Shown: one piece after another, positions 1-64,000 of the stretch
How positions within the stretch are numbered: position 1 is the stretch's first letter
Layout: the number at the start of each line of letters is the position of its first letter
NCBI RefSeq assembly: GCF_000379025.1
Contig: NZ_KB900620.1
Span: forward strand, 54,802 to 118,801
DNA from: Orenia marismortui DSM 5156
GTDB taxonomy: Bacteria; Bacillota; Halanaerobiia; Halobacteroidales; Halobacteroidaceae
Length of the DNA: 64,000 bases
Direction of reading: 5' to 3'
Notes under the pieces: generated by a model
Database searches by the model: none
What the model was told of the DNA's origin: nothing
Seen by the model: the letters and a program-made list of their open reading frames with translations, nothing else
Made by a program: the position numbers and the translations under genes

Positions 1-242
1 TTTTCTAATAAGTTTTCACCTTTAAAATTTATCTCTCCACCTACTATCTTTCCTGGTGGGGTCGGGATTAATTGCATAATTGATGCTGAAGTTACACTCT
101 TACCTGAACCAGATTCACCTACAATCCCTAAGGTTTCACCTTTATTAATACTAAAGCTAACACCATCTACAGCCTTTACTACTCCTTTATCTAAAAAGAA
201 ATGTGTCTTTAAATCTTTTACCTCTAATATTTTTTCACTCAT
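1..242 (-). CDS. dppD: Peptide/nickel ABC transporter ATP-binding subunit (DppD/OppD type), N-terminal part
   Basis: Only the first 80 or so codons lie in the window; the gene runs off the left edge. The ATG follows a clear GGAGGTGAG ribosome site. The fragment reads [16 protein letters not shown] and carries the Walker A motif GESGSGKS near residues 39-46, with the spacing seen in DppD/OppD cytoplasmic ATPases that energise oligopeptide or nickel importers. It is the third cistron after dppB and dppC. A binding protein is not visible, so the substrate (peptide, Ni or other) cannot be told. The family assignment is strong; the Dpp versus Opp name is conventional. Confidence 0.88.
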
Positions 243-255
243 CTTCTCACCTCCG

Positions 256-341
256 TTAGTACTTATTAGCTGCTAGCTATTAATGCTTGGCTACTAGCTT
301 AATTCTTTTAATCTTTACGCTATTAGCCAATAGCTAGTGAC
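256..341. repeat. TAGC-word intergenic repeat
   Basis: The gap between dppC and dppD is filled with reiterated short words such as TTAGC, CTAGCTA and AGCCAATAGCTAG that can fold back on each other. Related words (AGCCAATAGCTA, TAGCTAGTAGCC) occur near 16397-16440 and more weakly near 3928-3972. It looks like a dispersed intergenic repeat and does not code. The family identity is by eye only. Confidence 0.45.
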
Positions 342-345
342 TAAT

Positions 346-1263
346 TTATTTATCTTTCATCTTAGGATCTAAGGCATCTCTTAATCCATCACCAAATAAG
401 TTAAATCCTAATACCGTAATTGCAATTGCTAAACCTGGAAAAATCATCATTCTTGGTTCACTTCTTAAATACTCTTTACCCGTACTTAACATTAATCCCC
501 AACTTGGAATTGGAGGTTGTATACCAATCCCTAAGAAACTAAGGCCAGCCTCTGCCAAAATAGCACTAGCCACACCTAAAGTAATTGTAACAATAATTGG
601 AGCTAGAGTATTTGGAATAACATGCTTCATAATAATTCTAAAATCATTGGCTCCTAAAGATTTAGCAGCTTCTACATATTCTTCTTCTTTCAAAGACATT
701 ACTTGTCCTCTAACAATCCGAGCCAAACCTGGCCAACTTATCAAACCTAAAGCCACAAATATCTTCTCTACACCTGGATCTTGAAATACAGCTATAATAG
801 CAATCGCAAATAACATAAAAGGAAAAGCCAAGAAAACATTAATCAAATATGAAACAATATCATCAACTAATCCTCCATAATAACCTGCTACTGCCCCCAA
901 AGCTATACCAATTATTAAAGCTATTACTTGGGTAATAAATCCAACTGTTAAAGAAATACGTGCACCATAAATAATTCTACTGAATATATCACGACCCAAT
1001 TTATCAGTTCCAAAAGGATGTTGTAAACTTGGTCCTTGCATAGATAACTCTACCTTACCATCTTCCATAACTGGAGAATAATAAGGATCATGCGGAGCAA
1101 TTACAGGTGCCAATAAAGCCAGTAACATTAAAGTCACAGTAATAAACAATCCTACCATCGCCATTTTATTCTTTTTTAACCTTCTCCACCCATCACGCCA
1201 CGGGCTATGAACTTCTTGCTTGGAAACTTCTATTTTTTCATTAATCTCTGTTTTTGCTTCCAC
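346..1263 (-). CDS. dppC: Peptide/nickel ABC transporter permease (DppC type)
   Basis: A 305-residue inner-membrane permease that pairs with DppB to form the translocation channel of a DppBCDF-type importer. It has an N-terminal cytoplasmic tail, a membrane helix near residues 34-56, a large extracytoplasmic loop (about 57-100) and a bundle of further helices. The conserved EAA loop that contacts the ATPase is EYVEAAKSLGAND at 195-207. The start is a GTG placed 8 bases after AGGAGG. It lies 59 bases after dppB and about 100 bases before dppD, so the three form one operon. Substrate is unknown. Confidence 0.93.
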   Translation of the reverse strand: MEAKTEINEKIEVSKQEVHSPWRDGWRRLKKNKMAMVGLFITVTLMLLALLAPVIAPHDPYYSPVMEDGKVELSMQGPSLQHPFGTDKLGRDIFSRIIYGARISLTVGFITQVIALIIGIALGAVAGYYGGLVDDIVSYLINVFLAFPFMLFAIAIIAVFQDPGVEKIFVALGLISWPGLARIVRGQVMSLKEEEYVEAAKSLGANDFRIIMKHVIPNTLAPIIVTITLGVASAILAEAGLSFLGIGIQPPIPSWGLMLSTGKEYLRSEPRMMIFPGLAIAITVLGFNLFGDGLRDALDPKMKDK

Positions 1264-1322
1264 TACTGATACCTCCTTTTTCTACTTCCTCGATCAAGCC
1301 TTGACTAACTATATATATATTA

Positions 1323-2246
1323 TTACTCATATCTAATTCTTGGATCTAATACTCCATAACTTAAATCAACTAATAGGTTAACTACAATAAAGATTGCTGC
1401 TAAGAATAATACCGTCCCTTGAATTAGTGGGAAGTCTCTTTTCATTACAGCATCTACAGCCATTCGACCAACACCTGGCCAAGAAAATACCTTTTCAGTT
1501 ATAACTGTACCACCTAATAAATAACCCAACTGTGTACCAATAACTGTAATAACTGGTATTAAAGCATTTCGTAATGCATGTTTAATAACTACAACTCTTT
1601 CCGCTAAACCTTTTGCTCTAGCTGTTTTAATATAGTCTTTACCAATTACCTCTAACATACTAGAACGAGTCATTCTTGCTATACGAGCAGCTTGTCTACT
1701 CCCCAAAGCCAAAGCTGGTAAAAGTAAATGCTGCCATGTTCCATAGCCACCTACTGGTAATAAGTCTAGATTTAGTGCAAGTACCCAAATCAAAATTAAA
1801 CCTAACCAATAAACTGGCATTGAAACACCTACCATAGCTAAAGTCATAAATACATAGTCTAATATTGAATAGGGTTTAATAGCAGAAATAACTCCGGCCG
1901 TTACTCCTAAAACAATAGAGATGACCATAGCACCAAAAGCTAATTGAGCCGTAGCAGGAAAACGTTCTATTATCATTTCTGTTACTGGTCTCTTAGAAGT
2001 AAAAGATTCTCCTAAGTCACCTTTGAATAACCTCCCAATAAACCTAAAATACTGAATATATAGAGGGTCATTTAATCCCATCTCTTCTCTAATCATTTCA
2101 ATTGTATCAGGATCTGCATGTTGACCCATAGCTATTCTTACTGGATCTCCTGGAACAAAAACAAAATTCAGCAAGAACACTATTGTAGCAAGACCAATTA
2201 AAATTGGAACCGCCATTAAGCTCTTACGTAAAATATAAGTTAACAT
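1323..2246 (-). CDS. dppB: Peptide/nickel ABC transporter permease (DppB type)
   Basis: The first permease of the importer, 307 residues. An upstream in-frame ATG would add MKGGKI, but those codons are the ribosome site itself (AAGGTGG), so the ATG at 2246 (MLTYILRK) is the better start. Features typical of DppB are the N-terminal helix, the FVPGDPVR segment, helices through the middle and the EAA-like loop DYIKTARAKGL near 204-214. It is the first gene after a strong promoter about 370 bases upstream. No substrate-binding protein gene is linked here, which is unusual for this family. Confidence 0.93.
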   Translation of the reverse strand: MLTYILRKSLMAVPILIGLATIVFLLNFVFVPGDPVRIAMGQHADPDTIEMIREEMGLNDPLYIQYFRFIGRLFKGDLGESFTSKRPVTEMIIERFPATAQLAFGAMVISIVLGVTAGVISAIKPYSILDYVFMTLAMVGVSMPVYWLGLILIWVLALNLDLLPVGGYGTWQHLLLPALALGSRQAARIARMTRSSMLEVIGKDYIKTARAKGLAERVVVIKHALRNALIPVITVIGTQLGYLLGGTVITEKVFSWPGVGRMAVDAVMKRDFPLIQGTVLFLAAIFIVVNLLVDLSYGVLDPRIRYE

Positions 2247-2622
2247 GATTTTACCACCTTTCATTACACTAATAATTTATTCTTAATAATTACTATTAAT
2301 ATATTTATTAATTAAAAAAATCTAATAGAACGCAAAAATGTAATTAACCCCTAAAAAAGAAAAAAATACCATAAGTTGCACACGAATGATAAATTTAAAA
2401 GATTATATCCTTTTAAGGTGATTTAAAGATCACTTATAGTAGCCCTTAAAAACAACAATTTACTGTAAATGTCATAACAAAAAATTTAAAAATAACTTTT
2501 CCTATCTATTACTTTATAATAATTTCTAGGTTACTTAGATAAGTCACCCCTTATTACAAGCTAAATTTGACACCTCCCTTTACACAAGGAAAACGATATA
2601 GATATGAATTTACAACAATATA
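2247..2622 (-). other. Long untranslated leader of the dpp operon
   Basis: No open frame is evident between the promoter at 2623-2651 and dppB. The leader holds a Shine-Dalgarno-like GGGAGGTG near 2570 that is followed at once by a stop codon, and otherwise A+T-rich sequence. I recognise no riboswitch class. A lost binding-protein gene or a regulatory leader are both possible. Confidence 0.35.
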
Positions 2623-2651
2623 ATTATATATTTTTTTTAATTCTTTGTCAA
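2623..2651 (-). promoter_or_regulatory. Near-consensus sigma-A promoter for dppBCD
   Basis: Reading the minus strand, TTGACA (2646-2651) is followed after exactly 17 bases by TATAAT (2623-2628). Both hexamers match the vegetative consensus perfectly. The predicted start of transcription is near 2615, in the right orientation for dppB. Confidence 0.75.
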
Positions 2652-2697
2652 ATATATGCTGTTTATAGGCTTTTCTAATTAAGCAATATATACTTTT

Positions 2698-3258
2698 CTA
2701 TCTTTCATAAATATATCTATATCTAGAGTATATTTTTTTAACTTTATGAACATATTCTCTAGTTTCAAGAAATGGAATTTGATCTAAATTAGCATGGCTA
2801 CCATCCCAATCCCTATTTTTAAGCCATTTATCAACATTTCCTTCTCCACCATTATATGCTGCCAACATGACTGCTATATTATCATTAAATCTATTCTTCA
2901 ATTTGGCTATATACCATGTACCATATTTAATATTAATTTCTGGATTATATAACATATCACTGTGAAAATCACTAACATTTATCATCTCAGCAATCCATTT
3001 GCCAGTTTCTGGCATAATCTGCATTAAACCTCTAGCACCTTTATTAGAAGTAGCCTCTAAATCAAACTTACTTTCAACATATATTATAGAAATAACTAAA
3101 TAAGGATCTAAATTATATTTTTTAGCTTCCCTAACTATTATTTCTTCATATTTAATAGGATATACAAATTTCAAAATTGTTCTATGATTTAATAAAGCAA
3201 AAACAATGATAAAAATCAATAATAACACAACAACTACTTTCCCAAAATTAATTACCAA
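2698..3258 (-). CDS. Membrane-anchored lytic transglycosylase (SLT domain)
   Basis: Cleaves peptidoglycan glycan strands by family knowledge (GH23 SLT/MltE-like). After an N-terminal hydrophobic anchor the catalytic domain shows YVESKFD with the catalytic Glu near residue 62, GARGLMQIMP, and AAYNGGEGNV, the three signature blocks of this fold. A TTG 21 bases further upstream (3279) keeps the frame open, but the TTG at 3258 has an AGGAG site 8 bases before it and is preferred, giving 186 residues. It is the last gene of the coaE group; a 38-bp palindrome separates the two. Probable roles are wall remodelling or spore germination/cortex work, which is inference. Confidence 0.85.
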   Translation of the reverse strand: MVINFGKVVVVLLLIFIIVFALLNHRTILKFVYPIKYEEIIVREAKKYNLDPYLVISIIYVESKFDLEATSNKGARGLMQIMPETGKWIAEMINVSDFHSDMLYNPEINIKYGTWYIAKLKNRFNDNIAVMLAAYNGGEGNVDKWLKNRDWDGSHANLDQIPFLETREYVHKVKKIYSRYRYIYER

Positions 3259-3283
3259 AATTAACACTCCTATAATCAATTTT

Positions 3284-3321
3284 AAGATTAAGTTTGATTT
3301 ATATAAATCAAACTTAATCTT
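3284..3321. repeat. 38-bp perfect palindrome at the coaE stop codon
   Basis: Arms of 19 bases (3284-3302 and 3303-3321) are exact reverse complements with no spacer. The coaE stop codon lies inside the right arm and the transglycosylase start is just downstream. No T-run follows on either strand, so it is more likely an intercistronic stabilising or attenuating hairpin than a classical terminator. Confidence 0.7.
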
Positions 3322-3904
3322 CTTTCAAATCTTCCCATAATTTTTTTACTTTAATTTTTAGTTCATCTTTACTACCATTATTATTAATAATTATATTAGC
3401 ATATCTTCTTTTTTCTTTTAATGGAATTTGAGATTGAATTTTGGCAATAGCTGATTCTTTATCTATCTCATCTCTTTTCATTAGCCTCTTTATCTGTACT
3501 TCTCTATCTACATATACCAAACAAATCTGATCAAAGAGATCAAGCATATCGGCCTCAATCAATAATGGTACATCTACAATTATTATGTCGCTTATGTTAG
3601 CTAATCTATCCATTTCCTCTTTAATTTTAGTAATTATAATTGGATGAGAAATCTCATCGAGCAACTCTTTAGCTTGATGATCATTAAATATTATCTTCCC
3701 TAATTTTTGGCGATTTATCTCTTTATTATCTAATAGTATCTCTTCACCAAACTCTTCAACTATCCTTTGCCATAGCTCTTTTTCTGCTTCCATTAACTTA
3801 TGAGCAACCTGGTCTGCATCTATTACAGTAGCACCAAACTCCTTTAGATAATTTGAGACTGTACTCTTACCACTAGAAATCCCACCAGTTAAACCAATTT
3901 TCAA
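3314..3904 (-). CDS. coaE: Dephospho-CoA kinase
   Basis: Phosphorylates the 3'-hydroxyl of dephospho-CoA, the last step of coenzyme A synthesis, in the cytoplasm. The 196-residue length is standard. MKIGLTGGISSGKST holds the P-loop GGISSGKS (7-14), followed by DADQVAH and IIVDVPLLIEADM, all typical of CoaE. The start is a TTG after AAAGGAGAG. The gene follows ytaF, the same order as the mutM-ytaF-coaE cluster of Bacillus, which supports the assignment. Confidence 0.95.
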   Translation of the reverse strand: MKIGLTGGISSGKSTVSNYLKEFGATVIDADQVAHKLMEAEKELWQRIVEEFGEEILLDNKEINRQKLGKIIFNDHQAKELLDEISHPIIITKIKEEMDRLANISDIIIVDVPLLIEADMLDLFDQICLVYVDREVQIKRLMKRDEIDKESAIAKIQSQIPLKEKRRYANIIINNNGSKDELKIKVKKLWEDLKED

Positions 3905-3927
3905 TTTTAACTCTCCTTTTCTATATT

Positions 3928-3970
3928 TGATCCTTAGCTGTTGACTATTAACTTCTCGCTAATGGCCAGT
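3928..3970. repeat. Short TTAGC/ACTATTAAC word repeat
   Basis: The coaE-ytaF gap contains words (TTAGCTGTTGACTATTAACT, CTAATGGCCAG) resembling the repeats near 256-341 and 16397-16440. It is short and degenerate, with no coding potential. Confidence 0.3.
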
Positions 3971-4612
3971 TTAGTAAAATTTTAAAAGCCCTAATAAAAT
4001 TAAAATTATACCTGGTAATAATCTAATTTTATCATTTAATAATACAGATTCCATATGCTTTCCTAAATAAATTCCTCCAGATAATAAGAAAAATTTAAAG
4101 ATACTAATAGATAGGGCAGTTATAATAGAATTATATCCAGTCATTGCTGCTGCAATACCTGCTCCAAAAGCATCTAAAGCTAAAGCCACTCCCAAAAATA
4201 CAGCTTCCTTATTACTAATCGCTCCAGAATAATCCATATCTGCTTTAATGGGCTCCCTTAAAATATTTATAATCAATCCTAATGACTCAATTTTAAGACT
4301 AAAAATTTCTTTGGGAGCTTCTCTATGATCACTATTCTTATGTATAAATTCTATAAGCGATTGATAAAAGAGCCAAATACCAATAATAATCAACAATCCA
4401 CCCCCAGCTTTCTCTGCTAAATTTGGCGAAAGAAAACCAGCTAATAAATTACCTAAACTCATAGATACTAACATAGTAATTCCTGAAGCACAACTAATTA
4501 TTAAAATAGGCAAAAAAGTAATCTCTATCTTCTTCAATCCATAAGTAATTCCAACTATAAAGCCATCTAAACTAACTGCTAATGCTAAAATAAATATAGG
4601 CAAAATAGCCAT
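3971..4612 (-). CDS. ytaF: Sporulation membrane protein YtaF (MntP-like family)
   Basis: A 213-residue polytopic membrane protein with six predicted helices in two related halves. Motifs LALAVSLDGFIVGITYGL near the N-terminus and VALALDAFGAGIAAAMTG in the second half carry the paired Asp residues (DGF, DAFGAG) typical of the MntP/YtaF manganese-efflux superfamily. Its position next to coaE and mutM matches ytaF of endospore formers; transport activity of YtaF itself is not established. The ATG follows a GGGGGG ribosome site. The 68-base gap to the ABC-F gene suggests one operon. Confidence 0.88.
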   Translation of the reverse strand: MAILPIFILALAVSLDGFIVGITYGLKKIEITFLPILIISCASGITMLVSMSLGNLLAGFLSPNLAEKAGGGLLIIIGIWLFYQSLIEFIHKNSDHREAPKEIFSLKIESLGLIINILREPIKADMDYSGAISNKEAVFLGVALALDAFGAGIAAAMTGYNSIITALSISIFKFFLLSGGIYLGKHMESVLLNDKIRLLPGIILILLGLLKFY

Positions 4613-4680
4613 ATTAATCCCCCCTTCATCATAACTCTAATATCTATAGTTAGAGTATGACAAAGGAGAGAACAATGTGA

Positions 4681-6534
4681 TTAAATAGCTTCTTCCCATA
4701 TAATGTAATATTCTTCTAATTCTTTTTTTGCATTTTGATATTCCTCAGTTAATTCAGCTAATTTATCAGAATCCATACAGAATTCTTCAAGGTTAAATTT
4801 CTTCTCCAAGTCTAATACTTTAGTCTCTAAATTCATAATATCTTCTTCCAACTTCTCTAAATCAACCTTTTTCTTCTTCTCTTTTACGGTATTTTTAATG
4901 ATTTTATCTTTTTTCATCTTCTCTTTAATTGCTTTCTCTTCTAAAACTTTTAAATACTGTTTACGGTAGGAAGAATAATTACCTAAGTACTCTACTAAGG
5001 TCTTCTCTTGTAGAGCAAATACCTTATTAATTAACTTATCTAAGAAATAGCGATCATGAGAGATCATCAAAATAGTTCCTGGAAATTCTTTTAAAGCTTC
5101 TTCTAATAGTTCTTTTGATTGAATATCAAGATGATTTGTCGGCTCATCTAATAATAATAGATTAAAATCTTGAACTGACAGCTTAGCTAAGGCAAGCCTT
5201 CCTTTTTCCCCTCCGCTTAAAGTCCCTACCTTTCTTAAGACATCATCACCTTTAAATAAAAATCTAGCTAAAATATCACGAGCTTGACTTTTTGTTACAT
5301 CTTTAACCTTCATCATCTCTTCAATCAGATTATATTCTAAACTTAATTCTTCATGCTCTTGAGAAAAATAACCTACCTTTACTTTAGTACCAAATTTAAT
5401 CTTGCCTGTTTTATGATCTATCTTATCTAATAAAACTTTAAACAATGTTGACTTACCACTTCCATTAGACCCTACTAATGCTATCTTTTCACCACGATAA
5501 ATTTTAAAATTAACATCTCTAAAGATTAAATCATCTTCATAATATTTTACTAAACTATCAACTTCTACTACTTCTTCACCACTTACAGTCTCTGAATTAA
5601 ATTTAATCTTGGCTTTGCTAAGAGTAGGAGGCTTAGGAATTCTCTCCATTCTATCTAATTGCTTTTGCCTTCCTCTAGCCTGCTTAGACTTAATACCAGC
5701 TTTATACTTCCTAATATAAGCTTCTGTCTTTTCAATCTTTTCTTGCTGCTTCTCATATTCTCGTTGCCAAGTTAATAACCGTTGAGGCTTTTCTTTTAAA
5801 TAAAATGAATAATTGCCTTTATACTTTTCTAAACGCCCCTTTTCTAATTCCCAAACTCTATTAACTACCTTATCCAAGAAGTAACGGTCATGAGAAATAA
5901 TAACCATAGCTCCAGGATAACTAATTAGATAGTCTTCTAACCATTCTTTAGATTCTAGATCAAGATGGTTAGTAGGTTCATCTAATAATAATAATTCAGG
6001 TTCTTGTAATAATAATTTTGCTAAAGCAGCTCTTGTCTTCTCTCCACCACTGAAATTTGATAATTTAGAAGTAAAATAACTTTCCGAAAACCCTAACCCC
6101 TTAAGTACTCCCTTAATTCTGCTTTCAATTTGATAACCACCACTCTTTTCATATTTTTCTCTTAAGCGGCTATAACGATTCATTACTTTCTCTAAATCTT
6201 GGGTCTTGCTCATCTCTAATTCTAAATCCCTTAACTTCTCTTCTAATCTAAAAACATCCTCAAATACTGTTAACATCTCTTCATAAAGAGGATTATCTAA
6301 TTGCAAGCCAAAATCTTGGGCTAAATAACCTATATCTAAATCATTACTGCTTAATAATTCTCCATCATCTAAATACTCTTGACCAATAAAAATTTTCATT
6401 AGTGTAGACTTACCCGTTCCATTGACACCAATTAACCCAACTCTATCTTTTTTGGCAATCTGCAATGATATATCTTCAAAGATCACTTTTTCTGGGTAAT
6501 ATTTACTTGCCCCACTTAACCTCAATAGTCCCAT
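4681..6534 (-). CDS. ABC-F family ATPase (YdiF/Uup-like)
   Basis: A 617-residue soluble protein with two ABC ATPase domains and no membrane segments, as in ABC-F proteins that act on the ribosome. First domain: Walker A GVNGTGKST near 36-44 and signature FSGGEKTR. Second domain: GSNGSGKST and LSGGEKGR. Each has the LLLDEPTNHLD Walker B. A charged linker joins them and a Lys/Glu-rich coiled-coil tail (about 535-617) resembles the Uup/YdiF C-terminal domain. Its ATG lies 6 bases after the mutM stop, and its ribosome site overlaps the end of mutM, so translation is probably coupled. Antibiotic resistance versus translational housekeeping cannot be told from sequence. Confidence 0.92.
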   Translation of the reverse strand: MGLLRLSGASKYYPEKVIFEDISLQIAKKDRVGLIGVNGTGKSTLMKIFIGQEYLDDGELLSSNDLDIGYLAQDFGLQLDNPLYEEMLTVFEDVFRLEEKLRDLELEMSKTQDLEKVMNRYSRLREKYEKSGGYQIESRIKGVLKGLGFSESYFTSKLSNFSGGEKTRAALAKLLLQEPELLLLDEPTNHLDLESKEWLEDYLISYPGAMVIISHDRYFLDKVVNRVWELEKGRLEKYKGNYSFYLKEKPQRLLTWQREYEKQQEKIEKTEAYIRKYKAGIKSKQARGRQKQLDRMERIPKPPTLSKAKIKFNSETVSGEEVVEVDSLVKYYEDDLIFRDVNFKIYRGEKIALVGSNGSGKSTLFKVLLDKIDHKTGKIKFGTKVKVGYFSQEHEELSLEYNLIEEMMKVKDVTKSQARDILARFLFKGDDVLRKVGTLSGGEKGRLALAKLSVQDFNLLLLDEPTNHLDIQSKELLEEALKEFPGTILMISHDRYFLDKLINKVFALQEKTLVEYLGNYSSYRKQYLKVLEEKAIKEKMKKDKIIKNTVKEKKKKVDLEKLEEDIMNLETKVLDLEKKFNLEEFCMDSDKLAELTEEYQNAKKELEEYYIIWEEAI

Positions 6535-6540
6535 TTCAAA

Positions 6541-7368
6541 TTATTCCCCCTGCTCTTGACAATTCGGACAAAAATAAGTTCCACGTCCTCCTACTTTAAT
6601 CTTTTCTAATTTTGTACCACATTCACTACATTCTTCTCCTGCTTTATCATAAACCATTAAATAATTTTGATGACTACCTGACTCTCCACTAGCATCTACA
6701 TAATCCCACTTGGTAGTACCTCTATGCTCAATCCCATCACTTAAGACCTTACGAATAGCATAATATAAATTACTACTTTCTTTTTCAGTAATTGTATCAG
6801 CAGTTCTTAAAGGATGAATCTTAGATAAGAATAAAGCTTCATCAACATAAATATTTCCCAATCCAGCTAAAAATCTTTGATTTAGAAGTAATGGTTTTAT
6901 TTTACCTCTACGAGTGGAAAGCATCTCTTTAAACTTCTCTAAAGTAAATTCATCACTTAAAGGCTCTGGACCTAATTTGGTTAAACTTCCAGCTTCATTT
7001 AAATCATCAACTAGATAAATTCGGGTGAATTTTCTTTTACTACCTAACCTTAATTCATCTCCATCCTTAAACTTAAAGAAGATACAGTCATACTTAGTAC
7101 TGGCAACTCCCGGTTCTGCATAGAAGAAATAACCTGTCATCCTCAAATGTCCAACAAGATATTCTCCACTATCTAATTCAATAATTATATATTTTCCTCT
7201 TCTTCTTACATTATTAATTTTAACATCAATTAATCTATTCTTAAACTCTTGACTATCTACATTAGCAATCAATTCTTCTCGTTTAACTTCTACATCTACA
7301 ATCTCTTTATCTAAAATTCTTGGATATAATGTATCTACTACAGTCTGTACTTCTGGTAGTTCAGGCAT
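6541..7368 (-). CDS. mutM: Formamidopyrimidine-DNA glycosylase
   Basis: Removes 8-oxoguanine and formamidopyrimidines from DNA and nicks the abasic site. The mature N-terminus MPELPEVQTV gives the catalytic Pro2 and Glu3. The helix-two-turn-helix region LLLNQRFLAGLGNIYVDEAL and a C-terminal zinc finger with Cys247, Cys250, Cys267 and Cys270 are intact. Length (275) is standard. AGGAGG precedes the ATG. It heads the mutM-abcF-ytaF-coaE group, as in Bacillus, where it follows polA. Confidence 0.96.
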   Translation of the reverse strand: MPELPEVQTVVDTLYPRILDKEIVDVEVKREELIANVDSQEFKNRLIDVKINNVRRRGKYIIIELDSGEYLVGHLRMTGYFFYAEPGVASTKYDCIFFKFKDGDELRLGSKRKFTRIYLVDDLNEAGSLTKLGPEPLSDEFTLEKFKEMLSTRRGKIKPLLLNQRFLAGLGNIYVDEALFLSKIHPLRTADTITEKESSNLYYAIRKVLSDGIEHRGTTKWDYVDASGESGSHQNYLMVYDKAGEECSECGTKLEKIKVGGRGTYFCPNCQEQGE

Positions 7369-7743
7369 TTTTCTCTTCCTCCTTTTTAAGTTTAAATAAT
7401 ATCATATATCAATAGAGAAATTAATTAGATAGGTAATGCAATAATTTTCATTTCCAAAACAAAGTAAAAGTCAGCTTCCGTCCTAAAAGAATACCTTACT
7501 TTTTACTATAGCAAAAATTCCATTAGGGAAAACTATTAGTACTTATTAATATAACCTTTAATTATCACCCTATAAATCAACTTTTAATTAAAATCAAGTT
7601 TATCATAATATAGCTCTTACTTTTCAAAGACCTTAAATAATAAAAATTACTGTTTGAATGAAAGAATAATTTTAAAATTTATTTGAAAAATAACCTTGTA
7701 CTTAATAATATCTTTAACCTTATTATTTTCATTATAACATACT
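7369..7743. other. Intergenic region upstream of mutM
   Basis: A+T-rich, with no open frame that I can support. It presumably carries the mutM promoter, but no hexamer pair stands out. A weak inverted repeat of AGTAAAA-type sequence lies near 7465-7505. Confidence 0.3.
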
Positions 7744-8169
7744 TTATTTTTTATTATCAAAATTTAGATTAATTATCTCCCATAACTTAGGGAATTTCTT
7801 TTTTAAAGAAATAGGTTTAAATTCATTATTAACAAAAGGATGAACAGTACTACCGCTTGTAAGTAGCTTATTATCCTCTACCCGAATTATCTCATATTCA
7901 AAGCTTACCTTAGTTCTACGTAGATCTTTAATCTTAGTAAAAATTCTAACTAAATCATCATACAAAGCTGGATGATGATAGTTACAGTGTGATTCTAAAA
8001 CTGGTAATAAGACACCCTTATCTTCTAAATCTCTATATGTCAAACCTTCTTCTCTTAAAAATTCTGTTCTCCCAACCTCGAACCAACGTAAGTAATTAGC
8101 ATAATAAACTACTCCCATCTTATCAGTTTCTTCATAAGTAACTCTAATCTCATGGCTATGTTCTTTCAT
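7744..8169 (-). CDS. Hotdog-fold acyl-CoA thioesterase (YbgC/4HBT-like)
   Basis: A 141-residue single hotdog domain. The segment TYEETDKMGVVYYANYLRWFE matches the YbgC/4-hydroxybenzoyl-CoA thioesterase active-site region, with the catalytic Asp in ETDKMG and the following YYANY. These enzymes hydrolyse short or medium acyl-CoA esters; the physiological substrate is not predictable. It follows a small zinc-ribbon gene on the same strand, with a 36-bp palindrome between them. Confidence 0.88.
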   Translation of the reverse strand: MKEHSHEIRVTYEETDKMGVVYYANYLRWFEVGRTEFLREEGLTYRDLEDKGVLLPVLESHCNYHHPALYDDLVRIFTKIKDLRRTKVSFEYEIIRVEDNKLLTSGSTVHPFVNNEFKPISLKKKFPKLWEIINLNFDNKK

Positions 8170-8190
8170 ATCTATCCCCTTTCACTTTTA

Positions 8191-8226
8191 AAGGTCTTTA
8201 ATCATAATATTATGATTAAAGACCTT
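8191..8226. repeat. 36-bp perfect palindrome between small zinc ribbon and thioesterase genes
   Basis: Two 18-base arms (8191-8208, 8209-8226) are exact reverse complements with no spacer, built on AAGGTCTTTAATCATAAT. It sits in the 60-base gap between two co-directional genes. No T-run follows on the minus strand, so it may partly terminate or stabilise the message. Confidence 0.7.
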
Positions 8227-8229
8227 ATA

Positions 8230-8436
8230 CTAATCTTCCCAACTATCTAAAATTGATTTTATCTCTTCATCCCAACCCATAGATACTTCTTCATAGTTAT
8301 GAAAGTTCTCTGGCTCAGCAACAGTCTTAGTATGACAAAGAGTACATTGAATACTGATATTATCACTATTCTCTCCTAATACATCATGTAAAGTATCCTG
8401 ATCACAAATTGGACAGTAATATAAACTCTCTTCCAT
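8230..8436 (-). CDS. Small zinc-ribbon protein
   Basis: A 68-residue acidic protein with two CxxC knuckles, Cys8/Cys11 (YYCPICDQ) and Cys31/Cys34 (IQCTLCHTK), that should bind one zinc. The C-terminal half is rich in Glu, Asp and Trp (ends ILDSWED). I do not recognise a named family; a nucleic-acid or protein-binding zinc ribbon is all that can be inferred. The gene has a good GGGGAAGATGG start region and lies upstream of the thioesterase. Confidence 0.7.
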   Translation of the reverse strand: MEESLYYCPICDQDTLHDVLGENSDNISIQCTLCHTKTVAEPENFHNYEEVSMGWDEEIKSILDSWED

Positions 8437-8539
8437 ACCATCTTCCCCTTTCTAAGCTTAGTTTAACTAAAGTTAGAAAGGATTATGACTTTAATTATTG
8501 GTAATTTGAAATTAAAAACTCAAACTCTCTCTAAGGGTC

Positions 8540-8710
8540 TAACGACCACTCCGTGATAAAAGAAATCTCCTAACCTCTCTCTTCCTATGAGTCTCAATGA
8601 GACTCTCCGTGGTCATCATCTTCATCTAAAAAGATTTATGAAGATAATTTCCCTTCTACAGAGAGAGGAACTTAAACCCCCTCTTAAGACTAAGAGGGAC
8701 TAGGGCGTTA
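8540..8710. repeat. Highly structured intergenic element
   Basis: Seven pairs of complementary segments fill about 170 bases. Outer: TAACG 8540-8544/CGTTA 8706-8710. Then GACCAC 8544-8549/GTGGTC 8609-8614, and hairpin 8589-8596/8598-8605 (GAGTCTCA). Next, ATCTTCAT 8618-8625/ATGAAGAT 8638-8645 and CCCTCTTA 8679-8686/TAAGAGGG 8691-8698. CCTCTCTCT 8574-8582 pairs with 8660-8668 across another stem. On the tldE side it is flanked by a low-complexity AATTGATAATGG-type word repeat. A MITE-like repeat or structured RNA is likely; I recognise no known class. Confidence 0.5.
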
Positions 8711-8753
8711 CGATGTTTTAATTCTCAATTATCCATTATCAATTCTAAATTTT

Positions 8754-10100
8754 CTATGACCCACTTATCGCTAATTTCTTCAACTTAAAAGTTGGAGAAC
8801 CAAAGGAACCAATCATAGGATTAAACTTCAAATCATTGCCTAATTCATCTATATCCTTAAGAAAATCAATTAAGTTGCCTGCAATCGTAACTTCACTTAC
8901 TGCTCCTTTAATCTTCCCATCTTCAATCCATTGTCCTGTAGCACCTACAGAAAAATCTCCAGAAATAGGATTTGCTCCCCCGGTTACTAATCCAGATACC
9001 TTATGAAGATAAAATCCATTATCTACACCTGCAATAATCTCTTCTGGTTCTTTATCTCCACCTGCTAAATAGAAATTACTTGGTGACACAGCAGGAATAC
9101 CTCGATATGAACCTCGCTCTGCATTACCTGTTGATTCTACACCATCTTTTTTAGCAGTATAAGTATCATATAGATAATTGCTTAATACTCCTTCTTTTAT
9201 AATATCTGTAGGAGAACAAGGAACTCCTTCACTATCAAAAGGAGCACTAGCTAATCCCTCTTCTAAAGTTCCATCATCAATAATATTTACACCCTTTGCT
9301 GCTACAACTTGATCTAGCTTATCCATAAAAAGTGATCTTTTTTTCTGTACTGCTTCAGCAGTTAAGGCATTAGATAAGACATACATGAACATACTACCAA
9401 CTTTAGGAGTAAAGATAACTGGCGCCTCTTGAGATTTAACAGCTCTTCCTCCTAATAATTTAATAGCATTCTTAGCTGCTTCTTCACCAGTCTTAACAGG
9501 AGTTAAATCCTTTAAATTTCTAGCATAACATAGTGCTGAAGCTGTCTGCTTATCTTCACCTGTACTTGCGATTACATATATATAAGCATAACAAACATTA
9601 CTTTTGTAGCTCTGATTTAAACCATTGGAATTAACAATAGTAATCTCTGAAATATTATCACCATACCCAACACTAACTACCCCTTCTATCTTGTCACTAT
9701 AGTCTGCGGCAGCTTCTTCCATCTTCAAAACTAAATCAATTTTATCCTCAATATTATTTTGCTTAAAGTTAGAGTCATAAATATTAAGCTTCTTATAACT
9801 ATAATCTCCTTCAGCTAAGATTCTGTACTCATCCTTTTCTGCTATTTCAGCATTAGCAATTGCTTCTTTTATTACCTCTTCTAAAATATCCTCATTGAAA
9901 TTAGCAGTATAGGCAAAACCCATCTTTTGATTAACTAAAACTCTAATTCCCAATCCTTTGGAATGAGCTGATTCAAGGCTTTCGACTTCTCCTTGATAAA
10001 CTTCTATATTATTATCTTCTGACCGTTCATAATATAACTCTACATCGTCTGCACCTAATTTTTGGGCCTTTTCTATCAAAGTTGTTAAATTTAATCCCAT
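8754..10100 (-). CDS. tldE: TldE/PmbA-type metalloprotease partner subunit
   Basis: TldE (PmbA) forms a heterodimer with TldD that proteolyses peptides such as modified microcin precursors and unfolded proteins; TldE lacks the metal site. The protein has the family fold signals ADDVELYYERSEDNNIEVYQ at the N-terminus and the C-terminal GGANPISGDFSVGATGQWIEDG block. An upstream in-frame ATG exists, but the ATG at 10100 (MGLNLTTL) has an AAGGAGGGGGG site and lies 4 bases after the tldD stop. That gives 448 residues and translational coupling. Confidence 0.93.
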   Translation of the reverse strand: MGLNLTTLIEKAQKLGADDVELYYERSEDNNIEVYQGEVESLESAHSKGLGIRVLVNQKMGFAYTANFNEDILEEVIKEAIANAEIAEKDEYRILAEGDYSYKKLNIYDSNFKQNNIEDKIDLVLKMEEAAADYSDKIEGVVSVGYGDNISEITIVNSNGLNQSYKSNVCYAYIYVIASTGEDKQTASALCYARNLKDLTPVKTGEEAAKNAIKLLGGRAVKSQEAPVIFTPKVGSMFMYVLSNALTAEAVQKKRSLFMDKLDQVVAAKGVNIIDDGTLEEGLASAPFDSEGVPCSPTDIIKEGVLSNYLYDTYTAKKDGVESTGNAERGSYRGIPAVSPSNFYLAGGDKEPEEIIAGVDNGFYLHKVSGLVTGGANPISGDFSVGATGQWIEDGKIKGAVSEVTIAGNLIDFLKDIDELGNDLKFNPMIGSFGSPTFKLKKLAISGS

Positions 10101-10104
10101 AATC

Positions 10105-11499
10105 TTATTCCCCCCTCCTTTCTGTTCCTCCAACAGTAATCTCATCAACTAATAAAGTCGGTTGCCCCACAGCTGCTGCAATACTTTGACCATCTTTACC
10201 ACACATACCAGGGGCTAATTCTAGATCATCACCAACCATAGAAATCTTATTTAGTACATCTATCCCTCTTCCAACTAAGGTAGCTCCACGTACTGCTTCA
10301 GCTAGCTTTCCCTTTTTGATTAAATACCCTTCTGCTACTGTAAATACAAACTCCCCTGTAGCAGTATCAACTTGACCACCACTTAATTTCTTAGCATATA
10401 ATCCATCATCTACAGCAGTAATAATCTCCTCTGGCTTGGAATCGCCCTTTTCGATAAAGGTATTAGTCATTCGAGGAATAGGTATCGATTGATAAGAATC
10501 TCTTCTACCATTTCCTGTGGAAGATCTTCCTTCTTTTTTAGAGGTTTTAAAGTCATACATATAATCCTCTAGTATTCCATCCTTAATTAAAACTGTTCTT
10601 TGAGCTGAGTTTCCTTCATCATCTACACCATAAGAACCCCATCCATTAGATACTGTTCCATCATCAACAGCAGTAACAATTTTAGAGGCTACTTGTTGAC
10701 CTAGCTTTCCAGCAAATACTGATGAATTTTTCTGAATCGCATCAGCTTCTAGCCCATGTCCACAAGCTTCATGGAATAAAACACCACCAAATCCATTATT
10801 AATTACAACAGGCATTTTTCCTGATGGTGCTGCTTCAGCCTTTAGCATAGTAACGGCTTGACGAGCAGCCTCTCTACCTATCTCTTCAGGTGGATATTTA
10901 TCAAATAACTCAAATCCCATATGTAAACCAGGGCTCTCACTTCCTGTTTGAATCTGATTACCATCACTAGCAATAGCTCTAGCCATCATTCGAGTATGAA
11001 TTCTTTCATCTTCAACATATAAACCCTCTGAATTGGCAATCATAATTTTTTGGGTATTATCCATATAACTAACTATAACCTGCTTAATACTCTCATCATA
11101 GTCCAAAGCAGCTTGGTTTGCTTTCTGCATAATAGTAGCTTTCTTTACTTTAGCTATATCTTCTGGTCTCTTCTTAATCGAATGAATCATTGCTAGATTT
11201 CCTTTTTTCAAATCTACTACTGATACTTTACTCTTACCTCTACTAGCCGCTCCTGCTACTTTAGCTACCTGTAATAGAGATGCTTTACTTAAGTCATCAG
11301 TATAGGCATAAGAAACTTTATCCCCAGTTAAAACTCTAACACCAACACCTAAGTCATAACCTGTCTTAACTTTTTCTATCTTTGAATTCTCTAAAGTCAT
11401 TACATTACTGATAGAGTCTTCAAAATAAATTTCAGCAAAATCCCCACCATTCTCTAAAGCAACCTGTAGGATTTGCTTAATTAGTTTGTGTGATAACAA
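10105..11499 (-). CDS. tldD: TldD metalloprotease
   Basis: The catalytic subunit of the TldD/TldE protease. The HExxxH zinc motif is present as FHEACGHGLEADAI near residue 245, followed by GSYGVDDEGNSAQRT and the C-terminal GMCGKDGQSIAAAVGQPTLL block with a conserved Cys. Length 464 is standard. The start is a TTG with AAAGGGGG 7 bases upstream. The last codons supply the ribosome site of tldE. Confidence 0.95.
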   Translation of the reverse strand: MLSHKLIKQILQVALENGGDFAEIYFEDSISNVMTLENSKIEKVKTGYDLGVGVRVLTGDKVSYAYTDDLSKASLLQVAKVAGAASRGKSKVSVVDLKKGNLAMIHSIKKRPEDIAKVKKATIMQKANQAALDYDESIKQVIVSYMDNTQKIMIANSEGLYVEDERIHTRMMARAIASDGNQIQTGSESPGLHMGFELFDKYPPEEIGREAARQAVTMLKAEAAPSGKMPVVINNGFGGVLFHEACGHGLEADAIQKNSSVFAGKLGQQVASKIVTAVDDGTVSNGWGSYGVDDEGNSAQRTVLIKDGILEDYMYDFKTSKKEGRSSTGNGRRDSYQSIPIPRMTNTFIEKGDSKPEEIITAVDDGLYAKKLSGGQVDTATGEFVFTVAEGYLIKKGKLAEAVRGATLVGRGIDVLNKISMVGDDLELAPGMCGKDGQSIAAAVGQPTLLVDEITVGGTERRGE

Positions 11500-11517
11500 T
11501 TTATAACCCCCTTTTAA

Positions 11518-11660
11518 GTAAAGTAACGAGTGACAAAGTGACGGGTGACGAGTTTATAAAGAAAAATTCTTTATTATATATTAATCTTGTTACAGTGTCT
11601 GGTCGTGACCAGACACTGCATAAATCTTTCCTCGTCACTTGTTACTGCTTACTTGTCACT
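11518..11660. repeat. GTGAC-word inverted repeat with central 26-bp palindrome
   Basis: The polA-tldD gap consists of reiterated GTAAC/GTGACGAGTGAC words on the left and the complementary CTCGTCAC/TTGTTACT/TTGTCACT words on the right, forming a long imperfect stem. At the centre is a perfect palindrome of 12-base arms, CAGTGTCTGGTC at 11593-11604 and its complement at 11607-11618, around GT. Similar GTTACTAGTCACTCGTTAC words occur near 38672-38692. It may act as a terminator between polA and tldD or be a mobile repeat. Confidence 0.6.
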
Positions 11661-11664
11661 GAAT

Positions 11665-14238
11665 TTACTCCATATCATTCCAATTATCTCCAACCTTCAC
11701 ATCTACCTCTAAGTGAACATCTAATTGAACAGCTTTTTCCATCTTCTCTTTGACCAATTTGCTTACTTTCTCTAATTCTGCCTCTGCTACTTCTAAGACC
11801 AATTCATCATGAACCTGTAATAAGACTTCTGCTAATAATCCTTCTTCTTTCAGAGCTTCTGCTACATCAATAGTTGCTATCTTCATAATATCAGCAGCAG
11901 TACCTTGAATTGGAGTATTGATTGCCATTCTCTTAGCAAATTCTCGACGGTGGTAATTCTTACTATTAATATCTGATAAGTATCTCTTACGATTGAAGAC
12001 AGTTGTTACATAGCCTTCTTCTTTTGCTTGCTTAATAGTATTATCCATATATTCTTTAACCTTTGGATAGCGGCTAAAATATAGTTCAATAAACTCTTGT
12101 GCCTCTTTATTACTAATATTCAATCTCTTAGCTAATCCCCAATCACTAATTCCATAAGCAATTCCAAAATTAACTGCCTTCGCTTTACGCCGTTCATTAC
12201 TAGTTACTTCATCTAAGGGAATATCAAAGATTTCACTAGCAGTCTTAGTGTGAATATCTAAACCTTCTTCATAGGCTTCTTTCAAACCTTCATCATCAGA
12301 AATATGTGCCAATACCCTTAACTCAATTTGAGAATAATCGGCTGCTAATAATTTCTTACCTTCTTCTGCTACAAATACTCCTCTAATCTCTCTGCCTTCT
12401 TCACTTCTGATTGGAATGTTCTGTAGATTAGGATCAGCACTACTTAAACGGCCTGTTGCAGTTACCCGCTGATTAAAAGTAGTATGTATTCTTCCAGTCT
12501 CTTCATTAATATAGTCTTCTAATGGGGCAACATAAGTAGACTGTAATTTAGTATAAGTACGATATTGAGAGATTAAAGGAATGATCTCATGCTTAGCTTC
12601 TAATTTCTCCAATACACTAGCACTAGTAGAGTATCCAGTTTTAGTCTTTTTGATTACTGGTAAACCTAATTTCTCAAATAATATTACTCCTAATTGCTTT
12701 GGAGAATTGACATTAAACTCTTCATCTGCTAACTCATAAATTTCTTCTTCTATCTCTTTAATCTTCTCTTTAAACCTAGCATTTAACTTTTCAAGTCCCG
12801 ATTTGCTTACTTTAATACCATTTAACTCTAATTCTGCTAAGACATTAATTAATGGTAATTCTACTTCATGGTATAGCTTTAATAGATCATTATCTTCTAA
12901 TGCAGCGATTAATTTTTCTTCTAAATCAAATAACAATTGTGTCTTTAAGACTAATAAGTCTTTCCCTTCTACCTCTGGCAAGGTACGTTGCATATGTCCT
13001 TGTACTAACTGTTCAAAACTCTTTTCCTGCTCACTAGGTTTTAGAAGATAATCCGCCAATAAAGGTTCAAAAGATAAAGGATTAATCTTAATCCCTTGCT
13101 TTAATAGATATCTAATCTGCTCTTTTCCTTCTAACATTAGAATTTCTTTATCTTCAATAACCTCTTTTAAACCTTCAAGTAACTCTTTTTCACTTAGTTT
13201 TATGTAATAATTCTGATTATCTGCTAATGAAATAGTTATACTTGCTAGGCTTCTAGCTAATTTATCACCACTTAACTCTAAATTCACTGCTATTCTCTCA
13301 GCTAAGTCTAAATTCTTAAAGTCATTTAGAGAATCTATCTCCTCATATTCAGAATCCTTTACCTCTTTATGTCCACCAATATAAGAGATTAAACTAGTAA
13401 ATTCTAGATCAGTAAATAGATCATAAGCCTGATCATTATTAAAATCAGACATCTTTAAGCTTTCAAAATCAACATCTATTGGAATATCTAACTTAATAGT
13501 TGCTAAATCCTTACTCATCCTTGCTCTATCAGACTGTTCTTTTAAGGTAGCCTTTCTCTTCTTTCCTCCTACCTTATCTATATTCTCTAATATATTCTCT
13601 AATGTACCAAATTCCTTTAATAATTTAGTAGATGTCTTATCTCCTATTCCATCAACACCAGGAATATTATCTGAAGTATCACCCATTAATCCCTTCTTAT
13701 CGATTAACTGAATTGGCTCTAACTCATAATCTTCTCTAAATTTATCTAAATTATAATCAACAATATCAGTAATACCTCTTCTTGTGTACATAACTCGAAT
13801 ATTATCACTGATTAATTGTAGAGCATCTCGATCTCCAGTTACAATAGTAACCTTATAACCTTCTTCTTCTGCTCTTTTGGCTAAAGTACCAATTAAATCA
13901 TCTGCTTCATACTCCTCCATTTGAAAGAATGGTATCTTTAAAGCTTTTAGTACCTCTCTTACTAATTCAAATTGTGGTCTCAATTCATCAGGAGTCTTCT
14001 CCCTTGTTCCCTTATAATCTTCATAAGCCTGATGGCGAAAGGTTTTCTTCCCAACATCAAAGGCAACTCCAATTGCATCAGGTGCTTCATTATCAATTAA
14101 AGTCAATAACATCCGAGTAAAACCAAAAACAGCATTGGTAATTGTTCCATCTGATTTAGTTAATGTCGTTGGCAATGCATAAAATGCACGATAAGTTAAA
14201 CTATTTCCGTCCAATAAGTATAATTCTTTTTGTGACAA
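11665..14238 (-). CDS. polA: DNA polymerase I
   Basis: Repair and Okazaki-fragment polymerase, 857 residues. Residues 1-290 are the 5'-3' flap nuclease (LLDGNSLTYRAFYAL, GDRDALQL, GVDGIGDKT). The middle domain keeps the 3'-5' exonuclease fold, but the metal-binding DxE motif is replaced (AVNLELSGD), so proofreading is probably lost, as in Bacillus polymerase I. The polymerase domain has motif A DYSQIELRVL near 632, motif B KAVNFGIAYG near 686 and motif C VHDELVLE near 812. The start is a TTG after AAGGAGGAG. In Bacillus polA heads the mutM-ytaF-coaE cluster; here tldD, tldE and others intervene. Confidence 0.97.
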   Translation of the reverse strand: MSQKELYLLDGNSLTYRAFYALPTTLTKSDGTITNAVFGFTRMLLTLIDNEAPDAIGVAFDVGKKTFRHQAYEDYKGTREKTPDELRPQFELVREVLKALKIPFFQMEEYEADDLIGTLAKRAEEEGYKVTIVTGDRDALQLISDNIRVMYTRRGITDIVDYNLDKFREDYELEPIQLIDKKGLMGDTSDNIPGVDGIGDKTSTKLLKEFGTLENILENIDKVGGKKRKATLKEQSDRARMSKDLATIKLDIPIDVDFESLKMSDFNNDQAYDLFTDLEFTSLISYIGGHKEVKDSEYEEIDSLNDFKNLDLAERIAVNLELSGDKLARSLASITISLADNQNYYIKLSEKELLEGLKEVIEDKEILMLEGKEQIRYLLKQGIKINPLSFEPLLADYLLKPSEQEKSFEQLVQGHMQRTLPEVEGKDLLVLKTQLLFDLEEKLIAALEDNDLLKLYHEVELPLINVLAELELNGIKVSKSGLEKLNARFKEKIKEIEEEIYELADEEFNVNSPKQLGVILFEKLGLPVIKKTKTGYSTSASVLEKLEAKHEIIPLISQYRTYTKLQSTYVAPLEDYINEETGRIHTTFNQRVTATGRLSSADPNLQNIPIRSEEGREIRGVFVAEEGKKLLAADYSQIELRVLAHISDDEGLKEAYEEGLDIHTKTASEIFDIPLDEVTSNERRKAKAVNFGIAYGISDWGLAKRLNISNKEAQEFIELYFSRYPKVKEYMDNTIKQAKEEGYVTTVFNRKRYLSDINSKNYHRREFAKRMAINTPIQGTAADIMKIATIDVAEALKEEGLLAEVLLQVHDELVLEVAEAELEKVSKLVKEKMEKAVQLDVHLEVDVKVGDNWNDME

Positions 14239-14429
14239 AATATTCTCCTCCTTAAAAAATTACTTTATCCAAATCTATTTTAACTCTTAAATAGAGCTAA
14301 TTTTATTACTAACTACTCTACAGTTATTCATTAAAAAAAGCTAAAATCCTTTAAAAAGACCCCTGAACTACTTATTTAAACAATTTCTAGTATACCCTAC
14401 AACTCCTAATCTATAAATTATTTCCAGCT

Positions 14430-14455
14430 AAAAAAAGACTACCCTAAAGGTAGCC
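14430..14455 (-). terminator. Rho-independent terminator of the 24-codon unit
   Basis: On the minus strand GGCTACC (14449-14455) pairs with GGTAGTC (14437-14443) around a 5-base loop and is followed by seven T residues. It lies about 40 bases after the stop of the small basic ORF. Confidence 0.8.
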
Positions 14456-14493
14456 ATCGAATATTCTAGTAATTATTCTTCTCTGATAAGAAT

Positions 14494-14568
14494 TTATTTT
14501 TTTCTTTTCTTTTTAGATCTTCTTCTTTTCTTACTCTTACATCCTTTTTTAGAACAAGATTTCTTCAT
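14494..14568 (-). CDS. 24-residue Lys/Arg-rich peptide with two Cys
   Basis: The ORF encodes MKKSCSKKGCKSKKRRRSKK and then KRKK, followed by TAA. Eighteen of 24 residues after counting both parts are Lys or Arg (about three quarters), with Cys5 and Cys10 and no acidic residue. AGGAGG stands 9-10 bases before the ATG. A sigma-A-like promoter is upstream and a terminator downstream, so it forms a complete small transcription unit. I recognise no family. Possible roles are RNA or ribosome binding, a nucleoid or spore DNA-binding peptide, or a metal-binding peptide; all are speculation. The poly-Lys stretch could also be chance A-richness, but the signals around it argue for a real gene. Confidence 0.6.
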   Translation of the reverse strand: MKKSCSKKGCKSKKRRRSKKKRKK

Positions 14569-14619
14569 TAAAACATACCTCCTAGTCTTAATTATAGTTT
14601 GTAAATATTCACTTGCATT

Positions 14620-14649
14620 ATTATATGCTCGCAAACCATATTTTGACAA
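14620..14649 (-). promoter_or_regulatory. Promoter of the 24-codon ORF
   Basis: Minus strand: TTGTCA (14644-14649), 18 bases, then a perfect TATAAT (14620-14625). The predicted start of transcription is near 14613, giving a leader of about 45 bases and a transcript of roughly 180 bases up to the terminator. Confidence 0.6.
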
Positions 14650-14700
14650 ATTAATATAGTTAATTCCTAGACTTTAATAAGTCATATAGGTCTAAAGAGT

Positions 14701-14802
14701 ATAAAGAGACACTTTTAGGTGCTAGGTCATAGGTCATAGGAGTTAGTAAGATCTTTTCTATGTCCTAGCTCCTAACGCCTAACTCCGAAACTGTCACTTT
14801 AT
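14701..14802. repeat. MITE-like element, copy 1
   Basis: About 100 bases bounded by imperfect terminal inverted repeats (left ATAAAGAGACACTTTT, right read inward ATAAAGTGACAGTTT). The core is made of CTAGGTCATAGG words that fold on CCTAGCTCCTAACGCC-type words. The same architecture, outer ends and core occur inverted at 33020-33109. It codes for nothing and lies between the small peptide unit and the SLH gene. Confidence 0.65.
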
Positions 14803-14875
14803 CTATCTATAGTTCTGTATTTAAATTCTTTTCTAAAATTGTATATCTATATTCATAATAGGATCTACATGAGTA

Positions 14876-14905
14876 TTATCACGAATATCTCCCCATTTTT
14901 ATAAT
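14876..14905 (+). promoter_or_regulatory. Candidate promoter for the SLH protein
   Basis: TTATCA, 18 bases, then a perfect TATAAT (14900-14905) on the plus strand, about 130 bases before the SLH gene start. The -35 box is only four of six, so this is tentative. Confidence 0.4.
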
Positions 14906-15042
14906 ATACAGATCAGTTTTAAAATTGTTAAGCTAAGAGAAATTAATTACCACAAATTACAAAGAGGATCATATGGATATTTCCGTAAATATATGTTAGT
15001 ATTTTAATGTAATTTAAGAATTTAGAAAGGGGTTAGTAAAAA

Positions 15043-16239
15043 ATGAAGAAAAGAATTATCACAAGTCTTTTAACTTTGACAATAATAATGTCTTTGGCTT
15101 TACCTGTTATGGCTTATAGACCAGAAGATATAGCTACAAACCATTGGGCTTTAGAATATATTAGCCCATTACTTGATGAGGGGATCATGTATGTCTACAA
15201 AGATGGAAAGTTTCATCCTAACCAGGCAACTACTAGAGGTGAATTTGCTTATTCTTTAGCTAAAGCAATGAATTTAGAAACTTCTACAAATTCAGAGCTT
15301 ACTGATATTAGCAATCACCCATCAAAAGGTTATATCTCTGCTCTAGTAAAAAGAGGGATCATTACTGGATATCCCGATAAAACCTTTAGACCAGAAAAGA
15401 AGATCACAAGAGCAGAAATTATTACAATGCTAGGACGTAGTTTAAGCTTAAATGATGAACAAAAAACAATCGAATTAGATGGTAACTTCTACTTTGATAT
15501 TAATGAAAATCATTGGGCAAATAACCTAATCTCTTTGGCTACTAGATTAAATATTATTAATGGATACCCTGATGGTAATTTCAAACCTAATAATTATGTA
15601 ACTAGAGCAGAGAGTGCCAAGTTATTAGCTAAGCTAAAAGGATTGAAAAAAGTAGAAGGACAAATCATTGAAACTTATCCTTTAGCTAGAAAGGTTAAAG
15701 TAAAAGTTGGAGATGAAATCAAAAACTTTAAGCTTTCTTCAAATACTTTAATCGGTCGAAATAACCGTCTAGTCAACCTAGATGAGATGCTTGTTTCTGA
15801 TGAAGCTTATCTATTATTAAATGAATCTAACAATGTAACTTACCTAAAAGCCTTTGGCTTAATTACTAAAGAAGATGTGGGTAACAAGGTGAGTGATCTA
15901 ACTAATAATATTCTAAGTGCAGAAGAATTGGTCTCAATTGCTGATGGTGATTGGGAAGCTGTTACTCCTCGTCTAAAGCAAGAGGTAACAATGACATTAT
16001 TAGAAGAAGGATTAACAATTAGTGAAGTTCAAGCTATGTTCAATCAGGACTGGAATCAATTAGAGCTTGCTGCTAAAGATAGATTGATTGAAGCAATCTC
16101 TATCAATACAAATCTTCCAGTAGAATTAATTGAAGCAGCATCTAATAAAGATTGGGAAACAGCTAAAGAGGTAGCTAAAAATACTGCTATCACAACTGCT
16201 CTAAAAGAGGTTATGAGTAGAAGTGATCTATTATCATAA
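15043..16239 (+). CDS. Secreted S-layer homology (SLH) domain protein
   Basis: A 398-residue exported protein. The signal peptide is MKKRIITSLLTLTIIMSLAL ending PVMA-Y (cleavage near 24/25). Three SLH repeats follow: YRPEDIATNHWALEYISPLL, ELTDISNHPSKGYISALVKR with GYPDKTFRPEKKITRAE, and FDINENHWANNLISLA with GYPDGNFKPNNYVTRAE. SLH domains bind wall polymers and anchor proteins at the envelope. The C-terminal half (about 210-398) is not a domain I recognise; it has a basic beta-like part and then helical repeats with IADGDWEAV and NKDWETAKE. GAAAGGGG precedes the ATG. It is monocistronic, ending at a palindromic terminator. Confidence 0.92.
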   Translation: MKKRIITSLLTLTIIMSLALPVMAYRPEDIATNHWALEYISPLLDEGIMYVYKDGKFHPNQATTRGEFAYSLAKAMNLETSTNSELTDISNHPSKGYISALVKRGIITGYPDKTFRPEKKITRAEIITMLGRSLSLNDEQKTIELDGNFYFDINENHWANNLISLATRLNIINGYPDGNFKPNNYVTRAESAKLLAKLKGLKKVEGQIIETYPLARKVKVKVGDEIKNFKLSSNTLIGRNNRLVNLDEMLVSDEAYLLLNESNNVTYLKAFGLITKEDVGNKVSDLTNNILSAEELVSIADGDWEAVTPRLKQEVTMTLLEEGLTISEVQAMFNQDWNQLELAAKDRLIEAISINTNLPVELIEAASNKDWETAKEVAKNTAITTALKEVMSRSDLLS

Positions 16240-16254
16240 TTCAATTTAAGAATT

Positions 16255-16286
16255 AAAATAGTCAGGATAATTATCCTGACTATTTT
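16255..16286. terminator. 32-bp palindromic terminator after the SLH gene
   Basis: Perfect arms 16255-16270 and 16271-16286 (AAAATAGTCAGGATAA and its complement) with no spacer, ending in a run of T residues on the plus strand 15 bases after the SLH stop. Confidence 0.85.
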
Positions 16287-16295
16287 TCATTTATC

Positions 16296-16583
16296 ATTAC
16301 TATATAAGTTGAACTAATAATTTAAATTTACTTAGAAACAAATTGAAAGCTAAATCTTTTTTTGACGCTGATTAAAATCTAATTAAGTTCTGACCTTATT
16401 TATTAGCTAGTAGCCATTAACTGTTAGCCAATAGCTACAATACCTGAGTAAGTCAACCAAGAGTGCTTCCTCAGTCATTGCCCTCTGAGTTTGGAAATAT
16501 AACCCTTCGTGAAATTTTAATTTTTAAGGTTCTTTTATTCATGTTAATTCATGGCTAAAAATTATTTTAGTAAGTACTTATAT
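16296..16583. repeat. Dispersed 'CACGAATTA' repeat, divergent copy
   Basis: The segment starts with ATTACTATATAAGTTGAACT and continues through AAATCTTTTTTT to TTCTTTTATTCATGTTAATT and CATGGCTAAAAATT. It aligns in order with the inverse of 31976-32147, which has the better-preserved words (ACTATATAAGTTGAACTAAT, AAATCTTTTTTT, CTTTATTCGTGTT, GTGTTAATTCGTGGTTAACC). A TAGCTAGTAGCC/AGCCAATAGCTA word repeat near 16397-16440 is nested within it. No gene is visible in this gap between the SLH terminator and the ATPase stop. Confidence 0.55.
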
Positions 16584-16643
16584 TTTAATGAGATTCTTTA
16601 ATTCAATCTATATAACAATTATAATTCTTCCTTAGTTTATAAT

Positions 16644-19600
16644 CTAATTCGCCTTCTGATTATCAAAATTAATATTACTATCTAATAGCACCATATCTTT
16701 ATTGATAATAATTTTCTCTTCATAATATACTTTAGAATTTTTATCTTTAAGAGTAATTTTACTACTATCGTATAATTGCTCAATGACCTGATAAAAAATA
16801 ATATCATCAGAAATAAATGGATTGTGCCTATAACTTTTACAACAGGATAATAGTTTTTCTATTAAAACTCCTGCTGTCTTACCCTTAATCTCTCTTAGAA
16901 TAAACTCCTTTAATAATAATCTATCACTCTTAATCATTTGAGACAAATTAAAGCTTTCATATTCTAAATCTTCCTTAGACAATTTTACTTCTCCATCTTT
17001 AGCAAACCATCTTAAATAAACACCAAAAGAACTTCTAAGATTATGTAATAATTGCTTCTTCTTTTCTTTCAACTTAGTTCTAATCCCTATATTCGCTTTT
17101 AACTCTTCCAGTAGTAAAATTTTTTTCATTAAAATAATATTTTCTTCTACTAAAATATTTTCATTTGCTTTAATAATTACTAATGTATTTTGAAATTTGC
17201 GACCATGATAAATATTATCTTCAAGAAATTCTTTTAATCTATCATCACTATATAAATCATTTAATAAAATCACATATTCTAAATCATTTTTATCTTCTAA
17301 TTGATGATAACTATAAACTTTGAATTCTTGTCCAAATAGATCTTTTGAAATTAGGGCTATTAGTCTCTCTTTAGCAATATTATCATCGACTTCTCTTAAT
17401 TGATCTTTAATTAAAGTCCTTATATCTTTATATATTAATTTATTATTGCTAGCTGTAAAGAGATAGTTCTCAACTCTTAATTCATCAATTAAAGCATCAA
17501 AAAACTCATCTTCAATAAGAAAAATTTTGCTTCTATCTTGTTTAAACCCCTCTAATAATTCTTCTGTATAAATTTTATCACCTCTATTATCAATCTCTGC
17601 TTTAACTAAGCCTTTAGCCAAATTGAAATCAGGCTTTATCTCTTCTAATATATTATCAATACTAATCTTCTCTTGCTTAAGCTTTATCCCCTTAGTATCT
17701 TGCTCCCATTTGAGATATAACCAATTAATATTCTGTAATAAATTATTTAATATTCTTTTCTTTTCATTTAATACTCCTGATTCTTTTCTTATACTATCTG
17801 AATTTCGGATAGCAATTATTTCTTTGATCAAATTAATAATTTCTACAGAAAATAAATCTTCTTTAGGCTTAATTATAGCTAGAGTATTCTTATATTTTAA
17901 TTTTTTATAGATCTTATCATTTAGAAAGAATTCTAATTCTCTTCTGTACAGCAATGAATTATTTGCATATTTCTCCAAATTGCTTGCTACTAGCTTATGA
18001 CTGATATCTAATAGTAATACTTTTACTTTTTTATTATCTTTTATTTGATCATGACCATATATCTGTATTTCTATATCAAATAACTCTTCTTTTATATAAT
18101 CAAACAACTCTTTTCTTGCCTCTTTGTTATTTATCTCTGCTACCTTTTCTTGAATCAGTACAGAATTGTCTTTATAAATACAATTATTATTCTTATCAAA
18201 AAATATCTTTTGACCCTTATGTAAAGCTATCAATAAATCATATAGCTCCTGCTGATCTACTTTAAAATTTAGTTCTATATTCTCTTCTATCCTATAAATC
18301 AAATCTTGAATAGCTAAAGAACACTTCTGTTCTAATATACTTAAAATATATTTCAATAATAGTTCTTTACTCTTATTATAAACTTCATTGTTCTTTGAAA
18401 TATAGATTTCATCTTTAATACTTAACTTTTTAATTACATTATAAAAAGTTTGATCTTGAATTATTATTGGATTAAATATATTCTTTTTTGTCTCAAGTAA
18501 TAATTCTTCAACTGTAATTTTCTTTCTTTCATTTAATTTTCTTTTAATATATTTTTCTATTGTAGTAAAGTCAGCTTCTATTTCTTCTTTTAGATTTATA
18601 TTTAAGCTTTCAATCTTCTTTTCTACTAAATCTATCTTTCCTTGAACTTGAGTCCAAATTAAATAGCTATATTTTAAGTTTTCTAAACTTTTCCTTAATT
18701 GATCTTCTAGCAAGTCTCTGAACAATTCAACTTCACTATTAAAGAAATTGTTTTCTCCTTCTTTTAATTGATCTAATAAATTTATCTTTTTAATTGTATT
18801 TATATTTTCTGGAGTACAAATACTTTTATCAGCTTTAATAATCAATAAATTATTTTTGAAGTTTCTATTATAAATTTTATTTTTAATTTCTTTTATTAAT
18901 TCTTTTTTAGATTCTGGTGGTGTAAGTAATAATACTACTTTAAAGTCTGAATCATCTTTAATTTGATCAAAATTATATATCTTGTAATCAAAGTCAACAA
19001 AGTTCTCTCTAAAAAAGGATAATAATTTATTTTGAGCTTTTCTTCGATCCATTTTGGGAAGTTTTTCATTAATTAAAGTAATAATATCTTTATCAACTTT
19101 AATTTTGTATTTCAAATTCTCTGTAATTAATTGGCTACTATGATTTATAACCCGTTTTAAATTTTCTTCTATTGCTTTTGCGTTATTCTTATCTGGCATA
19201 ACTAATCCTTGTAAAATCTCTTCCTGGCTTACAAATCTATCTTCACTAATCTGAACTAAAAAGATGATCTTTAGAATATCACTACAATATTCTCCTTTGT
19301 CTACACAATCAAGTAAATTCTCTTGAAAAGCTTCAGTAATACCTATATTAATTTTCTCAAATAGTTTAGTATTAAGATCAGATAGTAGAATTAATTCTTT
19401 GTCTTGATAATTTTCTTTGACTAATTTAGCTAATATTTTAATATGATTCATGGGTTTAGGTAGATAAGTGCAATATTTTTGATAAGACTTAATTATATAA
19501 TTAAGTAATTGAGGATGAAAGGGATAAGAGTTAATAAAGTTTTCTCTTACTTGCTCTATATTCTTAAAAGAAAATCCTATTCTCTGGTATTCTTCTAGAT

Positions 19601-20417
19601 ATTTATCTATTACTTCTTTTATTTCTTTTCGTTTAGTCTTCTTGTTTTTAAATAAACGATTGAAAATAATTTCTCTGCATTCATCTAAGTTATTCATATT
19701 CTTTACTCTAATTTCTAATTCATTATTAATGTCTGCTATTATTTGATTATCTTCTAAAGTTCCTAGACCAATAATTAACTTGTCATTTTCTTTTGCTTCT
19801 TTTAATAGAGTAGTCAAAAATATCTTGTTGGCTTCAAGCAAGTAGTCTTCTCTTTCATCATCAATGCTATCAAAGTATTCTTTTAAACCATCTATTAAAA
19901 TTAATGTATATTTATTATTAATTAATTCTCTAATTTCATCAACTTCTGGATAACCATAAATATTCTTAAGTATATCTTTCTTATCCAATTTATTAAAAAT
20001 TACTTCCCAAATTTTATCTGTTTTCTCTTTGCTAAGGTCTAAAATACAACTTTGACTATTATTCTTTATTTCTGTAATGGTAAATTTATTGAGCTTTATC
20101 TTATTCTCTTTAAGATAATCTTCTGCTACTTCAGGGGCTTGAAATAGATTATATAAAGCCAATAAAGCATGGGTTTTTCCTGTACCATGTTTAGCAGATA
20201 GAATAATGCTTCTGTTCATATTGATTCCTAATAAATTCTGATTAAGATTTATAAATAATTCTTTAAGAGTTGAAGTTATATATGTCAAGTCAAAAAATTG
20301 TTTTGGCGTAACTTCTATCTTTTCTTCCTGATATCTAATTTTAGATTCTTTTTTAGAAGGATCTAAACTAAAACAGTTACTTATAATATTCTCCTCTAAT
20401 TCTATTAACAAACTCAT
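16644..20417 (-). CDS. Large DUF499-like P-loop ATPase with triplicated C-terminal module
   Basis: A 1257-residue cytosolic protein. The N-terminus KQFFDLTYITSTLKELF, then Walker A SAKHGTGKTHALLALYNLF (P-loop at 75-82) matches the layout of DUF499 ATPases found in phage-defence loci, related in style to BrxC/PglY. The Walker B is LILIDGLKEYFDS: the usual Glu after Asp is Gly, so ATP hydrolysis may be impaired or use another residue. The C-terminal two thirds contain three related modules, anchored by IYNFDQIKDD near 480, IYGHDQIKDN near 785 and VYSYHQLEDK near 1036. Each is followed by an NTLxIIK-like strand, a YLxW helix and a FYxVIxxL winged-helix-like segment. It is transcribed alone, with AAGGGGAG before the ATG. 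The role is inferred as defence or DNA-associated regulation. Confidence 0.7.
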   Translation of the reverse strand: MSLLIELEENIISNCFSLDPSKKESKIRYQEEKIEVTPKQFFDLTYITSTLKELFINLNQNLLGINMNRSIILSAKHGTGKTHALLALYNLFQAPEVAEDYLKENKIKLNKFTITEIKNNSQSCILDLSKEKTDKIWEVIFNKLDKKDILKNIYGYPEVDEIRELINNKYTLILIDGLKEYFDSIDDEREDYLLEANKIFLTTLLKEAKENDKLIIGLGTLEDNQIIADINNELEIRVKNMNNLDECREIIFNRLFKNKKTKRKEIKEVIDKYLEEYQRIGFSFKNIEQVRENFINSYPFHPQLLNYIIKSYQKYCTYLPKPMNHIKILAKLVKENYQDKELILLSDLNTKLFEKINIGITEAFQENLLDCVDKGEYCSDILKIIFLVQISEDRFVSQEEILQGLVMPDKNNAKAIEENLKRVINHSSQLITENLKYKIKVDKDIITLINEKLPKMDRRKAQNKLLSFFRENFVDFDYKIYNFDQIKDDSDFKVVLLLTPPESKKELIKEIKNKIYNRNFKNNLLIIKADKSICTPENINTIKKINLLDQLKEGENNFFNSEVELFRDLLEDQLRKSLENLKYSYLIWTQVQGKIDLVEKKIESLNINLKEEIEADFTTIEKYIKRKLNERKKITVEELLLETKKNIFNPIIIQDQTFYNVIKKLSIKDEIYISKNNEVYNKSKELLLKYILSILEQKCSLAIQDLIYRIEENIELNFKVDQQELYDLLIALHKGQKIFFDKNNNCIYKDNSVLIQEKVAEINNKEARKELFDYIKEELFDIEIQIYGHDQIKDNKKVKVLLLDISHKLVASNLEKYANNSLLYRRELEFFLNDKIYKKLKYKNTLAIIKPKEDLFSVEIINLIKEIIAIRNSDSIRKESGVLNEKKRILNNLLQNINWLYLKWEQDTKGIKLKQEKISIDNILEEIKPDFNLAKGLVKAEIDNRGDKIYTEELLEGFKQDRSKIFLIEDEFFDALIDELRVENYLFTASNNKLIYKDIRTLIKDQLREVDDNIAKERLIALISKDLFGQEFKVYSYHQLEDKNDLEYVILLNDLYSDDRLKEFLEDNIYHGRKFQNTLVIIKANENILVEENIILMKKILLLEELKANIGIRTKLKEKKKQLLHNLRSSFGVYLRWFAKDGEVKLSKEDLEYESFNLSQMIKSDRLLLKEFILREIKGKTAGVLIEKLLSCCKSYRHNPFISDDIIFYQVIEQLYDSSKITLKDKNSKVYYEEKIIINKDMVLLDSNINFDNQKAN

Positions 20418-20615
20418 TCTCTTTAACTCCCCTTTGAAAATTTTTCAATAATATGCAGTAAAAAATTACAATTATGCTATTTTATTAAATTAAACCATAG
20501 CTTTGTTAATGAAAGATTACAGACATATTAACAATAAGTTAATAAAGCTAAACTTAAGTTTGATATAAAAGTAAATTTAAGGGAGTTATACTAGATTTTA
20601 AATTCGAAAAAATCC

Positions 20616-20644
20616 TTGCATTAAAGAATATCCTGTGTTATTAT
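20616..20644 (+). promoter_or_regulatory. Promoter of tRNA-Leu
   Basis: TTGCAT (20616-20621), 17 bases, then TATTAT (20639-20644) preceded by TGT, an extended -10. The predicted start is near 20651, 30 bases before the tRNA. Confidence 0.65.
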
Positions 20645-20680
20645 ATTAATTGTCGTTAAGGAAATAACTCAATAAAATAT

Positions 20681-20768
20681 GCCGAAGTGGCGGAATTGGC
20701 AGACGCGTTGGATTCAAAATCCAATGGTCCTTGCGATCGTGTGGGTTCGAGTCCCACCTTCGGTACCA
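20681..20768 (+). tRNA. tRNA-Leu (anticodon CAA)
   Basis: A class II tRNA of 88 bases with encoded CCA. The acceptor arms GCCGAAG and CTTCGGT pair (first pair G-U), the anticodon arm TTGGATTCAAAATCCAA presents CAA, a long variable arm (TGGTCCTTGCGATCG) follows and the T arm GTGGGTTCGAGTCCCAC is canonical. It reads UUG leucine codons. It stands alone, with its own promoter and terminator, at the edge of the type III restriction-modification island, as integration-target tRNAs often do. Confidence 0.96.
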
Positions 20769-20790
20769 TTACTATATCAAGGTTTAAAGC

Positions 20791-20815
20791 ACTTACCATT
20801 AAGGTAAGTTTTTTT
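20791..20815 (+). terminator. Terminator of tRNA-Leu
   Basis: ACTTACC (20791-20797) pairs with GGTAAGT (20803-20809) around ATTAA, and a run of T residues follows. Confidence 0.85.
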
Positions 20816-20886
20816 ATTTTTTGAGTAAATCCTGCCGAAATCCTGACATTTGATTTAAATAACTTAATATTTTACATAAGAATAAT

Positions 20887-20914
20887 AAAAGACCTGTCTT
20901 AAGACAGGTCTTTT
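20887..20914. terminator. 28-bp palindromic bidirectional terminator
   Basis: Perfect 14-base arms (AAAAGACCTGTCTT and its complement) with no spacer; T-runs on both strands. It lies between the convergent tRNA-Leu and the restriction subunit gene. Confidence 0.88.
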
Positions 20915-20917
20915 ATA

Positions 20918-23881
20918 TTAAAATATTTTATTCAAATCAAATTCCCAATATTTTTTATGATTTTCTTCAATTATAGAAGGTGGTAGGTCTTCATTGTAGT
21001 AATATAAATTCACTTCAATTTCTTTATCCTCATAAGATATAGCTTTATTCTTAAATGTTTCTTCAAATCCGTCAATTTTATTACCTGGATTTCGTACATG
21101 TTCTATGCCTTTAGGGTCTACAAACGTAATTATATATTTATTATCTTTTTTTAGCCAGAATATAAAATCAGGTTTAAAATCTCTATACTGTTGTGCTGAC
21201 TCATCATAATAAGGAATTGTAATATTATCTATTGTCTCATCTAATTTAGAAAAGAACCACCAATCATAGTTTTTTAAGTTATTATCAGATTTATTTGTAT
21301 AATTCTGCAAATCCTTAAGAAATTCTATTTCACTTTTAACATCAATAATATGTTTTATATCATTTGCTATAGATTGAGTTTCTTTATCCGACATTAAAAG
21401 AGGTTGGTAATAGTGATTCAATAATTTATTGTTTATTTCAATTGTTCCACCTTGTTTAGTAAAATCAGTTCCCTCATTAATTGCTCTATATTTTTCATCA
21501 AATTCTTCATCACTTATTTCACCATTTCTAAACTTATTACGTAAATCTTCTTTATTATAACCAGCTATATTTATTGCTTGCTGTATACTTTCTTCCAGAG
21601 AAGAAAGTTCATAATCATTAAAATCTCTAACTTTAATTTCTTTATAGTGGTTTACTTGATCAACCAATAGTTCATAGTGAGATAAAATTCTTGGAGGGTC
21701 TATAAAGTGTCTGTTTATTTTTAATAATAAGTCTTCTGAAGATAATTCATAATCCTTACCTGTTATTTCAAAATAATCTTTCCAGTTTTCAGTTTCATCT
21801 ATTAACTTTTTAAATATCTCTATAATAGAAATATTTAAATTATATTTCACTGCTAAAATTTTATCAAAAATATCTTTAAAATAATCTTTTAATGTATTAA
21901 TATTTCTTCTAGATATTCTAAAAGGTTTATTATTAAGTTTATCTTCTAGTTTTCGATATTTAGGTACTAATAAGATTTTAGATTCTGTATCTTTATTAGT
22001 TTCTAAATCTCTTACATCTTTCCATTCATCTGGTTTATTATCATCTTCTAATCTCTCAATAATATTGTTTACCGTTTCTTTGTCCGTAGCAAATATAAAT
22101 AAAGTTTCTAAAGAATCACTATAATCTTTAATACATTTAAATTCTTTTTGAGTAATATAATTAGTTATATTTTCTGTATTAGATATTTTAAGTAACCTTT
22201 TTCTTTTATTCTTAAAAGGTTCTATTCTTACTCCTCTTCCAATTGCTTGAAGAATAAACTTTTGAGAATCACTACTTAAACCAATATTAATAAAATTAAT
22301 AATATTAGGTCTATTGCTATCCCAACCTTCATAAAACTTTCTAGAACCCATTAACATATTTATATTACTCTTTTGTGTATCTATCTCATTAAAGAAACTA
22401 TTTGTAACAGGAGTATCATCAAAATTATAACCTTCTAACTCATCATTTTTCCAATTAGATATATTACCAATAATTATAGAAGCAAAATGTTGAGAAGAAG
22501 AACTTAATCTAAATGCTAATTCTTTATTATTATTAGGAATTCTAGTTACCTCAATACTACCTGGAGAATCAGCATTAAAGAAGTATCTAAGTATATCCTC
22601 TCTTTTAATATTTTCAATAGTATCAAGTAATTTCCTATTAATCTCATTTCCATAATTAAATTGATATTGTGGGTTATTACTCAAACTTTGTAATAATTCA
22701 TTTTTAGCACTTTGAATTTCATAATTCCCTTTTGCTATATTGGCTATCTGTCTGAAGAATAACTTCAATTCAGAATCTTTAGTATTAACCTTATGAGTTA
22801 AAGTTATCATTAATGGATCATGATACATATTAGCATTAATCTCAACAATACTTTCTTTATTCTTCTTTATTGCTGTGAAAAGAAGTAATGATTTTAATAT
22901 AATTCTTTGCTTTTCCTCATCTGTGAGTTTATCAGCTTGACTCTCCTTAAAACCTCTAAATTCTTCATCTACTATCTTTATATGTTTACCAAAACCTCTA
23001 GAAACAAAAGTAGATAAATTAAATTCAACTGCTGTAGTTACTAAATCAATATCATCTGTGAAAGTAGCTGAGAAATTAAATAAAAAACCATTTTGACTTA
23101 GAATATTATAGTACTGTTGTCTTCTACTATATTCACTATCTCCTTTATGAGCCTCATCTAGCAATATATACCAATTGCCATTATTATAAATAGATTCATA
23201 ATCTATTCTTTTTCCATCTGACTTTTGAGAAACATTTTCTTTATTAGATATATTAGTACTTTCATAATAGAATATAGTCAAAGATTGTTGAGAATAAAAA
23301 TCTAATTTCATATTATAAGAAGTCTCAAATTCTTTTAAGCTTTTTAAATTAATTTTAACATCACTAGTTTCATTAAATTCCATAATATGCTCTTTAATTT
23401 GAGACAATATATCATTATCAGGAGCTAATATCATAATCGGTTTATTTGGTATAAACCCTTTATTAGCCATCTTATATAATAATTCAATTAATTTAATCAT
23501 AACTAAAGTTTTTCCACTACCAGTTGCCATCCAAATTGAAGCTCTATTAATTAATTCTTTAAAATCTATATAAAAAGTTCCATCATTTTTTTTATTTATA
23601 GGATAATATTCTTTTAGAAAATCAAAATTATCATTATCTTGATAAATATTTAATTGTTTTAATAAACTAGTTGTATCATTATTTTGATATTTTTCAAATA
23701 GTTTTTCTTTTGAATCGTAATAATAATGAATTACTGTAAGAATATTTTTTAAAGCTTCTATTTGATAATCAAACAATTTCTTTTTAAGTCCAAATCTAGT
23801 TAAATTTAAATTATGATAATATTCTGGTAAATTTATATAATTATCATCTATTATATTTTTAAGAAGCCTTTTTTTACTCAT
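20918..23881 (-). CDS. res: Type III restriction enzyme, Res (helicase-nuclease) subunit
   Basis: The translocase/nuclease subunit of a type III restriction-modification system, cutting DNA away from unmodified sites in complex with Mod. SF2 helicase motifs are visible: Walker A ATGSGKT near 121, DEAH as LLDEAHKG near 244, SATFTDD after it, and QAIGRGVRIEP (motif VI). The C-terminal nuclease has PDFIFW near 900 and FVDPKG near 922, a PD-(D/E)xK site. I chose ATG 23881 (MSKKRLLK): its GGTGGGGG site is well spaced, while the ATG at 23887 is too close. It overlaps mod by 8 bases, so the two are co-translated. Length about 987 is normal and no frame damage is seen. Confidence 0.95.
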   Translation of the reverse strand: MSKKRLLKNIIDDNYINLPEYYHNLNLTRFGLKKKLFDYQIEALKNILTVIHYYYDSKEKLFEKYQNNDTTSLLKQLNIYQDNDNFDFLKEYYPINKKNDGTFYIDFKELINRASIWMATGSGKTLVMIKLIELLYKMANKGFIPNKPIMILAPDNDILSQIKEHIMEFNETSDVKINLKSLKEFETSYNMKLDFYSQQSLTIFYYESTNISNKENVSQKSDGKRIDYESIYNNGNWYILLDEAHKGDSEYSRRQQYYNILSQNGFLFNFSATFTDDIDLVTTAVEFNLSTFVSRGFGKHIKIVDEEFRGFKESQADKLTDEEKQRIILKSLLLFTAIKKNKESIVEINANMYHDPLMITLTHKVNTKDSELKLFFRQIANIAKGNYEIQSAKNELLQSLSNNPQYQFNYGNEINRKLLDTIENIKREDILRYFFNADSPGSIEVTRIPNNNKELAFRLSSSSQHFASIIIGNISNWKNDELEGYNFDDTPVTNSFFNEIDTQKSNINMLMGSRKFYEGWDSNRPNIINFINIGLSSDSQKFILQAIGRGVRIEPFKNKRKRLLKISNTENITNYITQKEFKCIKDYSDSLETLFIFATDKETVNNIIERLEDDNKPDEWKDVRDLETNKDTESKILLVPKYRKLEDKLNNKPFRISRRNINTLKDYFKDIFDKILAVKYNLNISIIEIFKKLIDETENWKDYFEITGKDYELSSEDLLLKINRHFIDPPRILSHYELLVDQVNHYKEIKVRDFNDYELSSLEESIQQAINIAGYNKEDLRNKFRNGEISDEEFDEKYRAINEGTDFTKQGGTIEINNKLLNHYYQPLLMSDKETQSIANDIKHIIDVKSEIEFLKDLQNYTNKSDNNLKNYDWWFFSKLDETIDNITIPYYDESAQQYRDFKPDFIFWLKKDNKYIITFVDPKGIEHVRNPGNKIDGFEETFKNKAISYEDKEIEVNLYYYNEDLPPSIIEENHKKYWEFDLNKIF

Positions 23882-26438
23882 TATCATTCCCCCACCATAT
23901 AAGTGGTTTTACGAAAGAATAGTCCTCATAAGTCATATCATCAAATACTATCTCAGTATCATCTTCAAAAATTACCCTTTCCCCATTAAGTTTTTTTATC
24001 TTTTTACCTAAAAGATTGGATAATGTTTCAGCAATATCTACATCAGGGTATAAATTTTGAAAATGGATTTTAATCTTTTCCTCATCATAGTCCATCTCTA
24101 GTGCATCTAACATTTTTTCATCGTTATTAAAGCTATATGAACTCAATTCTTTTTCTTGTAATTTATATTTACATTTATTTAATACTTCTTCATACTGTTC
24201 TAACTCATAATATTTAAAAAATCCTCCACCTTGCCAATCTACTTCATCTGAAATACCTGCTTGATCCCCTACGAGAACTTTTTTCATTCTTGGTAATATT
24301 TTAGTGTAAAAATGTTCTCCCATTTCTATCCCTATCCACTTATTCCCTTTCTTTTGAGCAGTTGAAATAGTAGATCCACTTCCACTAAAGAAATCCATTA
24401 CTATAGAATTCTTTTTAGTTGATAACTTCGTAATTTTATTTATTAAATATTCTGGCTTCTGGGTTTTAAATCCTATTCTCTCATTTGACATAGAATTTAA
24501 ATTCCTTAGAGAATTAGAAGAAATAAAAGACCATACATCATCTTCTGCTTGTCCTTCATCTGCATATACAATCTTTCCTGTATCTCCTCTAACCATATAC
24601 TTTCTTCCATCTTCATCAGTTTTATCATACCTATCTATATTTAATGCCTCTTTTCTAATCTCATTAAAAATAATATCTTCACCCTTTGAATATCTCAAGA
24701 TTACATTATGTTTTCTTTTTAAGTCAAATTTAGGAGCAGTACCAATATCAAAATGCCATATTATTTCATTTCTATATTTAAATTTATGATTTTGCATTAG
24801 TATTTTAGCATAATGATTAGCATTATAATCTATATGTAAATAAAAAGTTCCTCCTCTTGTTAAAATTTGTTTTGCAAGTCCTAACCTATCATTCATTAAA
24901 GTCAACCAAGTACTATCTTGAAACTTATCTTTATAATCAAAATCATCCCCTGTATTAAAAGGAGGATCAATATATATTAAATCAACTTGTTCTTTGTACT
25001 TTGGTAAAATTGTATTTAAAGCTTGAAAATTATCACTTTTTATTAAAATTCCATCTAAATATTTATTCAAATTATTAAAAGAATCTAGTATTTTCCCCTC
25101 AATTTCCTTAAAGTGTTTTGTATCTATGGGAAGATATCTATACTTTTCATTTAACCGCCCATCTGCTATTATACTTTCTTTATTAAAGTCATTTATAAAA
25201 TCAAATTCTTTCCATTGTTTTTTTATCTCTTCCCCTTCGTGATTTTCTTCGTTTTCATATAATCTTTGCCATTCTTTTATTTGATTATCAAAACCTTGAT
25301 GATTAATAATTTCTTCAACTAATTCAATATCATTCTCTAATTTATCCAAAGTTAAAACATAATTAGAATTTCTTACAAATTTAGGTTTTTCCCAAATAGC
25401 TTTTAACTCATCCTCAAAACGAGCTATATATTCAATTACTGAAAATGTAATTTCTCTAATTTTATTTAATAATGTAACCCTATTCTTTTTAAAATCTGTT
25501 TCACTGTTATAAATATAATTAAACATATAAATTTTAAATTGTTCTTTTAAAAAAGCCTCTGCATTTTTATGAATAAAATAATCTACTTCATTTTGTTTTC
25601 TATAAATGCTACATGCTTTTTTTAAGTTATTAAAGTTAATATTAGATTCTAACCTATTCAAGTATTCTTTTATATTTTCTACTCCTTTAACTCCAAATTC
25701 TACTTCTACAGTTCCAATCAAATCATCTTTCTCTGTTATTAAAACCATATTTCTCTGAATACCTTTAGTTAATCTATCATCATCTATTATAATATCATTA
25801 ATAATCATATTAATATTAGGATGGGATATATCTTCTCTATTTTCAATTAAATAGTCCTTTAAATCTCTATTCTTATTTATATTCAAATGTTCTTTTGCTT
25901 TAGTATAGCTATTAGTCTTATCTTTTTTTACTTTTAAAGTAATTTCATTATCTTCTAAAGAAGTTAAAACAAAAGTAATATTATATTTTTCATTACCTTT
26001 TTCATGTTCTAGCTCACTTGCATCAAATTTAAATTTAATTCCTTCTATTTCCGTATCTAAAGATATATAATTAGATTCTGATTTTACATAATAAAGTTTT
26101 TTAGTCTTCCAAAATAATGAAACATCTTCTTCATTACTATAAACCTTTTCATAAAGATTTTTATGTATAGGTGTATTATTAAAAAAAACACTGCCAGTTT
26201 CATTAAAATAACTTTCAAAAAAAGTAAATAATTTCTCAAAAAGCACCTCTTGTTCACCTGGATCTTGTATTAGATTATTTATTTTTTCTTCAATATAAGG
26301 TCTAACTTCTTTGAAATATTGATTTCTTAAATACATAAGATTAACATAACCAGAATTCCCTTCTATTCTTTCACCTACAAATAAGTCCTTTAGTGAACTA
26401 AAAAATCTTTGTTTATATCTAATGTTTTCTTCAACCAT
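23874..26438 (-). CDS. mod: Type III DNA methyltransferase, Mod subunit
   Basis: An N6-adenine methyltransferase and recognition subunit of the type III system, 854 residues. It is of beta type: catalytic motif IV LIYIDPPFNTGD near residue 488 precedes the SAM-binding motif I MDFFSGSGST near 684, with the recognition domain between them. The first 440 residues are a helical, charged extension that makes this Mod longer than the E. coli EcoP15I protein; its role is unclear. GGAGG lies about 12 bases before the ATG. It overlaps res and is the first gene of the pair. No repeat tract suggesting phase variation is seen. Confidence 0.94.
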   Translation of the reverse strand: MVEENIRYKQRFFSSLKDLFVGERIEGNSGYVNLMYLRNQYFKEVRPYIEEKINNLIQDPGEQEVLFEKLFTFFESYFNETGSVFFNNTPIHKNLYEKVYSNEEDVSLFWKTKKLYYVKSESNYISLDTEIEGIKFKFDASELEHEKGNEKYNITFVLTSLEDNEITLKVKKDKTNSYTKAKEHLNINKNRDLKDYLIENREDISHPNINMIINDIIIDDDRLTKGIQRNMVLITEKDDLIGTVEVEFGVKGVENIKEYLNRLESNINFNNLKKACSIYRKQNEVDYFIHKNAEAFLKEQFKIYMFNYIYNSETDFKKNRVTLLNKIREITFSVIEYIARFEDELKAIWEKPKFVRNSNYVLTLDKLENDIELVEEIINHQGFDNQIKEWQRLYENEENHEGEEIKKQWKEFDFINDFNKESIIADGRLNEKYRYLPIDTKHFKEIEGKILDSFNNLNKYLDGILIKSDNFQALNTILPKYKEQVDLIYIDPPFNTGDDFDYKDKFQDSTWLTLMNDRLGLAKQILTRGGTFYLHIDYNANHYAKILMQNHKFKYRNEIIWHFDIGTAPKFDLKRKHNVILRYSKGEDIIFNEIRKEALNIDRYDKTDEDGRKYMVRGDTGKIVYADEGQAEDDVWSFISSNSLRNLNSMSNERIGFKTQKPEYLINKITKLSTKKNSIVMDFFSGSGSTISTAQKKGNKWIGIEMGEHFYTKILPRMKKVLVGDQAGISDEVDWQGGGFFKYYELEQYEEVLNKCKYKLQEKELSSYSFNNDEKMLDALEMDYDEEKIKIHFQNLYPDVDIAETLSNLLGKKIKKLNGERVIFEDDTEIVFDDMTYEDYSFVKPLIWWGNDNE

Positions 26439-26909
26439 TTACTAATTCTTCCTCCCTTTATAATAAGATCGTTTATATTTGCTTTTAATAATATTTCTTA
26501 CTTTATAAAATTAATCCTCCTTTTATCAATAATGAATCATATCTAAAATATAAATTTAAAGAATCTTACTTATTAATTGACAACATAAATATTAGTATAA
26601 CATAAATTAGTTGAACTATAACCCGCATTATCATAAAAAATATATTCCTATACTTGTAAGATATCTATTGGAAATTTACAATCAAAAATTTTATAATTAA
26701 ATTTGCTAAAGTTTTTCTCTTTTCTAACATGTTAAAAACCTCTCATCTAACTAAAATAAGAGGTTTTAATTTAATAAAAAAATCTTATAAATTATATTTA
26801 AATTCTAGTCAATCTTTACTCTCTAATAAAAGCCATCTAAACTCATACCCTCTTATACTATAAAATACAAATTTCTATCCTGTTTACTACAACTAAATAC
26901 TTAATATAT
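26439..26909. other. Intergenic region upstream of mod
   Basis: No gene found. Apart from the hairpin at 26735-26768 the sequence is A+T-rich, with a TTGACA-like box on the plus strand near 26578 that lacks a properly spaced -10. The mod promoter must lie here but is not clear. Confidence 0.3.
26735..26768 (-). terminator. Terminator after the DnaA-domain protein gene
   Basis: On the minus strand AAAACCTCT (26760-26768) pairs with AGAGGTTTT (26736-26744) around a 15-base loop and runs into five T residues. It separates the DnaA-domain gene from mod. Confidence 0.6.
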
Positions 26910-27434
26910 TTAAATCAATCTTCTTACTACATCTGAATCAAGAGTAACAAACTTAAATTTAATCTTTTTATCAGTTAATTGATACGTAGTCTTCTCTAAT
27001 AGTCTTAAAAATTTTGTTTCAATCCAATCTTGTGCAAATTCATTTTTAACACTAACTATTAATGTATCCTCAACAAAAGCAACTGGTTCAAGAGTTGAAA
27101 ACCAAGTCTCAAAACTTGAAGTAGACATTTCACTCTTAAACACTTCCATTAAGTCACCCCATAGTTCAGGTATTTTTTTATTGGGAATTACTGAATCTTT
27201 TGCTTTGTTCTCTAAAAAAGTTTTAAGTTTTTCTATCTCTCTTTCTTTTAATTCAGACTTTTCCTGTTGAAACTCTTTTCTAAACTCTTTTTTTATTTCT
27301 TCTAATTTTATTGAATTATCAGATTGACTAACTTCTTTTTCACCTTCCCCCCTCAATTCACCCTCTATACTATCAAGCCTTGATTCTATTTTTTCTATCT
27401 TCTCTAGTATTAAATTAATCTTATCTGATTTCAC
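26910..27434 (-). CDS. Coiled-coil protein with a DnaA N-terminal (domain I) fold
   Basis: A 174-residue protein. Residues 1-95 are charged heptad-like sequence (ILEKIEKIESRLDSIEGEL, then long Lys/Glu helices). Residues about 102-170 match DnaA domain I: LWGDLMEVFKSEMSTSSFET, W near 125, FVEDTLIVSVKNEFAQDWIE and KIKFKFV, the order seen at the start of the replication initiator DnaA. DnaA ATPase and DNA-binding domains are absent. In DnaA this domain binds DnaB helicase and other partners, so the protein may compete for or recruit replication factors; that is inference. The start is GTG after GGGGAG. It sits between a type III restriction-modification pair and a dead integrase. Confidence 0.8.
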   Translation of the reverse strand: MKSDKINLILEKIEKIESRLDSIEGELRGEGEKEVSQSDNSIKLEEIKKEFRKEFQQEKSELKEREIEKLKTFLENKAKDSVIPNKKIPELWGDLMEVFKSEMSTSSFETWFSTLEPVAFVEDTLIVSVKNEFAQDWIETKFLRLLEKTTYQLTDKKIKFKFVTLDSDVVRRLI

Positions 27435-27580
27435 AATATCGCTCCCCTCTTATTTAATATTTTATCTAGTATATTGTCCAAATTCAACAATGAAAAATTG
27501 ACATTAATTTGATAATTATGGTTGCTTAATTTTTGTATATCATCTTAATTAACTATTAATGGTAAAATTTTAGTAAGATT

Positions 27581-28007
27581 TTAGCTAATCTTTATTTCTT
27601 CTTTTTCATTAATTAAAGTAAGTTGCTCTTTATCAACTATAAATTTTAAATCTTCTCTTTCATTATCTAATGCCTTGCTTACCTTGATAATTGAATTAAT
27701 TAAATCTTTTGTTTCTATATCATCAAAAATACTTCTTTTAGAACTAGATGTTTTAGGATCTCTAATTATTATTCCTTTATTTGCTACTCTCTGTAAAGCT
27801 TGAGTTACTGCTAACTTATTATTAATAACTCCCATTCCCTCCTAACATCTCTCCTCTACGCATCCCTTTATTAATTACTATAAAAATATAATATACTAGA
27901 TTGTTGAATAATTGTTTTTTTAATTTTATATTAAATGTATCTTTAGTATTTAATATCTTTGGAAAAGCAAGCGATGTCTGATATTGCACTAAATATATTA
28001 GTACCAT
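27581..28007 (-). pseudogene. Tyrosine-recombinase (integrase) remnant, frameshifted
   Basis: Two adjoining frames carry consecutive pieces of a phage-type integrase. The upstream frame ends YYIFIVINKGMRRGEMLGG, matching the GMRRGE box with the first catalytic Arg. It then hits a stop after a frameshift near 27835, and the downstream frame resumes with QALQRVANKGIIIRDPKTSS, then SKRSI, the PKTxSSxRxI segment of Tn916-like integrases. The C-terminal HxxR and catalytic Tyr boxes are missing. The gene is therefore dead. Together with tRNA-Leu at 20681 it suggests that the restriction island arrived by site-specific integration. Confidence 0.75.
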
Positions 28008-28077
28008 TTAAAAACTAAGATAATAAATAAAAATCCCCTTAGATAGTACGATCATTTTGCCAACAATGCCCTTTTTG

Positions 28078-28107
28078 CTTGCTTTTTTCCTTAGCCAAAA
28101 AAGTAAG
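28078..28107. repeat. Intergenic hairpin
   Basis: CTTGCTTTTTT (28078-28088) faces AAAAAAGTAAG (28097-28107) around CCTTAGCC with one G-T pair. The surrounding sequence near 28040-28130 codes for nothing I can support. Confidence 0.4.
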
Positions 28108-28187
28108 TCCCCTTCTAGGTGACACATAACTTAAGATTTTATAAGTTAAATTGACAGATATAACTAGTATATTTTATACATAAACAT

Positions 28188-28222
28188 AAAAATCGCCCAC
28201 CCCCAATATAGGAGTAAGCGAC
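28188..28222 (-). terminator. Terminator of ahpCF
   Basis: On the minus strand TCGCTTACTCC pairs with GGGGTGGGCGA, eleven pairs including G-U, around a short loop and runs into T residues. It starts 20 bases after the ahpF stop. Confidence 0.8.
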
Positions 28223-28242
28223 TTCTTATCTATCAATATATT

Positions 28243-29775
28243 CTATTCATTTCGGATTAAGTAATCAAAAGCACCTAAAGCTGCAGTAGCACCTGCCCCC
28301 ATAGAAACAATAATCTGTTTATATGGACTATGGGTACAATCTCCTGCGGCAAATACTCCATCTAAACTTGTAGCTCCATGTCTATCAACAACAACCTCCC
28401 CAAAAGAGTTCAATTCCACTGATTCTCCTAACCAATCGGTATTAGGGATAAGTCCAATCTGAACAAATACACCCTCTAATCCAAGATGATGAGCTTCTTC
28501 TGTCTCACGATCAATATATGTAATCCCATCTACCTTATCAGTACCTGTTATCTCTTTGCTTTCCACATTTTTGAGAACACTAACATTGTCAAGGCTATCA
28601 AGACGCTGTTGTAAAACTTCATCGGCTTTAAGTTCTGGCATAAACTCAAGGACTGTTACATGATCTACAATACCTGCTAAGTCGATCGCTGCTTCAACAC
28701 CAGAATTACCTCCACCAATGACAGCTACATCCTTTCCTTGAAACATTGGTCCATCACAATGGGGGCAATAAGCCACACCTTTGTTCTTGAACTTATCTTC
28801 TCCAGGTACACCTAGTTTCCGCCATCGAGCTCCAGTTGAAATGATTGCAGTTTTACCCTTTAGAACAGCACCATTTTCCAGTTCAACCTCGATAAACTCA
28901 TTCTTTTGCAGTCCCTTAGCACGTTGTGATTTCATCACATCAATATCGTAATCTTTTATATGCTCTTCAAGGCTTGCTACTAATTTAGGACCTTCAGTAT
29001 GTTTTACACTGATAAAATTCTCAATGGACAAGGTATCCATAACCTGACCACCAAAACGATCAGCAACAATACCTGTGCGAATACCTTTACGAGCTGCATA
29101 AATCGCTGCACTTGCACCAGCAGGACCACCACCAATAATTAATACATCGTAAGGATCTTTATTGCTTAAATCTGAGCTATCCATGCTACTACCTATCTTC
29201 TTCAGAATTTCTCCAAGGGACATACGACCACTTGAGAAGAATTCTCCATTCAAATAGACAGCGGGTACAGCTAAGATATCTTTATCTTCTACCTCATCTT
29301 TGAAAGCTCCTCCATCAATCATGCTATGAGTGATACCAGGATTAAGGATACTCATCAAGTTTAATGCCTGTACAACGTCAGGACAATTATGACAACTTAA
29401 GCTAATATATGTTTCAAAGTGATATTCACCTTGAATATTTTTGATTTGCTCAATCACATTCTCTTCAACCTTTGGCGGTCTGCCACTTACCTGTAGTAGA
29501 GCTAAGACCAATGAAGTGAATTCATGGCCTAATGGAATACCAGCAAAGGTAACTCCAGTATCTTCCCCAGGTCGATTTAGACTAAAGCTCGGTGTTCTTG
29601 CTAAAGAGGTCTCCTCTATCTTAATCTTTGAAGACAGATCTGACAACTCCTTCACCAAAGCGAGCATATCCTGGGATACTTTATCAGATCCGACACTCAC
29701 TTTAAATAGCACATCACCTTCCATAAGTTGAAGGTATTCATTCAATTGTGCTTTTATATCTGCATCTAAGATCAT
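28243..29775 (-). CDS. ahpF: Alkyl hydroperoxide reductase subunit F (NADH:peroxiredoxin oxidoreductase)
   Basis: A flavoenzyme of 510 residues that passes electrons from NAD(P)H to the peroxiredoxin AhpC. The N-terminal tandem thioredoxin-like domain has the redox pair SCHNCPD near 127-130. The FAD-binding GGGPAGASAAIYAARKG follows near 212, then the catalytic disulphide CPHCDGP near 339-342 and the NAD-binding IGGGNSGVEAA. The C-terminal AAGDCT completes the FAD site. The start is ATG 12 bases after ahpC, within one operon. The genes help this presumed anaerobe to survive peroxide. Confidence 0.95.
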   Translation of the reverse strand: MILDADIKAQLNEYLQLMEGDVLFKVSVGSDKVSQDMLALVKELSDLSSKIKIEETSLARTPSFSLNRPGEDTGVTFAGIPLGHEFTSLVLALLQVSGRPPKVEENVIEQIKNIQGEYHFETYISLSCHNCPDVVQALNLMSILNPGITHSMIDGGAFKDEVEDKDILAVPAVYLNGEFFSSGRMSLGEILKKIGSSMDSSDLSNKDPYDVLIIGGGPAGASAAIYAARKGIRTGIVADRFGGQVMDTLSIENFISVKHTEGPKLVASLEEHIKDYDIDVMKSQRAKGLQKNEFIEVELENGAVLKGKTAIISTGARWRKLGVPGEDKFKNKGVAYCPHCDGPMFQGKDVAVIGGGNSGVEAAIDLAGIVDHVTVLEFMPELKADEVLQQRLDSLDNVSVLKNVESKEITGTDKVDGITYIDRETEEAHHLGLEGVFVQIGLIPNTDWLGESVELNSFGEVVVDRHGATSLDGVFAAGDCTHSPYKQIIVSMGAGATAALGAFDYLIRNE

Positions 29776-29787
29776 TTGACCAACCCC

Positions 29788-30351
29788 TTAAATTTTACCT
29801 ACAAGATCAAGACCTGGTTTAAGAGTTTCACTACCTTCTTTCCATTTCGCAGGGCAAACTTCTTCTGGATTATTTCTTACATATTGGGCAGCTTTAATTT
29901 TGCTTACAAGAGCACTTGCATCTCGTCCCATATTACCTGCATTGATTTCTACTCCTTGAACCACACCATCTGGATCAATAATAAAGGTACCACGGTCAGC
30001 AAGACCATCTTCTTCAATAAGTACATCAAAGTTTTTAGAAAGTGTATGTGATGGATCTCCAACCATAACATATTCTATCTTTCCTATAGTTTCTGAATTA
30101 TCGTGCCATGCTTTATGTGTAAAGTGAGTATCTGTTGAAACTGAATATACTTCAACTCCAAGATCTTTTAAATTTTGATATTCATTTTGTAAATCTTCTA
30201 ATTCTGTAGGACATACAAATGTAAAGTCAGCTGGATAAAATACAACTACACTCCATTGTCCCTTAAAGTTTTCTTCTGTAACCTCTAAAAATTCACCATT
30301 TTGATAAGCTTGAGCTTTAAATGCTAATACTTCTTTTCCTACTAATGACAT
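29788..30351 (-). CDS. ahpC: Peroxiredoxin AhpC
   Basis: A typical 2-Cys peroxiredoxin, 187 residues, that reduces hydrogen peroxide and organic peroxides. The peroxidatic Cys47 is in [11 protein letters not shown] and the resolving Cys166 in EVCPAKW. AGGAGG precedes the ATG. It is the first gene of ahpCF, downstream of a strong promoter whose start region overlaps a Fur/PerR-like palindrome. Confidence 0.97.
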
Positions 30352-30406
30352 AATAAAATCCCTCCTGATTGTTATTTTAGATATTCATAAATATAATTCT
30401 TGAATT

Positions 30407-30419
30407 GATAACAGTTATC
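30407..30419. promoter_or_regulatory. Candidate Fur/PerR-family operator
   Basis: GATAACAGTTATC is a perfect 6-1-6 palindrome located at the predicted transcription start of ahpCF. Its GATAAn-nTTATC form resembles Fur-family boxes, and PerR commonly represses ahpCF in Firmicutes. The regulator gene is not in the window. Confidence 0.55.
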
Positions 30420-30429
30420 GTTACTAGTA

Positions 30430-30458
30430 ATTATTACATAAAAATGATTTTTTGTCAA
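30430..30458 (-). promoter_or_regulatory. Promoter of ahpCF
   Basis: Minus strand TTGACA (30453-30458), 17 bases, then AATAAT (30430-30435). The predicted start near 30423 lies just before the operator palindrome. Confidence 0.7.
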
Positions 30459-30490
30459 GAAAATTATGGTTCTTTTTTAAGTTTGAGAAT

Positions 30491-31735
30491 TGCAATATAA
30501 AATGCACGTTTTTTTGTGAAACACTTATACCCCATATAATATAAACTTTTAAGCTACTTTTAATTTATTTTCAAAAACTTCATTCGAAGTTTTAAAATCA
30601 AACATCTTTCTTGGGTAGTTATTCATCCATTGTTGAATATTTTTAACCTCACTCGTACTAATATCTTTGAAACTGCTTCCTTTTGGCAAAAACCTTCTAA
30701 TCATCTTATTTAAATTTTCATTACTACCTCTTTGCCAAGAACAATAGGCATCAGCATAGTAATGATTAGTTCTTGGTATATTACTTCCTGTAAATGAAGT
30801 CTCTATTCCTTCATAATCATAAAATTCCCGCCCGTTGTCTGTTGTTATCGTCTTAAATAACTCTCTAAACCTTCTTACCACCTATTCTTCTTTCAATTCG
30901 ATCTAATCCATTTATAATCTGCTTCTTGAGTCTTATTACGATATTTTTTCTATTATCTCTTTTCGACTATATCTTTCTGTTAAAACTAGTAAGAATGGCT
31001 CTCCTTTTCCTTTTTTACCTTCTACTAAGTCCATTTCCCAATGACCTAACTCTGTTCTTTTATTAGCTTCCTCAGGTCTATCTGATATCCTTCTGCCATC
31101 TTTTCTCCTCTTAGTTGATTCCTTTTCTTGTCTTTTAGTACCTTTAGATTTTTTATAATTACCATAGACTAACTCATCTCTATTTACCATCAAGATACCT
31201 TTGTCTATATAATTGTATATTGTTTTCCAATGTAGCTTAATTTCAAATCTTTCATCTTCCTGTATTTGATTAGCAATTACTTCTGGAGACCATTTATCTT
31301 GTTTTATTTTTCTTTCTATAAATCTTGCTAACTCATGTTCCTTAGCTATTTTTATCTTAGTTCCTTTAGCTGTAGCATTTTTATCATAGACTTTTTGCGC
31401 TATTTCAGCATCATATTCTATTCTTGTCGTATAATCAGAATTTAATAATTTTAATTCACCTTTCTTAAGCTCTCTACTTATTGTTGTTCTATGTTTTCCT
31501 AACTCTTTTGCGATCTCCTTATCTTTCTTACCTTGAATATTATATAAATGCTCTATTATTTTCCTATCTTCCAAAGTTAGGTGTTTTCCTTTTTTACTTT
31601 TTCTGTTATAATTATTTTGACACATATTTTAATACCTCACTTTATGTTATTTGTGGTTATTTAACATTATATATGAGGTATTTCTATGTGTCACTTTTTA
31701 TTTTTTGATCTACCTGTGCATTTAATTATACAATG
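30491..31735. mobile_element. IS30-family insertion sequence, decayed
   Basis: About 1.2 kb. The left end TGCAATATAAAATGCAC and the right end read inward CATTGTATAATTAAATGCAC share AAATGCAC as imperfect terminal repeats. Between them is a broken IS30-type transposase. Exact ends and target duplication are uncertain. The element lies between ahpC and a gene-free region. Confidence 0.75.
30549..31625 (-). pseudogene. IS30-family transposase, frameshifted
   Basis: The N-terminal part (30936-31625) has the IS30 helix-turn-helix HLTLEDRKIIEHLYNI, then KEIAKELGKHRTTISRELKK, and the first catalytic Asp in ELGHWEMDLVEG. The C-terminal part (30549-30881) has TITTDNGREF with the second Asp and RGSNENLNKMIRRFLPKG with the catalytic Glu. 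Between about 30880 and 30960 the frame is interrupted by several small indels and stops, so a full DDE transposase cannot be made. A single programmed frameshift would not repair it. Confidence 0.88.
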
Positions 31736-31975
31736 CTCCTTCTTTTTTAAGTTTTTCTATAAGCAATGGTTAAAATCTAAATTCTACTATATATAAGTAT
31801 ATGGAATTTATAGAATAAGTATAATCTTTTATTTTTTTGATACTCTCGATCTGTTTCTAACATCATTAAGAAAGCTTCTTAATAGTTAAGGATGATTTAC
31901 GTTGTTAATATTACACATAATACTGGAAGCAATAAAAATTCTTTAATTCTAATTATTAAAAGAATGGTTAACCAC
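31736..31975. other. Gene-free stretch right of the IS30 remnant
   Basis: A+T-rich, with a small AAGAAAGCTTCTT palindrome near 31870. No open frame, RNA or terminator that I can support. Confidence 0.3.
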
Positions 31976-32147
31976 GAATTAACACTAATGGAACACGAAT
32001 AAAGGACTAAAGAATTAACTTATAAATAAAACTCTTTTGAACTATTAGTGTAGATTCGTGTATATCCGTGGTAAAAAAAGATTTTACTTTGAATCTTTTG
32101 TGAAAATAATTAGTTCAACTTATATAGTAAGGGAAGTAATAGTAATG
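31976..32147. repeat. Dispersed 'CACGAATTA' repeat, better-preserved copy
   Basis: Left words GGTTAACCACGAATTAACAC and GGAACACGAATAAAGG face right words TAGATTCGTGTATATCCGTG, giving an imperfect long inverted repeat, followed by TAGTTCAACTTATATAGTAA. The inverse order of the same words is found at 16296-16583. Such cacgaatt/cgtggt repeats are scattered in intergenic DNA of many bacteria. Confidence 0.65.
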
Positions 32148-32319
32148 AATTGTATCTTATATTATTCTTGATTAGATTAAAATTCTAATCTAGAAATGTA
32201 TTAATTGAAGCCAATGATAAATTAAACTTTTTTAGAACCATAAATTACTAGTAAATTAACTTGTCCTAAATCAATAGCTAAATTTTTGTTGCTAGCGTAA
32301 TTTCTCATTTACATTTTCA

Positions 32320-32351
32320 AAAAAATAAGCCCTACTAAATAGCAGGACTTA
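32320..32351 (-). terminator. Terminator downstream of the DUF1232 gene
   Basis: On the minus strand AAGTCCTGCT pairs with AGTAGGGCTT (10 pairs, two G-U) around ATTT, followed by a run of T residues. It is about 200 bases after the stop; the bases between show no gene. Confidence 0.65.
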
Positions 32352-32555
32352 ATCATTTTTATACTTATTCTATTCGTAACTATCCTTTAATAGCTGAGAT
32401 AAATAATTTATCCAACTCTCCATATTATTATCGTTCATCCTAAAATATAAATTAATTTAATAGTCTATCTTCTTGAAAAATATTGAAAATTAAACTACCT
32501 TCTCAATTCTTTATATTACAATTATAACCATTATATCAAAGATAGACCAAAGCAT

Positions 32556-32930
32556 CTATTTTAATTTTAAGAAAGCAAAAAAACAAATAAAAATTAAAAC
32601 TATCCAAACAATAATAACAAATACTACTCCGATTCTACTGACTTGGTTATCCATGCTTATTTCTGCCTTTTCCTTAAATTCCTCATATAGATTATCAGGA
32701 ATCAGTTTTAAAGCCAATATTATTCCAATAGGTAATAATATTAGATCATCTAAATACCCTAAAACAGGAATAAAATCTGGAATTAAATCTATAGGACTTA
32801 AAGCATAGCCTATTACTAAAACTATAAATAACTTTGAATACCAAGGAAGCCTTGAATCTTTATAAGCATAATAGAGAATATATACCTTTGCTTTTAATTC
32901 TTTCACCTGTTGCTGCAAGTTTAATTTCAT
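32556..32930 (-). CDS. DUF1232 (YkvA-like) membrane protein
   Basis: A 124-residue protein with the DUF1232 signature YALSPIDLIPDFIPVLGYLD in its centre, a helix before it, and a C-terminal membrane helix near 100-120 (IGVVFVIIVWIVLIFICFFA). The family is widespread and of unknown function. A TTG one codon upstream is also a possible start, since GGAG lies 9 bases before it. The gene stands alone. Confidence 0.85.
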   Translation of the reverse strand: MKLNLQQQVKELKAKVYILYYAYKDSRLPWYSKLFIVLVIGYALSPIDLIPDFIPVLGYLDDLILLPIGIILALKLIPDNLYEEFKEKAEISMDNQVSRIGVVFVIIVWIVLIFICFFAFLKLK

Positions 32931-33019
32931 CAATTCTTACATCTCCTAAATAAATCTGTTTAGTTAAATATATAATCAGCCAACTTTAGGATAAAATTAA
33001 AATATGGCGTTATAGATAG

Positions 33020-33109
33020 ATATTGCGACAGTTTCGGCGCTAGGAGATAGGTATTAGGAAAAACTAACGCCCAACCCCTATGACCTATCACCTAAAAGTA
33101 TCGCAATAT
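33020..33109. repeat. MITE-like element, copy 2
   Basis: Terminal repeats ATATTGCGACAGTTT (33020-33034) and, read inward from the right, ATATTGCGATACTTTT bound a core of CTAGGAGATAGG and CCTATGACCTATCACC words. The inverse of this element matches 14701-14802 in order: CTTTTAGGTG, TAGGTCATAGG, CCGAAACTGTC, TATCTATC. Within each copy the two ends resemble each other more than those of the other copy. It lies directly downstream of the PHP gene. Confidence 0.65.
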
Positions 33110-33132
33110 ACCCATTAAATTTCACTTCTAAA

Positions 33133-33888
33133 TTAAACTGCCTGAGACTCCTTTAATTCTTTAAAACGCTTTGCTATCTTTTTAGCAACTTGACCAGCAG
33201 CAGCCTTTAATTTAGCTCCTTTGCTAATAACAGTTTCAAACTCTCTATTTGCAATAGCCTCTTTAATTCCAGCAATTGTATCATGTTCAGTATAGAAACG
33301 GTTTTTAACTGTGCCCATATGTAAGACATGATGAGTATCACTACCTGCTACCATGGGTACGTTAACCCTCTTAGATAAGGCAGCAACCTCATCCTTTAGA
33401 TTTAAGGCTTTCCCATTTAACCCTAAACCATCTAACCTTCCTAATAAGCTAGGATCCATATCTACTAAATACTTACTTCTTTTAGCAGGATGAGCTCCAA
33501 CCTTAATCAGATTACGCTTTTCAGCTTCATCTATTAGATATTTCAGTGTTGGAAATTCATTCTCTCTTATAACTTCAGGAAATAAAGCTCTTAAATCTAA
33601 CAAATCCTCTTTTCTTCCTACAATTATTATATGCCCCCTCTCTTTAATATCAACCTCCATACCACAAAAGACCTTAAAACCATCAACATCATAGTAATCA
33701 CCATTATATTGATAATTTCTGTCTAAAGTCTTATAAATGTCATAAAAATTTACTGTATGAAAATGTTCAGTTAATGCAATAGCATCCAAACCATTCTTCT
33801 TTGCTGTCTTTATTATGCGCTTAAAACGATCTAACTCAAATTCAAATTTCTTAGAAATCTTTGTATGACAATGAAAATCCATATACAT
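33133..33888 (-). CDS. PHP-domain phosphoesterase/hydrolase
   Basis: A 251-residue single PHP domain. Metal-binding motifs are all present: MDFHCHTKIS near the N-terminus, IALTEHFHT, GMEVDIKERGHIII, GAHPAKR and GSDTHH. The family includes histidinol phosphatase and other phosphoesterases using two or three metal ions. The C-terminus is basic (KGAKLKAAAGQVAKKIAKRF). It is the last gene of an ECF-transporter operon, so it may dephosphorylate the imported compound or a derivative; that is inference. AGGGTGG precedes the ATG. Confidence 0.85.
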   Translation of the reverse strand: MYMDFHCHTKISKKFEFELDRFKRIIKTAKKNGLDAIALTEHFHTVNFYDIYKTLDRNYQYNGDYYDVDGFKVFCGMEVDIKERGHIIIVGRKEDLLDLRALFPEVIRENEFPTLKYLIDEAEKRNLIKVGAHPAKRSKYLVDMDPSLLGRLDGLGLNGKALNLKDEVAALSKRVNVPMVAGSDTHHVLHMGTVKNRFYTEHDTIAGIKEAIANREFETVISKGAKLKAAAGQVAKKIAKRFKELKESQAV

Positions 33889-33904
33889 CTTTTATTCCAC
33901 CCTT

Positions 33905-34729
33905 CTATAACGGATAAATTTGACCTATTGTAATAATGATTGCAACTATACAAATAGATGACGCTAAAAACAAAATATCTCTCTTACCTATCTTCATATA
34001 TGATAATTTAAGCCTTTTAACCTCATCATTATCTAAAGAATAAGTAAAACCTTTCAATTCTAAAGCCTCTACAGTTGTACGAGTACGCTTAGCTGTATTT
34101 AGTATCATCGGATAAAACCCTAAAATAACCACTTTAATATAGTAATAAATATAACGCCAACCTAAAAACCCTTTCTTCTCTGGCATCTTTCCTCTTAGTC
34201 TAAAGGAATTAAAGATATTATTGTACTCCTCAAATAGCAAGGGCAAGATTCTATAACCATAAGATACTCCAAAACAATATCTTCCTGAAAGCCCAAAACT
34301 CAATAGTGCATCACTGAACTTTTCAGGATCCATACTAGCAAATACCGAAATACTAGCTAAAGCAATAATAACCAGCTTAGTACTTAACAAGACCAGAGGT
34401 CCTAAACTCTCCATACCTCCTCCAAAAAAGTAGGATACAATAAATATGGAACTAAACTCTGCAATAAGACTAAAAGAAAGCAATGCAACTATCAGCTTAC
34501 TAACCTTAGACATACTAGCTATTACTATCATAAATATAAGCAAAGCAATTATAATAGTCTTATTAAAAAAGAGCCAAGGAAGTATAGCAAAGATCAAATA
34601 CCATAAAATCAATATTCTAGAATCTAATTTAGATAAAAATGTATCTTGAGTCCCATAAGCTGTCTTCATCAACTCTAATTTAATAGTTTCAACAGATATT
34701 TTATCTATTAAATTACTAAATAACTTCAA
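33905..34729 (-). CDS. ecfT: ECF transporter transmembrane subunit EcfT
   Basis: The scaffold subunit of an energy-coupling-factor importer, linking the S component to the ATPases. It has several membrane helices and the coupling-helix motifs FNSFRLRGKMPEKKG and AKRTRTTVEALELKGF, the two Ala-Arg-Gly-type boxes that contact the ATPases. I prefer the TTG at 34729 (8 bases after GGGAGG) to the GTG at 34738, which lies inside the ribosome site. It overlaps the ATPase gene by 14 bases. Confidence 0.87.
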   Translation of the reverse strand: MKLFSNLIDKISVETIKLELMKTAYGTQDTFLSKLDSRILILWYLIFAILPWLFFNKTIIIALLIFMIVIASMSKVSKLIVALLSFSLIAEFSSIFIVSYFFGGGMESLGPLVLLSTKLVIIALASISVFASMDPEKFSDALLSFGLSGRYCFGVSYGYRILPLLFEEYNNIFNSFRLRGKMPEKKGFLGWRYIYYYIKVVILGFYPMILNTAKRTRTTVEALELKGFTYSLDNDEVKRLKLSYMKIGKRDILFLASSICIVAIIITIGQIYPL

Positions 34730-36422
34730 ACTTTTCACCTCCCAATCTATTTACAAATTCATCTACACTTAAGGCAATAGGCTTCATCTTTAGCCTTCTA
34801 CTTAATTCAAGAATCTGTGGAGGCTTTATATTTGTTCTATTTAAAAGCTCTCCATCTTCAAAGACCCCATATTGATCTGTATCTTTAAGTATTTCTCCTT
34901 TATTAAGAACAATTATTCTATCTGCCCAATCAGAGACCAATTGCATATCATGAGTAGCTACAATTACAGTCTTAACCCATCCTTCCAACTTCTCTATCAT
35001 ACTTAACATCTCTTTGCGACTTACTATATCTAAACTTGCTGTTGGTTCATCCAATAAGATAACTGATGGCTTCATCGCAGTTCCAATAGCAAGAGATGCT
35101 CTTCTTTGTTGACCACCACTTAATAATCGACCATCTCTATCTTGCAACTCACTAAGCCCAAGGGTCTCTATAATCTGATCTACAAATTCATCAAGATTTT
35201 CTTCACCTCTAGCTTTGAGATAATACTCTATATCTTGACGAATATTATCACTAATAAACATCTCTTCAGGGTTCTGATAAATATAAGTCACATCCTCAGC
35301 CAACTCTTCAGAAGATATTTTTTGAGTATTCTTAGCACAAACCATTACCTCACCTTGCTTGGGCTTGAGAAGACCTGTTATCATCTTAAGTAAAGTTGAT
35401 TTTCCTGCACCATTATTTCCAATTAAAGCTACTCTATCTCCTTCATAAAAGGATAGATTAAGATCCTTTAGAGCTAATCTTTTCTTTTTATTTAAGCTTC
35501 TATAACTATGTTTAACATTATGAAATGTGATTACAGGTTCTATATCCATTTTCTTTCTAGAAGACTTCTTTGCTGCCATTGTAAATACTGGCTTAGAGAT
35601 ATCAGAAAAATATGATACTCCTTCATCTAGAGTAATCGGATATCTATAGCTTTTTTGAGATAATTCATAAACAGCCTGTGTTACTTGAGGTGGGAAAATA
35701 TTCTTCTCCCTCAGTTCTTCTACCCTAGATAGAGCTTTCTTCACAGGCTTCTGCCATGCCACATAGCCTTTTCCCATCATCACTACACTCTTACAATAGT
35801 CACCAATAAATTCAGTATGATGCTCAATAACAATTATGGTCTTAGCATGTTCTTCATTTAAATATTTTAGTTTTTCATAAATCTCTATTGCATTTGCAGG
35901 ATCAAGCTGGGCTACAGGCTCATCTATAACAATTATCTCTGGATCTAGTGCCAATACTCCTGCCAAAGCAACCAAATGTTTCTGCCCTCCACTTAATTCC
36001 CAGATGAATTTATCCTTAATCGACTCTAATCCTAATAGCTCAATTGCATACTCTCCTCTTTTTTTATAATCCTCAAATCCAAAATTCAAAGGAGCAAAGG
36101 TAACTTCATCATAAACAGTAGGACGTACTAGCTGATCTTCAAAATTCTGATATACATAACCTACCTTTTGAGCCAATTTAGAGACTGGTATTTCAAGGGT
36201 ATCATTACCTCCAACAATAACCTTCCCTTCATAATCACCTACATGATAATGAGGAATCAATCCATTAAAAGTCTTACAAAGAGTCGTCTTTCCAGAACCA
36301 TTGCTCCCAATAATCGCTACAAAATCACCTTGATTAATTTTAAGGTTGACATTATCTAATACATCTTCATCAGCACCTGGATATTTAAAAGTCAAATCTT
36401 CCACTCTTATTATTTCCTTCAC
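34716..36422 (-). CDS. ecfA: ECF transporter double ATPase (fused EcfA-EcfA')
   Basis: A 568-residue tandem ABC ATPase. Domain 1 has Walker A GSNGSGKTT near 38-46, signature ELSGGQKHLVALAG and IIVIDEPVAQLDP. Domain 2 has GNNGAGKST, LLSGGQQRRASLAIG and VILLDEPTASLD. The Gly-Gly-Gln signatures and Q-loops (YQNFEDQL, YQNPEEMF) are those of cobalt/ECF-type ATPases; fusion of the two halves is found in some YkoD-like systems. It lies between the S component and EcfT in one operon. Confidence 0.92.
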   Translation of the reverse strand: MKEIIRVEDLTFKYPGADEDVLDNVNLKINQGDFVAIIGSNGSGKTTLCKTFNGLIPHYHVGDYEGKVIVGGNDTLEIPVSKLAQKVGYVYQNFEDQLVRPTVYDEVTFAPLNFGFEDYKKRGEYAIELLGLESIKDKFIWELSGGQKHLVALAGVLALDPEIIVIDEPVAQLDPANAIEIYEKLKYLNEEHAKTIIVIEHHTEFIGDYCKSVVMMGKGYVAWQKPVKKALSRVEELREKNIFPPQVTQAVYELSQKSYRYPITLDEGVSYFSDISKPVFTMAAKKSSRKKMDIEPVITFHNVKHSYRSLNKKKRLALKDLNLSFYEGDRVALIGNNGAGKSTLLKMITGLLKPKQGEVMVCAKNTQKISSEELAEDVTYIYQNPEEMFISDNIRQDIEYYLKARGEENLDEFVDQIIETLGLSELQDRDGRLLSGGQQRRASLAIGTAMKPSVILLDEPTASLDIVSRKEMLSMIEKLEGWVKTVIVATHDMQLVSDWADRIIVLNKGEILKDTDQYGVFEDGELLNRTNIKPPQILELSRRLKMKPIALSVDEFVNRLGGEKFEVI

Positions 36423-36489
36423 TTTTTTACTCTCCTCTACTTACTTTATTTAATCAATAAACAGACATAAATTATTCATCCAAATCTAA

Positions 36490-37353
36490 CTATTCAGTAA
36501 CTGCTTTTTTATTTCTACTGTTCATCATAAAGATTATAACACCAGCAAGGAAGACAGCTGCTGCTAATATTCCAACCCAAATAAATCCTTGCCCATATTT
36601 ATCTAAAAATTCAGGTTCCCACACCCCAAAATTAATATCCATTTCAGACATAAATTCTGAAATAGCTGCAATAAAGGCAAATAATACTGAGCTAACAATT
36701 AGCTTTGGAGTAAGAAGCTCCAACATAGAAGTAGATTCAAGCTCTGTACGAGGCTTTATTCCTAGTAATGGCTCAATCTTACCATGTAATCTAGGAACTA
36801 GGTATAAAGTTGGTATTAAGCCAAATATAACACCTGTAATTACCATCTCATTTATAAAACTTAATCCTTCTAAAAGCAGTATACTTTTAGGAAGCCCCGG
36901 AATAGCCTCTAACTCTTCGATCCCAATCCATACCTTAGAAATATCAACTATAGAACTAAGCATCTGGTCAACTCCTACACCAACAAGTACTGCAATCGCA
37001 ATTTGTCTACGATTTTTGGGGTCTTTTACCAATAAACCTGCAATATATAATCCTATTGCTAATTCTATAAAACCTTCTAACTCACCTAAGCCACCAAAGT
37101 CACCCATTAATAAATCTGCAAAGATAACTTCACCAAAACAAGCACCTAACGCAGCATACAATGGCTCAAAAAGTATACATAACACCAATGGTATAAAAGC
37201 AAAATAAGAAACAGAAAATTCGATAGGTCCAATTGCAAACTCTGGAACTATTTCAGTAATTAAATCCGCCATTCCAAATAAAGCCATAGACAAGATAAAA
37301 ACCATCGTTTTTTGTGACTGAGTCAAAACTCTCTTTTTAGAATTAGTCTTCAT
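36490..37353 (-). CDS. ECF transporter S component-like membrane protein, substrate unknown
   Basis: A 287-residue polytopic membrane protein with about seven hydrophobic segments. Its position as first gene before a double EcfA and EcfT marks it as the substrate-binding S component. It has acidic loops (PEFAIGPIEFSVSYFAFIPL, LLMGDFGGLGELEGFIEL) and a C-terminal helix ending in MNSRNKK. I recognise no vitamin-specific signature (no thiamine, riboflavin or biotin type). The divergent RpiR regulator suggests a sugar-phosphate-like compound in the pathway. GGGGAG precedes the ATG. Confidence 0.7.
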   Translation of the reverse strand: MKTNSKKRVLTQSQKTMVFILSMALFGMADLITEIVPEFAIGPIEFSVSYFAFIPLVLCILFEPLYAALGACFGEVIFADLLMGDFGGLGELEGFIELAIGLYIAGLLVKDPKNRRQIAIAVLVGVGVDQMLSSIVDISKVWIGIEELEAIPGLPKSILLLEGLSFINEMVITGVIFGLIPTLYLVPRLHGKIEPLLGIKPRTELESTSMLELLTPKLIVSSVLFAFIAAISEFMSEMDINFGVWEPEFLDKYGQGFIWVGILAAAVFLAGVIIFMMNSRNKKAVTE

Positions 37354-37588
37354 AATTAATCATCTCCCCTTTTAATTTTACATACCTTATAGATATTTTA
37401 AATCTAAAAAATAAGGCTATTAATCATATTAGCAACTTCTTAATCAACTATAATTATTGAAAACTATACTTTATTTATTCCCTGTTGAGAAATAACCTTA
37501 GTTTCAATTTGTATTATAAGACCTAAATGTTAAAAAGATATAAACTAAATGTTAATGTAATGTAAATTTTTTTAAAATTATTTTTTTA

Positions 37589-37604
37589 TGTAAAAAAATT
37601 TACA
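37589..37604. promoter_or_regulatory. Candidate RpiR operator
   Basis: TGTAAAAAAATTTACA is a perfect 6-4-6 palindrome between the divergent transporter operon and the RpiR gene. Similar TGTAA-type sites are used by some RpiR regulators, so autoregulation and control of the operon are plausible. Confidence 0.45.
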
Positions 37605-37644
37605 TTTTATATTCTATACATTATAATAATAATAGCTTTAGACC

Positions 37645-37671
37645 TTGTATTAATTACAGTTAAATTATAAT
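37645..37671 (+). promoter_or_regulatory. Weak promoter candidate for the RpiR regulator
   Basis: TTGTAT, 15 bases, then a perfect TATAAT (37666-37671). The spacing is short, so confidence is low. Confidence 0.3.
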
Positions 37672-37741
37672 CACCTATATTAAATAATGAACTAACAAAA
37701 CACATTAGCTTAACACAAATCATTGAGGAGGACTGATAATT

Positions 37742-38581
37742 ATGAAAATTTATGGTATAGATATAAATATAGAAGATCTATCTAAAAGTGAGAAAAAGAT
37801 CGCAGATTTTTTCTGCAAAAATGTGAAGGTTATTCCATATATGACTTTGCACGAACTATCAAAAGAGATTAAGGTTAGTATAGCTACAATATCAAGATTC
37901 TGTAAATCTATTGGTTTTTCAGGATTTAAAGAGTTTAAAGATCATTTAAAAAATACATTTGAAATAACACCTGCCAATAAAATGGAATCTATATTAGATG
38001 AAATTACTGATAAAGAAGCCCCTAGCACAATAATAAATAGATCTATTAACTACCTTAACAATACCTCTAGAAATCTGTCTAAAGAGGAGTTTAATAAAGC
38101 GATAAATGCTATACTAAGAGCTAAAAACATATATACATTCTCTCCAGGGCCAACAGAAAGTATAGCTGATTTATTCTCTTTTCGCTTGAATAGATTTGGA
38201 TTAAATATCAGAAAGATAGCTAAAAGTGGAAAAGAAATATTTGAAAGTCTAATCAATATAACTCAAGAAGATACAGTAATCATCTTTGCTTTCTTTAAAG
38301 TACTAGCTGAAACCAAAGTGATTTTAGACTATGCAGAAAAAATTGGCTTTAAAATTATTCTAATAACTGATTTAATTGTATCTGAAATGGTTGATAGAAG
38401 TGATATTGTCCTATATGTTGACCGTGGTGAAGTATGGGAATTCCACTCAATGGTTGCTCCAATAGCTTTAGTTGAATCTATAATAGTAGCTATAGCTATA
38501 AAAGATGAGAAGAAATCTCTAGATAAACTTAATTATCTGCATGAACTAAGAAAAGAATACTCTTCATATTTAGCTAAGTAA
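37742..38581 (+). CDS. RpiR-family transcriptional regulator (HTH + SIS)
   Basis: A 279-residue regulator. The N-terminal helix-turn-helix reads LSKSEKKIADFFCKNVKVIP, then LSKEIKVSIATISRFCKSIGF. The C-terminal SIS domain (about 110-245) has the phosphosugar-binding pattern IYTFSPGPTESIADLFSFRL and DTVIIFAFFKVLAETKVILD. RpiR proteins sense phosphorylated sugars or similar ligands. It is divergent from the ECF transporter-PHP operon and most likely controls it. GAGGAGG lies before the ATG, and a 44-bp palindrome terminates it. Confidence 0.9.
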   Translation: MKIYGIDINIEDLSKSEKKIADFFCKNVKVIPYMTLHELSKEIKVSIATISRFCKSIGFSGFKEFKDHLKNTFEITPANKMESILDEITDKEAPSTIINRSINYLNNTSRNLSKEEFNKAINAILRAKNIYTFSPGPTESIADLFSFRLNRFGLNIRKIAKSGKEIFESLINITQEDTVIIFAFFKVLAETKVILDYAEKIGFKIILITDLIVSEMVDRSDIVLYVDRGEVWEFHSMVAPIALVESIIVAIAIKDEKKSLDKLNYLHELRKEYSSYLAK

Positions 38582-38621
38582 AGCATCTATATATTCAGCA
38601 TTAGAATAAAACTAAAATAAG

Positions 38622-38700
38622 GAGCTATAGAAGATATTACGATACTTCTATAAATAATAAATAAGTTAACTTGTAATCTGTTACTAGTCACTCGTTACTG
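38622..38700. repeat. MITE-like end and GTTACT word repeat
   Basis: GGAGCTATAGAAGATATTAC followed by GATACTTC resembles the outer flank and terminal repeat of the element at 33020 (GGCGTTATAGATAGATATTG, then CGACAGTTTC). It is followed by GTTACTAGTCACTCGTTACT, like the words at 11518-11660. No second end is seen, so this is a partial or hybrid copy. Confidence 0.4.
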
Positions 38701-38751
38701 TAATTTTATGCTCATAAAATTAAATTTTAAATTAAAATATATTAGTCTCCA

Positions 38752-38795
38752 TAAATAAGAGGTAAGTGTAAATATTTACACTTACCTCTTATTTA
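38752..38795. terminator. 44-bp palindromic bidirectional terminator
   Basis: Perfect 22-base arms (38752-38773, 38774-38795) built on AATAAGAGGTAAGTGTAAAT with no spacer, between the convergent RpiR and acyl-CoA synthetase genes. Confidence 0.88.
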
Positions 38796-38823
38796 AACTT
38801 ATTCTATTATTCTAAATTACTTC

Positions 38824-40323
38824 TTAGATTTCTCTTAAAACCTTCTTATCTATCTTTCCAGTAGCATTCTTTGGTAACTCTTCTATAAAGATAACCTTCT
38901 TTGGAATCTTATAGTTAGCAAAATGATCTTTACAATATATTCTTATCTCCCTTTCCGTTGCTTGTTGACCATCTTTTAAAACAACAAAAACCTTTGGAAC
39001 CTCTCCCCTTAATTCATCTATCATAGCAACTACAGCAGCTTCCCTTATTTTGGGATTTGTATATAAATACTCTTCAATTTCACGAGGATAAACATTAAGA
39101 CCCCCTACATTTATCATATCCTTTTTTCTATCAACAATATAGATATAGTCTTCAGCATCCATCTTGCCCATATCTCCTGTATGAAGCCATCCATTTCGTA
39201 ACACTTTGGCAGTAGCTTCATTTTTTTTAAAGTATCCCTTCATTACATTATCACCATAAATTGCAATCTCTCCAATATCTCCACGAGATACTTCCTTATC
39301 ATTTTCATCAACAATCCTAACCTTTACACCAGGGATAGCTATACCAACTGATCCAGGTTTTCTAGTACCATTAACTGGGTTTACATAGGCAACTGGAGAA
39401 GCCTCTGTAGGTCCATCTCCTTCCACAATTGTAACATTAAAGATATCTTCAAAATCTTCCATCGCTTTAACTGGCATTGCTGCTCCACCAGACAAACACA
39501 ACTCTAAATGAGATAAATCATACTTTTCCTTATATCTAACGTTTAACAAAGCTATATACATTGTAGGTACACCTGAAAAAAATGTTACATTCTTCTCTTG
39601 AATAGTCTTTAAAACTTGTTCCGGTAAGAATTTCTTCATAATTATAATAGTTGCTCCTAAAAATACAGGCATTAACATACAAACAGTCTCTGCAAAGGCA
39701 TGAAACATCGGTAGAACACATAGATAACGACCTGTACTATCAACCTTTAAATGTTCTATTGAAGACTCTGTATCAAACACTAAATTCTTATGTGTTAACA
39801 TAGCACCTTTAGGATCACCTGTAGTACCAGATGTATATAGACAAGCTGCTACATTATCTGGGGATAAACTCTCTACCTTATGATAAGAGCTGTCTCCCTT
39901 AAAGAAATCTCTTAAATTTTTATACCCCTCTACTCTTTCTTCTTCAATAATTATTATCTCTTTTAGATATTCTAAATCACACCCTTGAACCTTTTCTAAA
40001 AAATCACGAGAGGTAATTAATACTTTAGCTTCTGAGTTGTTGAGTATATACTCTATAGCAGGTGACTTATACATTATATTTATAGGCACCATTGTAGCCC
40101 CTGATTTAATAATTCCAAAATAAGCAATTAAAAAATCGATACTATTTGGTAATAAAATACTTACCATATCTTCTACATTAATTCCTAAATCAATTATTCC
40201 TTTTGCTAATTGATTTGTCTTTTTCTCTAACTCATTATAAGTAAGCTTATTATTCTCACAACTTGCTACAACCTTTCCTTCCTTCTCCTTTGCTACTTTA
40301 TTTAAAACCTCACCTATTAGCAT
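38824..40323 (-). CDS. AMP-forming acyl-CoA synthetase (long-chain fatty-acid-CoA ligase type)
   Basis: Activates a carboxylic acid to acyl-AMP and then acyl-CoA. The 499-residue ANL-family protein has the P-loop-like LYTSGTTGDPKGAMLTHKN near 165, GDGPTEASP, the YIYIVDRKKDMINVGGLNVY hinge region and the C-terminal catalytic Lys in LPKNATGKIDKKVL. It most resembles FadD/LcfB-type ligases of Firmicutes; chain length cannot be told. AAGGAGG precedes the ATG. It is monocistronic. Confidence 0.9.
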   Translation of the reverse strand: MLIGEVLNKVAKEKEGKVVASCENNKLTYNELEKKTNQLAKGIIDLGINVEDMVSILLPNSIDFLIAYFGIIKSGATMVPINIMYKSPAIEYILNNSEAKVLITSRDFLEKVQGCDLEYLKEIIIIEEERVEGYKNLRDFFKGDSSYHKVESLSPDNVAACLYTSGTTGDPKGAMLTHKNLVFDTESSIEHLKVDSTGRYLCVLPMFHAFAETVCMLMPVFLGATIIIMKKFLPEQVLKTIQEKNVTFFSGVPTMYIALLNVRYKEKYDLSHLELCLSGGAAMPVKAMEDFEDIFNVTIVEGDGPTEASPVAYVNPVNGTRKPGSVGIAIPGVKVRIVDENDKEVSRGDIGEIAIYGDNVMKGYFKKNEATAKVLRNGWLHTGDMGKMDAEDYIYIVDRKKDMINVGGLNVYPREIEEYLYTNPKIREAAVVAMIDELRGEVPKVFVVLKDGQQATEREIRIYCKDHFANYKIPKKVIFIEELPKNATGKIDKKVLREI

Positions 40324-40740
40324 ACTTTAGACCTCCTTTATATCTATGATTCTATCTTATTTATTCCCTATCTGACTTATAAAATTCCTTAGTACACATT
40401 GATCTTAGATAACTTTTCTAAATATGCTACTAATATATTATATTTTATTTTAAAAAACTAAAATAGCTGCTATTAAACTCATAAATTTTATTTTTTGAAT
40501 TATAAATAATTCTTAATAGTAATTAATACTAAAAAGAGGGGTTTAGTCCTTTATTATAGAATCACTTAATTAAAATTGTTGATATGAATATGTATAAAGA
40601 AAAGTAGAAGCACAAAAAAATCAAAGATAAATCTACTTCCTTCTCTAATTTTCCTTTTATAGCAACTCAATTATATATTCCCCTCGTCACACTGTAGATA
40701 TTATTTAGTAAGTTTAAATAATTTTGTAATCACACTAAAA
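40324..40740. other. Intergenic region upstream of the acyl-CoA synthetase
   Basis: No gene or clear promoter found; A+T-rich with no striking repeats. Confidence 0.3.
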
Positions 40741-40776
40741 AAAGCTACTAAGAGATTTAAATCTCTTAGTAGCTTT
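40741..40776 (-). terminator. 36-bp palindromic terminator of the partner-switching operon
   Basis: Perfect arms AAAGCTACTAAGAGATTT (40741-40758) and complement (40759-40776), no spacer. A T-run follows on the minus strand. It is about 50 bases beyond the RsbU-like stop. Confidence 0.88.
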
Positions 40777-40824
40777 AAAATACTCATCTAAAATCCAAAT
40801 AGTTTTAATCAATCTAATATTATT

Positions 40825-42171
40825 TTATATATCACTAGTTCTATTAAACTTTAGTATTAACATTGTTAGATCATCAAATTGATGGGCTCCTTTAGTAAAA
40901 CTCCTTAAATCATCTTTGACTACCTTTTCTATATTATTTACATCCTTATCTTCTAATTCAGATAGTAATTCCTGTAACCTCTGATTAGAATATTGTTCTT
41001 TAGCATTATTTCTCGACTCAGTTACACCATCAGTATATAATACTAAAACATTATTAGGATTAAATTGAGTAGTTTCAGTCTTATATTTAAAATCTTCATT
41101 TATGCCTAGAATAAATGTATCCTTAGATTTTAAATATCTACATTCATTATTATCCCGGCAAATCAAAGGAGCATTATGCCCTGCATTAGCAAACTCAAAT
41201 TCTCCAGTTCTTAAATCTAGTATACCTATAAAAGCTGTAACAAATAAGGATTCATCATTATCTTTACATAAAGCATTATTGACATTATAAAAAATATCAG
41301 CTGGTGAAATATCCTTTAAAGCTTCGCTTTTAATTAGAGTCTTAGTTATAGCCATAAATATTGCTGCTGGAATACCTTTCCCCGAAACATCTCCAATTAC
41401 AAGACAAAGCTTATTATCACTAATAAAGAAGAAATCATAGAAATCCCCTCCTACTTGTCGAGCAGGTTCCATACTAGCAAAGATATCAAATTCATCACTA
41501 TTAGGAAAAGGGGGAAAAGATCTAGGAAGCATACTAACTTGAATCTTACTAGCTATTTCTAATTCACTCTCTATTCTCTCTTTTGTAGCTACAGTTTCTT
41601 TTAATTTTCTTAAATTATAATAAGATCTTAAAGAGGTCATTACTGTAGTATATAATTTTTGAGATGTTAGTTCTGTTTTTTCCTTATAGTCATTAATATC
41701 ATAAGCTTTAATTAACTCTCTTTCTGGTGCTTGTCCAGAATGACCAGTTCTTAAGATAATTTGAACTAAATTATTTTTCAAATCATCTCTAATATACTTT
41801 ACTAAATTCAAACCAGAGTCTTCATTTTCCATTACAACATCAAGTAAAATTACTGCTATATCCGATTCACTATCTATTATCTCTTTAGCCTGCTTAGCTG
41901 AATAAGCATTAATAAATTCAATACCCTTCCCCTCAAAATCAACATCATTTAATACAAGCTCTGTTATCCTATGAATCTCTTTTTCATCATCAACAATTAA
42001 TATCTTCCATTTAGATGCCTTATCCTTTTTAATTTCTTCTTTATCTTCAGGAGCAAATAATATTTCACTATCTTGGTCTTCTGAGCCAAAGAAAATTTCT
42101 TTTTCAAAAATATTATTCTTATCTTCAAAATTGAATAGTATCTTATTCTTATCTGCTTTCAATACCTTCAC
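40825..42171 (-). CDS. Response regulator with PP2C (SpoIIE/RsbU) phosphatase domain
   Basis: A 448-residue protein: a 50-residue lead-in, a receiver domain (KILIVDDEKEIHRI, phospho-acceptor Asp111 in AVILLDVVMENEDSG, later RTGHSGQ and a Lys in DYKEKTEL), and a coiled linker. A SpoIIE-type PP2C domain follows with metal-binding ARQVGGDFYDFFFI, VIGDVSGKGIPAA, VLYTDGVTES and HQFDDLTML. Such proteins dephosphorylate an anti-sigma antagonist when the receiver is phosphorylated. It is the last gene of the RsbV-GlgX-RsbW group. The GTG at 42171 is very close to GGGAAG; a TTG three codons later (42162) after AAGGTG is an equally likely start. Confidence 0.9.
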   Translation of the reverse strand: MKVLKADKNKILFNFEDKNNIFEKEIFFGSEDQDSEILFAPEDKEEIKKDKASKWKILIVDDEKEIHRITELVLNDVDFEGKGIEFINAYSAKQAKEIIDSESDIAVILLDVVMENEDSGLNLVKYIRDDLKNNLVQIILRTGHSGQAPERELIKAYDINDYKEKTELTSQKLYTTVMTSLRSYYNLRKLKETVATKERIESELEIASKIQVSMLPRSFPPFPNSDEFDIFASMEPARQVGGDFYDFFFISDNKLCLVIGDVSGKGIPAAIFMAITKTLIKSEALKDISPADIFYNVNNALCKDNDESLFVTAFIGILDLRTGEFEFANAGHNAPLICRDNNECRYLKSKDTFILGINEDFKYKTETTQFNPNNVLVLYTDGVTESRNNAKEQYSNQRLQELLSELEDKDVNNIEKVVKDDLRSFTKGAHQFDDLTMLILKFNRTSDI

Positions 42172-42211
42172 CTTCCCAAGAAATAGAAATCAAACTTTAT
42201 ATAATTATTTA

Positions 42212-42637
42212 TCAGTTGACATCAATTAATTTAACTAAAGTTAATATATTTCTTCCAGCTTCTCTTTTGTATTTGACTTCATCCATCAAAGTTTTAATTA
42301 GATGAATACCAAAGCCTCCAATCTTCTGTTCTTCTATAGAAGATTTTAACTTGGGAGGGTCATATTCAACTAGATTAAAAGAAACTCCATAGTCAACTAT
42401 TTCTAGAACTAATTTCCCCTCTTGAGTATCCATATCAAAGCTTATTTTTACTTCACCAGTCTCATCTTTATCTAAATATGCATAATTAATAATATTAGAT
42501 AAAGCTTCTTCACAAACTAACCTCAGATTAAAGATTAATTTCTTGTCTTCTAAATCTAATTTTTTTACTTTATCCATGATAAATCCGATCATTAAATCAA
42601 GATTTTTCATAGTTGCAGGTGCCTTCAAACTTTTCAT
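42212..42637 (-). CDS. rsbW: Anti-sigma factor serine kinase, RsbW-like
   Basis: A small GHKL ATPase domain of 141 residues. Conserved blocks are the N-box VCEEALSNIINYAY, the G1-like LEIVDYGVSFN and the G2-like KIGGFGIHLIKTLMDEVKY. RsbW/SpoIIAB-type kinases phosphorylate the STAS antagonist and bind a sigma factor. No sigma gene is linked here, so the target could be a sigma factor elsewhere or another partner. The second ATG (MKSLK) has AAGAAGGA at good distance and is preferred over the ATG three codons upstream. Confidence 0.85.
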   Translation of the reverse strand: MKSLKAPATMKNLDLMIGFIMDKVKKLDLEDKKLIFNLRLVCEEALSNIINYAYLDKDETGEVKISFDMDTQEGKLVLEIVDYGVSFNLVEYDPPKLKSSIEEQKIGGFGIHLIKTLMDEVKYKREAGRNILTLVKLIDVN

Positions 42638-42800
42638 CTTAATCATCCTTCTTTAAATTTTCTATACTACTAATTACCCTTTAATTTAATCTTATTTAGC
42701 ACACCTGGCGTTAATAACAAAAATCAGAGAAATCTGGCTAATTCTAAATTATTAATTAATCTTATCCTTTAAATTAATTAGTAGATAAACCTCTGAACAA

Positions 42801-44906
42801 TTACTTAGCTATCAATACTATTATTGACCTTGAAGCAACTAATACTTCAGATTGCTTATTAAGCTTCTTCTCTTGACCTTCTTCCCAAATATCCTCTGGA
42901 GAATTCATACCAGTATTAGCAAATACATACCAGTTTTTATCTTCAGGAAGTTCTGGTAATTCAAAACCATGCAATTCCCAATGCATATTTATTGCCGCAT
43001 AAATAAATTGATCATCTTTAGTATTGTACTCTTCAGCTGCTCCGGCAAACATTACTGCTAAAGTAAGAGTATCTGCACTAAAATCAAAGTTCCAAGCCTG
43101 TTGACTATGCCACGAAATTTCAGGATATCCTGAAGCATTATAAGCAGTTCTAAAGTGTTCTGTCTTTAAAACTGGGTGCCTCTTTCTAAAGGATATCATT
43201 TGTTTAAAATATTCAAATATTTCTTTATTCTCCTCTAAAAGCTCCCAATTCAACCATGATATTTCATTATCCTGACAATAAGCGTTATTATTCCCAAATT
43301 GGGTATTTCCAAACTCATCTCCAGATAATAACATTGGTACTCCTCGACTTAGTAATAAAATTGTTACTGCATTCTTAATCTGCTTGATCCTATTTCTTTT
43401 TATCTCTGGATTATCAGTTTTTCCTTCATGACCAAAATTCCAACTGTAATTTTCATCAGAACCATCTCTATTATTTTCTCCATTAGCCTTATTATGTTTT
43501 CTATTATAAGAAACAAGATCCATTAATGTAAAACCATCATGACAAGTAATAAAGTTAACTGATGCTATAGGACCTCTATCATTATAAAGATCAGGTGAAC
43601 CCTGAATTCTTTGAATTATTCTACCCGCCATCTGACCATTTCCTTTTAAAAATCTTCTTACATCATCTCTATACTGTCCATTCCACTCTGCCCATCTACC
43701 CCAATCTGGAAAAGAACCTACCTGATATAAGCCACCTGCATCCCATGCCTCGGCAATTAACTTAGATTTCCCTAAAATAGGATCATAGGCTAAGGTCTCT
43801 AACAAAGGAGGATTCACCATTGGAGCCCCTTTTTGATCTCTTGATAAAATTGATGCTAAATCAAATCTAAATCCATCTATATGATATTCAGAAACCCAAT
43901 ACCTTAGACAATCCAATATCATATTTCTAACAATAGGATTATTGCAATTAAGGGTATTACCACAACCACTAAAGTTATAGTAAGATCCATCTGGGGTTAA
44001 TAAATAGTAGGTTTTATTATCTATTCCCCTATAAGATATATAGGGACCTTTTTCATTTCCTTCAGCAGTATGATTAAATACTACATCTAAAATAACTTCA
44101 ATCCCATTCTCATGAAGCTCTTTTATTAAATTTTTGAACTCATCAACCTGCATTCCATATTTGCCTGTTGCTGCATAACCTGCTTTGGGAGCGAAAAAAC
44201 CTACTGCACTATACCCCCAATAATTCATCAACCTTTCCCCAGTCTCTTCAGAAATTTTTGAATGTTCAAACTCATCAAATTCAAAAACAGGTAAAAGTTC
44301 TATACAATTTACCCCTAGCTCTTTTAAATAAGGTATCTTTTCTCTAATAGCTGCAAAACTTCCTGGGTATTTAACATTAGAAGAAGAGTGTCTAGTAAAA
44401 CCTCTCACATGAGCCTCATATATAATTAAGTCCTTCATATCTCGTTCCAAAGATTTATCACCTTGCCAGTCAAAATCATCTAATACTATTCTAGATCGAT
44501 ATTGAACTTCTTTATCCCAATCTGGTTCCTCTCCCCATTCTTCTCTACCTGCTATTGCTTTAGCATAAGGATCTAGTAATATTTTATTCTTATTAAAACG
44601 ATGCCCTTCTTTAGGTTTATATGGTCCATCCATTCTGTAACCATATTCTATATCTTCATGGTTAATATCAAAGACCATCATGGTAAAGACATTTCCTATT
44701 CTAAACTCATCTGGAAAAGGAATAATAGCATAAGGCTCTTGCTCATGCTTTTTAAAAAGAACAAGTTCACATGAGGTTGCATGCTTTGAAAATATGGAAA
44801 AGTTAACCCCTCCAGGAACTATTGTTGCACCAAAAGGTAAAGCTTTACCACGGCGAATTTTTATACCTTCATACTCATGAGTCGGATATGTATCTACACG
44901 TAACAT
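42801..44906 (-). CDS. glgX: Glycogen debranching enzyme (GH13 isoamylase/GlgX type)
   Basis: Hydrolyses alpha-1,6 branches of glycogen or dextrins. The 701-residue protein has an N-terminal CBM48-like domain, then a GH13 barrel with VILDVVFNHTAEG, the nucleophile in GFRFDLAS, the acid/base Glu in LIAEAWDAGG and the third acid in FITCHDGFTL. The C-terminal beta domain is complete. AGGAG precedes the ATG. The start lies only 3 bases after the STAS protein stop, so it is embedded in a regulatory operon rather than a glycogen cluster. Confidence 0.94.
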   Translation of the reverse strand: MLRVDTYPTHEYEGIKIRRGKALPFGATIVPGGVNFSIFSKHATSCELVLFKKHEQEPYAIIPFPDEFRIGNVFTMMVFDINHEDIEYGYRMDGPYKPKEGHRFNKNKILLDPYAKAIAGREEWGEEPDWDKEVQYRSRIVLDDFDWQGDKSLERDMKDLIIYEAHVRGFTRHSSSNVKYPGSFAAIREKIPYLKELGVNCIELLPVFEFDEFEHSKISEETGERLMNYWGYSAVGFFAPKAGYAATGKYGMQVDEFKNLIKELHENGIEVILDVVFNHTAEGNEKGPYISYRGIDNKTYYLLTPDGSYYNFSGCGNTLNCNNPIVRNMILDCLRYWVSEYHIDGFRFDLASILSRDQKGAPMVNPPLLETLAYDPILGKSKLIAEAWDAGGLYQVGSFPDWGRWAEWNGQYRDDVRRFLKGNGQMAGRIIQRIQGSPDLYNDRGPIASVNFITCHDGFTLMDLVSYNRKHNKANGENNRDGSDENYSWNFGHEGKTDNPEIKRNRIKQIKNAVTILLLSRGVPMLLSGDEFGNTQFGNNNAYCQDNEISWLNWELLEENKEIFEYFKQMISFRKRHPVLKTEHFRTAYNASGYPEISWHSQQAWNFDFSADTLTLAVMFAGAAEEYNTKDDQFIYAAINMHWELHGFELPELPEDKNWYVFANTGMNSPEDIWEEGQEKKLNKQSEVLVASRSIIVLIAK

Positions 44907-44909
44907 AAT

Positions 44910-45251
44910 TTATTCTCCTTTTTTAACATAATTTATTGCTTCATTAAGATCATCATAAATGTTAAGCATATGACTGAAGCCAGTTATCTCCATCACATCT
45001 TCGACCTCCTCTAATAAATTAGTAATAACTCCACATCCTTCTACAGATTTAAGCTTCTTAGCAATTATTAAAAGAACCCTTAATCCTGCACTAGAAATAT
45101 ACTTACACTTACTCATGTCAAAAACTAGCTTTATATCCGGCTTAATAATAGGCATTATTTCTTCTCTAGCCTTATCAGCATATAAACCATCAAAATCACC
45201 TATTAGTTTAATTACCTTTATATCATCTTTATTACTCACCTTTATCTCCAT
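44910..45251 (-). CDS. rsbV: STAS-domain anti-sigma factor antagonist, RsbV-like
   Basis: A 113-residue single STAS domain. The segment FDMSKCKYISSAGLRVLLII carries Ser53/Ser54 at the usual phosphorylation site of SpoIIAA/RsbV proteins. In partner switching the unphosphorylated form frees the sigma factor from RsbW. It is the first gene of the operon RsbV-GlgX-RsbW-RsbU-like phosphatase, which contains the complete switch. Confidence 0.92.
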   Translation of the reverse strand: MEIKVSNKDDIKVIKLIGDFDGLYADKAREEIMPIIKPDIKLVFDMSKCKYISSAGLRVLLIIAKKLKSVEGCGVITNLLEEVEDVMEITGFSHMLNIYDDLNEAINYVKKGE

Positions 45252-45511
45252 ACATAGTCACCCTCTTTAAGAATTAATCTATCTAACATTTAATTGAGCT
45301 GTCATTATATAAATATATATCTTAGATACTAATTTCACAAATAACAAATCTCTATTATTCAAGATAATTTTATATGTTTTTAATATATTAATTCTAGTTT
45401 CGACTATATAATTCCTTTTTTAGAATTTTTAAATAGTATATTAATATATTATTTAAAACAATACTTTTTATAATTAGTCGATATCATAGCTTTTAACAAG
45501 CAATTTGTTAG

Positions 45512-47146
45512 TTAATTGTTACTAATTTTTGATTTTTTAGGTAATTTAATTATGAATTCAGTATAACTAGCTAATTTACTATTGCATTCTATTTCTCCAC
45601 CTAAAAAATTATTTATTAAATTATATATTATATTTAAGCCTAGTCCTGTTCCACCCCTCCCACGCTTAGTTGTAAAGAAAGGTTCAAATATTTTATCCAT
45701 ATTCTCTTCTGAAATTCCTTTTCCATTATCACTATATATAATCTTAATTAAATCTTCCTCTTCGACTACTTCAATTTTAATCTTGCCTTTTTTCTGCTCT
45801 TCAAAACCATGGATTAACGAGTTTAAGGTTAAATTAGTAATAATCTGCGAAATAGCCCCTGGATAACTGGTTATTTCAATATCTTCATCACAATAAATCA
45901 CAACATCATGCTTAGTATTCTTGAATTTAGGCTTTAAACTAATCATTATCTCATTTAATAAATATTTCATTTTGAACTTTCTTCTCTGATTATCTGTTTG
46001 ATCTGCTGCAAATTGCTTGAAATTATTTGTTAGTTCAGAAGCATTATTTAAATTTCTTAAAGTTATTTTAGCAGTCTCCATAGTAGACTTAAAGAAATTT
46101 TCTAAATCCCTACGTTTCATCTTATTTTCATTATAAAGTTTTATGATCTCTTCAGTCTTTTCAACAAGGTGAGAAATAGCAGTTACTCCAATACCAATTG
46201 GTGTGTTTATTTCATGGGCTACTCCTGCTACAAGTCTCCCTAAAGCAGCCATCTTTTCTGATCTTATAAGTTGTTTTTGAGTTCTCCTTAATTCTTCCTC
46301 TTTCTGCTTTCTCTCAGTAACATCTCTTGCAAAGACTTCAAAGATAGCTTCTTCCAAACATATAGATTGATCTAAACAATCTACATAAGTAACACTGATC
46401 TCTAAATCTCTAATCTCTCCATTTTTAAGTTGATATTTACTTTCAAATCGATCTCTTCCTTTTCTCTGAATTTCCTTTAATTTCTCTTTAAGTTGATCTT
46501 TACTTTTACTAACATCTAATTGATTAATATTCATATTCATTATTTCTAATAATGAATACCCAAATAAATTTAAAAATGCTTCATTAGTTTCTAATATATC
46601 TCCATCAGTATTCATTACCCAAAAAGCATCCATTGAAGTCTGTAAAATAGTATTAATTCTATTATTTTGCTTACGTAATTCATCCAAAAATTCTTTATTC
46701 TCCTGATATGCCTTTTCTAATTGATATTGTCTATGTTTTCTCTGGGTGATATCCCTAATAAAAATATTAACTATTGGAACTTCAAAGTTATCAATAAAAA
46801 TAGCACTTATCTCTAATTCTTTAACTTCCCCATTTTTAAGAGAGCATTGTGTTTCAAATCTATCTATTCCTTTCGCTCTAATTTGATTCAAATACTCTTT
46901 AATTTCTTCTTGACTCCTACAAATATTAAGATCTTTAATATTCATATCTATTATCTCAGATGGAGAATAATCTAAAAGATTTACACAAACTTCATTAACC
47001 TCTAAAATCTCTCCTTCTAAATCTACTACCAAAAAAGCATCCATAGAAGCTTCTAAAATCATATCCGATAACTTAAATCTATTATCCGAATCTCTTAAAA
47101 AATTATTTCTATTATTTTTTTGATTTCTAGTATACAATCTATTCAT
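45512..47146 (-). CDS. Cytosolic PAS-PAS sensor histidine kinase
   Basis: A 544-residue kinase without membrane helices. Two tandem PAS domains (starting MILEASMDAFLVVDLEGEIL and ILQTSMDAFWVMNTDGDILE) are about 50% alike by eye and each ends in a PAC-like RDITQRK or RDVTERK, so they arose by duplication. The phospho-acceptor His is in LVAGVAHEINTPIG near 310, followed by a long helical insert and the GHKL domain with YSDNGKGI and GRGGTGLGLNI. No response regulator is adjacent except the receiver-PP2C protein in the neighbouring operon, a possible but unproven target. GAGGGGG precedes the ATG. Confidence 0.92.
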   Translation of the reverse strand: MNRLYTRNQKNNRNNFLRDSDNRFKLSDMILEASMDAFLVVDLEGEILEVNEVCVNLLDYSPSEIIDMNIKDLNICRSQEEIKEYLNQIRAKGIDRFETQCSLKNGEVKELEISAIFIDNFEVPIVNIFIRDITQRKHRQYQLEKAYQENKEFLDELRKQNNRINTILQTSMDAFWVMNTDGDILETNEAFLNLFGYSLLEIMNMNINQLDVSKSKDQLKEKLKEIQRKGRDRFESKYQLKNGEIRDLEISVTYVDCLDQSICLEEAIFEVFARDVTERKQKEEELRRTQKQLIRSEKMAALGRLVAGVAHEINTPIGIGVTAISHLVEKTEEIIKLYNENKMKRRDLENFFKSTMETAKITLRNLNNASELTNNFKQFAADQTDNQRRKFKMKYLLNEIMISLKPKFKNTKHDVVIYCDEDIEITSYPGAISQIITNLTLNSLIHGFEEQKKGKIKIEVVEEEDLIKIIYSDNGKGISEENMDKIFEPFFTTKRGRGGTGLGLNIIYNLINNFLGGEIECNSKLASYTEFIIKLPKKSKISNN

Positions 47147-47191
47147 AATAATCCCCCTCTGCTTAAGATAATTTTAAGCTTTGCCTTAAAT

Positions 47192-47259
47192 AATAATTTA
47201 AAATAAAGGTAAAAGGGTTAGTTATATAACTAACCCTTTTACCTTTATTTTAAATTATT
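47192..47259. repeat. 68-bp perfect palindrome upstream of the histidine kinase gene
   Basis: Arms of 34 bases (47192-47225, 47226-47259) are exact reverse complements, centred on AGTTATATAACT, with GGTAAAAGGGTTAG in the left arm. It lies 45 bases before the kinase start and has T-rich ends, so it may terminate transcription entering from the right. It is the longest perfect palindrome in the window. Confidence 0.85.
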
Positions 47260-47333
47260 TCATTAGAATTAAGGATCACAATAATATCTAAGCATTCATC
47301 ACCATAATTCTAATTAAGCGCCTTCATATTTGG

Positions 47334-47432
47334 TTATTTGCTTTCTTTACTAATTCCATATCCTAGGGTAACCTTCTTAAAATAAAGCTTTAAAAGAATA
47401 GCAGACACCTTATTTTCTTCAGCAATCAACTC
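47334..47432 (-). pseudogene. Possible gene remnant in a 600-base gap
   Basis: An open segment of about 33 codons ending EENKVSAILLKLYFKKVTLG then YGISKESK and a stop looks like the C-terminus of a protein, but it has a stop just upstream and no start signal. I do not recognise it. The rest of 47260-47865 has no gene, only the tandem repeat below. Confidence 0.25.
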
Positions 47433-47494
47433 TTATCTATCATTATAGTTAATAAAAAACTCATAAAATGACTTATTAGTTTCAAAGGAAGCTT

Positions 47495-47620
47495 TATGCC
47501 AAGTCGATTCGGTAGTACCACGATCAACATTGCGTAATTAATATAGAAGATCGTGGTTATGCCAAGTCGATTCGGTAGTACCACGATCAACATTGCGTAT
47601 AAAATAGTAGATAGTAGTTA
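47495..47620. repeat. 63-bp tandem duplication with internal ACCACGATC/GATCGTGGT pairing
   Basis: Two copies, starting at 47495 and 47558, share 42 identical bases from TATGCCAAGTCGATTCGGTA through GTACCACGATC to ATTGCGTA. The 21-base tail is degenerate in the second copy. Within a unit ACCACGATC can pair with GATCGTGGT of the tail. It is richer in G+C than its surroundings. Function unknown. Confidence 0.8.
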
Positions 47621-47865
47621 TCTTCCCCTAAAAATTAGTATCAAAGCATGACCTGGACCCTCTTAAAGGATAAACTAAAGATCAGGCCCTAGAATGAATC
47701 CAAGACCATAGTAACTCTATCATCTATCTAATATAGAAATTCTAGAATAATATAGATATACCTTTTATAGATGATTATAAAACTAAACAAATAACTAATT
47801 ACTATAATATAGTCAGATTTCTATCACCCTTCTTCATAACATTAACACTTCAAATAAAATCTTCC

Positions 47866-49545
47866 TTATTTATAAATAACAATCCCTGTATCTTCTGCTA
47901 ATTCTAAATTTAATTCAACCTCTTTACCAGCACCTTTTATTCTAAAATACTTAACTGCATTAGAATTAACAACAAATTGAATAGAGGTTGAAGCTGTTAT
48001 CTCTTCTATACTAGGCTTTGCCCCTAAATCAGTTGGGTAAGTATATTTACTATCTAGCCCAGTATAATCATAAATCTGATTTGTAATCATCCAATCTAAT
48101 AATAAATCAACAAAATCTCCATCTTCCCCCAACTCTTCAGAGATAACTGTCATTGCATCTTGAGAACTAGAATTTATCTCTTTAAGTATATTAGCACCTA
48201 AACGTTGATATAGATAAAAAGTAAATATCTTAGCAATCCCATAATCACTTAATTTTCCTCCCCAATATAGCAAGGACTCATTCTTTGGATAGGAGAAATA
48301 ATCTTCGTTTATCTGAGTATCATTAGCAATACTACTATACCCACCTAAATACTCAGCTAACCTAGCAAAACCTTCATTAATCCACTGATCTTCTGGCAAG
48401 GTTAGACTACCTACTCGTCCAGCTTCATATTTTTCTACAAAATAAATTAGATGTTGAAATTCATGAGCTATAGTTCCTAGTAAATCATCCATTCTATACT
48501 CTCCATTTTTAATCTTTTCTAAAACCTGATAATTAATATATATCATATCTGCTTCGTTAGAAGTGTTTTTATCTTCTCTACTATAAAAGTCTCTAGAGAA
48601 AAAATAGCCCATTAGAGTCTTAGAATTAAGCTTGGCTGTCTTAGTAAAATAATCACTCATATCTGTAATTAAAATAATTAACTTGCCATTATTATCCCAA
48701 TCATAGATACTACCATTATTTCTACCGAAATAACTCATATCAGTATCGTAAATCTGATTATCAAATTCTTCTGCTATAGTGTCTAACTCAGATTGACTCA
48801 TATTATATCCTTCTTCTACGTAAATTAATGCTCGATCACTGACCTTCTCTAAATTAGCTGTTAAACTTTCATAAATCCCATCATAAAACTCTCTACTCTC
48901 ACCTAACTGATATGAACTGTTAATATCCTGTATGTAAGACTTTCTATTTTTATTCTCTAACCTTTCTTGCAAAAATTGATCTTCTAAGTTTCTCATCTTA
49001 GTATCCATTAGAGCTTGATCTGAAAAACCACTAGCTACTTGTTGTATCTTCGTAGTTGAAATTAAATTTTGCTTAATTTCATTAGTATAGTTTATATCTA
49101 GCTTAGAACTATATATCTTATTACTCTCAGGATTTAAGTTTAATGGAGTAATAGCCACAATAACTTCCTCATTATTATTAAGTACTCCTAAATCTACCAC
49201 TTTATCCTCTGACTGATCAAATCTATATTTTTTTAACAGATAATCTTTTTTAGAAAACTTGGCAATAATAGTCATATCGCTATCAATTACAATTGTATTA
49301 GGACTATTAGTAGCATTTAGACTTCCTTTCCACTGTTCAAATTGCCAACCGTTTTTACCTTCGGCTGTTAAAGTAACTTCTGTACCTTTCTTATATGTAT
49401 GTATCCCTTCAGTAGGAGTTACTATCCCTTCTCCCTCTAACTTAATTTCTAAACTGAACTCCTTAACACTATTACCATCAGAACAAGCAGAGCTTAACAT
49501 CAACATTATAACTAGTAGTAAAAATAACTTCCTTTTTTTTCTCAT
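47866..49545 (-). CDS. Surface lipoprotein with HExxH metalloprotease domain and InlB-like repeat
   Basis: About 559 residues. The signal peptide ends in a lipobox, LMLSSAC. A divergent InlB B-repeat-like domain follows: EGIVTPTEGIHTYKKGTEVT, then FEQWKGSL and MTIIAKFSK. The C-terminal half has IAHEFQHLIYF (HExxH) near residue 360 and DQWINEGFARLAEYL, where Glu may be the third ligand, as in M30-like (hyicolysin) peptidases. It should act at the cell surface. I chose the ATG at 49545 because GGTGG is too close to the ATG at 49551. It has no co-directional partner nearby. Confidence 0.85.
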   Translation of the reverse strand: MRKKRKLFLLLVIMLMLSSACSDGNSVKEFSLEIKLEGEGIVTPTEGIHTYKKGTEVTLTAEGKNGWQFEQWKGSLNATNSPNTIVIDSDMTIIAKFSKKDYLLKKYRFDQSEDKVVDLGVLNNNEEVIVAITPLNLNPESNKIYSSKLDINYTNEIKQNLISTTKIQQVASGFSDQALMDTKMRNLEDQFLQERLENKNRKSYIQDINSSYQLGESREFYDGIYESLTANLEKVSDRALIYVEEGYNMSQSELDTIAEEFDNQIYDTDMSYFGRNNGSIYDWDNNGKLIILITDMSDYFTKTAKLNSKTLMGYFFSRDFYSREDKNTSNEADMIYINYQVLEKIKNGEYRMDDLLGTIAHEFQHLIYFVEKYEAGRVGSLTLPEDQWINEGFARLAEYLGGYSSIANDTQINEDYFSYPKNESLLYWGGKLSDYGIAKIFTFYLYQRLGANILKEINSSSQDAMTVISEELGEDGDFVDLLLDWMITNQIYDYTGLDSKYTYPTDLGAKPSIEEITASTSIQFVVNSNAVKYFRIKGAGKEVELNLELAEDTGIVIYK

Positions 49546-49732
49546 AGTCATGCCACCAACCTTTAGTTAATATTTTTAATATAACACTTTTTAATAATTA
49601 TAAATTATGTTATTTAATCTAGTTTTTACTATTAATTATTATACATCAATCCCACTGGTATTAAAAGAATAATTTGGAAATGATATTTATTAAGATATTA
49701 AATTTATTTCAACTAGAATCAAAGTATATCTT

Positions 49733-49861
49733 TTCTTCTACAATCAAGATTCCGGTATTCCACTTCGTTTCAACCGGAATGACTGTATAACCCGCATTCC
49801 ACTTCATTTCAACCGGAATGGCTGTATAAACGTCATTCCTGCGTAGGCAGGAATCTCGCTT
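49733..49861. repeat. Composite repeat, left copy, flanking the GIY-YIG gene
   Basis: Order: block A (TCTACAATCAAGATTCCGGT ... TCAACCGGAATGACTGTATA, about 57 bases), one extra ATTCCACTT-type unit, then block B (CGTCATTCCTGCGTAGGCAG, GAATCTCGCTTT). Block B is a hairpin of the type TTCCTGC-GCAGGAA. The same A ... B order recurs at 50291-50665. A short open frame here (minus strand) is only repeat DNA. Confidence 0.85.
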
Positions 49862-49952
49862 TTCTTCCACAAATAAAATTGGAACATTATACTTCTCTAG
49901 AAACAAAATTATAGTATCTCTTCCTCTAGATCATATTAGCTTAAAATTCTAA

Positions 49953-50237
49953 CTAAAAATAATCATACAGATCATTCCAATCAGGATTAAGTTCTTTTAT
50001 TAAATTCTCTTTATACTCTCTTTTCCACTTTTTCATTCTCTTCTCTGCTTGAATAGCTTCTTCCATAGTTTTAAATTCTTCTGCCCATACTAATTTGCTA
50101 CAGTTATACTTTTTTGTAAAACCATCTACTAATTTCTCTTTGTGTTCATATACTCGTCTTTTAATATTATTAGTGACGCCTATATATAACACAGTATTGT
50201 TTTTATTTGTCATCATATATGCATATGACCTTCTCAT
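49953..50237 (-). CDS. GIY-YIG superfamily nuclease (UPF0213-like)
   Basis: A 94-residue single GIY-YIG domain. YAYMMTNKNNTVLYIGVTNN is the GIY-YIG core with YAY and YIG, followed by the catalytic Arg in IKRRVYEHK, and the conserved Glu in KTMEEAIQAEKRMKKWKREY, then KENLIKELNPDW. These small nucleases cut branched or nicked DNA, and their biological roles are mostly unknown. The gene is isolated and lies exactly between two copies of the A-B composite repeat, which suggests a link between nuclease and repeats. Confidence 0.92.
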   Translation of the reverse strand: MRRSYAYMMTNKNNTVLYIGVTNNIKRRVYEHKEKLVDGFTKKYNCSKLVWAEEFKTMEEAIQAEKRMKKWKREYKENLIKELNPDWNDLYDYF

Positions 50238-50290
50238 TTTATCTTAACTCCCTCTATTATCATTTTTAGTTACACAAGTAAAAATATCTC

Positions 50291-50665
50291 TTTTATTCTA
50301 CAATCAAGATTCCGGTATTCCACTCCGTTTCAACCGGAATGACTGTATAGGGTATTCCGATTCAATCGAAATGATACTTTATAGAGTATTCCGATTCAAC
50401 CGAAATTATACTTTATAGGGTATTCTGATTCAACCGAAATGATACTTTATAGGGTATTCCGATTCAACCGAAATGATACTTTATAGGGTATTCCGATTCA
50501 ACCGAAATGATACTTTATAGGGTATTCCGATTCAACCGAAATGATACTTTATAGGGTATTCCGATTCAATCGAAATGATACTTTATAGGGTATTCCTCTC
50601 ATTCTAAATCACAGTATATTCCCTGCCTTCTTTCGTCATTCCTGCGTAGGCAGGAATCTCGCTTT
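50291..50665. repeat. Composite repeat, right copy, flanking the GIY-YIG gene
   Basis: Block A at 50291-50348 matches 49733-49789 with a few changes, and block B at 50634-50665 (CGTCATTCCTGCGTAGGCAG, GAATCTCGCTTT) matches 49832-49861. Between them is the 34-bp tandem array. So an A-array-B unit stands on each side of the nuclease gene in the same orientation. Confidence 0.85.
50350..50596. repeat. Tandem array, 34-bp period, seven full units
   Basis: Units begin with GGGTATTCCGATTCAACCGA at 50350, 50384, 50418, 50452, 50486, 50520 and 50554, with a partial eighth at 50588. They differ by only one to three bases (for example GAGTATT in unit 2, TTCTGATT in unit 3, AATCGAA in units 1 and 7). 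Each has a near-palindromic TTCCGATTCAACCGAA core. There are no spacers, so it is not CRISPR. Confidence 0.93.
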
Positions 50666-50671
50666 CCATAT

Positions 50672-50700
50672 AAAAACCCCGCATCAACTAAGATACGGGG
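50672..50700 (-). terminator. Terminator of the large repeat lipoprotein gene
   Basis: On the minus strand CCCCGTAT (50693-50700) pairs with ATGCGGGG (50677-50684) around an 8-base loop, followed by five T residues, 36 bases after the stop. Confidence 0.88.
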
Positions 50701-50735
50701 AAAATAGTTAAACTATTTATTTTTTGTAAATCCGA

Positions 50736-53700
50736 TTACTCCTCAGTTAAAGTATTTTGAACATGAACTGAGAATGTCTCAACTGCATCTTTAGCAATAG
50801 TAACTAAATTATTATCTGGATTAGAGATATAGTAAGCAGTTAAGTTACCATCTTCTTTAGTTACTGCATTTGCTAATGTAATCTTAAGGGTTCTTCCACT
50901 ATCAACAACTTCAATAGTGTTAATAGGTAATGCAGTACCATCATTTACAGTATATACCTTTAAGTCTAGACTATTAATATCATCACTATTTCCTTGATAT
51001 TCTATAGCTTGAGTCATTGGCACTGTAACAACAGCACTATCATTAGCAGTATCATTAACTAAAGTAGTCTCACTATCATAATCTATTGCTAGATCATTTT
51101 CTACTTCGTTAGCTACAGCAAAAGCAGCAACACTAGCATCAACCACTGCAAGATTTCCATATTGATCTTGTAAATGATCATTATTAGTGTAATCTAATGT
51201 TACACTTGCAGTCTCTTCAACTTTTCTATCAAGAGTTAATGTTAATTTATTAGCACTTATATTCACAGCAGTGATAGTAGTATTATTTCCATTAATTGCT
51301 ACTTTGAAGTCACTAATAAGATCTTCATCACTCACACCACTTACTCTTTGAACAGAAGTGTCATTTCCAGTTGCATCATCTATATTGGTTTTTTCTTCAA
51401 ATGTTACAACTACTTTATCAGAAGCATTATCTGCAACTACAGCACTAGCAACTTTTGCTCCTTCTACTTCATTTACAACCGCTTCATTACTAAGCTCAAC
51501 ATCATTTGCTACAAATTCAAATATACCGCTTACTTGAACTAAAGCATCTTCTTTAACCTTTTCATCTAATGTAATACTTACATTATTACCGCTAGCTCTT
51601 ACATTAGATATAGTAGCAGAGCTACCACCTACTGTTACATCAATACTATCAACAGTTGGAGTATTGATAACACTATCAGTAAATGTCAAGCTAATTATAT
51701 TTGAAGTATTATCTTCAACTATAGCACTTTCAAAAGAAGCAAAGTCTAAACTTTCGATTGGTACATTTTTATTAATCTTATTACTATCTAAATTATCATT
51801 TTCAAGATAATTGTGTCTACCATCAGTAATCTTACTATCAATATGATCTTGATCAGCACCAGCAACAAATTCATAACTTACTGTAACATTACCAGAGTCA
51901 ACAGTGATTGGCTTATTAAGAGTAAGAAGAATTTGCTCTTCTGGCTGACCAGTTTTCTTCAACTGAGTATTAGTAACCTTAATTTCTTGGCTACCAAAAT
52001 ATACTTTAAAGTTATCATCAGCAAAGTCATCTCCATAACTAGCATCAAAACCAAAGTCTGGATCATCTTGATCAATAGCGATCACTTTGTTTAAGTTTAA
52101 TAGAATTGTATGTGGATTAGTTGCTTTACCACCAGTAATGTATAATTCTTCAACATCATTTAGACCAATATTATCGCCATTAGCTAAGTCAATGGTAGAA
52201 GTAGCATCAGGATCAAATCCAATACCATCAAAATCAACTACAGTATCACCATCTACATCTTTAATAACATTTTCTATATAGTGTAAAGTAAATTCATCTT
52301 CTCCAGCAACATAATCATCTAAAGTTAAGATAACTTTCTCTCCACTTACTGTAGCATTTGTTACAGTTATTTCTTCAGGATCTTTACTATCTCTTACCCC
52401 ACCTGAATAATCAACATAGAATATGTTTTCCTGAGCATCATTAACAATTTTACTAACTTCTTTAATATCATCATTGAAGGTTAATTCAATTATATCTGGC
52501 TGATTTCTATCTCCTTCAATAACGATAGCATTAATTAATTCAGTTGGTACTTTTACTTGATTATCTACAGTTTCATCAATAAATGGCAGTACTCTATTAT
52601 ATAAATCATCAGCAGTAGAATCTACAATTAAATCAGTAGTTACTGGACTATCTGATCTAAACTGAGGATCATAAGTCACTGTAATGTCATTAATTTTTGC
52701 ATTTTCATCTACAGCTTCTTCTAATGTTAAAACAACCTGGTCTGCATCTGTACCTGCAGTAACATCAATAACATTTATTTCACCTTGACTACTATTTACT
52801 GTAAAAGCATTAGGATCAGCAGCAACAACATTATAAAGTTCTACATTAGCATTAAAATCCAATACAAGCTTATCAGCTGCTCCATCAAAGATTGTTGCAG
52901 TTTCCAATTCAGGAACTTCAATTCTATTAGGAACAGACTTACCTTTTGTAGAGAAGTCACCAGAACCTGCAGCAAATGATCTTGCTACATTATTATTTCC
53001 ATCTTCTAAAACATCTTGATCATTATAAACATTATTTCCAGGAATATAAGCTACCTCAATCTTTTCTCCCTCTAAAATCCTAGTATCAATAGTTAATTGA
53101 ATTCGAGTTCCACCAGTACTAACATCAATATCACTAGGAATATAAGCTTTATCATTAAGATAAACTGTAAATTGTTCTGCAACTTTATTTGCATCCCCAT
53201 CTATAGTTACATTAGAATCCAATTCTACTAGAACTGCATCTTGATCAGCAGTAACAGTATTATCTATTAGACTCATATCATTTCTATTATCAGTCACAGC
53301 TACTGGAATCATTTCATAATCTGGCGCATTTACAGCATTAGCTACACCCTGGTTTTCAAACCCAACTGTTTGATCCTCAGCAATATCTCTAATAAATTCA
53401 TATTCTTCAAGAGGAGTATATGATACTGTAATATCATCATCTTCAAGAATTTTTTGTACAAGTGTCAAAGTTATAGTATCCTGACCACTATAAGAAGTAT
53501 CTATATCATCTCTTGTTACAGCTTTAATTTCAACTTCTGTACCATTTACCATTACCGTAAAGTTATCAGATGCATCAATATCTTCATAATCTTCATCTAC
53601 TAAAGGATCTAAATCCATATCAAAGATAATTTCTAAGCTATATGGATTATTGTCTCTCACTATAGCATCAGCAAAATCTGGGGCATCAACATTGTTTGTT

Positions 53701-55595
53701 ACTGGATAATTAACATGAGCAAATAATGGATCATTATCAGCATCAGCATTAATATCTCCACTACCATCATAACTTATAGTAACTATTTGATCTTCTTTTA
53801 CATCTTCAGCTAATACTAAAGTAGCATATTCTTCACCATTACCTTCTGAATTATTATGCATACTCTTAATAGCTATTTCTGTGTCATTTACCTTTACAGT
53901 AAATCCACTCTTATCTGATAATCCAACTTCTTCACTGAAAGTTAGATTAATTTCATTGGCTACATCATCATCAATAACTGCATCTGTAATAGCAGGAACT
54001 ACATCAACCTTATAATCAGCAGTAGTAATTCCATCAGCAGCAGTTATAGTTACAGTAGCATCATCTACAATTGCTTCACTTGGAAGAATTGCATTATCTT
54101 CTGGAGCAAATACTGTATTAAATGCAACTCCAGCAGCATTAGTATTTACCACTACTGTTTTAGCTTCATTATCAATAGCTAACTCTCTAATATCATCTGA
54201 TATTAAATTAGTATTATCAGATGGCTCTGCAGTTTCTATATCATAAATTCTAACTGTTCCAATTGCTGATCTAACTACTAATTTGTATTCATTTCCAGGC
54301 ACTAAATCCTTTACATCATCTGCTTTATCAGCACTAAATTCATCATCGTAATCTTTTTCTACGAACATAACATCTTTATAATCGTTATCATAATCAAGTT
54401 TTGAAATATCAAATTTTCCATTATAAGAGATTGTTACAGTACCACTACTAATTACATTAGCAGTGTTATCTACAGTATAGTACTTGTTTCCATCAACATT
54501 AACTCTAGACTCTACTGTATTGTCTTTATACATTGGGTCTATCTCTATCTTATACTCAGTAGTTTTTCCATTTTCTGCTCTTACTACGATTAGATCTTCT
54601 TCACTAACTCGATAAGTAGAAGTATTATCTTCTTTGCCAGCAATTGAAATAATATCTGCCCCAGTATCCACTGTTCTTAAAGCTGAGTATAGCTTCTCTA
54701 CAGTTGGTAATACTATTTCTGGCAATTCATCTTCATCAAGTAAAACAAATACCTTATTAGCTGTATTATCTATATCTGTAACAACTGCTTCAATACCAGT
54801 TACACCATCATCTTCCATATCTTCTTGAATACTCTCTAAGTTAGTATTAATGCTTAATCCTAACTTAGCAGTTTCAATAGCTCCAAGCTTACTACCTTCT
54901 TCACCATCTTTATCATAATTAACAAAAGTGTTATCTTCAATTATAACCTTCAATTCATTTGCTACTCTTCCATTGATTCTAATAATTAATACCTTATCTT
55001 CCAAATAATCAGTATCATCATCACCATCATCTGTATTTGTCTCATCTAAAGAATCTAAGAAAGTAGCTGCTTCTTCATTAGCTAAAAGATTAACAGAAAA
55101 ATCTCCATCTAACCCCTCAACTGTAATAGCTTCTTTTAGATCTTTTCTAGCATCTGCTTCTCTAATATCTCTATCAAAAGAGATAATAAATAATGTCTCA
55201 TCTATATCTTCCTTATACTCTATTCCTTCAACATAAGTTGCACCAGTTACACCAGTCATTGTAAATTCTACATCTTCTTGATTTGATTTAACTTCATATG
55301 CTTCCGGCTCAAAAAAAGTAGCTGATTGTGCTTCTCCAGCAACTGGAGTAATCTCAACACCTTCTTTAACCCTTGTAAAACTCCATTTTCCTTCTGTATC
55401 AGTTTCAGCAACTTTATTACCTGCATTTAACTTAATGCCTTCAACTCCAGTTCCATCAGCTTTGATCACTTTACCAGACACATTATATGTAGGCGAACCA
55501 TCGTCATCACTACAACCTACTAATGCCAAAAGTCCTATCATCAATACTGATATAACTAATAATTTATTATTTTTCTGACTAAAAAACGAACCCAT
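50736..55595 (-). CDS. Giant acidic lipoprotein with nine SwmB-like Ig-fold repeats
   Basis: 1619 residues from the ATG at 55595 (MGSFFSQKNNKLL), which has GGGGAGGAA upstream and a signal peptide ending in the lipobox LALVGC. An in-frame GTG 34 codons earlier would bury the signal. After Cys comes a carboxypeptidase-regulatory-like fold (YNVSGKVIKADGTGVEGIKL), then Ig-like segments. From about residue 565 nine units of 95-150 residues follow. Each has the plan AIVxDxxxxxIxLTF, FTVxVNG, VxLTLxxxV, ITVSYT, as in SwmB-type adhesive repeats. The protein is very rich in Asp and Glu, fitting a salty habitat or calcium binding. Role inferred: surface adhesion or matrix. Confidence 0.85.
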   Translation of the reverse strand: MGSFFSQKNNKLLVISVLMIGLLALVGCSDDDGSPTYNVSGKVIKADGTGVEGIKLNAGNKVAETDTEGKWSFTRVKEGVEITPVAGEAQSATFFEPEAYEVKSNQEDVEFTMTGVTGATYVEGIEYKEDIDETLFIISFDRDIREADARKDLKEAITVEGLDGDFSVNLLANEEAATFLDSLDETNTDDGDDDTDYLEDKVLIIRINGRVANELKVIIEDNTFVNYDKDGEEGSKLGAIETAKLGLSINTNLESIQEDMEDDGVTGIEAVVTDIDNTANKVFVLLDEDELPEIVLPTVEKLYSALRTVDTGADIISIAGKEDNTSTYRVSEEDLIVVRAENGKTTEYKIEIDPMYKDNTVESRVNVDGNKYYTVDNTANVISSGTVTISYNGKFDISKLDYDNDYKDVMFVEKDYDDEFSADKADDVKDLVPGNEYKLVVRSAIGTVRIYDIETAEPSDNTNLISDDIRELAIDNEAKTVVVNTNAAGVAFNTVFAPEDNAILPSEAIVDDATVTITAADGITTADYKVDVVPAITDAVIDDDVANEINLTFSEEVGLSDKSGFTVKVNDTEIAIKSMHNNSEGNGEEYATLVLAEDVKEDQIVTISYDGSGDINADADNDPLFAHVNYPVTNNVDAPDFADAIVRDNNPYSLEIIFDMDLDPLVDEDYEDIDASDNFTVMVNGTEVEIKAVTRDDIDTSYSGQDTITLTLVQKILEDDDITVSYTPLEEYEFIRDIAEDQTVGFENQGVANAVNAPDYEMIPVAVTDNRNDMSLIDNTVTADQDAVLVELDSNVTIDGDANKVAEQFTVYLNDKAYIPSDIDVSTGGTRIQLTIDTRILEGEKIEVAYIPGNNVYNDQDVLEDGNNNVARSFAAGSGDFSTKGKSVPNRIEVPELETATIFDGAADKLVLDFNANVELYNVVAADPNAFTVNSSQGEINVIDVTAGTDADQVVLTLEEAVDENAKINDITVTYDPQFRSDSPVTTDLIVDSTADDLYNRVLPFIDETVDNQVKVPTELINAIVIEGDRNQPDIIELTFNDDIKEVSKIVNDAQENIFYVDYSGGVRDSKDPEEITVTNATVSGEKVILTLDDYVAGEDEFTLHYIENVIKDVDGDTVVDFDGIGFDPDATSTIDLANGDNIGLNDVEELYITGGKATNPHTILLNLNKVIAIDQDDPDFGFDASYGDDFADDNFKVYFGSQEIKVTNTQLKKTGQPEEQILLTLNKPITVDSGNVTVSYEFVAGADQDHIDSKITDGRHNYLENDNLDSNKINKNVPIESLDFASFESAIVEDNTSNIISLTFTDSVINTPTVDSIDVTVGGSSATISNVRASGNNVSITLDEKVKEDALVQVSGIFEFVANDVELSNEAVVNEVEGAKVASAVVADNASDKVVVTFEEKTNIDDATGNDTSVQRVSGVSDEDLISDFKVAINGNNTTITAVNISANKLTLTLDRKVEETASVTLDYTNNDHLQDQYGNLAVVDASVAAFAVANEVENDLAIDYDSETTLVNDTANDSAVVTVPMTQAIEYQGNSDDINSLDLKVYTVNDGTALPINTIEVVDSGRTLKITLANAVTKEDGNLTAYYISNPDNNLVTIAKDAVETFSVHVQNTLTEE

Positions 55596-55782
55596 AATTG
55601 AAATTCCTCCCCATATTTTATCACTTATTAAGTTATCACAATTAGTTTCACATAAAATTAAACTAATTCTTATATAATACCGCCTTCTAAAATTCACCTC
55701 CTTTCCAGCAGTTTACTTGATAAATTTTATTTAAATCCTATTATTTTTGTTTTTATGAAATTAATGGATATCACATCTAAAC

Positions 55783-55811
55783 ATAATAAATGTTTTTTTA
55801 ACAAATGTCAA
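55783..55811 (-). promoter_or_regulatory. Promoter of the giant lipoprotein gene
   Basis: Minus strand TTGACA (55806-55811), 17 bases, then TATTAT (55783-55788). The predicted start near 55776 gives a leader of about 180 bases that contains a strong AAAGGAGGTG near 55696-55705 not followed by a usable ATG. Confidence 0.7.
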
Positions 55812-56036
55812 GGCAATTTTTAAATAAAAAATACATAATTAGAATTTATATCCTGTAATTTATAGTCTTTTTATCCCTGCTTTTTATCAAATAAGAAAAA
55901 TAAGCTATAATTATAATAAATAAACTCATCCATTATTTTCTAATAAATATTGCTTTTTAAATAAATATTTATCACATTTGATATAACTGATTTAAAAATA
56001 ATACAAAAATACTTTCAGATAAGCTAATCAAAAACA

Positions 56037-56069
56037 GACCTACCAGAATCAAATATATTCCAGTAGGTC
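56037..56069 (-). terminator. Weak hairpin, possible terminator
   Basis: GACCTAC (56037-56043) and GTAGGTC (56063-56069) form a 7-bp stem with a 19-base loop; on the minus strand it runs into TGTTTTTG. It lies downstream of a gene remnant. The rest of 55812-56510 shows no intact gene. Confidence 0.4.
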
Positions 56070-56148
56070 GACTTTAATAACCAAATTTATTAAATTGTTA
56101 ATATTTTACATTTGATCTTAGAGCTTTTCCACTAGCCCTTGCACATTA

Positions 56149-56262
56149 TTATAAATCTGATGTTATATTTTGAATTAATTTAACTGTTTTTCCTACACTG
56201 ACTCTAGTATTCTCTTCTACTTCTTTGACCATAACTTCTATCTTTTCTACTGCTTTAGTAGA
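56149..56262 (-). pseudogene. Possible chemoreceptor (MCP) fragment
   Basis: An open stretch reads STKAVEKIEVMVKEVEENTR, then VSVGKTVKLIQNITSDL and a stop. This helical pattern resembles the part of MCP signalling domains after the hairpin tip (STKAxxEIxxMIKEVQExT). The frame is closed by a stop directly upstream, and no upstream MCP sequence is intact, so a gene relic is the best guess. Confidence 0.35.
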
Positions 56263-56510
56263 TTATCCTTATAATATTCTGTTATCTAAGAAATGGTAAA
56301 AGGATAATAGATAGTATAAGCACCGATATAGTATTTAGACCCTAAATTAATTCAATCATGAAGCTTTCCAATACTAAATCTCCATTTATTTAATGTTGTT
56401 TACAATTAATGAGAATCATTACCTTTAATTATGTAGTTAATCGCTATTCTATTTTGTAAAGAAAATATTAGCTATCCCTGATATATAATCTTTTACCTCA
56501 AAAAATAGAA

Positions 56511-56542
56511 AAAGATGTAGGAATTTAAATTCCTACACCTTT
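56511..56542 (-). terminator. Palindromic terminator of the accDA-pfkA-pyk operon
   Basis: Sixteen-base arms (56511-56526, 56527-56542) meet without spacer at GAATTTAAATTC, with one mismatch that is a G-U pair in the minus-strand RNA. A T-rich tract follows. It is 18 bases after the pyk stop. Confidence 0.88.
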
Positions 56543-56559
56543 GAATATTATATACAAAA

Positions 56560-57978
56560 TTATTTAGCAACTTCAATTTTTAATAAATTAGTTGTACCTG
56601 CTTCTCCAACTGGAGTTCCAGCTGTAATTACAACTACATCATCTTTATTAACATACCCTGCTTCTAGAGTTGCATTAATAGAATCTTGAATCATTTCATC
56701 AGTAGATTCTGTAATATCAGCCAAAATAGGCTTAACTCCCCAGGATAAAATTAATTTATTGAATACTCTTTGATTAGGAGTTACTGCAACAATTGGAGTA
56801 GATGGTCTATATTTAGATACCATCTTTGCAGTATATCCTGATTGAGTACTAGTAACAATTGCAGCAGCATCTAATTCATAAGCACTTTTGCAAGTTGCAT
56901 AACTAATAGAATCAGTTATAGTATTTCTAGACTCTAATCCATCTCTATCCATTAATTGAGCATATTTTAATTGTTTTTCTGTTTCTATAGCAATTCTAGC
57001 CATAGTTGCTACAGATTCAACTGGATAATCTCCAGCAGCAGTCTCTCCAGATAACATTGTTGCATCAGTACCATCATAAATAGCATTAGCGACATCACTC
57101 GCTTCTGCTCTAGTTGGACGAGGGTTCTTCTGCATAGAATCTAACATTTGAGTAGCAGTAATAACTGGCTTTCCTGCTTTATTACATTTCTTAATCATCA
57201 TCTTTTGAGCAGCTGGTACTTTTTCAGGTGGAATTTCTACACCTAAGTCACCACGAGCTACCATTAACCCATCTGCTACCTCTAAGATTTCATCAAGATT
57301 TTCTACACCCTCTTGATTTTCAATCTTAGGAATGATATGAATATCTGCATCTTCTTCTTCTAAAATCTCTCTAATTGCTAAAACATCAGATGCCTTACGA
57401 ACAAAAGAAGCAGCAATAAAATCTACACCTTGCTCAATACCAAATTTAATGTCAGCAATATCTTTTTCAGTAATAGCTGGTAAATTAACAGCAACACCTG
57501 GTAGGTTAACACCTTTTCTAGATCCTAATTTACCACCATTAACTACATCACAAATAACATCTGTACTAGTAGTTGATTTAACTTTTAATCCAATTAAACC
57601 ATCATCAATTAAGATAGTATCTCCAGCATTCATATCCTTAGGTAAATCTTTATATGTAACTGAAGTTCTGGTATTATCTCCCTCAATATCTTCTGTAGTT
57701 AAAGTAAACTCTTGCCCTCTTTCTAACATAACCTTCTCATCATTTACTAACATACCAGTTCTAATCTCAGGACCTTTAGTATCTAAAAGAATTGCAACTG
57801 GCTTACCCTTCTCTTTAGATAATTCTCTAATTGTTTTTACTCTTGCACCATGTTCTTTAAAATCACCATGGGAAAAGTTCAGTCTTGCTACATTCATACC
57901 TGCATCGATTAATTTAGATAATGTTTCTCTATCCTCACTTGCAGGACCTATTGTACATACAATTTTCGTCTTTCTCAT
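56560..57978 (-). CDS. pyk: Pyruvate kinase
   Basis: The last step of glycolysis, phosphoenolpyruvate plus ADP to pyruvate plus ATP. The 472-residue protein has [21 protein letters not shown], the active-site [29 protein letters not shown] and [10 protein letters not shown]. It is the short form, without the extra C-terminal PEP-utiliser domain of Bacillus pyruvate kinases. GGAGG stands upstream of the ATG. It follows pfkA by 41 bases, the classic pairing of the two regulated glycolytic steps. Confidence 0.98.
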
Positions 57979-58019
57979 TATTAATATTCCCTCCTCAATA
58001 CTTACCCTCTTAATAATAT

Positions 58020-59027
58020 TTATATTGATAAAATGTTAGCTAATTCATATAATTCTTCATCAAATTCTTTATTACCCTCAATAGCATCTCTGATCTCTGC
58101 TATTTCAACCTTATTATGTATTAACCCTACCATCTTATTTGTCTCTCCAGACAATAGCGCATTTACTGAAGCTGCTCCTAATCTACTAGCTAATAGTCTA
58201 TCTCGACCAGTAGGTGAGCCACCACGTTGAATATGACCCAAAATAGAAACTCTTGTTTCAAATCCAGTTCTTTCATTAATTTCTTTACCAATTAAGAAAG
58301 CATTACTTTCATTAACATCTCTATTTGTAGTGAATTCTTGTCCATCCATCTCTACACCTTCAGCAACTAAGATAATACTATGAATCTTACCTTCTTCATA
58401 TCCAGCTTGAATATTCTCACAAACTTTATCCATATCAAACTTCATCTCTGGAACTAAGATGGATTCAGCACCACCAGCTAATCCAGCAGCTAAAGTTAAG
58501 AATCCAGCATGACGACCCATAGCTTCGATAACAAAAGCTCTCTCATGAGAACTGGCTGTATCACGAATCTTGGAAATTGCGTCAATAATAGTATTCATTG
58601 CAGTATCATATCCAATTGCATCATCTGTACAGGCAATATCATTATCAATAGTAGCAGGAACTCCAATAGTTCTAATTCCAGTCTCTTCGTTTAATAGCAT
58701 CGCTCCAGTAAAAGAACCATCTCCACCAATAACTATTAAACCTTCAACACCTTCTTTTTTAAGTTGTTCAGCAGCTTTTTGACGGCCTTCTTTAGTTCTA
58801 AACTCATCACAACGTGCAGAGCGTAAGAAAGTTCCACCTCGTTGAATAATATCACTAACAGAACTCTTATCTAACTTTACAAAATCACCATCAATAACTC
58901 CAGCATAACCTCTATTTACACCTATTACCTCTACACCATCATAAATCGCTTTTCTAACTACTGCTCTAACAGCAGCGTTCATCCCTGGTGCATCCCCACC
59001 ACTAGTTAGCACAGCTATCTTCTTCAT
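58020..59027 (-). CDS. pfkA: ATP-dependent 6-phosphofructokinase
   Basis: Phosphorylates fructose 6-phosphate. [20 protein letters not shown] is the ATP-site start, with the second-phosphate region [10 protein letters not shown] near residue 100 (Gly before DGS, the ATP form), catalytic PATIDNDI and the fructose-6-phosphate site EAMGRHAG. At 335 residues it is some 15 longer than the usual 319-320, through its C-terminal tail. AAGGAGGAG precedes the ATG. It is third in the accD-accA-pfkA-pyk operon. Confidence 0.98.
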
Positions 59028-59060
59028 ATAAACTCCTCCTTAAATCTTTAGGTCAATTTT

Positions 59061-60044
59061 TTATGTTTCATCTATAATTTTCTCTACATTTTCTTTAATT
59101 TGCCCCATAGCTCTAAACTTATTATATCTCATGTCTAATAATTCCTCTGGAGTAAATTTCTGTAGCGAATTTATTTCTTTTAAAATTTCTTCTTTTATTA
59201 ATTTAGCACTAAGCTTGTAATCTTTGTGTGCCCCTCCTGGTGGTTCAGATATAATATCATCCACCACTCCTAAGTTAATTAAATCTTTAGCTGTAATCTT
59301 TAAAGCTTTAGCAGCAGTTTTTGCTTCTTTAGAATCTTTCCATAAGATTGCAGCACAAGCTTCTGGCGAACAAACAGAATAATATGTATATTCTAACATT
59401 AAAACTTTGTCACCTACACCTATACCTAAAGCACCTCCACTACCTCCTTCACCAACAACAATTACAATAATTGGAACTCTAATTCCAGACATCTCCATCA
59501 TATTCTTTGCAATCGCTTCCGCTTGGCCACGTTCTTCAGCTCCAAGCCCAGGATAAGCACCTGCAGTATTAATTATAGCGATAATTGGTCGATTAAACTT
59601 TTCAGCCTGTTTCATCAATCTTAAAGCTTTACGATACCCTTCAGGATGTGCCATCCCAAAGTTTCTCTCAAGATTTTCTTTAGTTGTCTTACCTTTTTGA
59701 TGTCCTAAAATAGTTACAGGAATATCATCAATCTTTCCAATCCCTCCAACTAATGCTTTATCATCTCCAAATTGTCTATCACCATGGAGTTCGATAAATT
59801 CATCACAAACTAGATTAATATAATCTAGTGTAGTTGGACGTTCTGGATGTCTAGCAATCTGTAACATTTGCCAAGGCTCTAACTGAGAAAATATTTCTTC
59901 TCGTAATGTTTCAGATCTTGTCTTCAATCTCTCTATTTCATCTGTTAAATCTATATCTTTTTCTTGCATAAACTCCTTAAGTTCATTCACTTTTTCTTCT
60001 AATTCAATAAGAGGTTTTTCAAAATCTAGATAATTATTAGGCAT
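59061..60044 (-). CDS. accA: Acetyl-CoA carboxylase carboxyltransferase subunit alpha
   Basis: With AccD transfers the carboxyl group from biotin to acetyl-CoA, forming malonyl-CoA for fatty-acid synthesis. The N-terminal helical segment [15 protein letters not shown], then [47 protein letters not shown] and [15 protein letters not shown] are all typical. I chose the ATG at 60044 (MPNNYLDF), 8 bases after GAGAGG; the in-frame GTG at 60053 is within that site. It overlaps accD by 8 bases. Confidence 0.97.
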
Positions 60045-60945
60045 CTTGTTCACCTCTCAAATTATTTGGATAATGAATATCTAATATTTTAGCTAAGGTT
60101 GCTTTCAAATTAGATCTTTTAACTACTTTATCTATCATGCCATGCTCTAATAAGAATTCAGCAGTTTGAAAACCTTCTGGTAGATCACGATTAATCGTCT
60201 GCTTGATAACTCTTGGTCCAGCAAATCCAATCTTTGCTCCTGGTTCAGCAATATTAATATCACCTAAAGAAGCAAAACTTGCTGAAATACCACCATAAGT
60301 TGGATCAGTTAATATAGAAACAAATAATTCACCAGCCTGATCCAGCCTTTTTAAAGCAGCACTTGTCTTTGCCATCTGCATTAAAGAAAGCATTCCTTCA
60401 TACATACGAGCACCACCGCCACCACCAGCAACAATAACTAAAGGAATCTCCTGATCAATAGCTCTTTCTATAGCAAGAGTAAGCTTCTCACCCACAACGG
60501 AATTCATACTCCCCATCAAGAACCTAGAATCAAGAGCAGCCAAAGAAACAGCATGTCCATCTATGCTGCCTATTCCACTAATTACTGCATCTTTTAATCC
60601 TGTTCGCTTTTGATACTTTTTAACCTTTTTCTCATAATTAGGAAAATCAAGTGGATTAGCTGCCTCTAAATCTACATCATACTCTTCAAAATTATTCTCA
60701 TCTACTAATAATGATAATCTTTCAGTAGCAGTTAATCTAAAATGATAACCACAATTTGGACAAACTTTTAAACTCTCAGCCAATTTTTTATTAAAGATAA
60801 TATCTTTACATTCTTTACACTTAGTCCACAAATCATCAGGCATCTCTCGCCTATCTTCTTTATTTTTTCTATTGTCTTTTCTTACGCTTTGACCTTTTCT
60901 CTCTACAGTTACATACTTAGATTTCCCAAAGAAATCCTTCAGCAA
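60037..60945 (-). CDS. accD: Acetyl-CoA carboxylase carboxyltransferase subunit beta
   Basis: The beta carboxyltransferase subunit, 302 residues. The N-terminal zinc ribbon has CKECKDIIF and CPNCGYHF. The crotonase-like domain shows [30 protein letters not shown] and [19 protein letters not shown]. The start is a TTG after GAGGTG. It is the first gene of accD-accA-pfkA-pyk, with a promoter about 120 bases upstream, joining fatty-acid precursor supply to glycolysis as in other Firmicutes. Confidence 0.97.
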
Positions 60946-61038
60946 TATCCTTCACCTCACTAAATTAAGGAATATCATTTATGTTTATTATTATTAACTA
61001 AATCTATAATTTCAAAACTATTATATGTAAATAAGATA

Positions 61039-61057
61039 AGTATTATTTTCAAATACT
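61039..61057. promoter_or_regulatory. Candidate operator at the accD promoter
   Basis: AGTATT and AATACT (61039-61044, 61052-61057) form an inverted repeat with a 7-base centre, at the predicted transcription start. It loosely recalls the AGTA-n-TACT symmetry of lipid regulators such as FapR, but the match is poor. Confidence 0.3.
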
Positions 61058-61063
61058 GGTCTT

Positions 61064-61091
61064 ATTATAACACAAAATGAACAAATTGCAA
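61064..61091 (-). promoter_or_regulatory. Promoter of accDA-pfkA-pyk
   Basis: Minus strand TTGCAA (61086-61091), 16 bases, then a perfect TATAAT (61064-61069) preceded by TGT, an extended -10. The start is predicted near 61057. Confidence 0.65.
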
Positions 61092-61438
61092 CTTTACTAT
61101 ACTAAATTTTCAGAATTTATTTATTTTTTAAACATAGCTATTACTGAAGGTGAAATTAAAAGAATATAAAGCTTATTAATTTAATATGAATTACTATTAA
61201 TTTTATTAATTATTATTGAATTAGTCTTGGCTCATTATATACGAGCTAAAAATTACATTAATACCGAAGTTATAAAATCTATTATTAGAATTAAATTTGA
61301 TAACTCAAATTCAAGTTAAAGCTAAGGTAAAAGGCAAAAATATTTTTCAGGGTAAAACTCCAAACTACTTCTTAGAAAAAATTCTTCTTAGGAAAGTACT
61401 TTGGTTAAAAAATTATCATCTATATAACTTTGTAATCT
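61092..61438. other. Intergenic region after the Ser/Thr kinase gene
   Basis: No convincing gene. On the plus strand an open segment without start (61276-61449) would encode KGKNIFQGKTPNYFLEKILL and similar sequence; it overlaps the kinase end and is unrecognised. No clear terminator was found. Confidence 0.3.
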
Positions 61439-62389
61439 CTACTTATTAAAAATTCTACTTACTAAATTGTTCTCTATACTCAAAAAATCCATTAGTTTAG
61501 ATTTGTAATATTCTTTCTTTAACTTTAGCTTAAAGGAAGTAATTGATTTATCTCTTCTTTCAAAATTAAGGTTGAGGTTGCGGATAATAAAATCATTTAA
61601 AGAATCTAAGATCTGATTATTAAGCCTCTTAACCTCTTCTAAATCATCTTCAATAATTCTATTGGAGGCTTCTATGGGAATAACTCCTGTAAGTAAATAA
61701 TATAAGATTGCTGTTAAACTATAAACATCTGAATACTTTCCCTGTTCTGCCTTAGTTGAATAAAATTCTATCGGTGAAAAGCCAGGAGTTAATAAGATTT
61801 TCTTCTTTCTATTAAGCTTATAATTGATAGCAGATCCAAAATCAATTAGTATAGGTTTATCTTCAGAAATTATAATATTACTAGGCTTTATATCTCTATG
61901 GATAAATCCTAATTGATGAATACTATTAACCGCATCTAATAAAGGAAAAAATATTCTTTTCAAAAAAAGATCAAGGCTAAACTCTTCATCTGCATAATAT
62001 TCTTTTAAATTTTTTCCTTTATAATACTTCATTACTAAATAGGCAGTATTATTCTCTTCAAAATAATCATAACACTGAGCAATATATTCATTCTCTAACC
62101 TCTTCATTAATCTACCTTCATCCAAGAATGCTTCTTTAGCTTTTCTAAATTTATCTTTAAATAAAGGATTATTACAAACAATACTTTTCCCATCTAAATC
62201 CCTTAAAGCTAGATTCCTAATAAAAAATTCTTTGATAACAACTTCTTTTTGATCTACTAAGTCATTAGCCAAATAAACTATAGACATATTACTCCTGTCA
62301 GCTAAACTTTTTTTAATTAGATACTTATCTTTTAACATAACTTCCTTAGGAAGATAAATATAATCTAATTCTTGACAATTATTTGTCAC
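61439..62389 (-). CDS. Soluble Ser/Thr protein kinase (Hanks type)
   Basis: A 316-residue kinase domain without a membrane helix or PASTA repeats. The glycine loop is degenerate (KKSLADRSNMSIVYLA), with the ATP Lys53 in VVIKEF. The catalytic loop HRDIKPSNIII lies near 166, then LIDFGSA and an activation segment LLTPGFSPIEFYSTKAEQGK ending in the SDVYSLTAILYYLLTG helix. It resembles kinases that accompany FHA or PP2C modules more than PrkC. It starts 16 bases after a PP2C phosphatase gene, so the two should act on shared substrates. Confidence 0.9.
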   Translation of the reverse strand: MTNNCQELDYIYLPKEVMLKDKYLIKKSLADRSNMSIVYLANDLVDQKEVVIKEFFIRNLALRDLDGKSIVCNNPLFKDKFRKAKEAFLDEGRLMKRLENEYIAQCYDYFEENNTAYLVMKYYKGKNLKEYYADEEFSLDLFLKRIFFPLLDAVNSIHQLGFIHRDIKPSNIIISEDKPILIDFGSAINYKLNRKKKILLTPGFSPIEFYSTKAEQGKYSDVYSLTAILYYLLTGVIPIEASNRIIEDDLEEVKRLNNQILDSLNDFIIRNLNLNFERRDKSITSFKLKLKKEYYKSKLMDFLSIENNLVSRIFNK

Positions 62390-62404
62390 TTTTAGCTCCC
62401 CTTA

Positions 62405-64000
62405 CTAAAAGAAGAATAAAAATTTCTTCTTTTTCTCTTTGGTTTCTTTTATTTTATCTTCAATTCTCTGACAATCCTTATCCTTATTTATTTCAGAATA
62501 GATATTATTGGCCTGTTCATAATTAGATATAGCTTCTTCATATTCTTCTTCTTTAAAGTTCTTATCAGCTATTGCTTCATATTCTTCTGCTTTAGTGTAC
62601 TTTTGTACAATAATCGCATTATTGATTTTATAGTCTGTCTTTTCAATCCTTTTTGTCATATTTATCTTAGAATATATCTTTTTAGCTTGCCTATAATTAA
62701 AGATTGCTTCATCATAATTTTTCTCTTCTGACTGCATACACATATCGCCTAATTCTTCATACTCTCTAGCTTCTTTAGATAATTTTGTGATAGAAACTTT
62801 ATTGATTTTATTATTAATTTTATTTATCTTTTCTGTCATATTTAATCCTGAATAAATTACTTTAGCTTCTAAGTACTTCAAATTAGACTGTTTAAAATCT
62901 TCTGCTTGGAATAAATTATCACCTTCTAATTCAATTGCTCTTGCTCTTTTGAGCTTATCTCCTTGCTGAATCATCTTTTCTGCTTCAATTATCCTCTCTT
63001 CTACTGCTTTTTCCTTCTGGGACAAATTATTCTTAGTATAGATCTGAAGTGCTATAGTATATTTTTCTTTAGCCAACATAAATTTATCTGATTTAAAGAA
63101 GACATCTGCTTCCTCTTCATATCTAACACCCTTCAGTATGATTTCAGATTTTGATATTTTACTTTCTATCTCCTCTAAACTATAATCTTTAATCTTTAAA
63201 TAAGTTAATTGAGCCTTATTATATTTACTTAATGCTTTCTTATATTCTTGGCTATTAAATTTCTCATCACCTTCTTCTTCTAAATTCTGACCAGTAATGA
63301 TCATTTTAATAGTATCTATTTTTTGCTTAATTGCTTCTAGCTTTCTTTCACTTTTAACTTGGGCATAAGTCAACTTTACTTGCTGATATTTCTTTAAAGC
63401 TTCTTCATACTGCTTTTCCTGATATAACTTATTTCCTTCTTTTTCATTCTTTATTGCTCCAGCCAATCTTTTTAGTTTCATCTTTTCCTTCTTAATTCTA
63501 GCTGTTTTCATTGCCTTTACATTTTTTATCTTTTTATAAGTAAAGAAACCTCCAGTTAAGATCAAAATAGGTATTAATATTGCAGCAATCTTCTTATAAG
63601 ATCTCTTTTTACCTACCTTCTCTTTAAATGCTTTCTTAATAGCTAAAGAAACCATAGTATAATTGTCTAAAGTATTATTTGCTTTACTTAATATACTATC
63701 TTCTAAATTTTCTGTGATTTCTTCAACATCACTTGCTTCTTTTATTACATCTAAAATCTCATTATCTCTAGCATTTTCCCAAAAGCCAGAAGTACACATT
63801 AACAATGTATCATCATCCTTTAATTGCTGCTTTTTACTTACATTAATTTTAATTTTACCCTTTTGCCCCAAATAGTTAGTTAAATTATTCCTTTCTTTAT
63901 GTTGATTTAATTCTTTCTCTCTTATTTTATCTACTTCTAACATCATTTGAGCAACACTCTGATCCTTAGTTTTAGTTAATATCTTCCCTTTTCTGAAATG
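62405..64000 (-). CDS. PP2C-type phosphatase fused to a membrane helix and TPR-like repeats, partial
   Basis: The frame is open through the right edge, so the N-terminal part of the phosphatase is missing. The visible start reads FRKGKILTKTKDQSVAQMML, then NNLTNYLG and DDTLLMCTSGFWENARDNEI, typical of the C-terminal half of a PP2C domain, ending NYTMVSLAIK. The usual Asp in SDG is Thr-Ser-Gly here (CTSGFW), and DN becomes LDNYT, so activity may be altered. A membrane helix (AAILIPILILTGGFFTY) follows and then six or seven TPR-like helical units with the pattern EGDxxFxxxxYxxAxxxYxxAxxIY. These units would lie on the far side of the membrane. It pairs with the downstream kinase. Confidence 0.82.
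   Translation of the reverse strand, partial: HFRKGKILTKTKDQSVAQMMLEVDKIREKELNQHKERNNLTNYLGQKGKIKINVSKKQQLKDDDTLLMCTSGFWENARDNEILDVIKEASDVEEITENLEDSILSKANNTLDNYTMVSLAIKKAFKEKVGKKRSYKKIAAILIPILILTGGFFTYKKIKNVKAMKTARIKKEKMKLKRLAGAIKNEKEGNKLYQEKQYEEALKKYQQVKLTYAQVKSERKLEAIKQKIDTIKMIITGQNLEEEGDEKFNSQEYKKALSKYNKAQLTYLKIKDYSLEEIESKISKSEIILKGVRYEEEADVFFKSDKFMLAKEKYTIALQIYTKNNLSQKEKAVEERIIEAEKMIQQGDKLKRARAIELEGDNLFQAEDFKQSNLKYLEAKVIYSGLNMTEKINKINNKINKVSITKLSKEAREYEELGDMCMQSEEKNYDEAIFNYRQAKKIYSKINMTKRIEKTDYKINNAIIVQKYTKAEEYEAIADKNFKEEEYEEAISNYEQANNIYSEINKDKDCQRIEDKIKETKEKKKKFLFFF

What the first reader, a model, noticed from the sequence alone, without database searches (positions are those of the whole stretch)
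16644..20417. Solitary DUF499-like ATPase with a triplicated C-terminal module and a Gly in place of the Walker B Glu
The N-terminus has the DUF499 layout (FFDLTYIT ... AKHGTGKTH), but the Walker B reads LILIDGL. Three related modules (anchors near residues 480, 785 and 1036: YxFDQIKD, then NTLxIIK, then YLxW, then FYxVIxxL) make up the rest. DUF499 proteins normally sit with methyltransferase and nuclease partners. This one is alone but directly beside tRNA-Leu and a type III system, so it could be a stand-alone or split defence system.
Basis: partly seen in the sequence, partly recalled or inferred. Interest (0 to 1): 0.7.

Follow-up and report, generated by a model that had tools for sequence, protein, structure and literature searches.

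The report
Orphan BREX-like ATPase with repeated DNA-binding arms
A salt-loving bacterium carries, on its own, a relative of the ATPase that organises BREX-type phage-defence complexes; it has lost the residue normally needed to burn ATP and carries three copies of the part that binds DNA in its relatives (related genes have one, four or nine), so it may be a stand-alone protein that clamps DNA, though no function has been tested.

Summary
The 1257-codon ORF (16644-20417, minus) is intact and single-copy. It is a divergent DUF499 ATPase of the BrxC/ORC-Cdc6 type. A ~233-residue unit (alpha+beta domain plus winged helix) occurs three times (448-680, 754-996, 1002-1231), with an extra winged helix at 682-748. 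Sequence (27-31% identity, E 1e-15 to 1e-26) and predicted secondary structure (87-91% agreement against at most 51% when shifted) both show it. Canonical relatives carry this unit once. Walker B reads LIDG; 24 of 26 compared ATPases have DE.

Closest kin: two orphan genes in Halanaerobacter jeridensis (4 and 9 units, each interrupted once) and single-unit genes in Fuchsiella and haloarchaeal plasmids, which sit in a conserved ATPase-PglZ-methyltransferase-small protein cassette. The orphans form one supported clade without cassette partners or the cassette protein's C-terminal domain. The gene is an accessory insertion between an SLH gene and tRNA-Leu, apparently transcribed separately from the neighbouring type III system.

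Best reading, by analogy with published BrxC work (its Walker-B mutant still binds ATP and DNA; DNA binding maps to this unit): an ATP-loaded, hydrolysis-impaired DNA-binding scaffold with multiplied arms. A defence role is plausible but untested.

The parts
16644..20417 (-). Orphan DUF499/BrxC-like ATPase gene, 1257 aa
   Evidence: intact, one copy
19383..20417 (-). N-terminal ORC/Cdc6-type AAA+ ATPase (residues 1-345); Walker A at about residues 75-83
   Evidence: NF042962 E 7e-17; Foldseek best hits ORC and Cdc6/Orc1, E 3e-6, on a low-confidence model; alignment
19887..19892 (-). Walker B D176-G177 (GAT GGT) where 24 of 26 compared ATPases have D-E
19077..19382 (-). Helical bundle and first winged helix (residues 346-447), boundaries inferred
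   Evidence: by alignment to the architecture in PMC12839542; low model confidence
18378..19076 (-). Module 1 (residues 448-680): alpha+beta domain plus winged helix
18174..18374 (-). Extra winged helix (residues 682-748)
   Evidence: module profile positions 167-233, E 2e-13; predicted H-H-H-E-E
17430..18158 (-). Module 2 (residues 754-996), with an insertion of about 15 residues near residue 810
16725..17414 (-). Module 3 (residues 1002-1231), the copy closest to the single Fuchsiella module (37% identity)
16255..16286 (.). Perfect 16-bp palindrome between the convergent DUF499 and SLH genes; terminator-like
20681..20768 (+). tRNA-Leu(CAA), syntenic anchor of the insertion site
20885..20916 (-). 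Terminator-like hairpin at the end of the type III res gene; separates that operon from the DUF499 gene
20918..26438 (-). Neighbouring type III restriction-modification genes (res 20918-23887, mod 23874-26438); judged not part of the system
15043..16239 (+). SLH-domain protein, the other anchor of the site

Best explanation
The gene encodes a stand-alone descendant of the DUF499 ATPase of a BREX-related cassette (ATPase, PglZ, DUF1156 methyltransferase, small protein). Its lineage lost the cassette partners and the C-terminal domain, and multiplied the alpha+beta/winged-helix unit that carries DNA binding in BrxC. Mechanism proposed: the AAA+ domain binds ATP and self-associates. Lacking the catalytic Walker-B glutamate it hydrolyses ATP slowly or not at all, so it stays in the ATP-bound, DNA-competent state. 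The repeated units give each subunit several contacts along the duplex, so it sits on or bridges DNA as a scaffold or roadblock, most likely against incoming DNA. Shown here: family, repeat architecture, Walker-B change, orphan status, accessory location. Inferred: direction of evolution, ATP binding, DNA binding, oligomerisation and any defence role.
For: DUF499 kinship and ORC/Cdc6-like fold. The unit aligns to the single alpha+beta/winged-helix region of ordinary DUF499 proteins (hhalign E 4e-7 and 9e-7). Triplication and conserved secondary structure. The orphan proteins of this genome and Halanaerobacter form one clade (99/99), Fuchsiella next (80/96); they carry 3, 4 and 9 units against 1 in Fuchsiella and haloarchaeal plasmids. 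Halanaerobacter has neither PglZ nor DUF1156, the window genome no DUF1156. The cassette protein's C-terminal domain is absent from all orphans. Published BrxC: E269Q in Walker B keeps ATP-dependent DNA binding, lowers hydrolysis and strengthens the ATP-dependent dimer; DNA binding involves the alpha+beta domain and wHTH domains (PMC13326643). Repeats of Halanaerobacter copy 2 show dN/dS of roughly 0.25-0.36.
Against: No biochemistry on this protein. Module net charge is near zero (+4, -2, +1), no sign of a strongly basic DNA-binding surface. One Halanaerobacter copy keeps the Walker-B Glu, so loss of hydrolysis does not define the lineage. Both Halanaerobacter copies carry one interruption, which fits decay, and both sister genomes of the genus lack the gene. 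The Acinetobacter BrxC mutant loses restriction and methylation. Structure models are of moderate (69) and low (54) mean pLDDT.
Confidence: 0.45

Rival explanations
1. A remnant: a DUF499 ATPase stranded after its cassette was lost, drifting towards decay without function.
For: Walker-B Glu lost; partners absent; both Halanaerobacter copies interrupted once, by an in-frame TAA and by a frameshift; absent from both sister genomes of the genus.
Against: 1257 codons intact; Walker A kept; G177 is GGT, two steps from any Glu codon, so not a fresh single mutation; repeats evolved under purifying selection in Halanaerobacter; the module number is 3, 4 and 9 in the orphan clade, which passive decay does not explain.
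Confidence: 0.25
2. An ATPase that still hydrolyses ATP with a shifted acidic residue (IDGLKEYF, compare the D-[GAS]-h-x-E Walker B of NACHT/STAND NTPases), working as a nucleotide-switch sensor.
For: E180 sits four residues after D176; Halanaerobacter copy 2 has IDDSDEFF with an acidic residue at the same place. The NACHT pattern is from general knowledge and was not tested here.
Against: In Fuchsiella and Halanaerobacter copy 1 the +4 position is not acidic (R, A), so it is not a conserved feature of the family; no STAND-type family hit for this protein.
Confidence: 0.12
3. Functional partner of another defence system in the cell: the adjacent type III system, or the type 1 BREX locus on contig C3.
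For: Same strand as the type III genes, 500 bp away; the genome encodes BrxA, BrxB, BrxC, PglX and PglZ on C3.
Against: Terminator-like hairpin and tRNA between it and the type III genes; the two sides of the tRNA vary independently in relatives; Halanaerobacter has the protein without any PglZ, hence without BREX.
Confidence: 0.1
4. A replication or segregation factor: an ORC/Cdc6-like DNA loader adapted for plasmid or chromosome maintenance.
For: ORC/Cdc6 are the best structural matches; one Halanaerobacter copy lies beside a gene that looks ParM-like by eye.
Against: No conserved neighbour of that kind at the other loci; accessory distribution; family-level kinship is with defence ATPases.
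Confidence: 0.08

Closest known systems
DUF499 ATPase of BREX-related (BR/Hma) systems (PMC12839542)
   Same: ORC/Cdc6-type AAA+, first winged helix, alpha+beta domain, second winged helix
   Different: Three alpha+beta/winged-helix units instead of one, no C-terminal RRM-like domain found, Walker-B Glu lost, no DUF1156 methyltransferase, Swi2/Snf2 helicase or PglZ alongside
BrxC/PglY of BREX (PMC13326643)
   Same: Same overall layout; the natural Walker-B change resembles the laboratory E269Q mutant
   Different: No detectable module similarity to the genome's own BrxC; BrxC has a C-terminal coiled coil and acts with BrxB, PglZ and PglX
DUF499-PglZ-DUF1156 methyltransferase cassette of Fuchsiella and haloarchaeal plasmids
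   Same: Closest sequence relatives outside the orphan clade; same subfamily of ATPase and module
   Different: One module, canonical DE Walker B, four-gene cassette, C-terminal domain present
Orphan genes of Halanaerobacter jeridensis (two loci; L017, L018)
   Same: Same clade, no cassette partners, repeated modules, no C-terminal cassette domain
   Different: 4 and 9 modules, each reading frame interrupted once; tails are a zinc-ribbon-like motif in one and an acidic stretch in the other

Membership tests
DUF499 ATPase family | N-terminal AAA+ domain with DUF499 profile similarity | tested here: met
   NF042962 E 7e-17 over residues 37-305, HmaC 8e-11; below the curated full-length cut-off and no direct Pfam hit
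DUF499 ATPase family | winged helix, alpha+beta, winged helix triad after the ATPase | tested here: met
   module profile aligns to residues 454-683 of a canonical DUF499 (E 4e-7); secondary structure; the first winged helix rests on alignment only
DUF499 ATPase family | C-terminal RRM-like domain | tested here: not met
   profile of the Fuchsiella/haloarchaeal C-terminal domain finds nothing in the window protein, which ends 26 residues after module 3
DUF499 ATPase family | Walker-B acidic pair DE | tested here: not met
   DG in the window, 24 of 26 DE
BREX-related (BR types 1-3) defence system | DUF1156 N6-methyltransferase in the locus | tested here: not met
   no DUF1156 in the whole genome
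BREX-related (BR types 1-3) defence system | Swi2/Snf2 helicase, or PglZ in type 3, in the locus | tested here: not met
   neighbours are a type III res/mod pair across tRNA-Leu and an SLH gene; the genome's only PglZ lies in the BREX locus on C3
BREX BrxC (DUF6079) | similarity to BrxC models beyond the ATPase | tested here: not met
   no BrxC model hit; hhalign of the modules to own BrxC 0.1% probability, with a single-sequence target
Type III restriction-modification system | part of the mod-res operon | tested here: not met
   terminator-like hairpin 20885-20916 and opposite-strand tRNA between them; transcripts not measured
Any anti-phage defence system | protection against phage or foreign DNA | not testable with these tools
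   needs a challenge experiment

The most novel reading that the evidence does not exclude
A single-protein system, free of methyltransferase and nuclease, in which a naturally hydrolysis-dead BrxC-like ATPase with a variable number (3 to 9) of DNA-binding arms blocks foreign DNA by itself, the arm number changing by duplication of units as a way to tune recognition.
Probability: 0.2. Interest if true: 0.75.

Novelty: new variant of a known kind. Interest (0 to 1): 0.52.

Why it matters
BREX ATPases are the hub of a widespread defence family whose mechanism is still debated. A natural version that dropped every partner and the catalytic glutamate, but kept and multiplied the DNA-binding part, would separate ATP-dependent DNA binding from methylation and restriction. 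It makes testable whether the ATPase has an activity of its own.

Tried and rejected
Pfam and PDB sequence searches with the protein gave nothing useful. Scanning genome contigs with the single sequence found no relative; the alignment found Fuchsiella, Halanaerobacter and one Anaerolineales fragment. Phage and viral collections: none. A three-module alignment with overlapping repeats was misaligned by MAFFT and discarded (A3). The module tree is mostly unresolved, so whether modules were gained once or repeatedly cannot be said, except for the later two-module duplications in Halanaerobacter copy 2 (47-56% identity). The structure search of the modules gave only winged-helix matches (cullin WHB, TM 0.7-0.76 of the target, probability 0.96-1.0 but E about 0.3). 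Considered and rejected: type III partnership; chance repetition.

Full report
The observation. The ORF at 16644-20417 (minus strand) is real, intact and single-copy, 1257 aa, with a good ribosome-binding site. It matches the NCBIfam model for anti-phage DUF499 proteins over residues 37-305 (E 7e-17) and PADLOC HmaC (8e-11), without reaching the full-length cut-off and without any Pfam hit. Walker A is AKHGTGKTH. Walker B is LILIDGL: D176 is GAT and G177 is GGT. Of 26 aligned ATPases, including ordinary DUF499 proteins and the genome's own BrxC, 24 have DE; the exceptions are this protein (DG) and Halanaerobacter copy 2 (DD). GGT is two steps from any Glu codon and one from the GAT seen in Halanaerobacter copy 2, so the change is probably not a fresh lesion; a path through Asp is an inference.

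The repeats. Starting from the one module of the Fuchsiella protein, a single-sequence search finds three copies in the window protein with E 1e-25, 4e-24 and 1e-48, and nothing in 200 shuffles. An iterated profile places them at 448-680, 754-996 and 1002-1231 and adds a lone winged helix at 682-748. Copies are 27-31% identical to each other. In the AlphaFold2 model of residues 440-1257 (mean pLDDT 69, pTM 0.44) each copy has the same element order: helix-helix-strand-strand-helix-strand-helix-helix-hairpin, then the helices of a winged helix. Position-wise agreement is 87-91% against at most 51% when shifted. The repeats themselves guided the alignment used for the model and for this comparison, so the agreement is not fully independent of the sequence evidence. 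Profile-profile comparison shows that the unit is the alpha+beta plus second winged-helix region that ordinary DUF499 proteins carry once (E 4e-7 and 9e-7). The published survey of the family describes this triad, with occasional duplication of the winged helix alone; I found no mention there of duplication of the whole unit.

Relatives. Of 13 genomes of the order, two others match: G004 (Fuchsiella alkaliacetigena) with a single module, and G006 (Halanaerobacter jeridensis) with two loci of 4 and 9 modules. No other of 59 class genomes matches. Of 399 phylum genomes sampled, only the window genome and Fuchsiella carry this type of module, while 21 others have ordinary DUF499 matches at E 1e-5 or better. 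The Halanaerobacter copies are each interrupted once, by an in-frame TAA (C1) and by a frameshift (C2); decay and assembly error cannot be told apart here. Within C2, modules 3/5/7 (47-50% identical) and 6/8 (56%) show later two-module duplications, with dN/dS roughly 0.25-0.36; dS is near saturation, so this is rough.

The cassette. The single-module ATPase occurs in Fuchsiella and on five haloarchaeal plasmids. In Fuchsiella and the three of those plasmids that I looked at, the gene order is ATPase, PglZ-like protein, DUF1156-type methyltransferase, small protein. Fuchsiella and Haloplanus share 35% (PglZ), 48% (methyltransferase) and 31% (small protein) identity. The cassette ATPase has a C-terminal domain that is missing from the window protein and both Halanaerobacter proteins. 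Halanaerobacter has no PglZ and no DUF1156 anywhere; the window genome has no DUF1156, and its only PglZ belongs to a type 1 BREX locus on contig C3. The ATPase tree unites the three orphans (99/99), with Fuchsiella as sister (80/96), long branches being a caution.

The site. Relatives keep polA, the SLH gene and tRNA-Leu in the same order. In G012 and G008 the SLH gene and the tRNA are about 130-200 bp apart; in G011 a spore-germination operon and a chemoreceptor gene fill the interval. So the gene is an accessory insertion. Its GC is 24%, against 30% for the window and 33% for polA. The type III pair lies on the other side of the tRNA and ends in its own terminator-like hairpin.

Mechanism. 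Work on BrxC (PMC13326643) shows that DNA binding is ATP-dependent but does not need hydrolysis, that a Walker-B E-to-Q mutant keeps ATP-dependent DNA binding and stabilises the ATP-dependent dimer, and that binding involves the alpha+beta and winged-helix domains. The window protein combines a comparable Walker-B loss with three copies of that region. Hence my reading: an ATP-loaded scaffold that holds DNA through several arms. Every functional step is inference by homology; E-to-G need not act as E-to-Q does, and module net charge is near neutral. Decay, a shifted catalytic residue, partnership with resident defence systems and a replication role remain as rivals.

Verdict. A new variant of a known kind: an orphan, repeat-expanded, Walker-B-altered branch of the DUF499/BrxC ATPases. 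Interesting and testable; function unproven.

Noticed in passing
L016 1350-7871 (Fuchsiella); L044 7926-14423, L045, L047 (haloarchaeal plasmids): Conserved four-gene cassette DUF499 - PglZ-like - DUF1156-type methyltransferase - 132/142-aa protein, shared between a bacterium and haloarchaeal plasmids; no Swi2/Snf2 helicase annotated beside it, so it differs from published type 3 BR systems. Haloarchaeal copies also have a DNA adenine methylase next.
   Followed up: partly
L017 ~13977 and L018 ~12758 (Halanaerobacter jeridensis): Both repeat-expanded orphan genes carry exactly one interruption, an in-frame TAA in module 4 and a frameshift in module 4.
   Followed up: partly
L018 8925-16936: Nine tandem modules with later two-module duplications, about 2,650 residues in two reading frames.
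   Followed up: partly
L052 and L053 (own genome, contig C3): Type 1 BREX locus (BrxA, BrxB, BrxC, PglX, PglZ) with a 1163-aa UvrD-like and a 978-aa unassigned protein after PglZ; BrxL not looked for.
   Followed up: partly
window 26910-27434: 174-aa protein with a DnaA N-terminal domain but no AAA+ domain, beside the type III genes.
   Followed up: no
window 16281-16618: Intergenic stretch downstream of the DUF499 gene with many 70-90% matches in sister genomes, a dispersed repeat of unknown kind.
   Followed up: no
window 20681-20768 and flanks; L048, L049, L050: tRNA-Leu locus is a variable site in relatives: integrase, phage-like genes and a type I R gene in G011, antiporter genes in G012, a transposase in G008.
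   Followed up: partly
window 30549-31625: IS30-like transposase in two reading frames (judged by eye).
   Followed up: no

Follow-up and report, generated by a model that had tools for sequence, protein, structure and literature searches.

The small gene and flanking repeats described here, from Orenia marismortui DSM 5156, probably constitute a self-contained mobile cassette, in which an Ssn-type GIY-YIG nuclease is combined with the CGTC-tagged REPs that it would recognise. They lie in a stretch of 64,000 nucleotides, called the window below. Across the family to which this gene belongs, gene and repeats go together, nuclease lineage and repeat match each other, and the unit moves between sites and species. 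Ssn stands for site-specific single-stranded nuclease, its repeats are known as NTS, and there are thousands of homologs with repeat specificities of their own. The pairing of an Ssn nuclease with a repeat has already been published; what is added here is the evidence for mobile cassettes, in the form of occupied sites, empty sites and deletion derivatives.

Architecture of the locus

The initial annotation had placed a GIY-YIG gene between two composite A–B blocks in direct orientation, and the repeat coordinates agree with it, both pairs being direct. The locus comprises the following features:

49721–49789, minus strand: block A, left copy, with a long-loop hairpin inside (49749–49780) and an AGTC tag on the gene strand (direct repeat, DNA fold)
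49791–49829, minus strand: degenerate second tandem copy of the block A core, 39-bp period (repeat searches)
49831–49859, plus strand: left block B, REP hairpin part, CGTC-ATTCCTGC-GTAG-GCAGGAAT-CTC (canonical CGTC-1 type, 8-bp stem, 4-nt loop)
49953–50237, minus strand: GIY-YIG nuclease gene, 94 aa (Pfam PF01541 match)
50281–50349, minus strand: block A, right copy, hairpin at 50309–50340, directed at the gene start (direct repeat)
50342–50596, minus strand: 34-bp tandem array, a block A derivative (8.1 copies, 94% match, the repeat search giving 50324–50596)
50634–50662, plus strand: right block B, REP hairpin identical to the left one (direct repeat)

The two copies of block A are 69-bp direct repeats with 94% identity, longer than the approximately 57 bp first given for them, and the two copies of block B (49831–49873 and 50634–50676) are direct repeats identical over 32 bp. 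According to the DNA folds, block A forms a hairpin of ATTCCGGT and ACCGGAAT, with an 8-bp stem and a 16-nt loop, and block B a perfect 8-bp stem with a 4-nt loop. Within each composite block A and B run in opposite directions (GATTCC..GGAATGAC, then GTCATTCC..GGAATC), so that the repeats nearest to the gene, A upstream and B downstream on the gene strand, both face it. Since the nuclease gene lies on the minus strand, the 34-bp array is located upstream of its start. The expansion of the right-hand copy into this array, already recognised at the outset, was recovered by the repeat searches; aligned to block A, the array unit shows a 5-nt deletion plus drift and is a degenerate copy of A, and every unit retains a degenerate ATTTCG..CGGAAT hairpin on the gene strand. 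On the left side there is also a smaller 39-bp tandem (2.1 copies) between A and B, missing from the first description.

Exact matches to the B hairpin in the 3.46-Mb genome were limited to these two sites, and no match to block A or the array elsewhere in the genome was better than E=0.3. Because hairpin, block A and array are thus confined to a single locus of the whole genome, the A–B arrangement is not due to chance. Two other repetitive features were seen in the same region. One is a 63-bp unit present twice (91% match) between two genes at 47494–47621, unrelated to the cassette; the other, next to the cassette (50736–55697), is a gene for a 1653-aa secreted lipoprotein-like protein with many internal repeats, for which searches of the genus and family returned only partial, scattered matches.

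The nuclease

The 94-aa protein matches PF01541 with E=4e-18 and has a weak additional Pfam match to T5orf172, a related domain. All the GIY-YIG active-site residues are present (Y7, Y18-I-G20, R28, H32, E65 and N84), with Y7, Y18, G20, R28, H32, E65 and N84 invariant or nearly so across the family, and a ribosome-binding site (GAGGGAG) is found about 11 nt ahead of the ATG. Its nearest homolog, from an Ignavibacteriae genome (L046), is 72% identical. Codon mismatches between the two genes number 50 at the third position and 19 and 11 at the first two, with a dN of 0.17, which indicates that the nuclease gene is under purifying selection.

The predicted structure (pLDDT 95.9) has UPF0213, Slx1 and UvrC as its nearest folds. 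The initial annotation had the protein cutting branched DNA, a claim that found no support here; we rejected the reading as a branched-DNA resolvase, since the likeness to Slx1 and UvrC is common to all GIY-YIG domains and is no evidence for such an activity. The nearest characterised relatives cut single-stranded DNA at a repeat sequence.

Nuclease and repeat pairing across the family

In 73 family loci with full flanks, we searched for a common sequence of at least 14 nt between the 300 nt before and the 300 nt after the gene. Flanks shared such a sequence in 51 of the 73 loci, compared with 8 of 237 random sites in the same loci. As a control we used the genes of UPF0213/YhbQ GIY-YIG proteins, which have the same fold and size but are only about 25–38% identical and occur in most relatives; flank sharing was found in none of 28. 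The tag GTCAT is approximately 11 times commoner in family flanks than beside the control genes, and its nearest copy faces the gene upstream in 45 of 72 loci (45:27) and downstream in 52 of 67 (52:15). Among the tagged perfect hairpins of the family, 72/76 carry TGTC or CGTC and 58/76 have a loop of 4–5 nt, with tails that are mostly CTC, CCA or CTT. Gene and repeats, whose association was first suspected from a single locus, co-occur across phyla, while the UPF0213 paralogs lack repeats.

Could the hairpins be ordinary transcription terminators, or ends that stabilise mRNA, as might be found around any small gene? Their intergenic position and 8-bp stem would be compatible with this, but they are not followed by a T-run, they have a terminal GTC tag and a loop class in common, and they are absent both elsewhere in the genome and around the control genes. 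We rejected the terminator reading on the missing T-runs and the hairpin-free control genes, and consider it hardly credible.

The repeat type tracks the nuclease tree. Mapping the repeat core type on the protein tree takes 23 changes, against 38.6 ± 1.8 in 500 shuffles (minimum 32), and for the four main repeat types 9 changes suffice, against 24 in the shuffles. The window gene groups, with weak support, with L046, L048, L050 and L056; the members of this clade come from different phyla and have repeats of the ATTCCGG and ATTCCTG types. The alignment has few columns, so that many forks of the tree are unresolved and single placements are not firm.

Family genes were also present in a plasmid collection that includes some chromosome-sized records, namely in N. 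gonorrhoeae, A. lipoferum, S. meliloti and Shinella, and all of them are flanked by CGTC-type repeats. The Neisseria gonorrhoeae record (NZ_CP119140.1, L243; 2.17 Mb) is filed as a plasmid but, judging by its size, looks like the chromosome. Another member, on a Planktothrix plasmid (L246:1501-1785), has GTCATTCTGAG repeats, with the DISARM gene drmA on one side and a gene for a type IIL restriction enzyme on the other.

Distribution and origin of the cassette

No close homolog of the nuclease was found in 60 relatives, which carry distant paralogs, mostly of 26–38% identity; one of these genomes (G057) has a 42% paralog with GTCATCCTGAG flanks of its own. The repeats, whose census in relatives had been suggested as a check, are equally scarce there, the tagged hairpin pattern being absent from the 60 relatives bar one copy in one of them, with none in either congener. 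The genome-wide collection, by comparison, held 80 loci at 51–72% identity, from Bacteroidota, Ignavibacteriota, KSB1, Proteobacteria, Patescibacteria, Spirochaetota, Cyanobacteria and others. Distant paralogs only among the relatives, together with closer homologs across phyla, point to the arrival of the window cassette by horizontal transfer. We rejected carriage by phages, as a search of 50,697 phage records gave no match to the nuclease. A further GIY-YIG gene of the window genome (L008, G000:C1:1258601-1258870) is only distantly related, at 37% identity; it has no flanking repeats, and there is a TGA within the matched stretch.

No empty site was found for the window locus when its flanking genes were searched in the genus, because these genes lack synteny there: the left one has just 43–44% homologs in two congeners and the right one scattered partial matches. 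Dispersed repeats are frequent in other genomes with family members, reaching 44 hairpins in a Kordia genome, and the single-locus state is also found in Aquimarina G084, where 6/6 counted hairpins lie beside the gene. The window cassette is best read as newly arrived or stalled, with no repeats seeded elsewhere in the genome, and block A as having undergone there only a local expansion into the tandem array.

Mobility of the cassettes

In the genus Aquimarina the family is present in 35 of 69 genomes, at 1–4 copies each. Eighteen close copies (76–86% to the query, query included) occupy about nine gene neighbourhoods, and DNA similarity between these sites mostly ends at the flanking hairpins, about 67–81 nt upstream of the gene and at most 48 nt downstream of it. 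Empty sites, which had been proposed as something to look for, exist in this genus at trpB-trpA and in Azospirillum at sufB-sufC (see below). Between trpB and trpA, G161 carries a cassette (spacer of 554 bp) and G167 carries none (86 bp), the TrpB proteins of the two being 99% identical; many other Aquimarina trpB-trpA spacers are empty as well. The cassettes of G161 and G120 have on their left a decayed duplicate of the beginning of trpA, of the kind expected from a target duplication, although this was seen at one site only. The same spacer has also preserved deletion derivatives, with both hairpins present and the gene between them deleted in G172, and solo hairpins in G138 and G111. Part of the presence and absence of cassettes could reflect loss instead of gain.

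In two further Aquimarina genomes (L198 and L206) the trpB-trpA spacer is occupied by another nuclease subfamily, which has hairpins of a ATTTCCGC type of its own; one site thus serves two subfamilies with distinct repeats. In Aquimarina algiphila (L173, G094:C21) there are two tandem nuclease genes 585 bp apart, with repeats between them.

A link between repeat number and gene presence had been proposed for testing, and in the 69 Aquimarina genomes hairpin number correlates with the presence of the gene subfamily: the 16 genomes with the cognate subfamily have a mean of 8.4 hairpins and the 53 without it 1.4 (p=6e-8), an excess that holds at p=1e-5 after subtracting two hairpins per gene, kinship of the genomes being ignored in this comparison. 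Hairpins are nevertheless retained in 21 of the 53 genomes without a cognate gene, so that repeats can persist alone or be moved otherwise. One could then imagine that another enzyme (e.g., an IS200/IS605-type transposase acting in trans) or replication slippage moves the repeats and that the nuclease gene is carried along, a view helped by these gene-less genomes. Bacterial GIY-YIG proteins, moreover, are not known to carry out transposition chemistry. We regard this explanation as quite improbable, given that repeat sequence tracks nuclease phylogeny across phyla, that the UPF0213 GIY-YIG genes tested lack such repeats, and that CGTC REPs have not been found beside tyrosine transposases (PMC3733652).

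In Azospirillum lipoferum a cassette splits sufB from sufC, while A. ramasamyi, A. oryzae and strain B510 have sufB-sufC without it and with flanks about 96% identical; no clean target duplication was found at this insertion. Shinella PSBB067 carries a different member with a different repeat, also between sufB and sufC. The independent presence of two different members (L244 in Azospirillum and L251 in Shinella) in this spacer suggests a preference for operon spacers.

Relation to known repeat systems

The CGTC-tagged REPs are defined by a C/TGTC tag, an AT-led stem of 8–9 bp, a loop of 4–5 nt and a short tail, and apparently come without a dedicated transposase, no mobilising gene having been found (Di Nocera et al. 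2013; PMC3733652). Block B has exactly this tag, stem, loop and tail, and most repeats of the family agree with the definition, with CCA or CTC as the tail; block A, with its 16-nt loop, falls outside the four described families. Azospirillum lipoferum, S. meliloti and Neisseria are among the species named for these REPs (PMC3733652), and all three carry family genes flanked by such repeats.

A likeness to RAYT/REP systems and REPINs, whose REPs are associated with tyrosine transposases (PMC2817692, PMC3116915), had been put forward for the locus from the beginning. As there, a single gene lies between its own tagged intergenic palindromes, and in Aquimarina (not in the window genome, where the repeats are not dispersed) there are dispersed single or inverted-pair repeats and deletion derivatives. 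The enzyme, however, has a GIY-YIG fold and is not an HUH tyrosine transposase, and the tag is CGTC, TGTC or AGTC instead of GTAG; with enzyme and tag both different, the likeness holds as logic and not as membership. The notion of a mobile nuclease-repeat unit has stood as regards gene and repeat pairing, the scarcity of the repeats in relatives, the link of hairpin number to the gene in Aquimarina and empty sites, while the nuclease as its mover is something we infer.

A close counterpart is the Neisseria Ssn system. Like Ssn, the window protein is a small stand-alone GIY-YIG protein, 47% identical over 86 aa to the N. gonorrhoeae homolog, which lies amid dRS3/CGTC-1 repeats much as the window gene lies beside blocks A and B, and which we take to be the published Ssn. 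The homolog in N. meningitidis is the Ssn nuclease of the published work, reported to cleave single-stranded DNA at this repeat and to influence transformation. The window differs in having composite A–B repeats and a 34-bp array, in that cleavage by its protein is only predicted, and in that its 3.46-Mb genome holds two flanking copies and no dispersed set comparable to dRS3 in Neisseria, although we know of no such set being required for membership of Ssn.

This kinship raises the alternative that a resident Ssn-type nuclease cuts repeat-bearing single-stranded DNA during transformation and so shapes uptake, the repeats being barcodes and the cassette spreading passively by homologous recombination or transformation rather than by transposition of its own. 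The position of the gonococcal homolog among dRS3 repeats fits such a role, the Ssn/NTS interaction is said, in work of Chenal et al. from 2025, to modulate transformation in N. meningitidis, and cassette-only genomes do exist (the window genome and Aquimarina G084). But insertion sites vary within one genus, homology ends at the hairpins and empty sites exist, which together require more than homologous replacement, and repeats multiply with the presence of the gene. We therefore judge passive spread unlikely, though less so than movement by another enzyme.

Proposed mechanism and significance

We prefer the reading of the locus as a mobile cassette, in which the nuclease would recognise and nick its own repeats and this cutting would drive their spread. 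Most likely, the nuclease would bind and cut its repeat when this becomes single-stranded, either in transforming DNA entering the cell or at a replication fork. By way of the resulting nick or free end, the whole repeat-gene-repeat unit, or a single repeat, may then be copied or recombined into intergenic sites.

A broader proposal, which we put forward more tentatively as a real possibility, is that this GIY-YIG family represents the missing mobilising enzymes of the CGTC REPs. The cassette would then be a self-moving element that relies on nicks in single-stranded hairpins rather than on the chemistry of a transposase and that has come to occupy many phyla, with the window as its minimal single-locus state. 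CGTC-type REPs, Neisseria dRS3 included, span many bacterial phyla, and the cassettes are a candidate for the driver that has long been missing for this large repeat class. With nuclease lineage matched to repeat, cassettes that move and gene presence linked to repeat number, the transposase question becomes testable in harmless marine bacteria such as Aquimarina. If the proposal is true, REP-like elements would have evolved twice, with unrelated enzymes.
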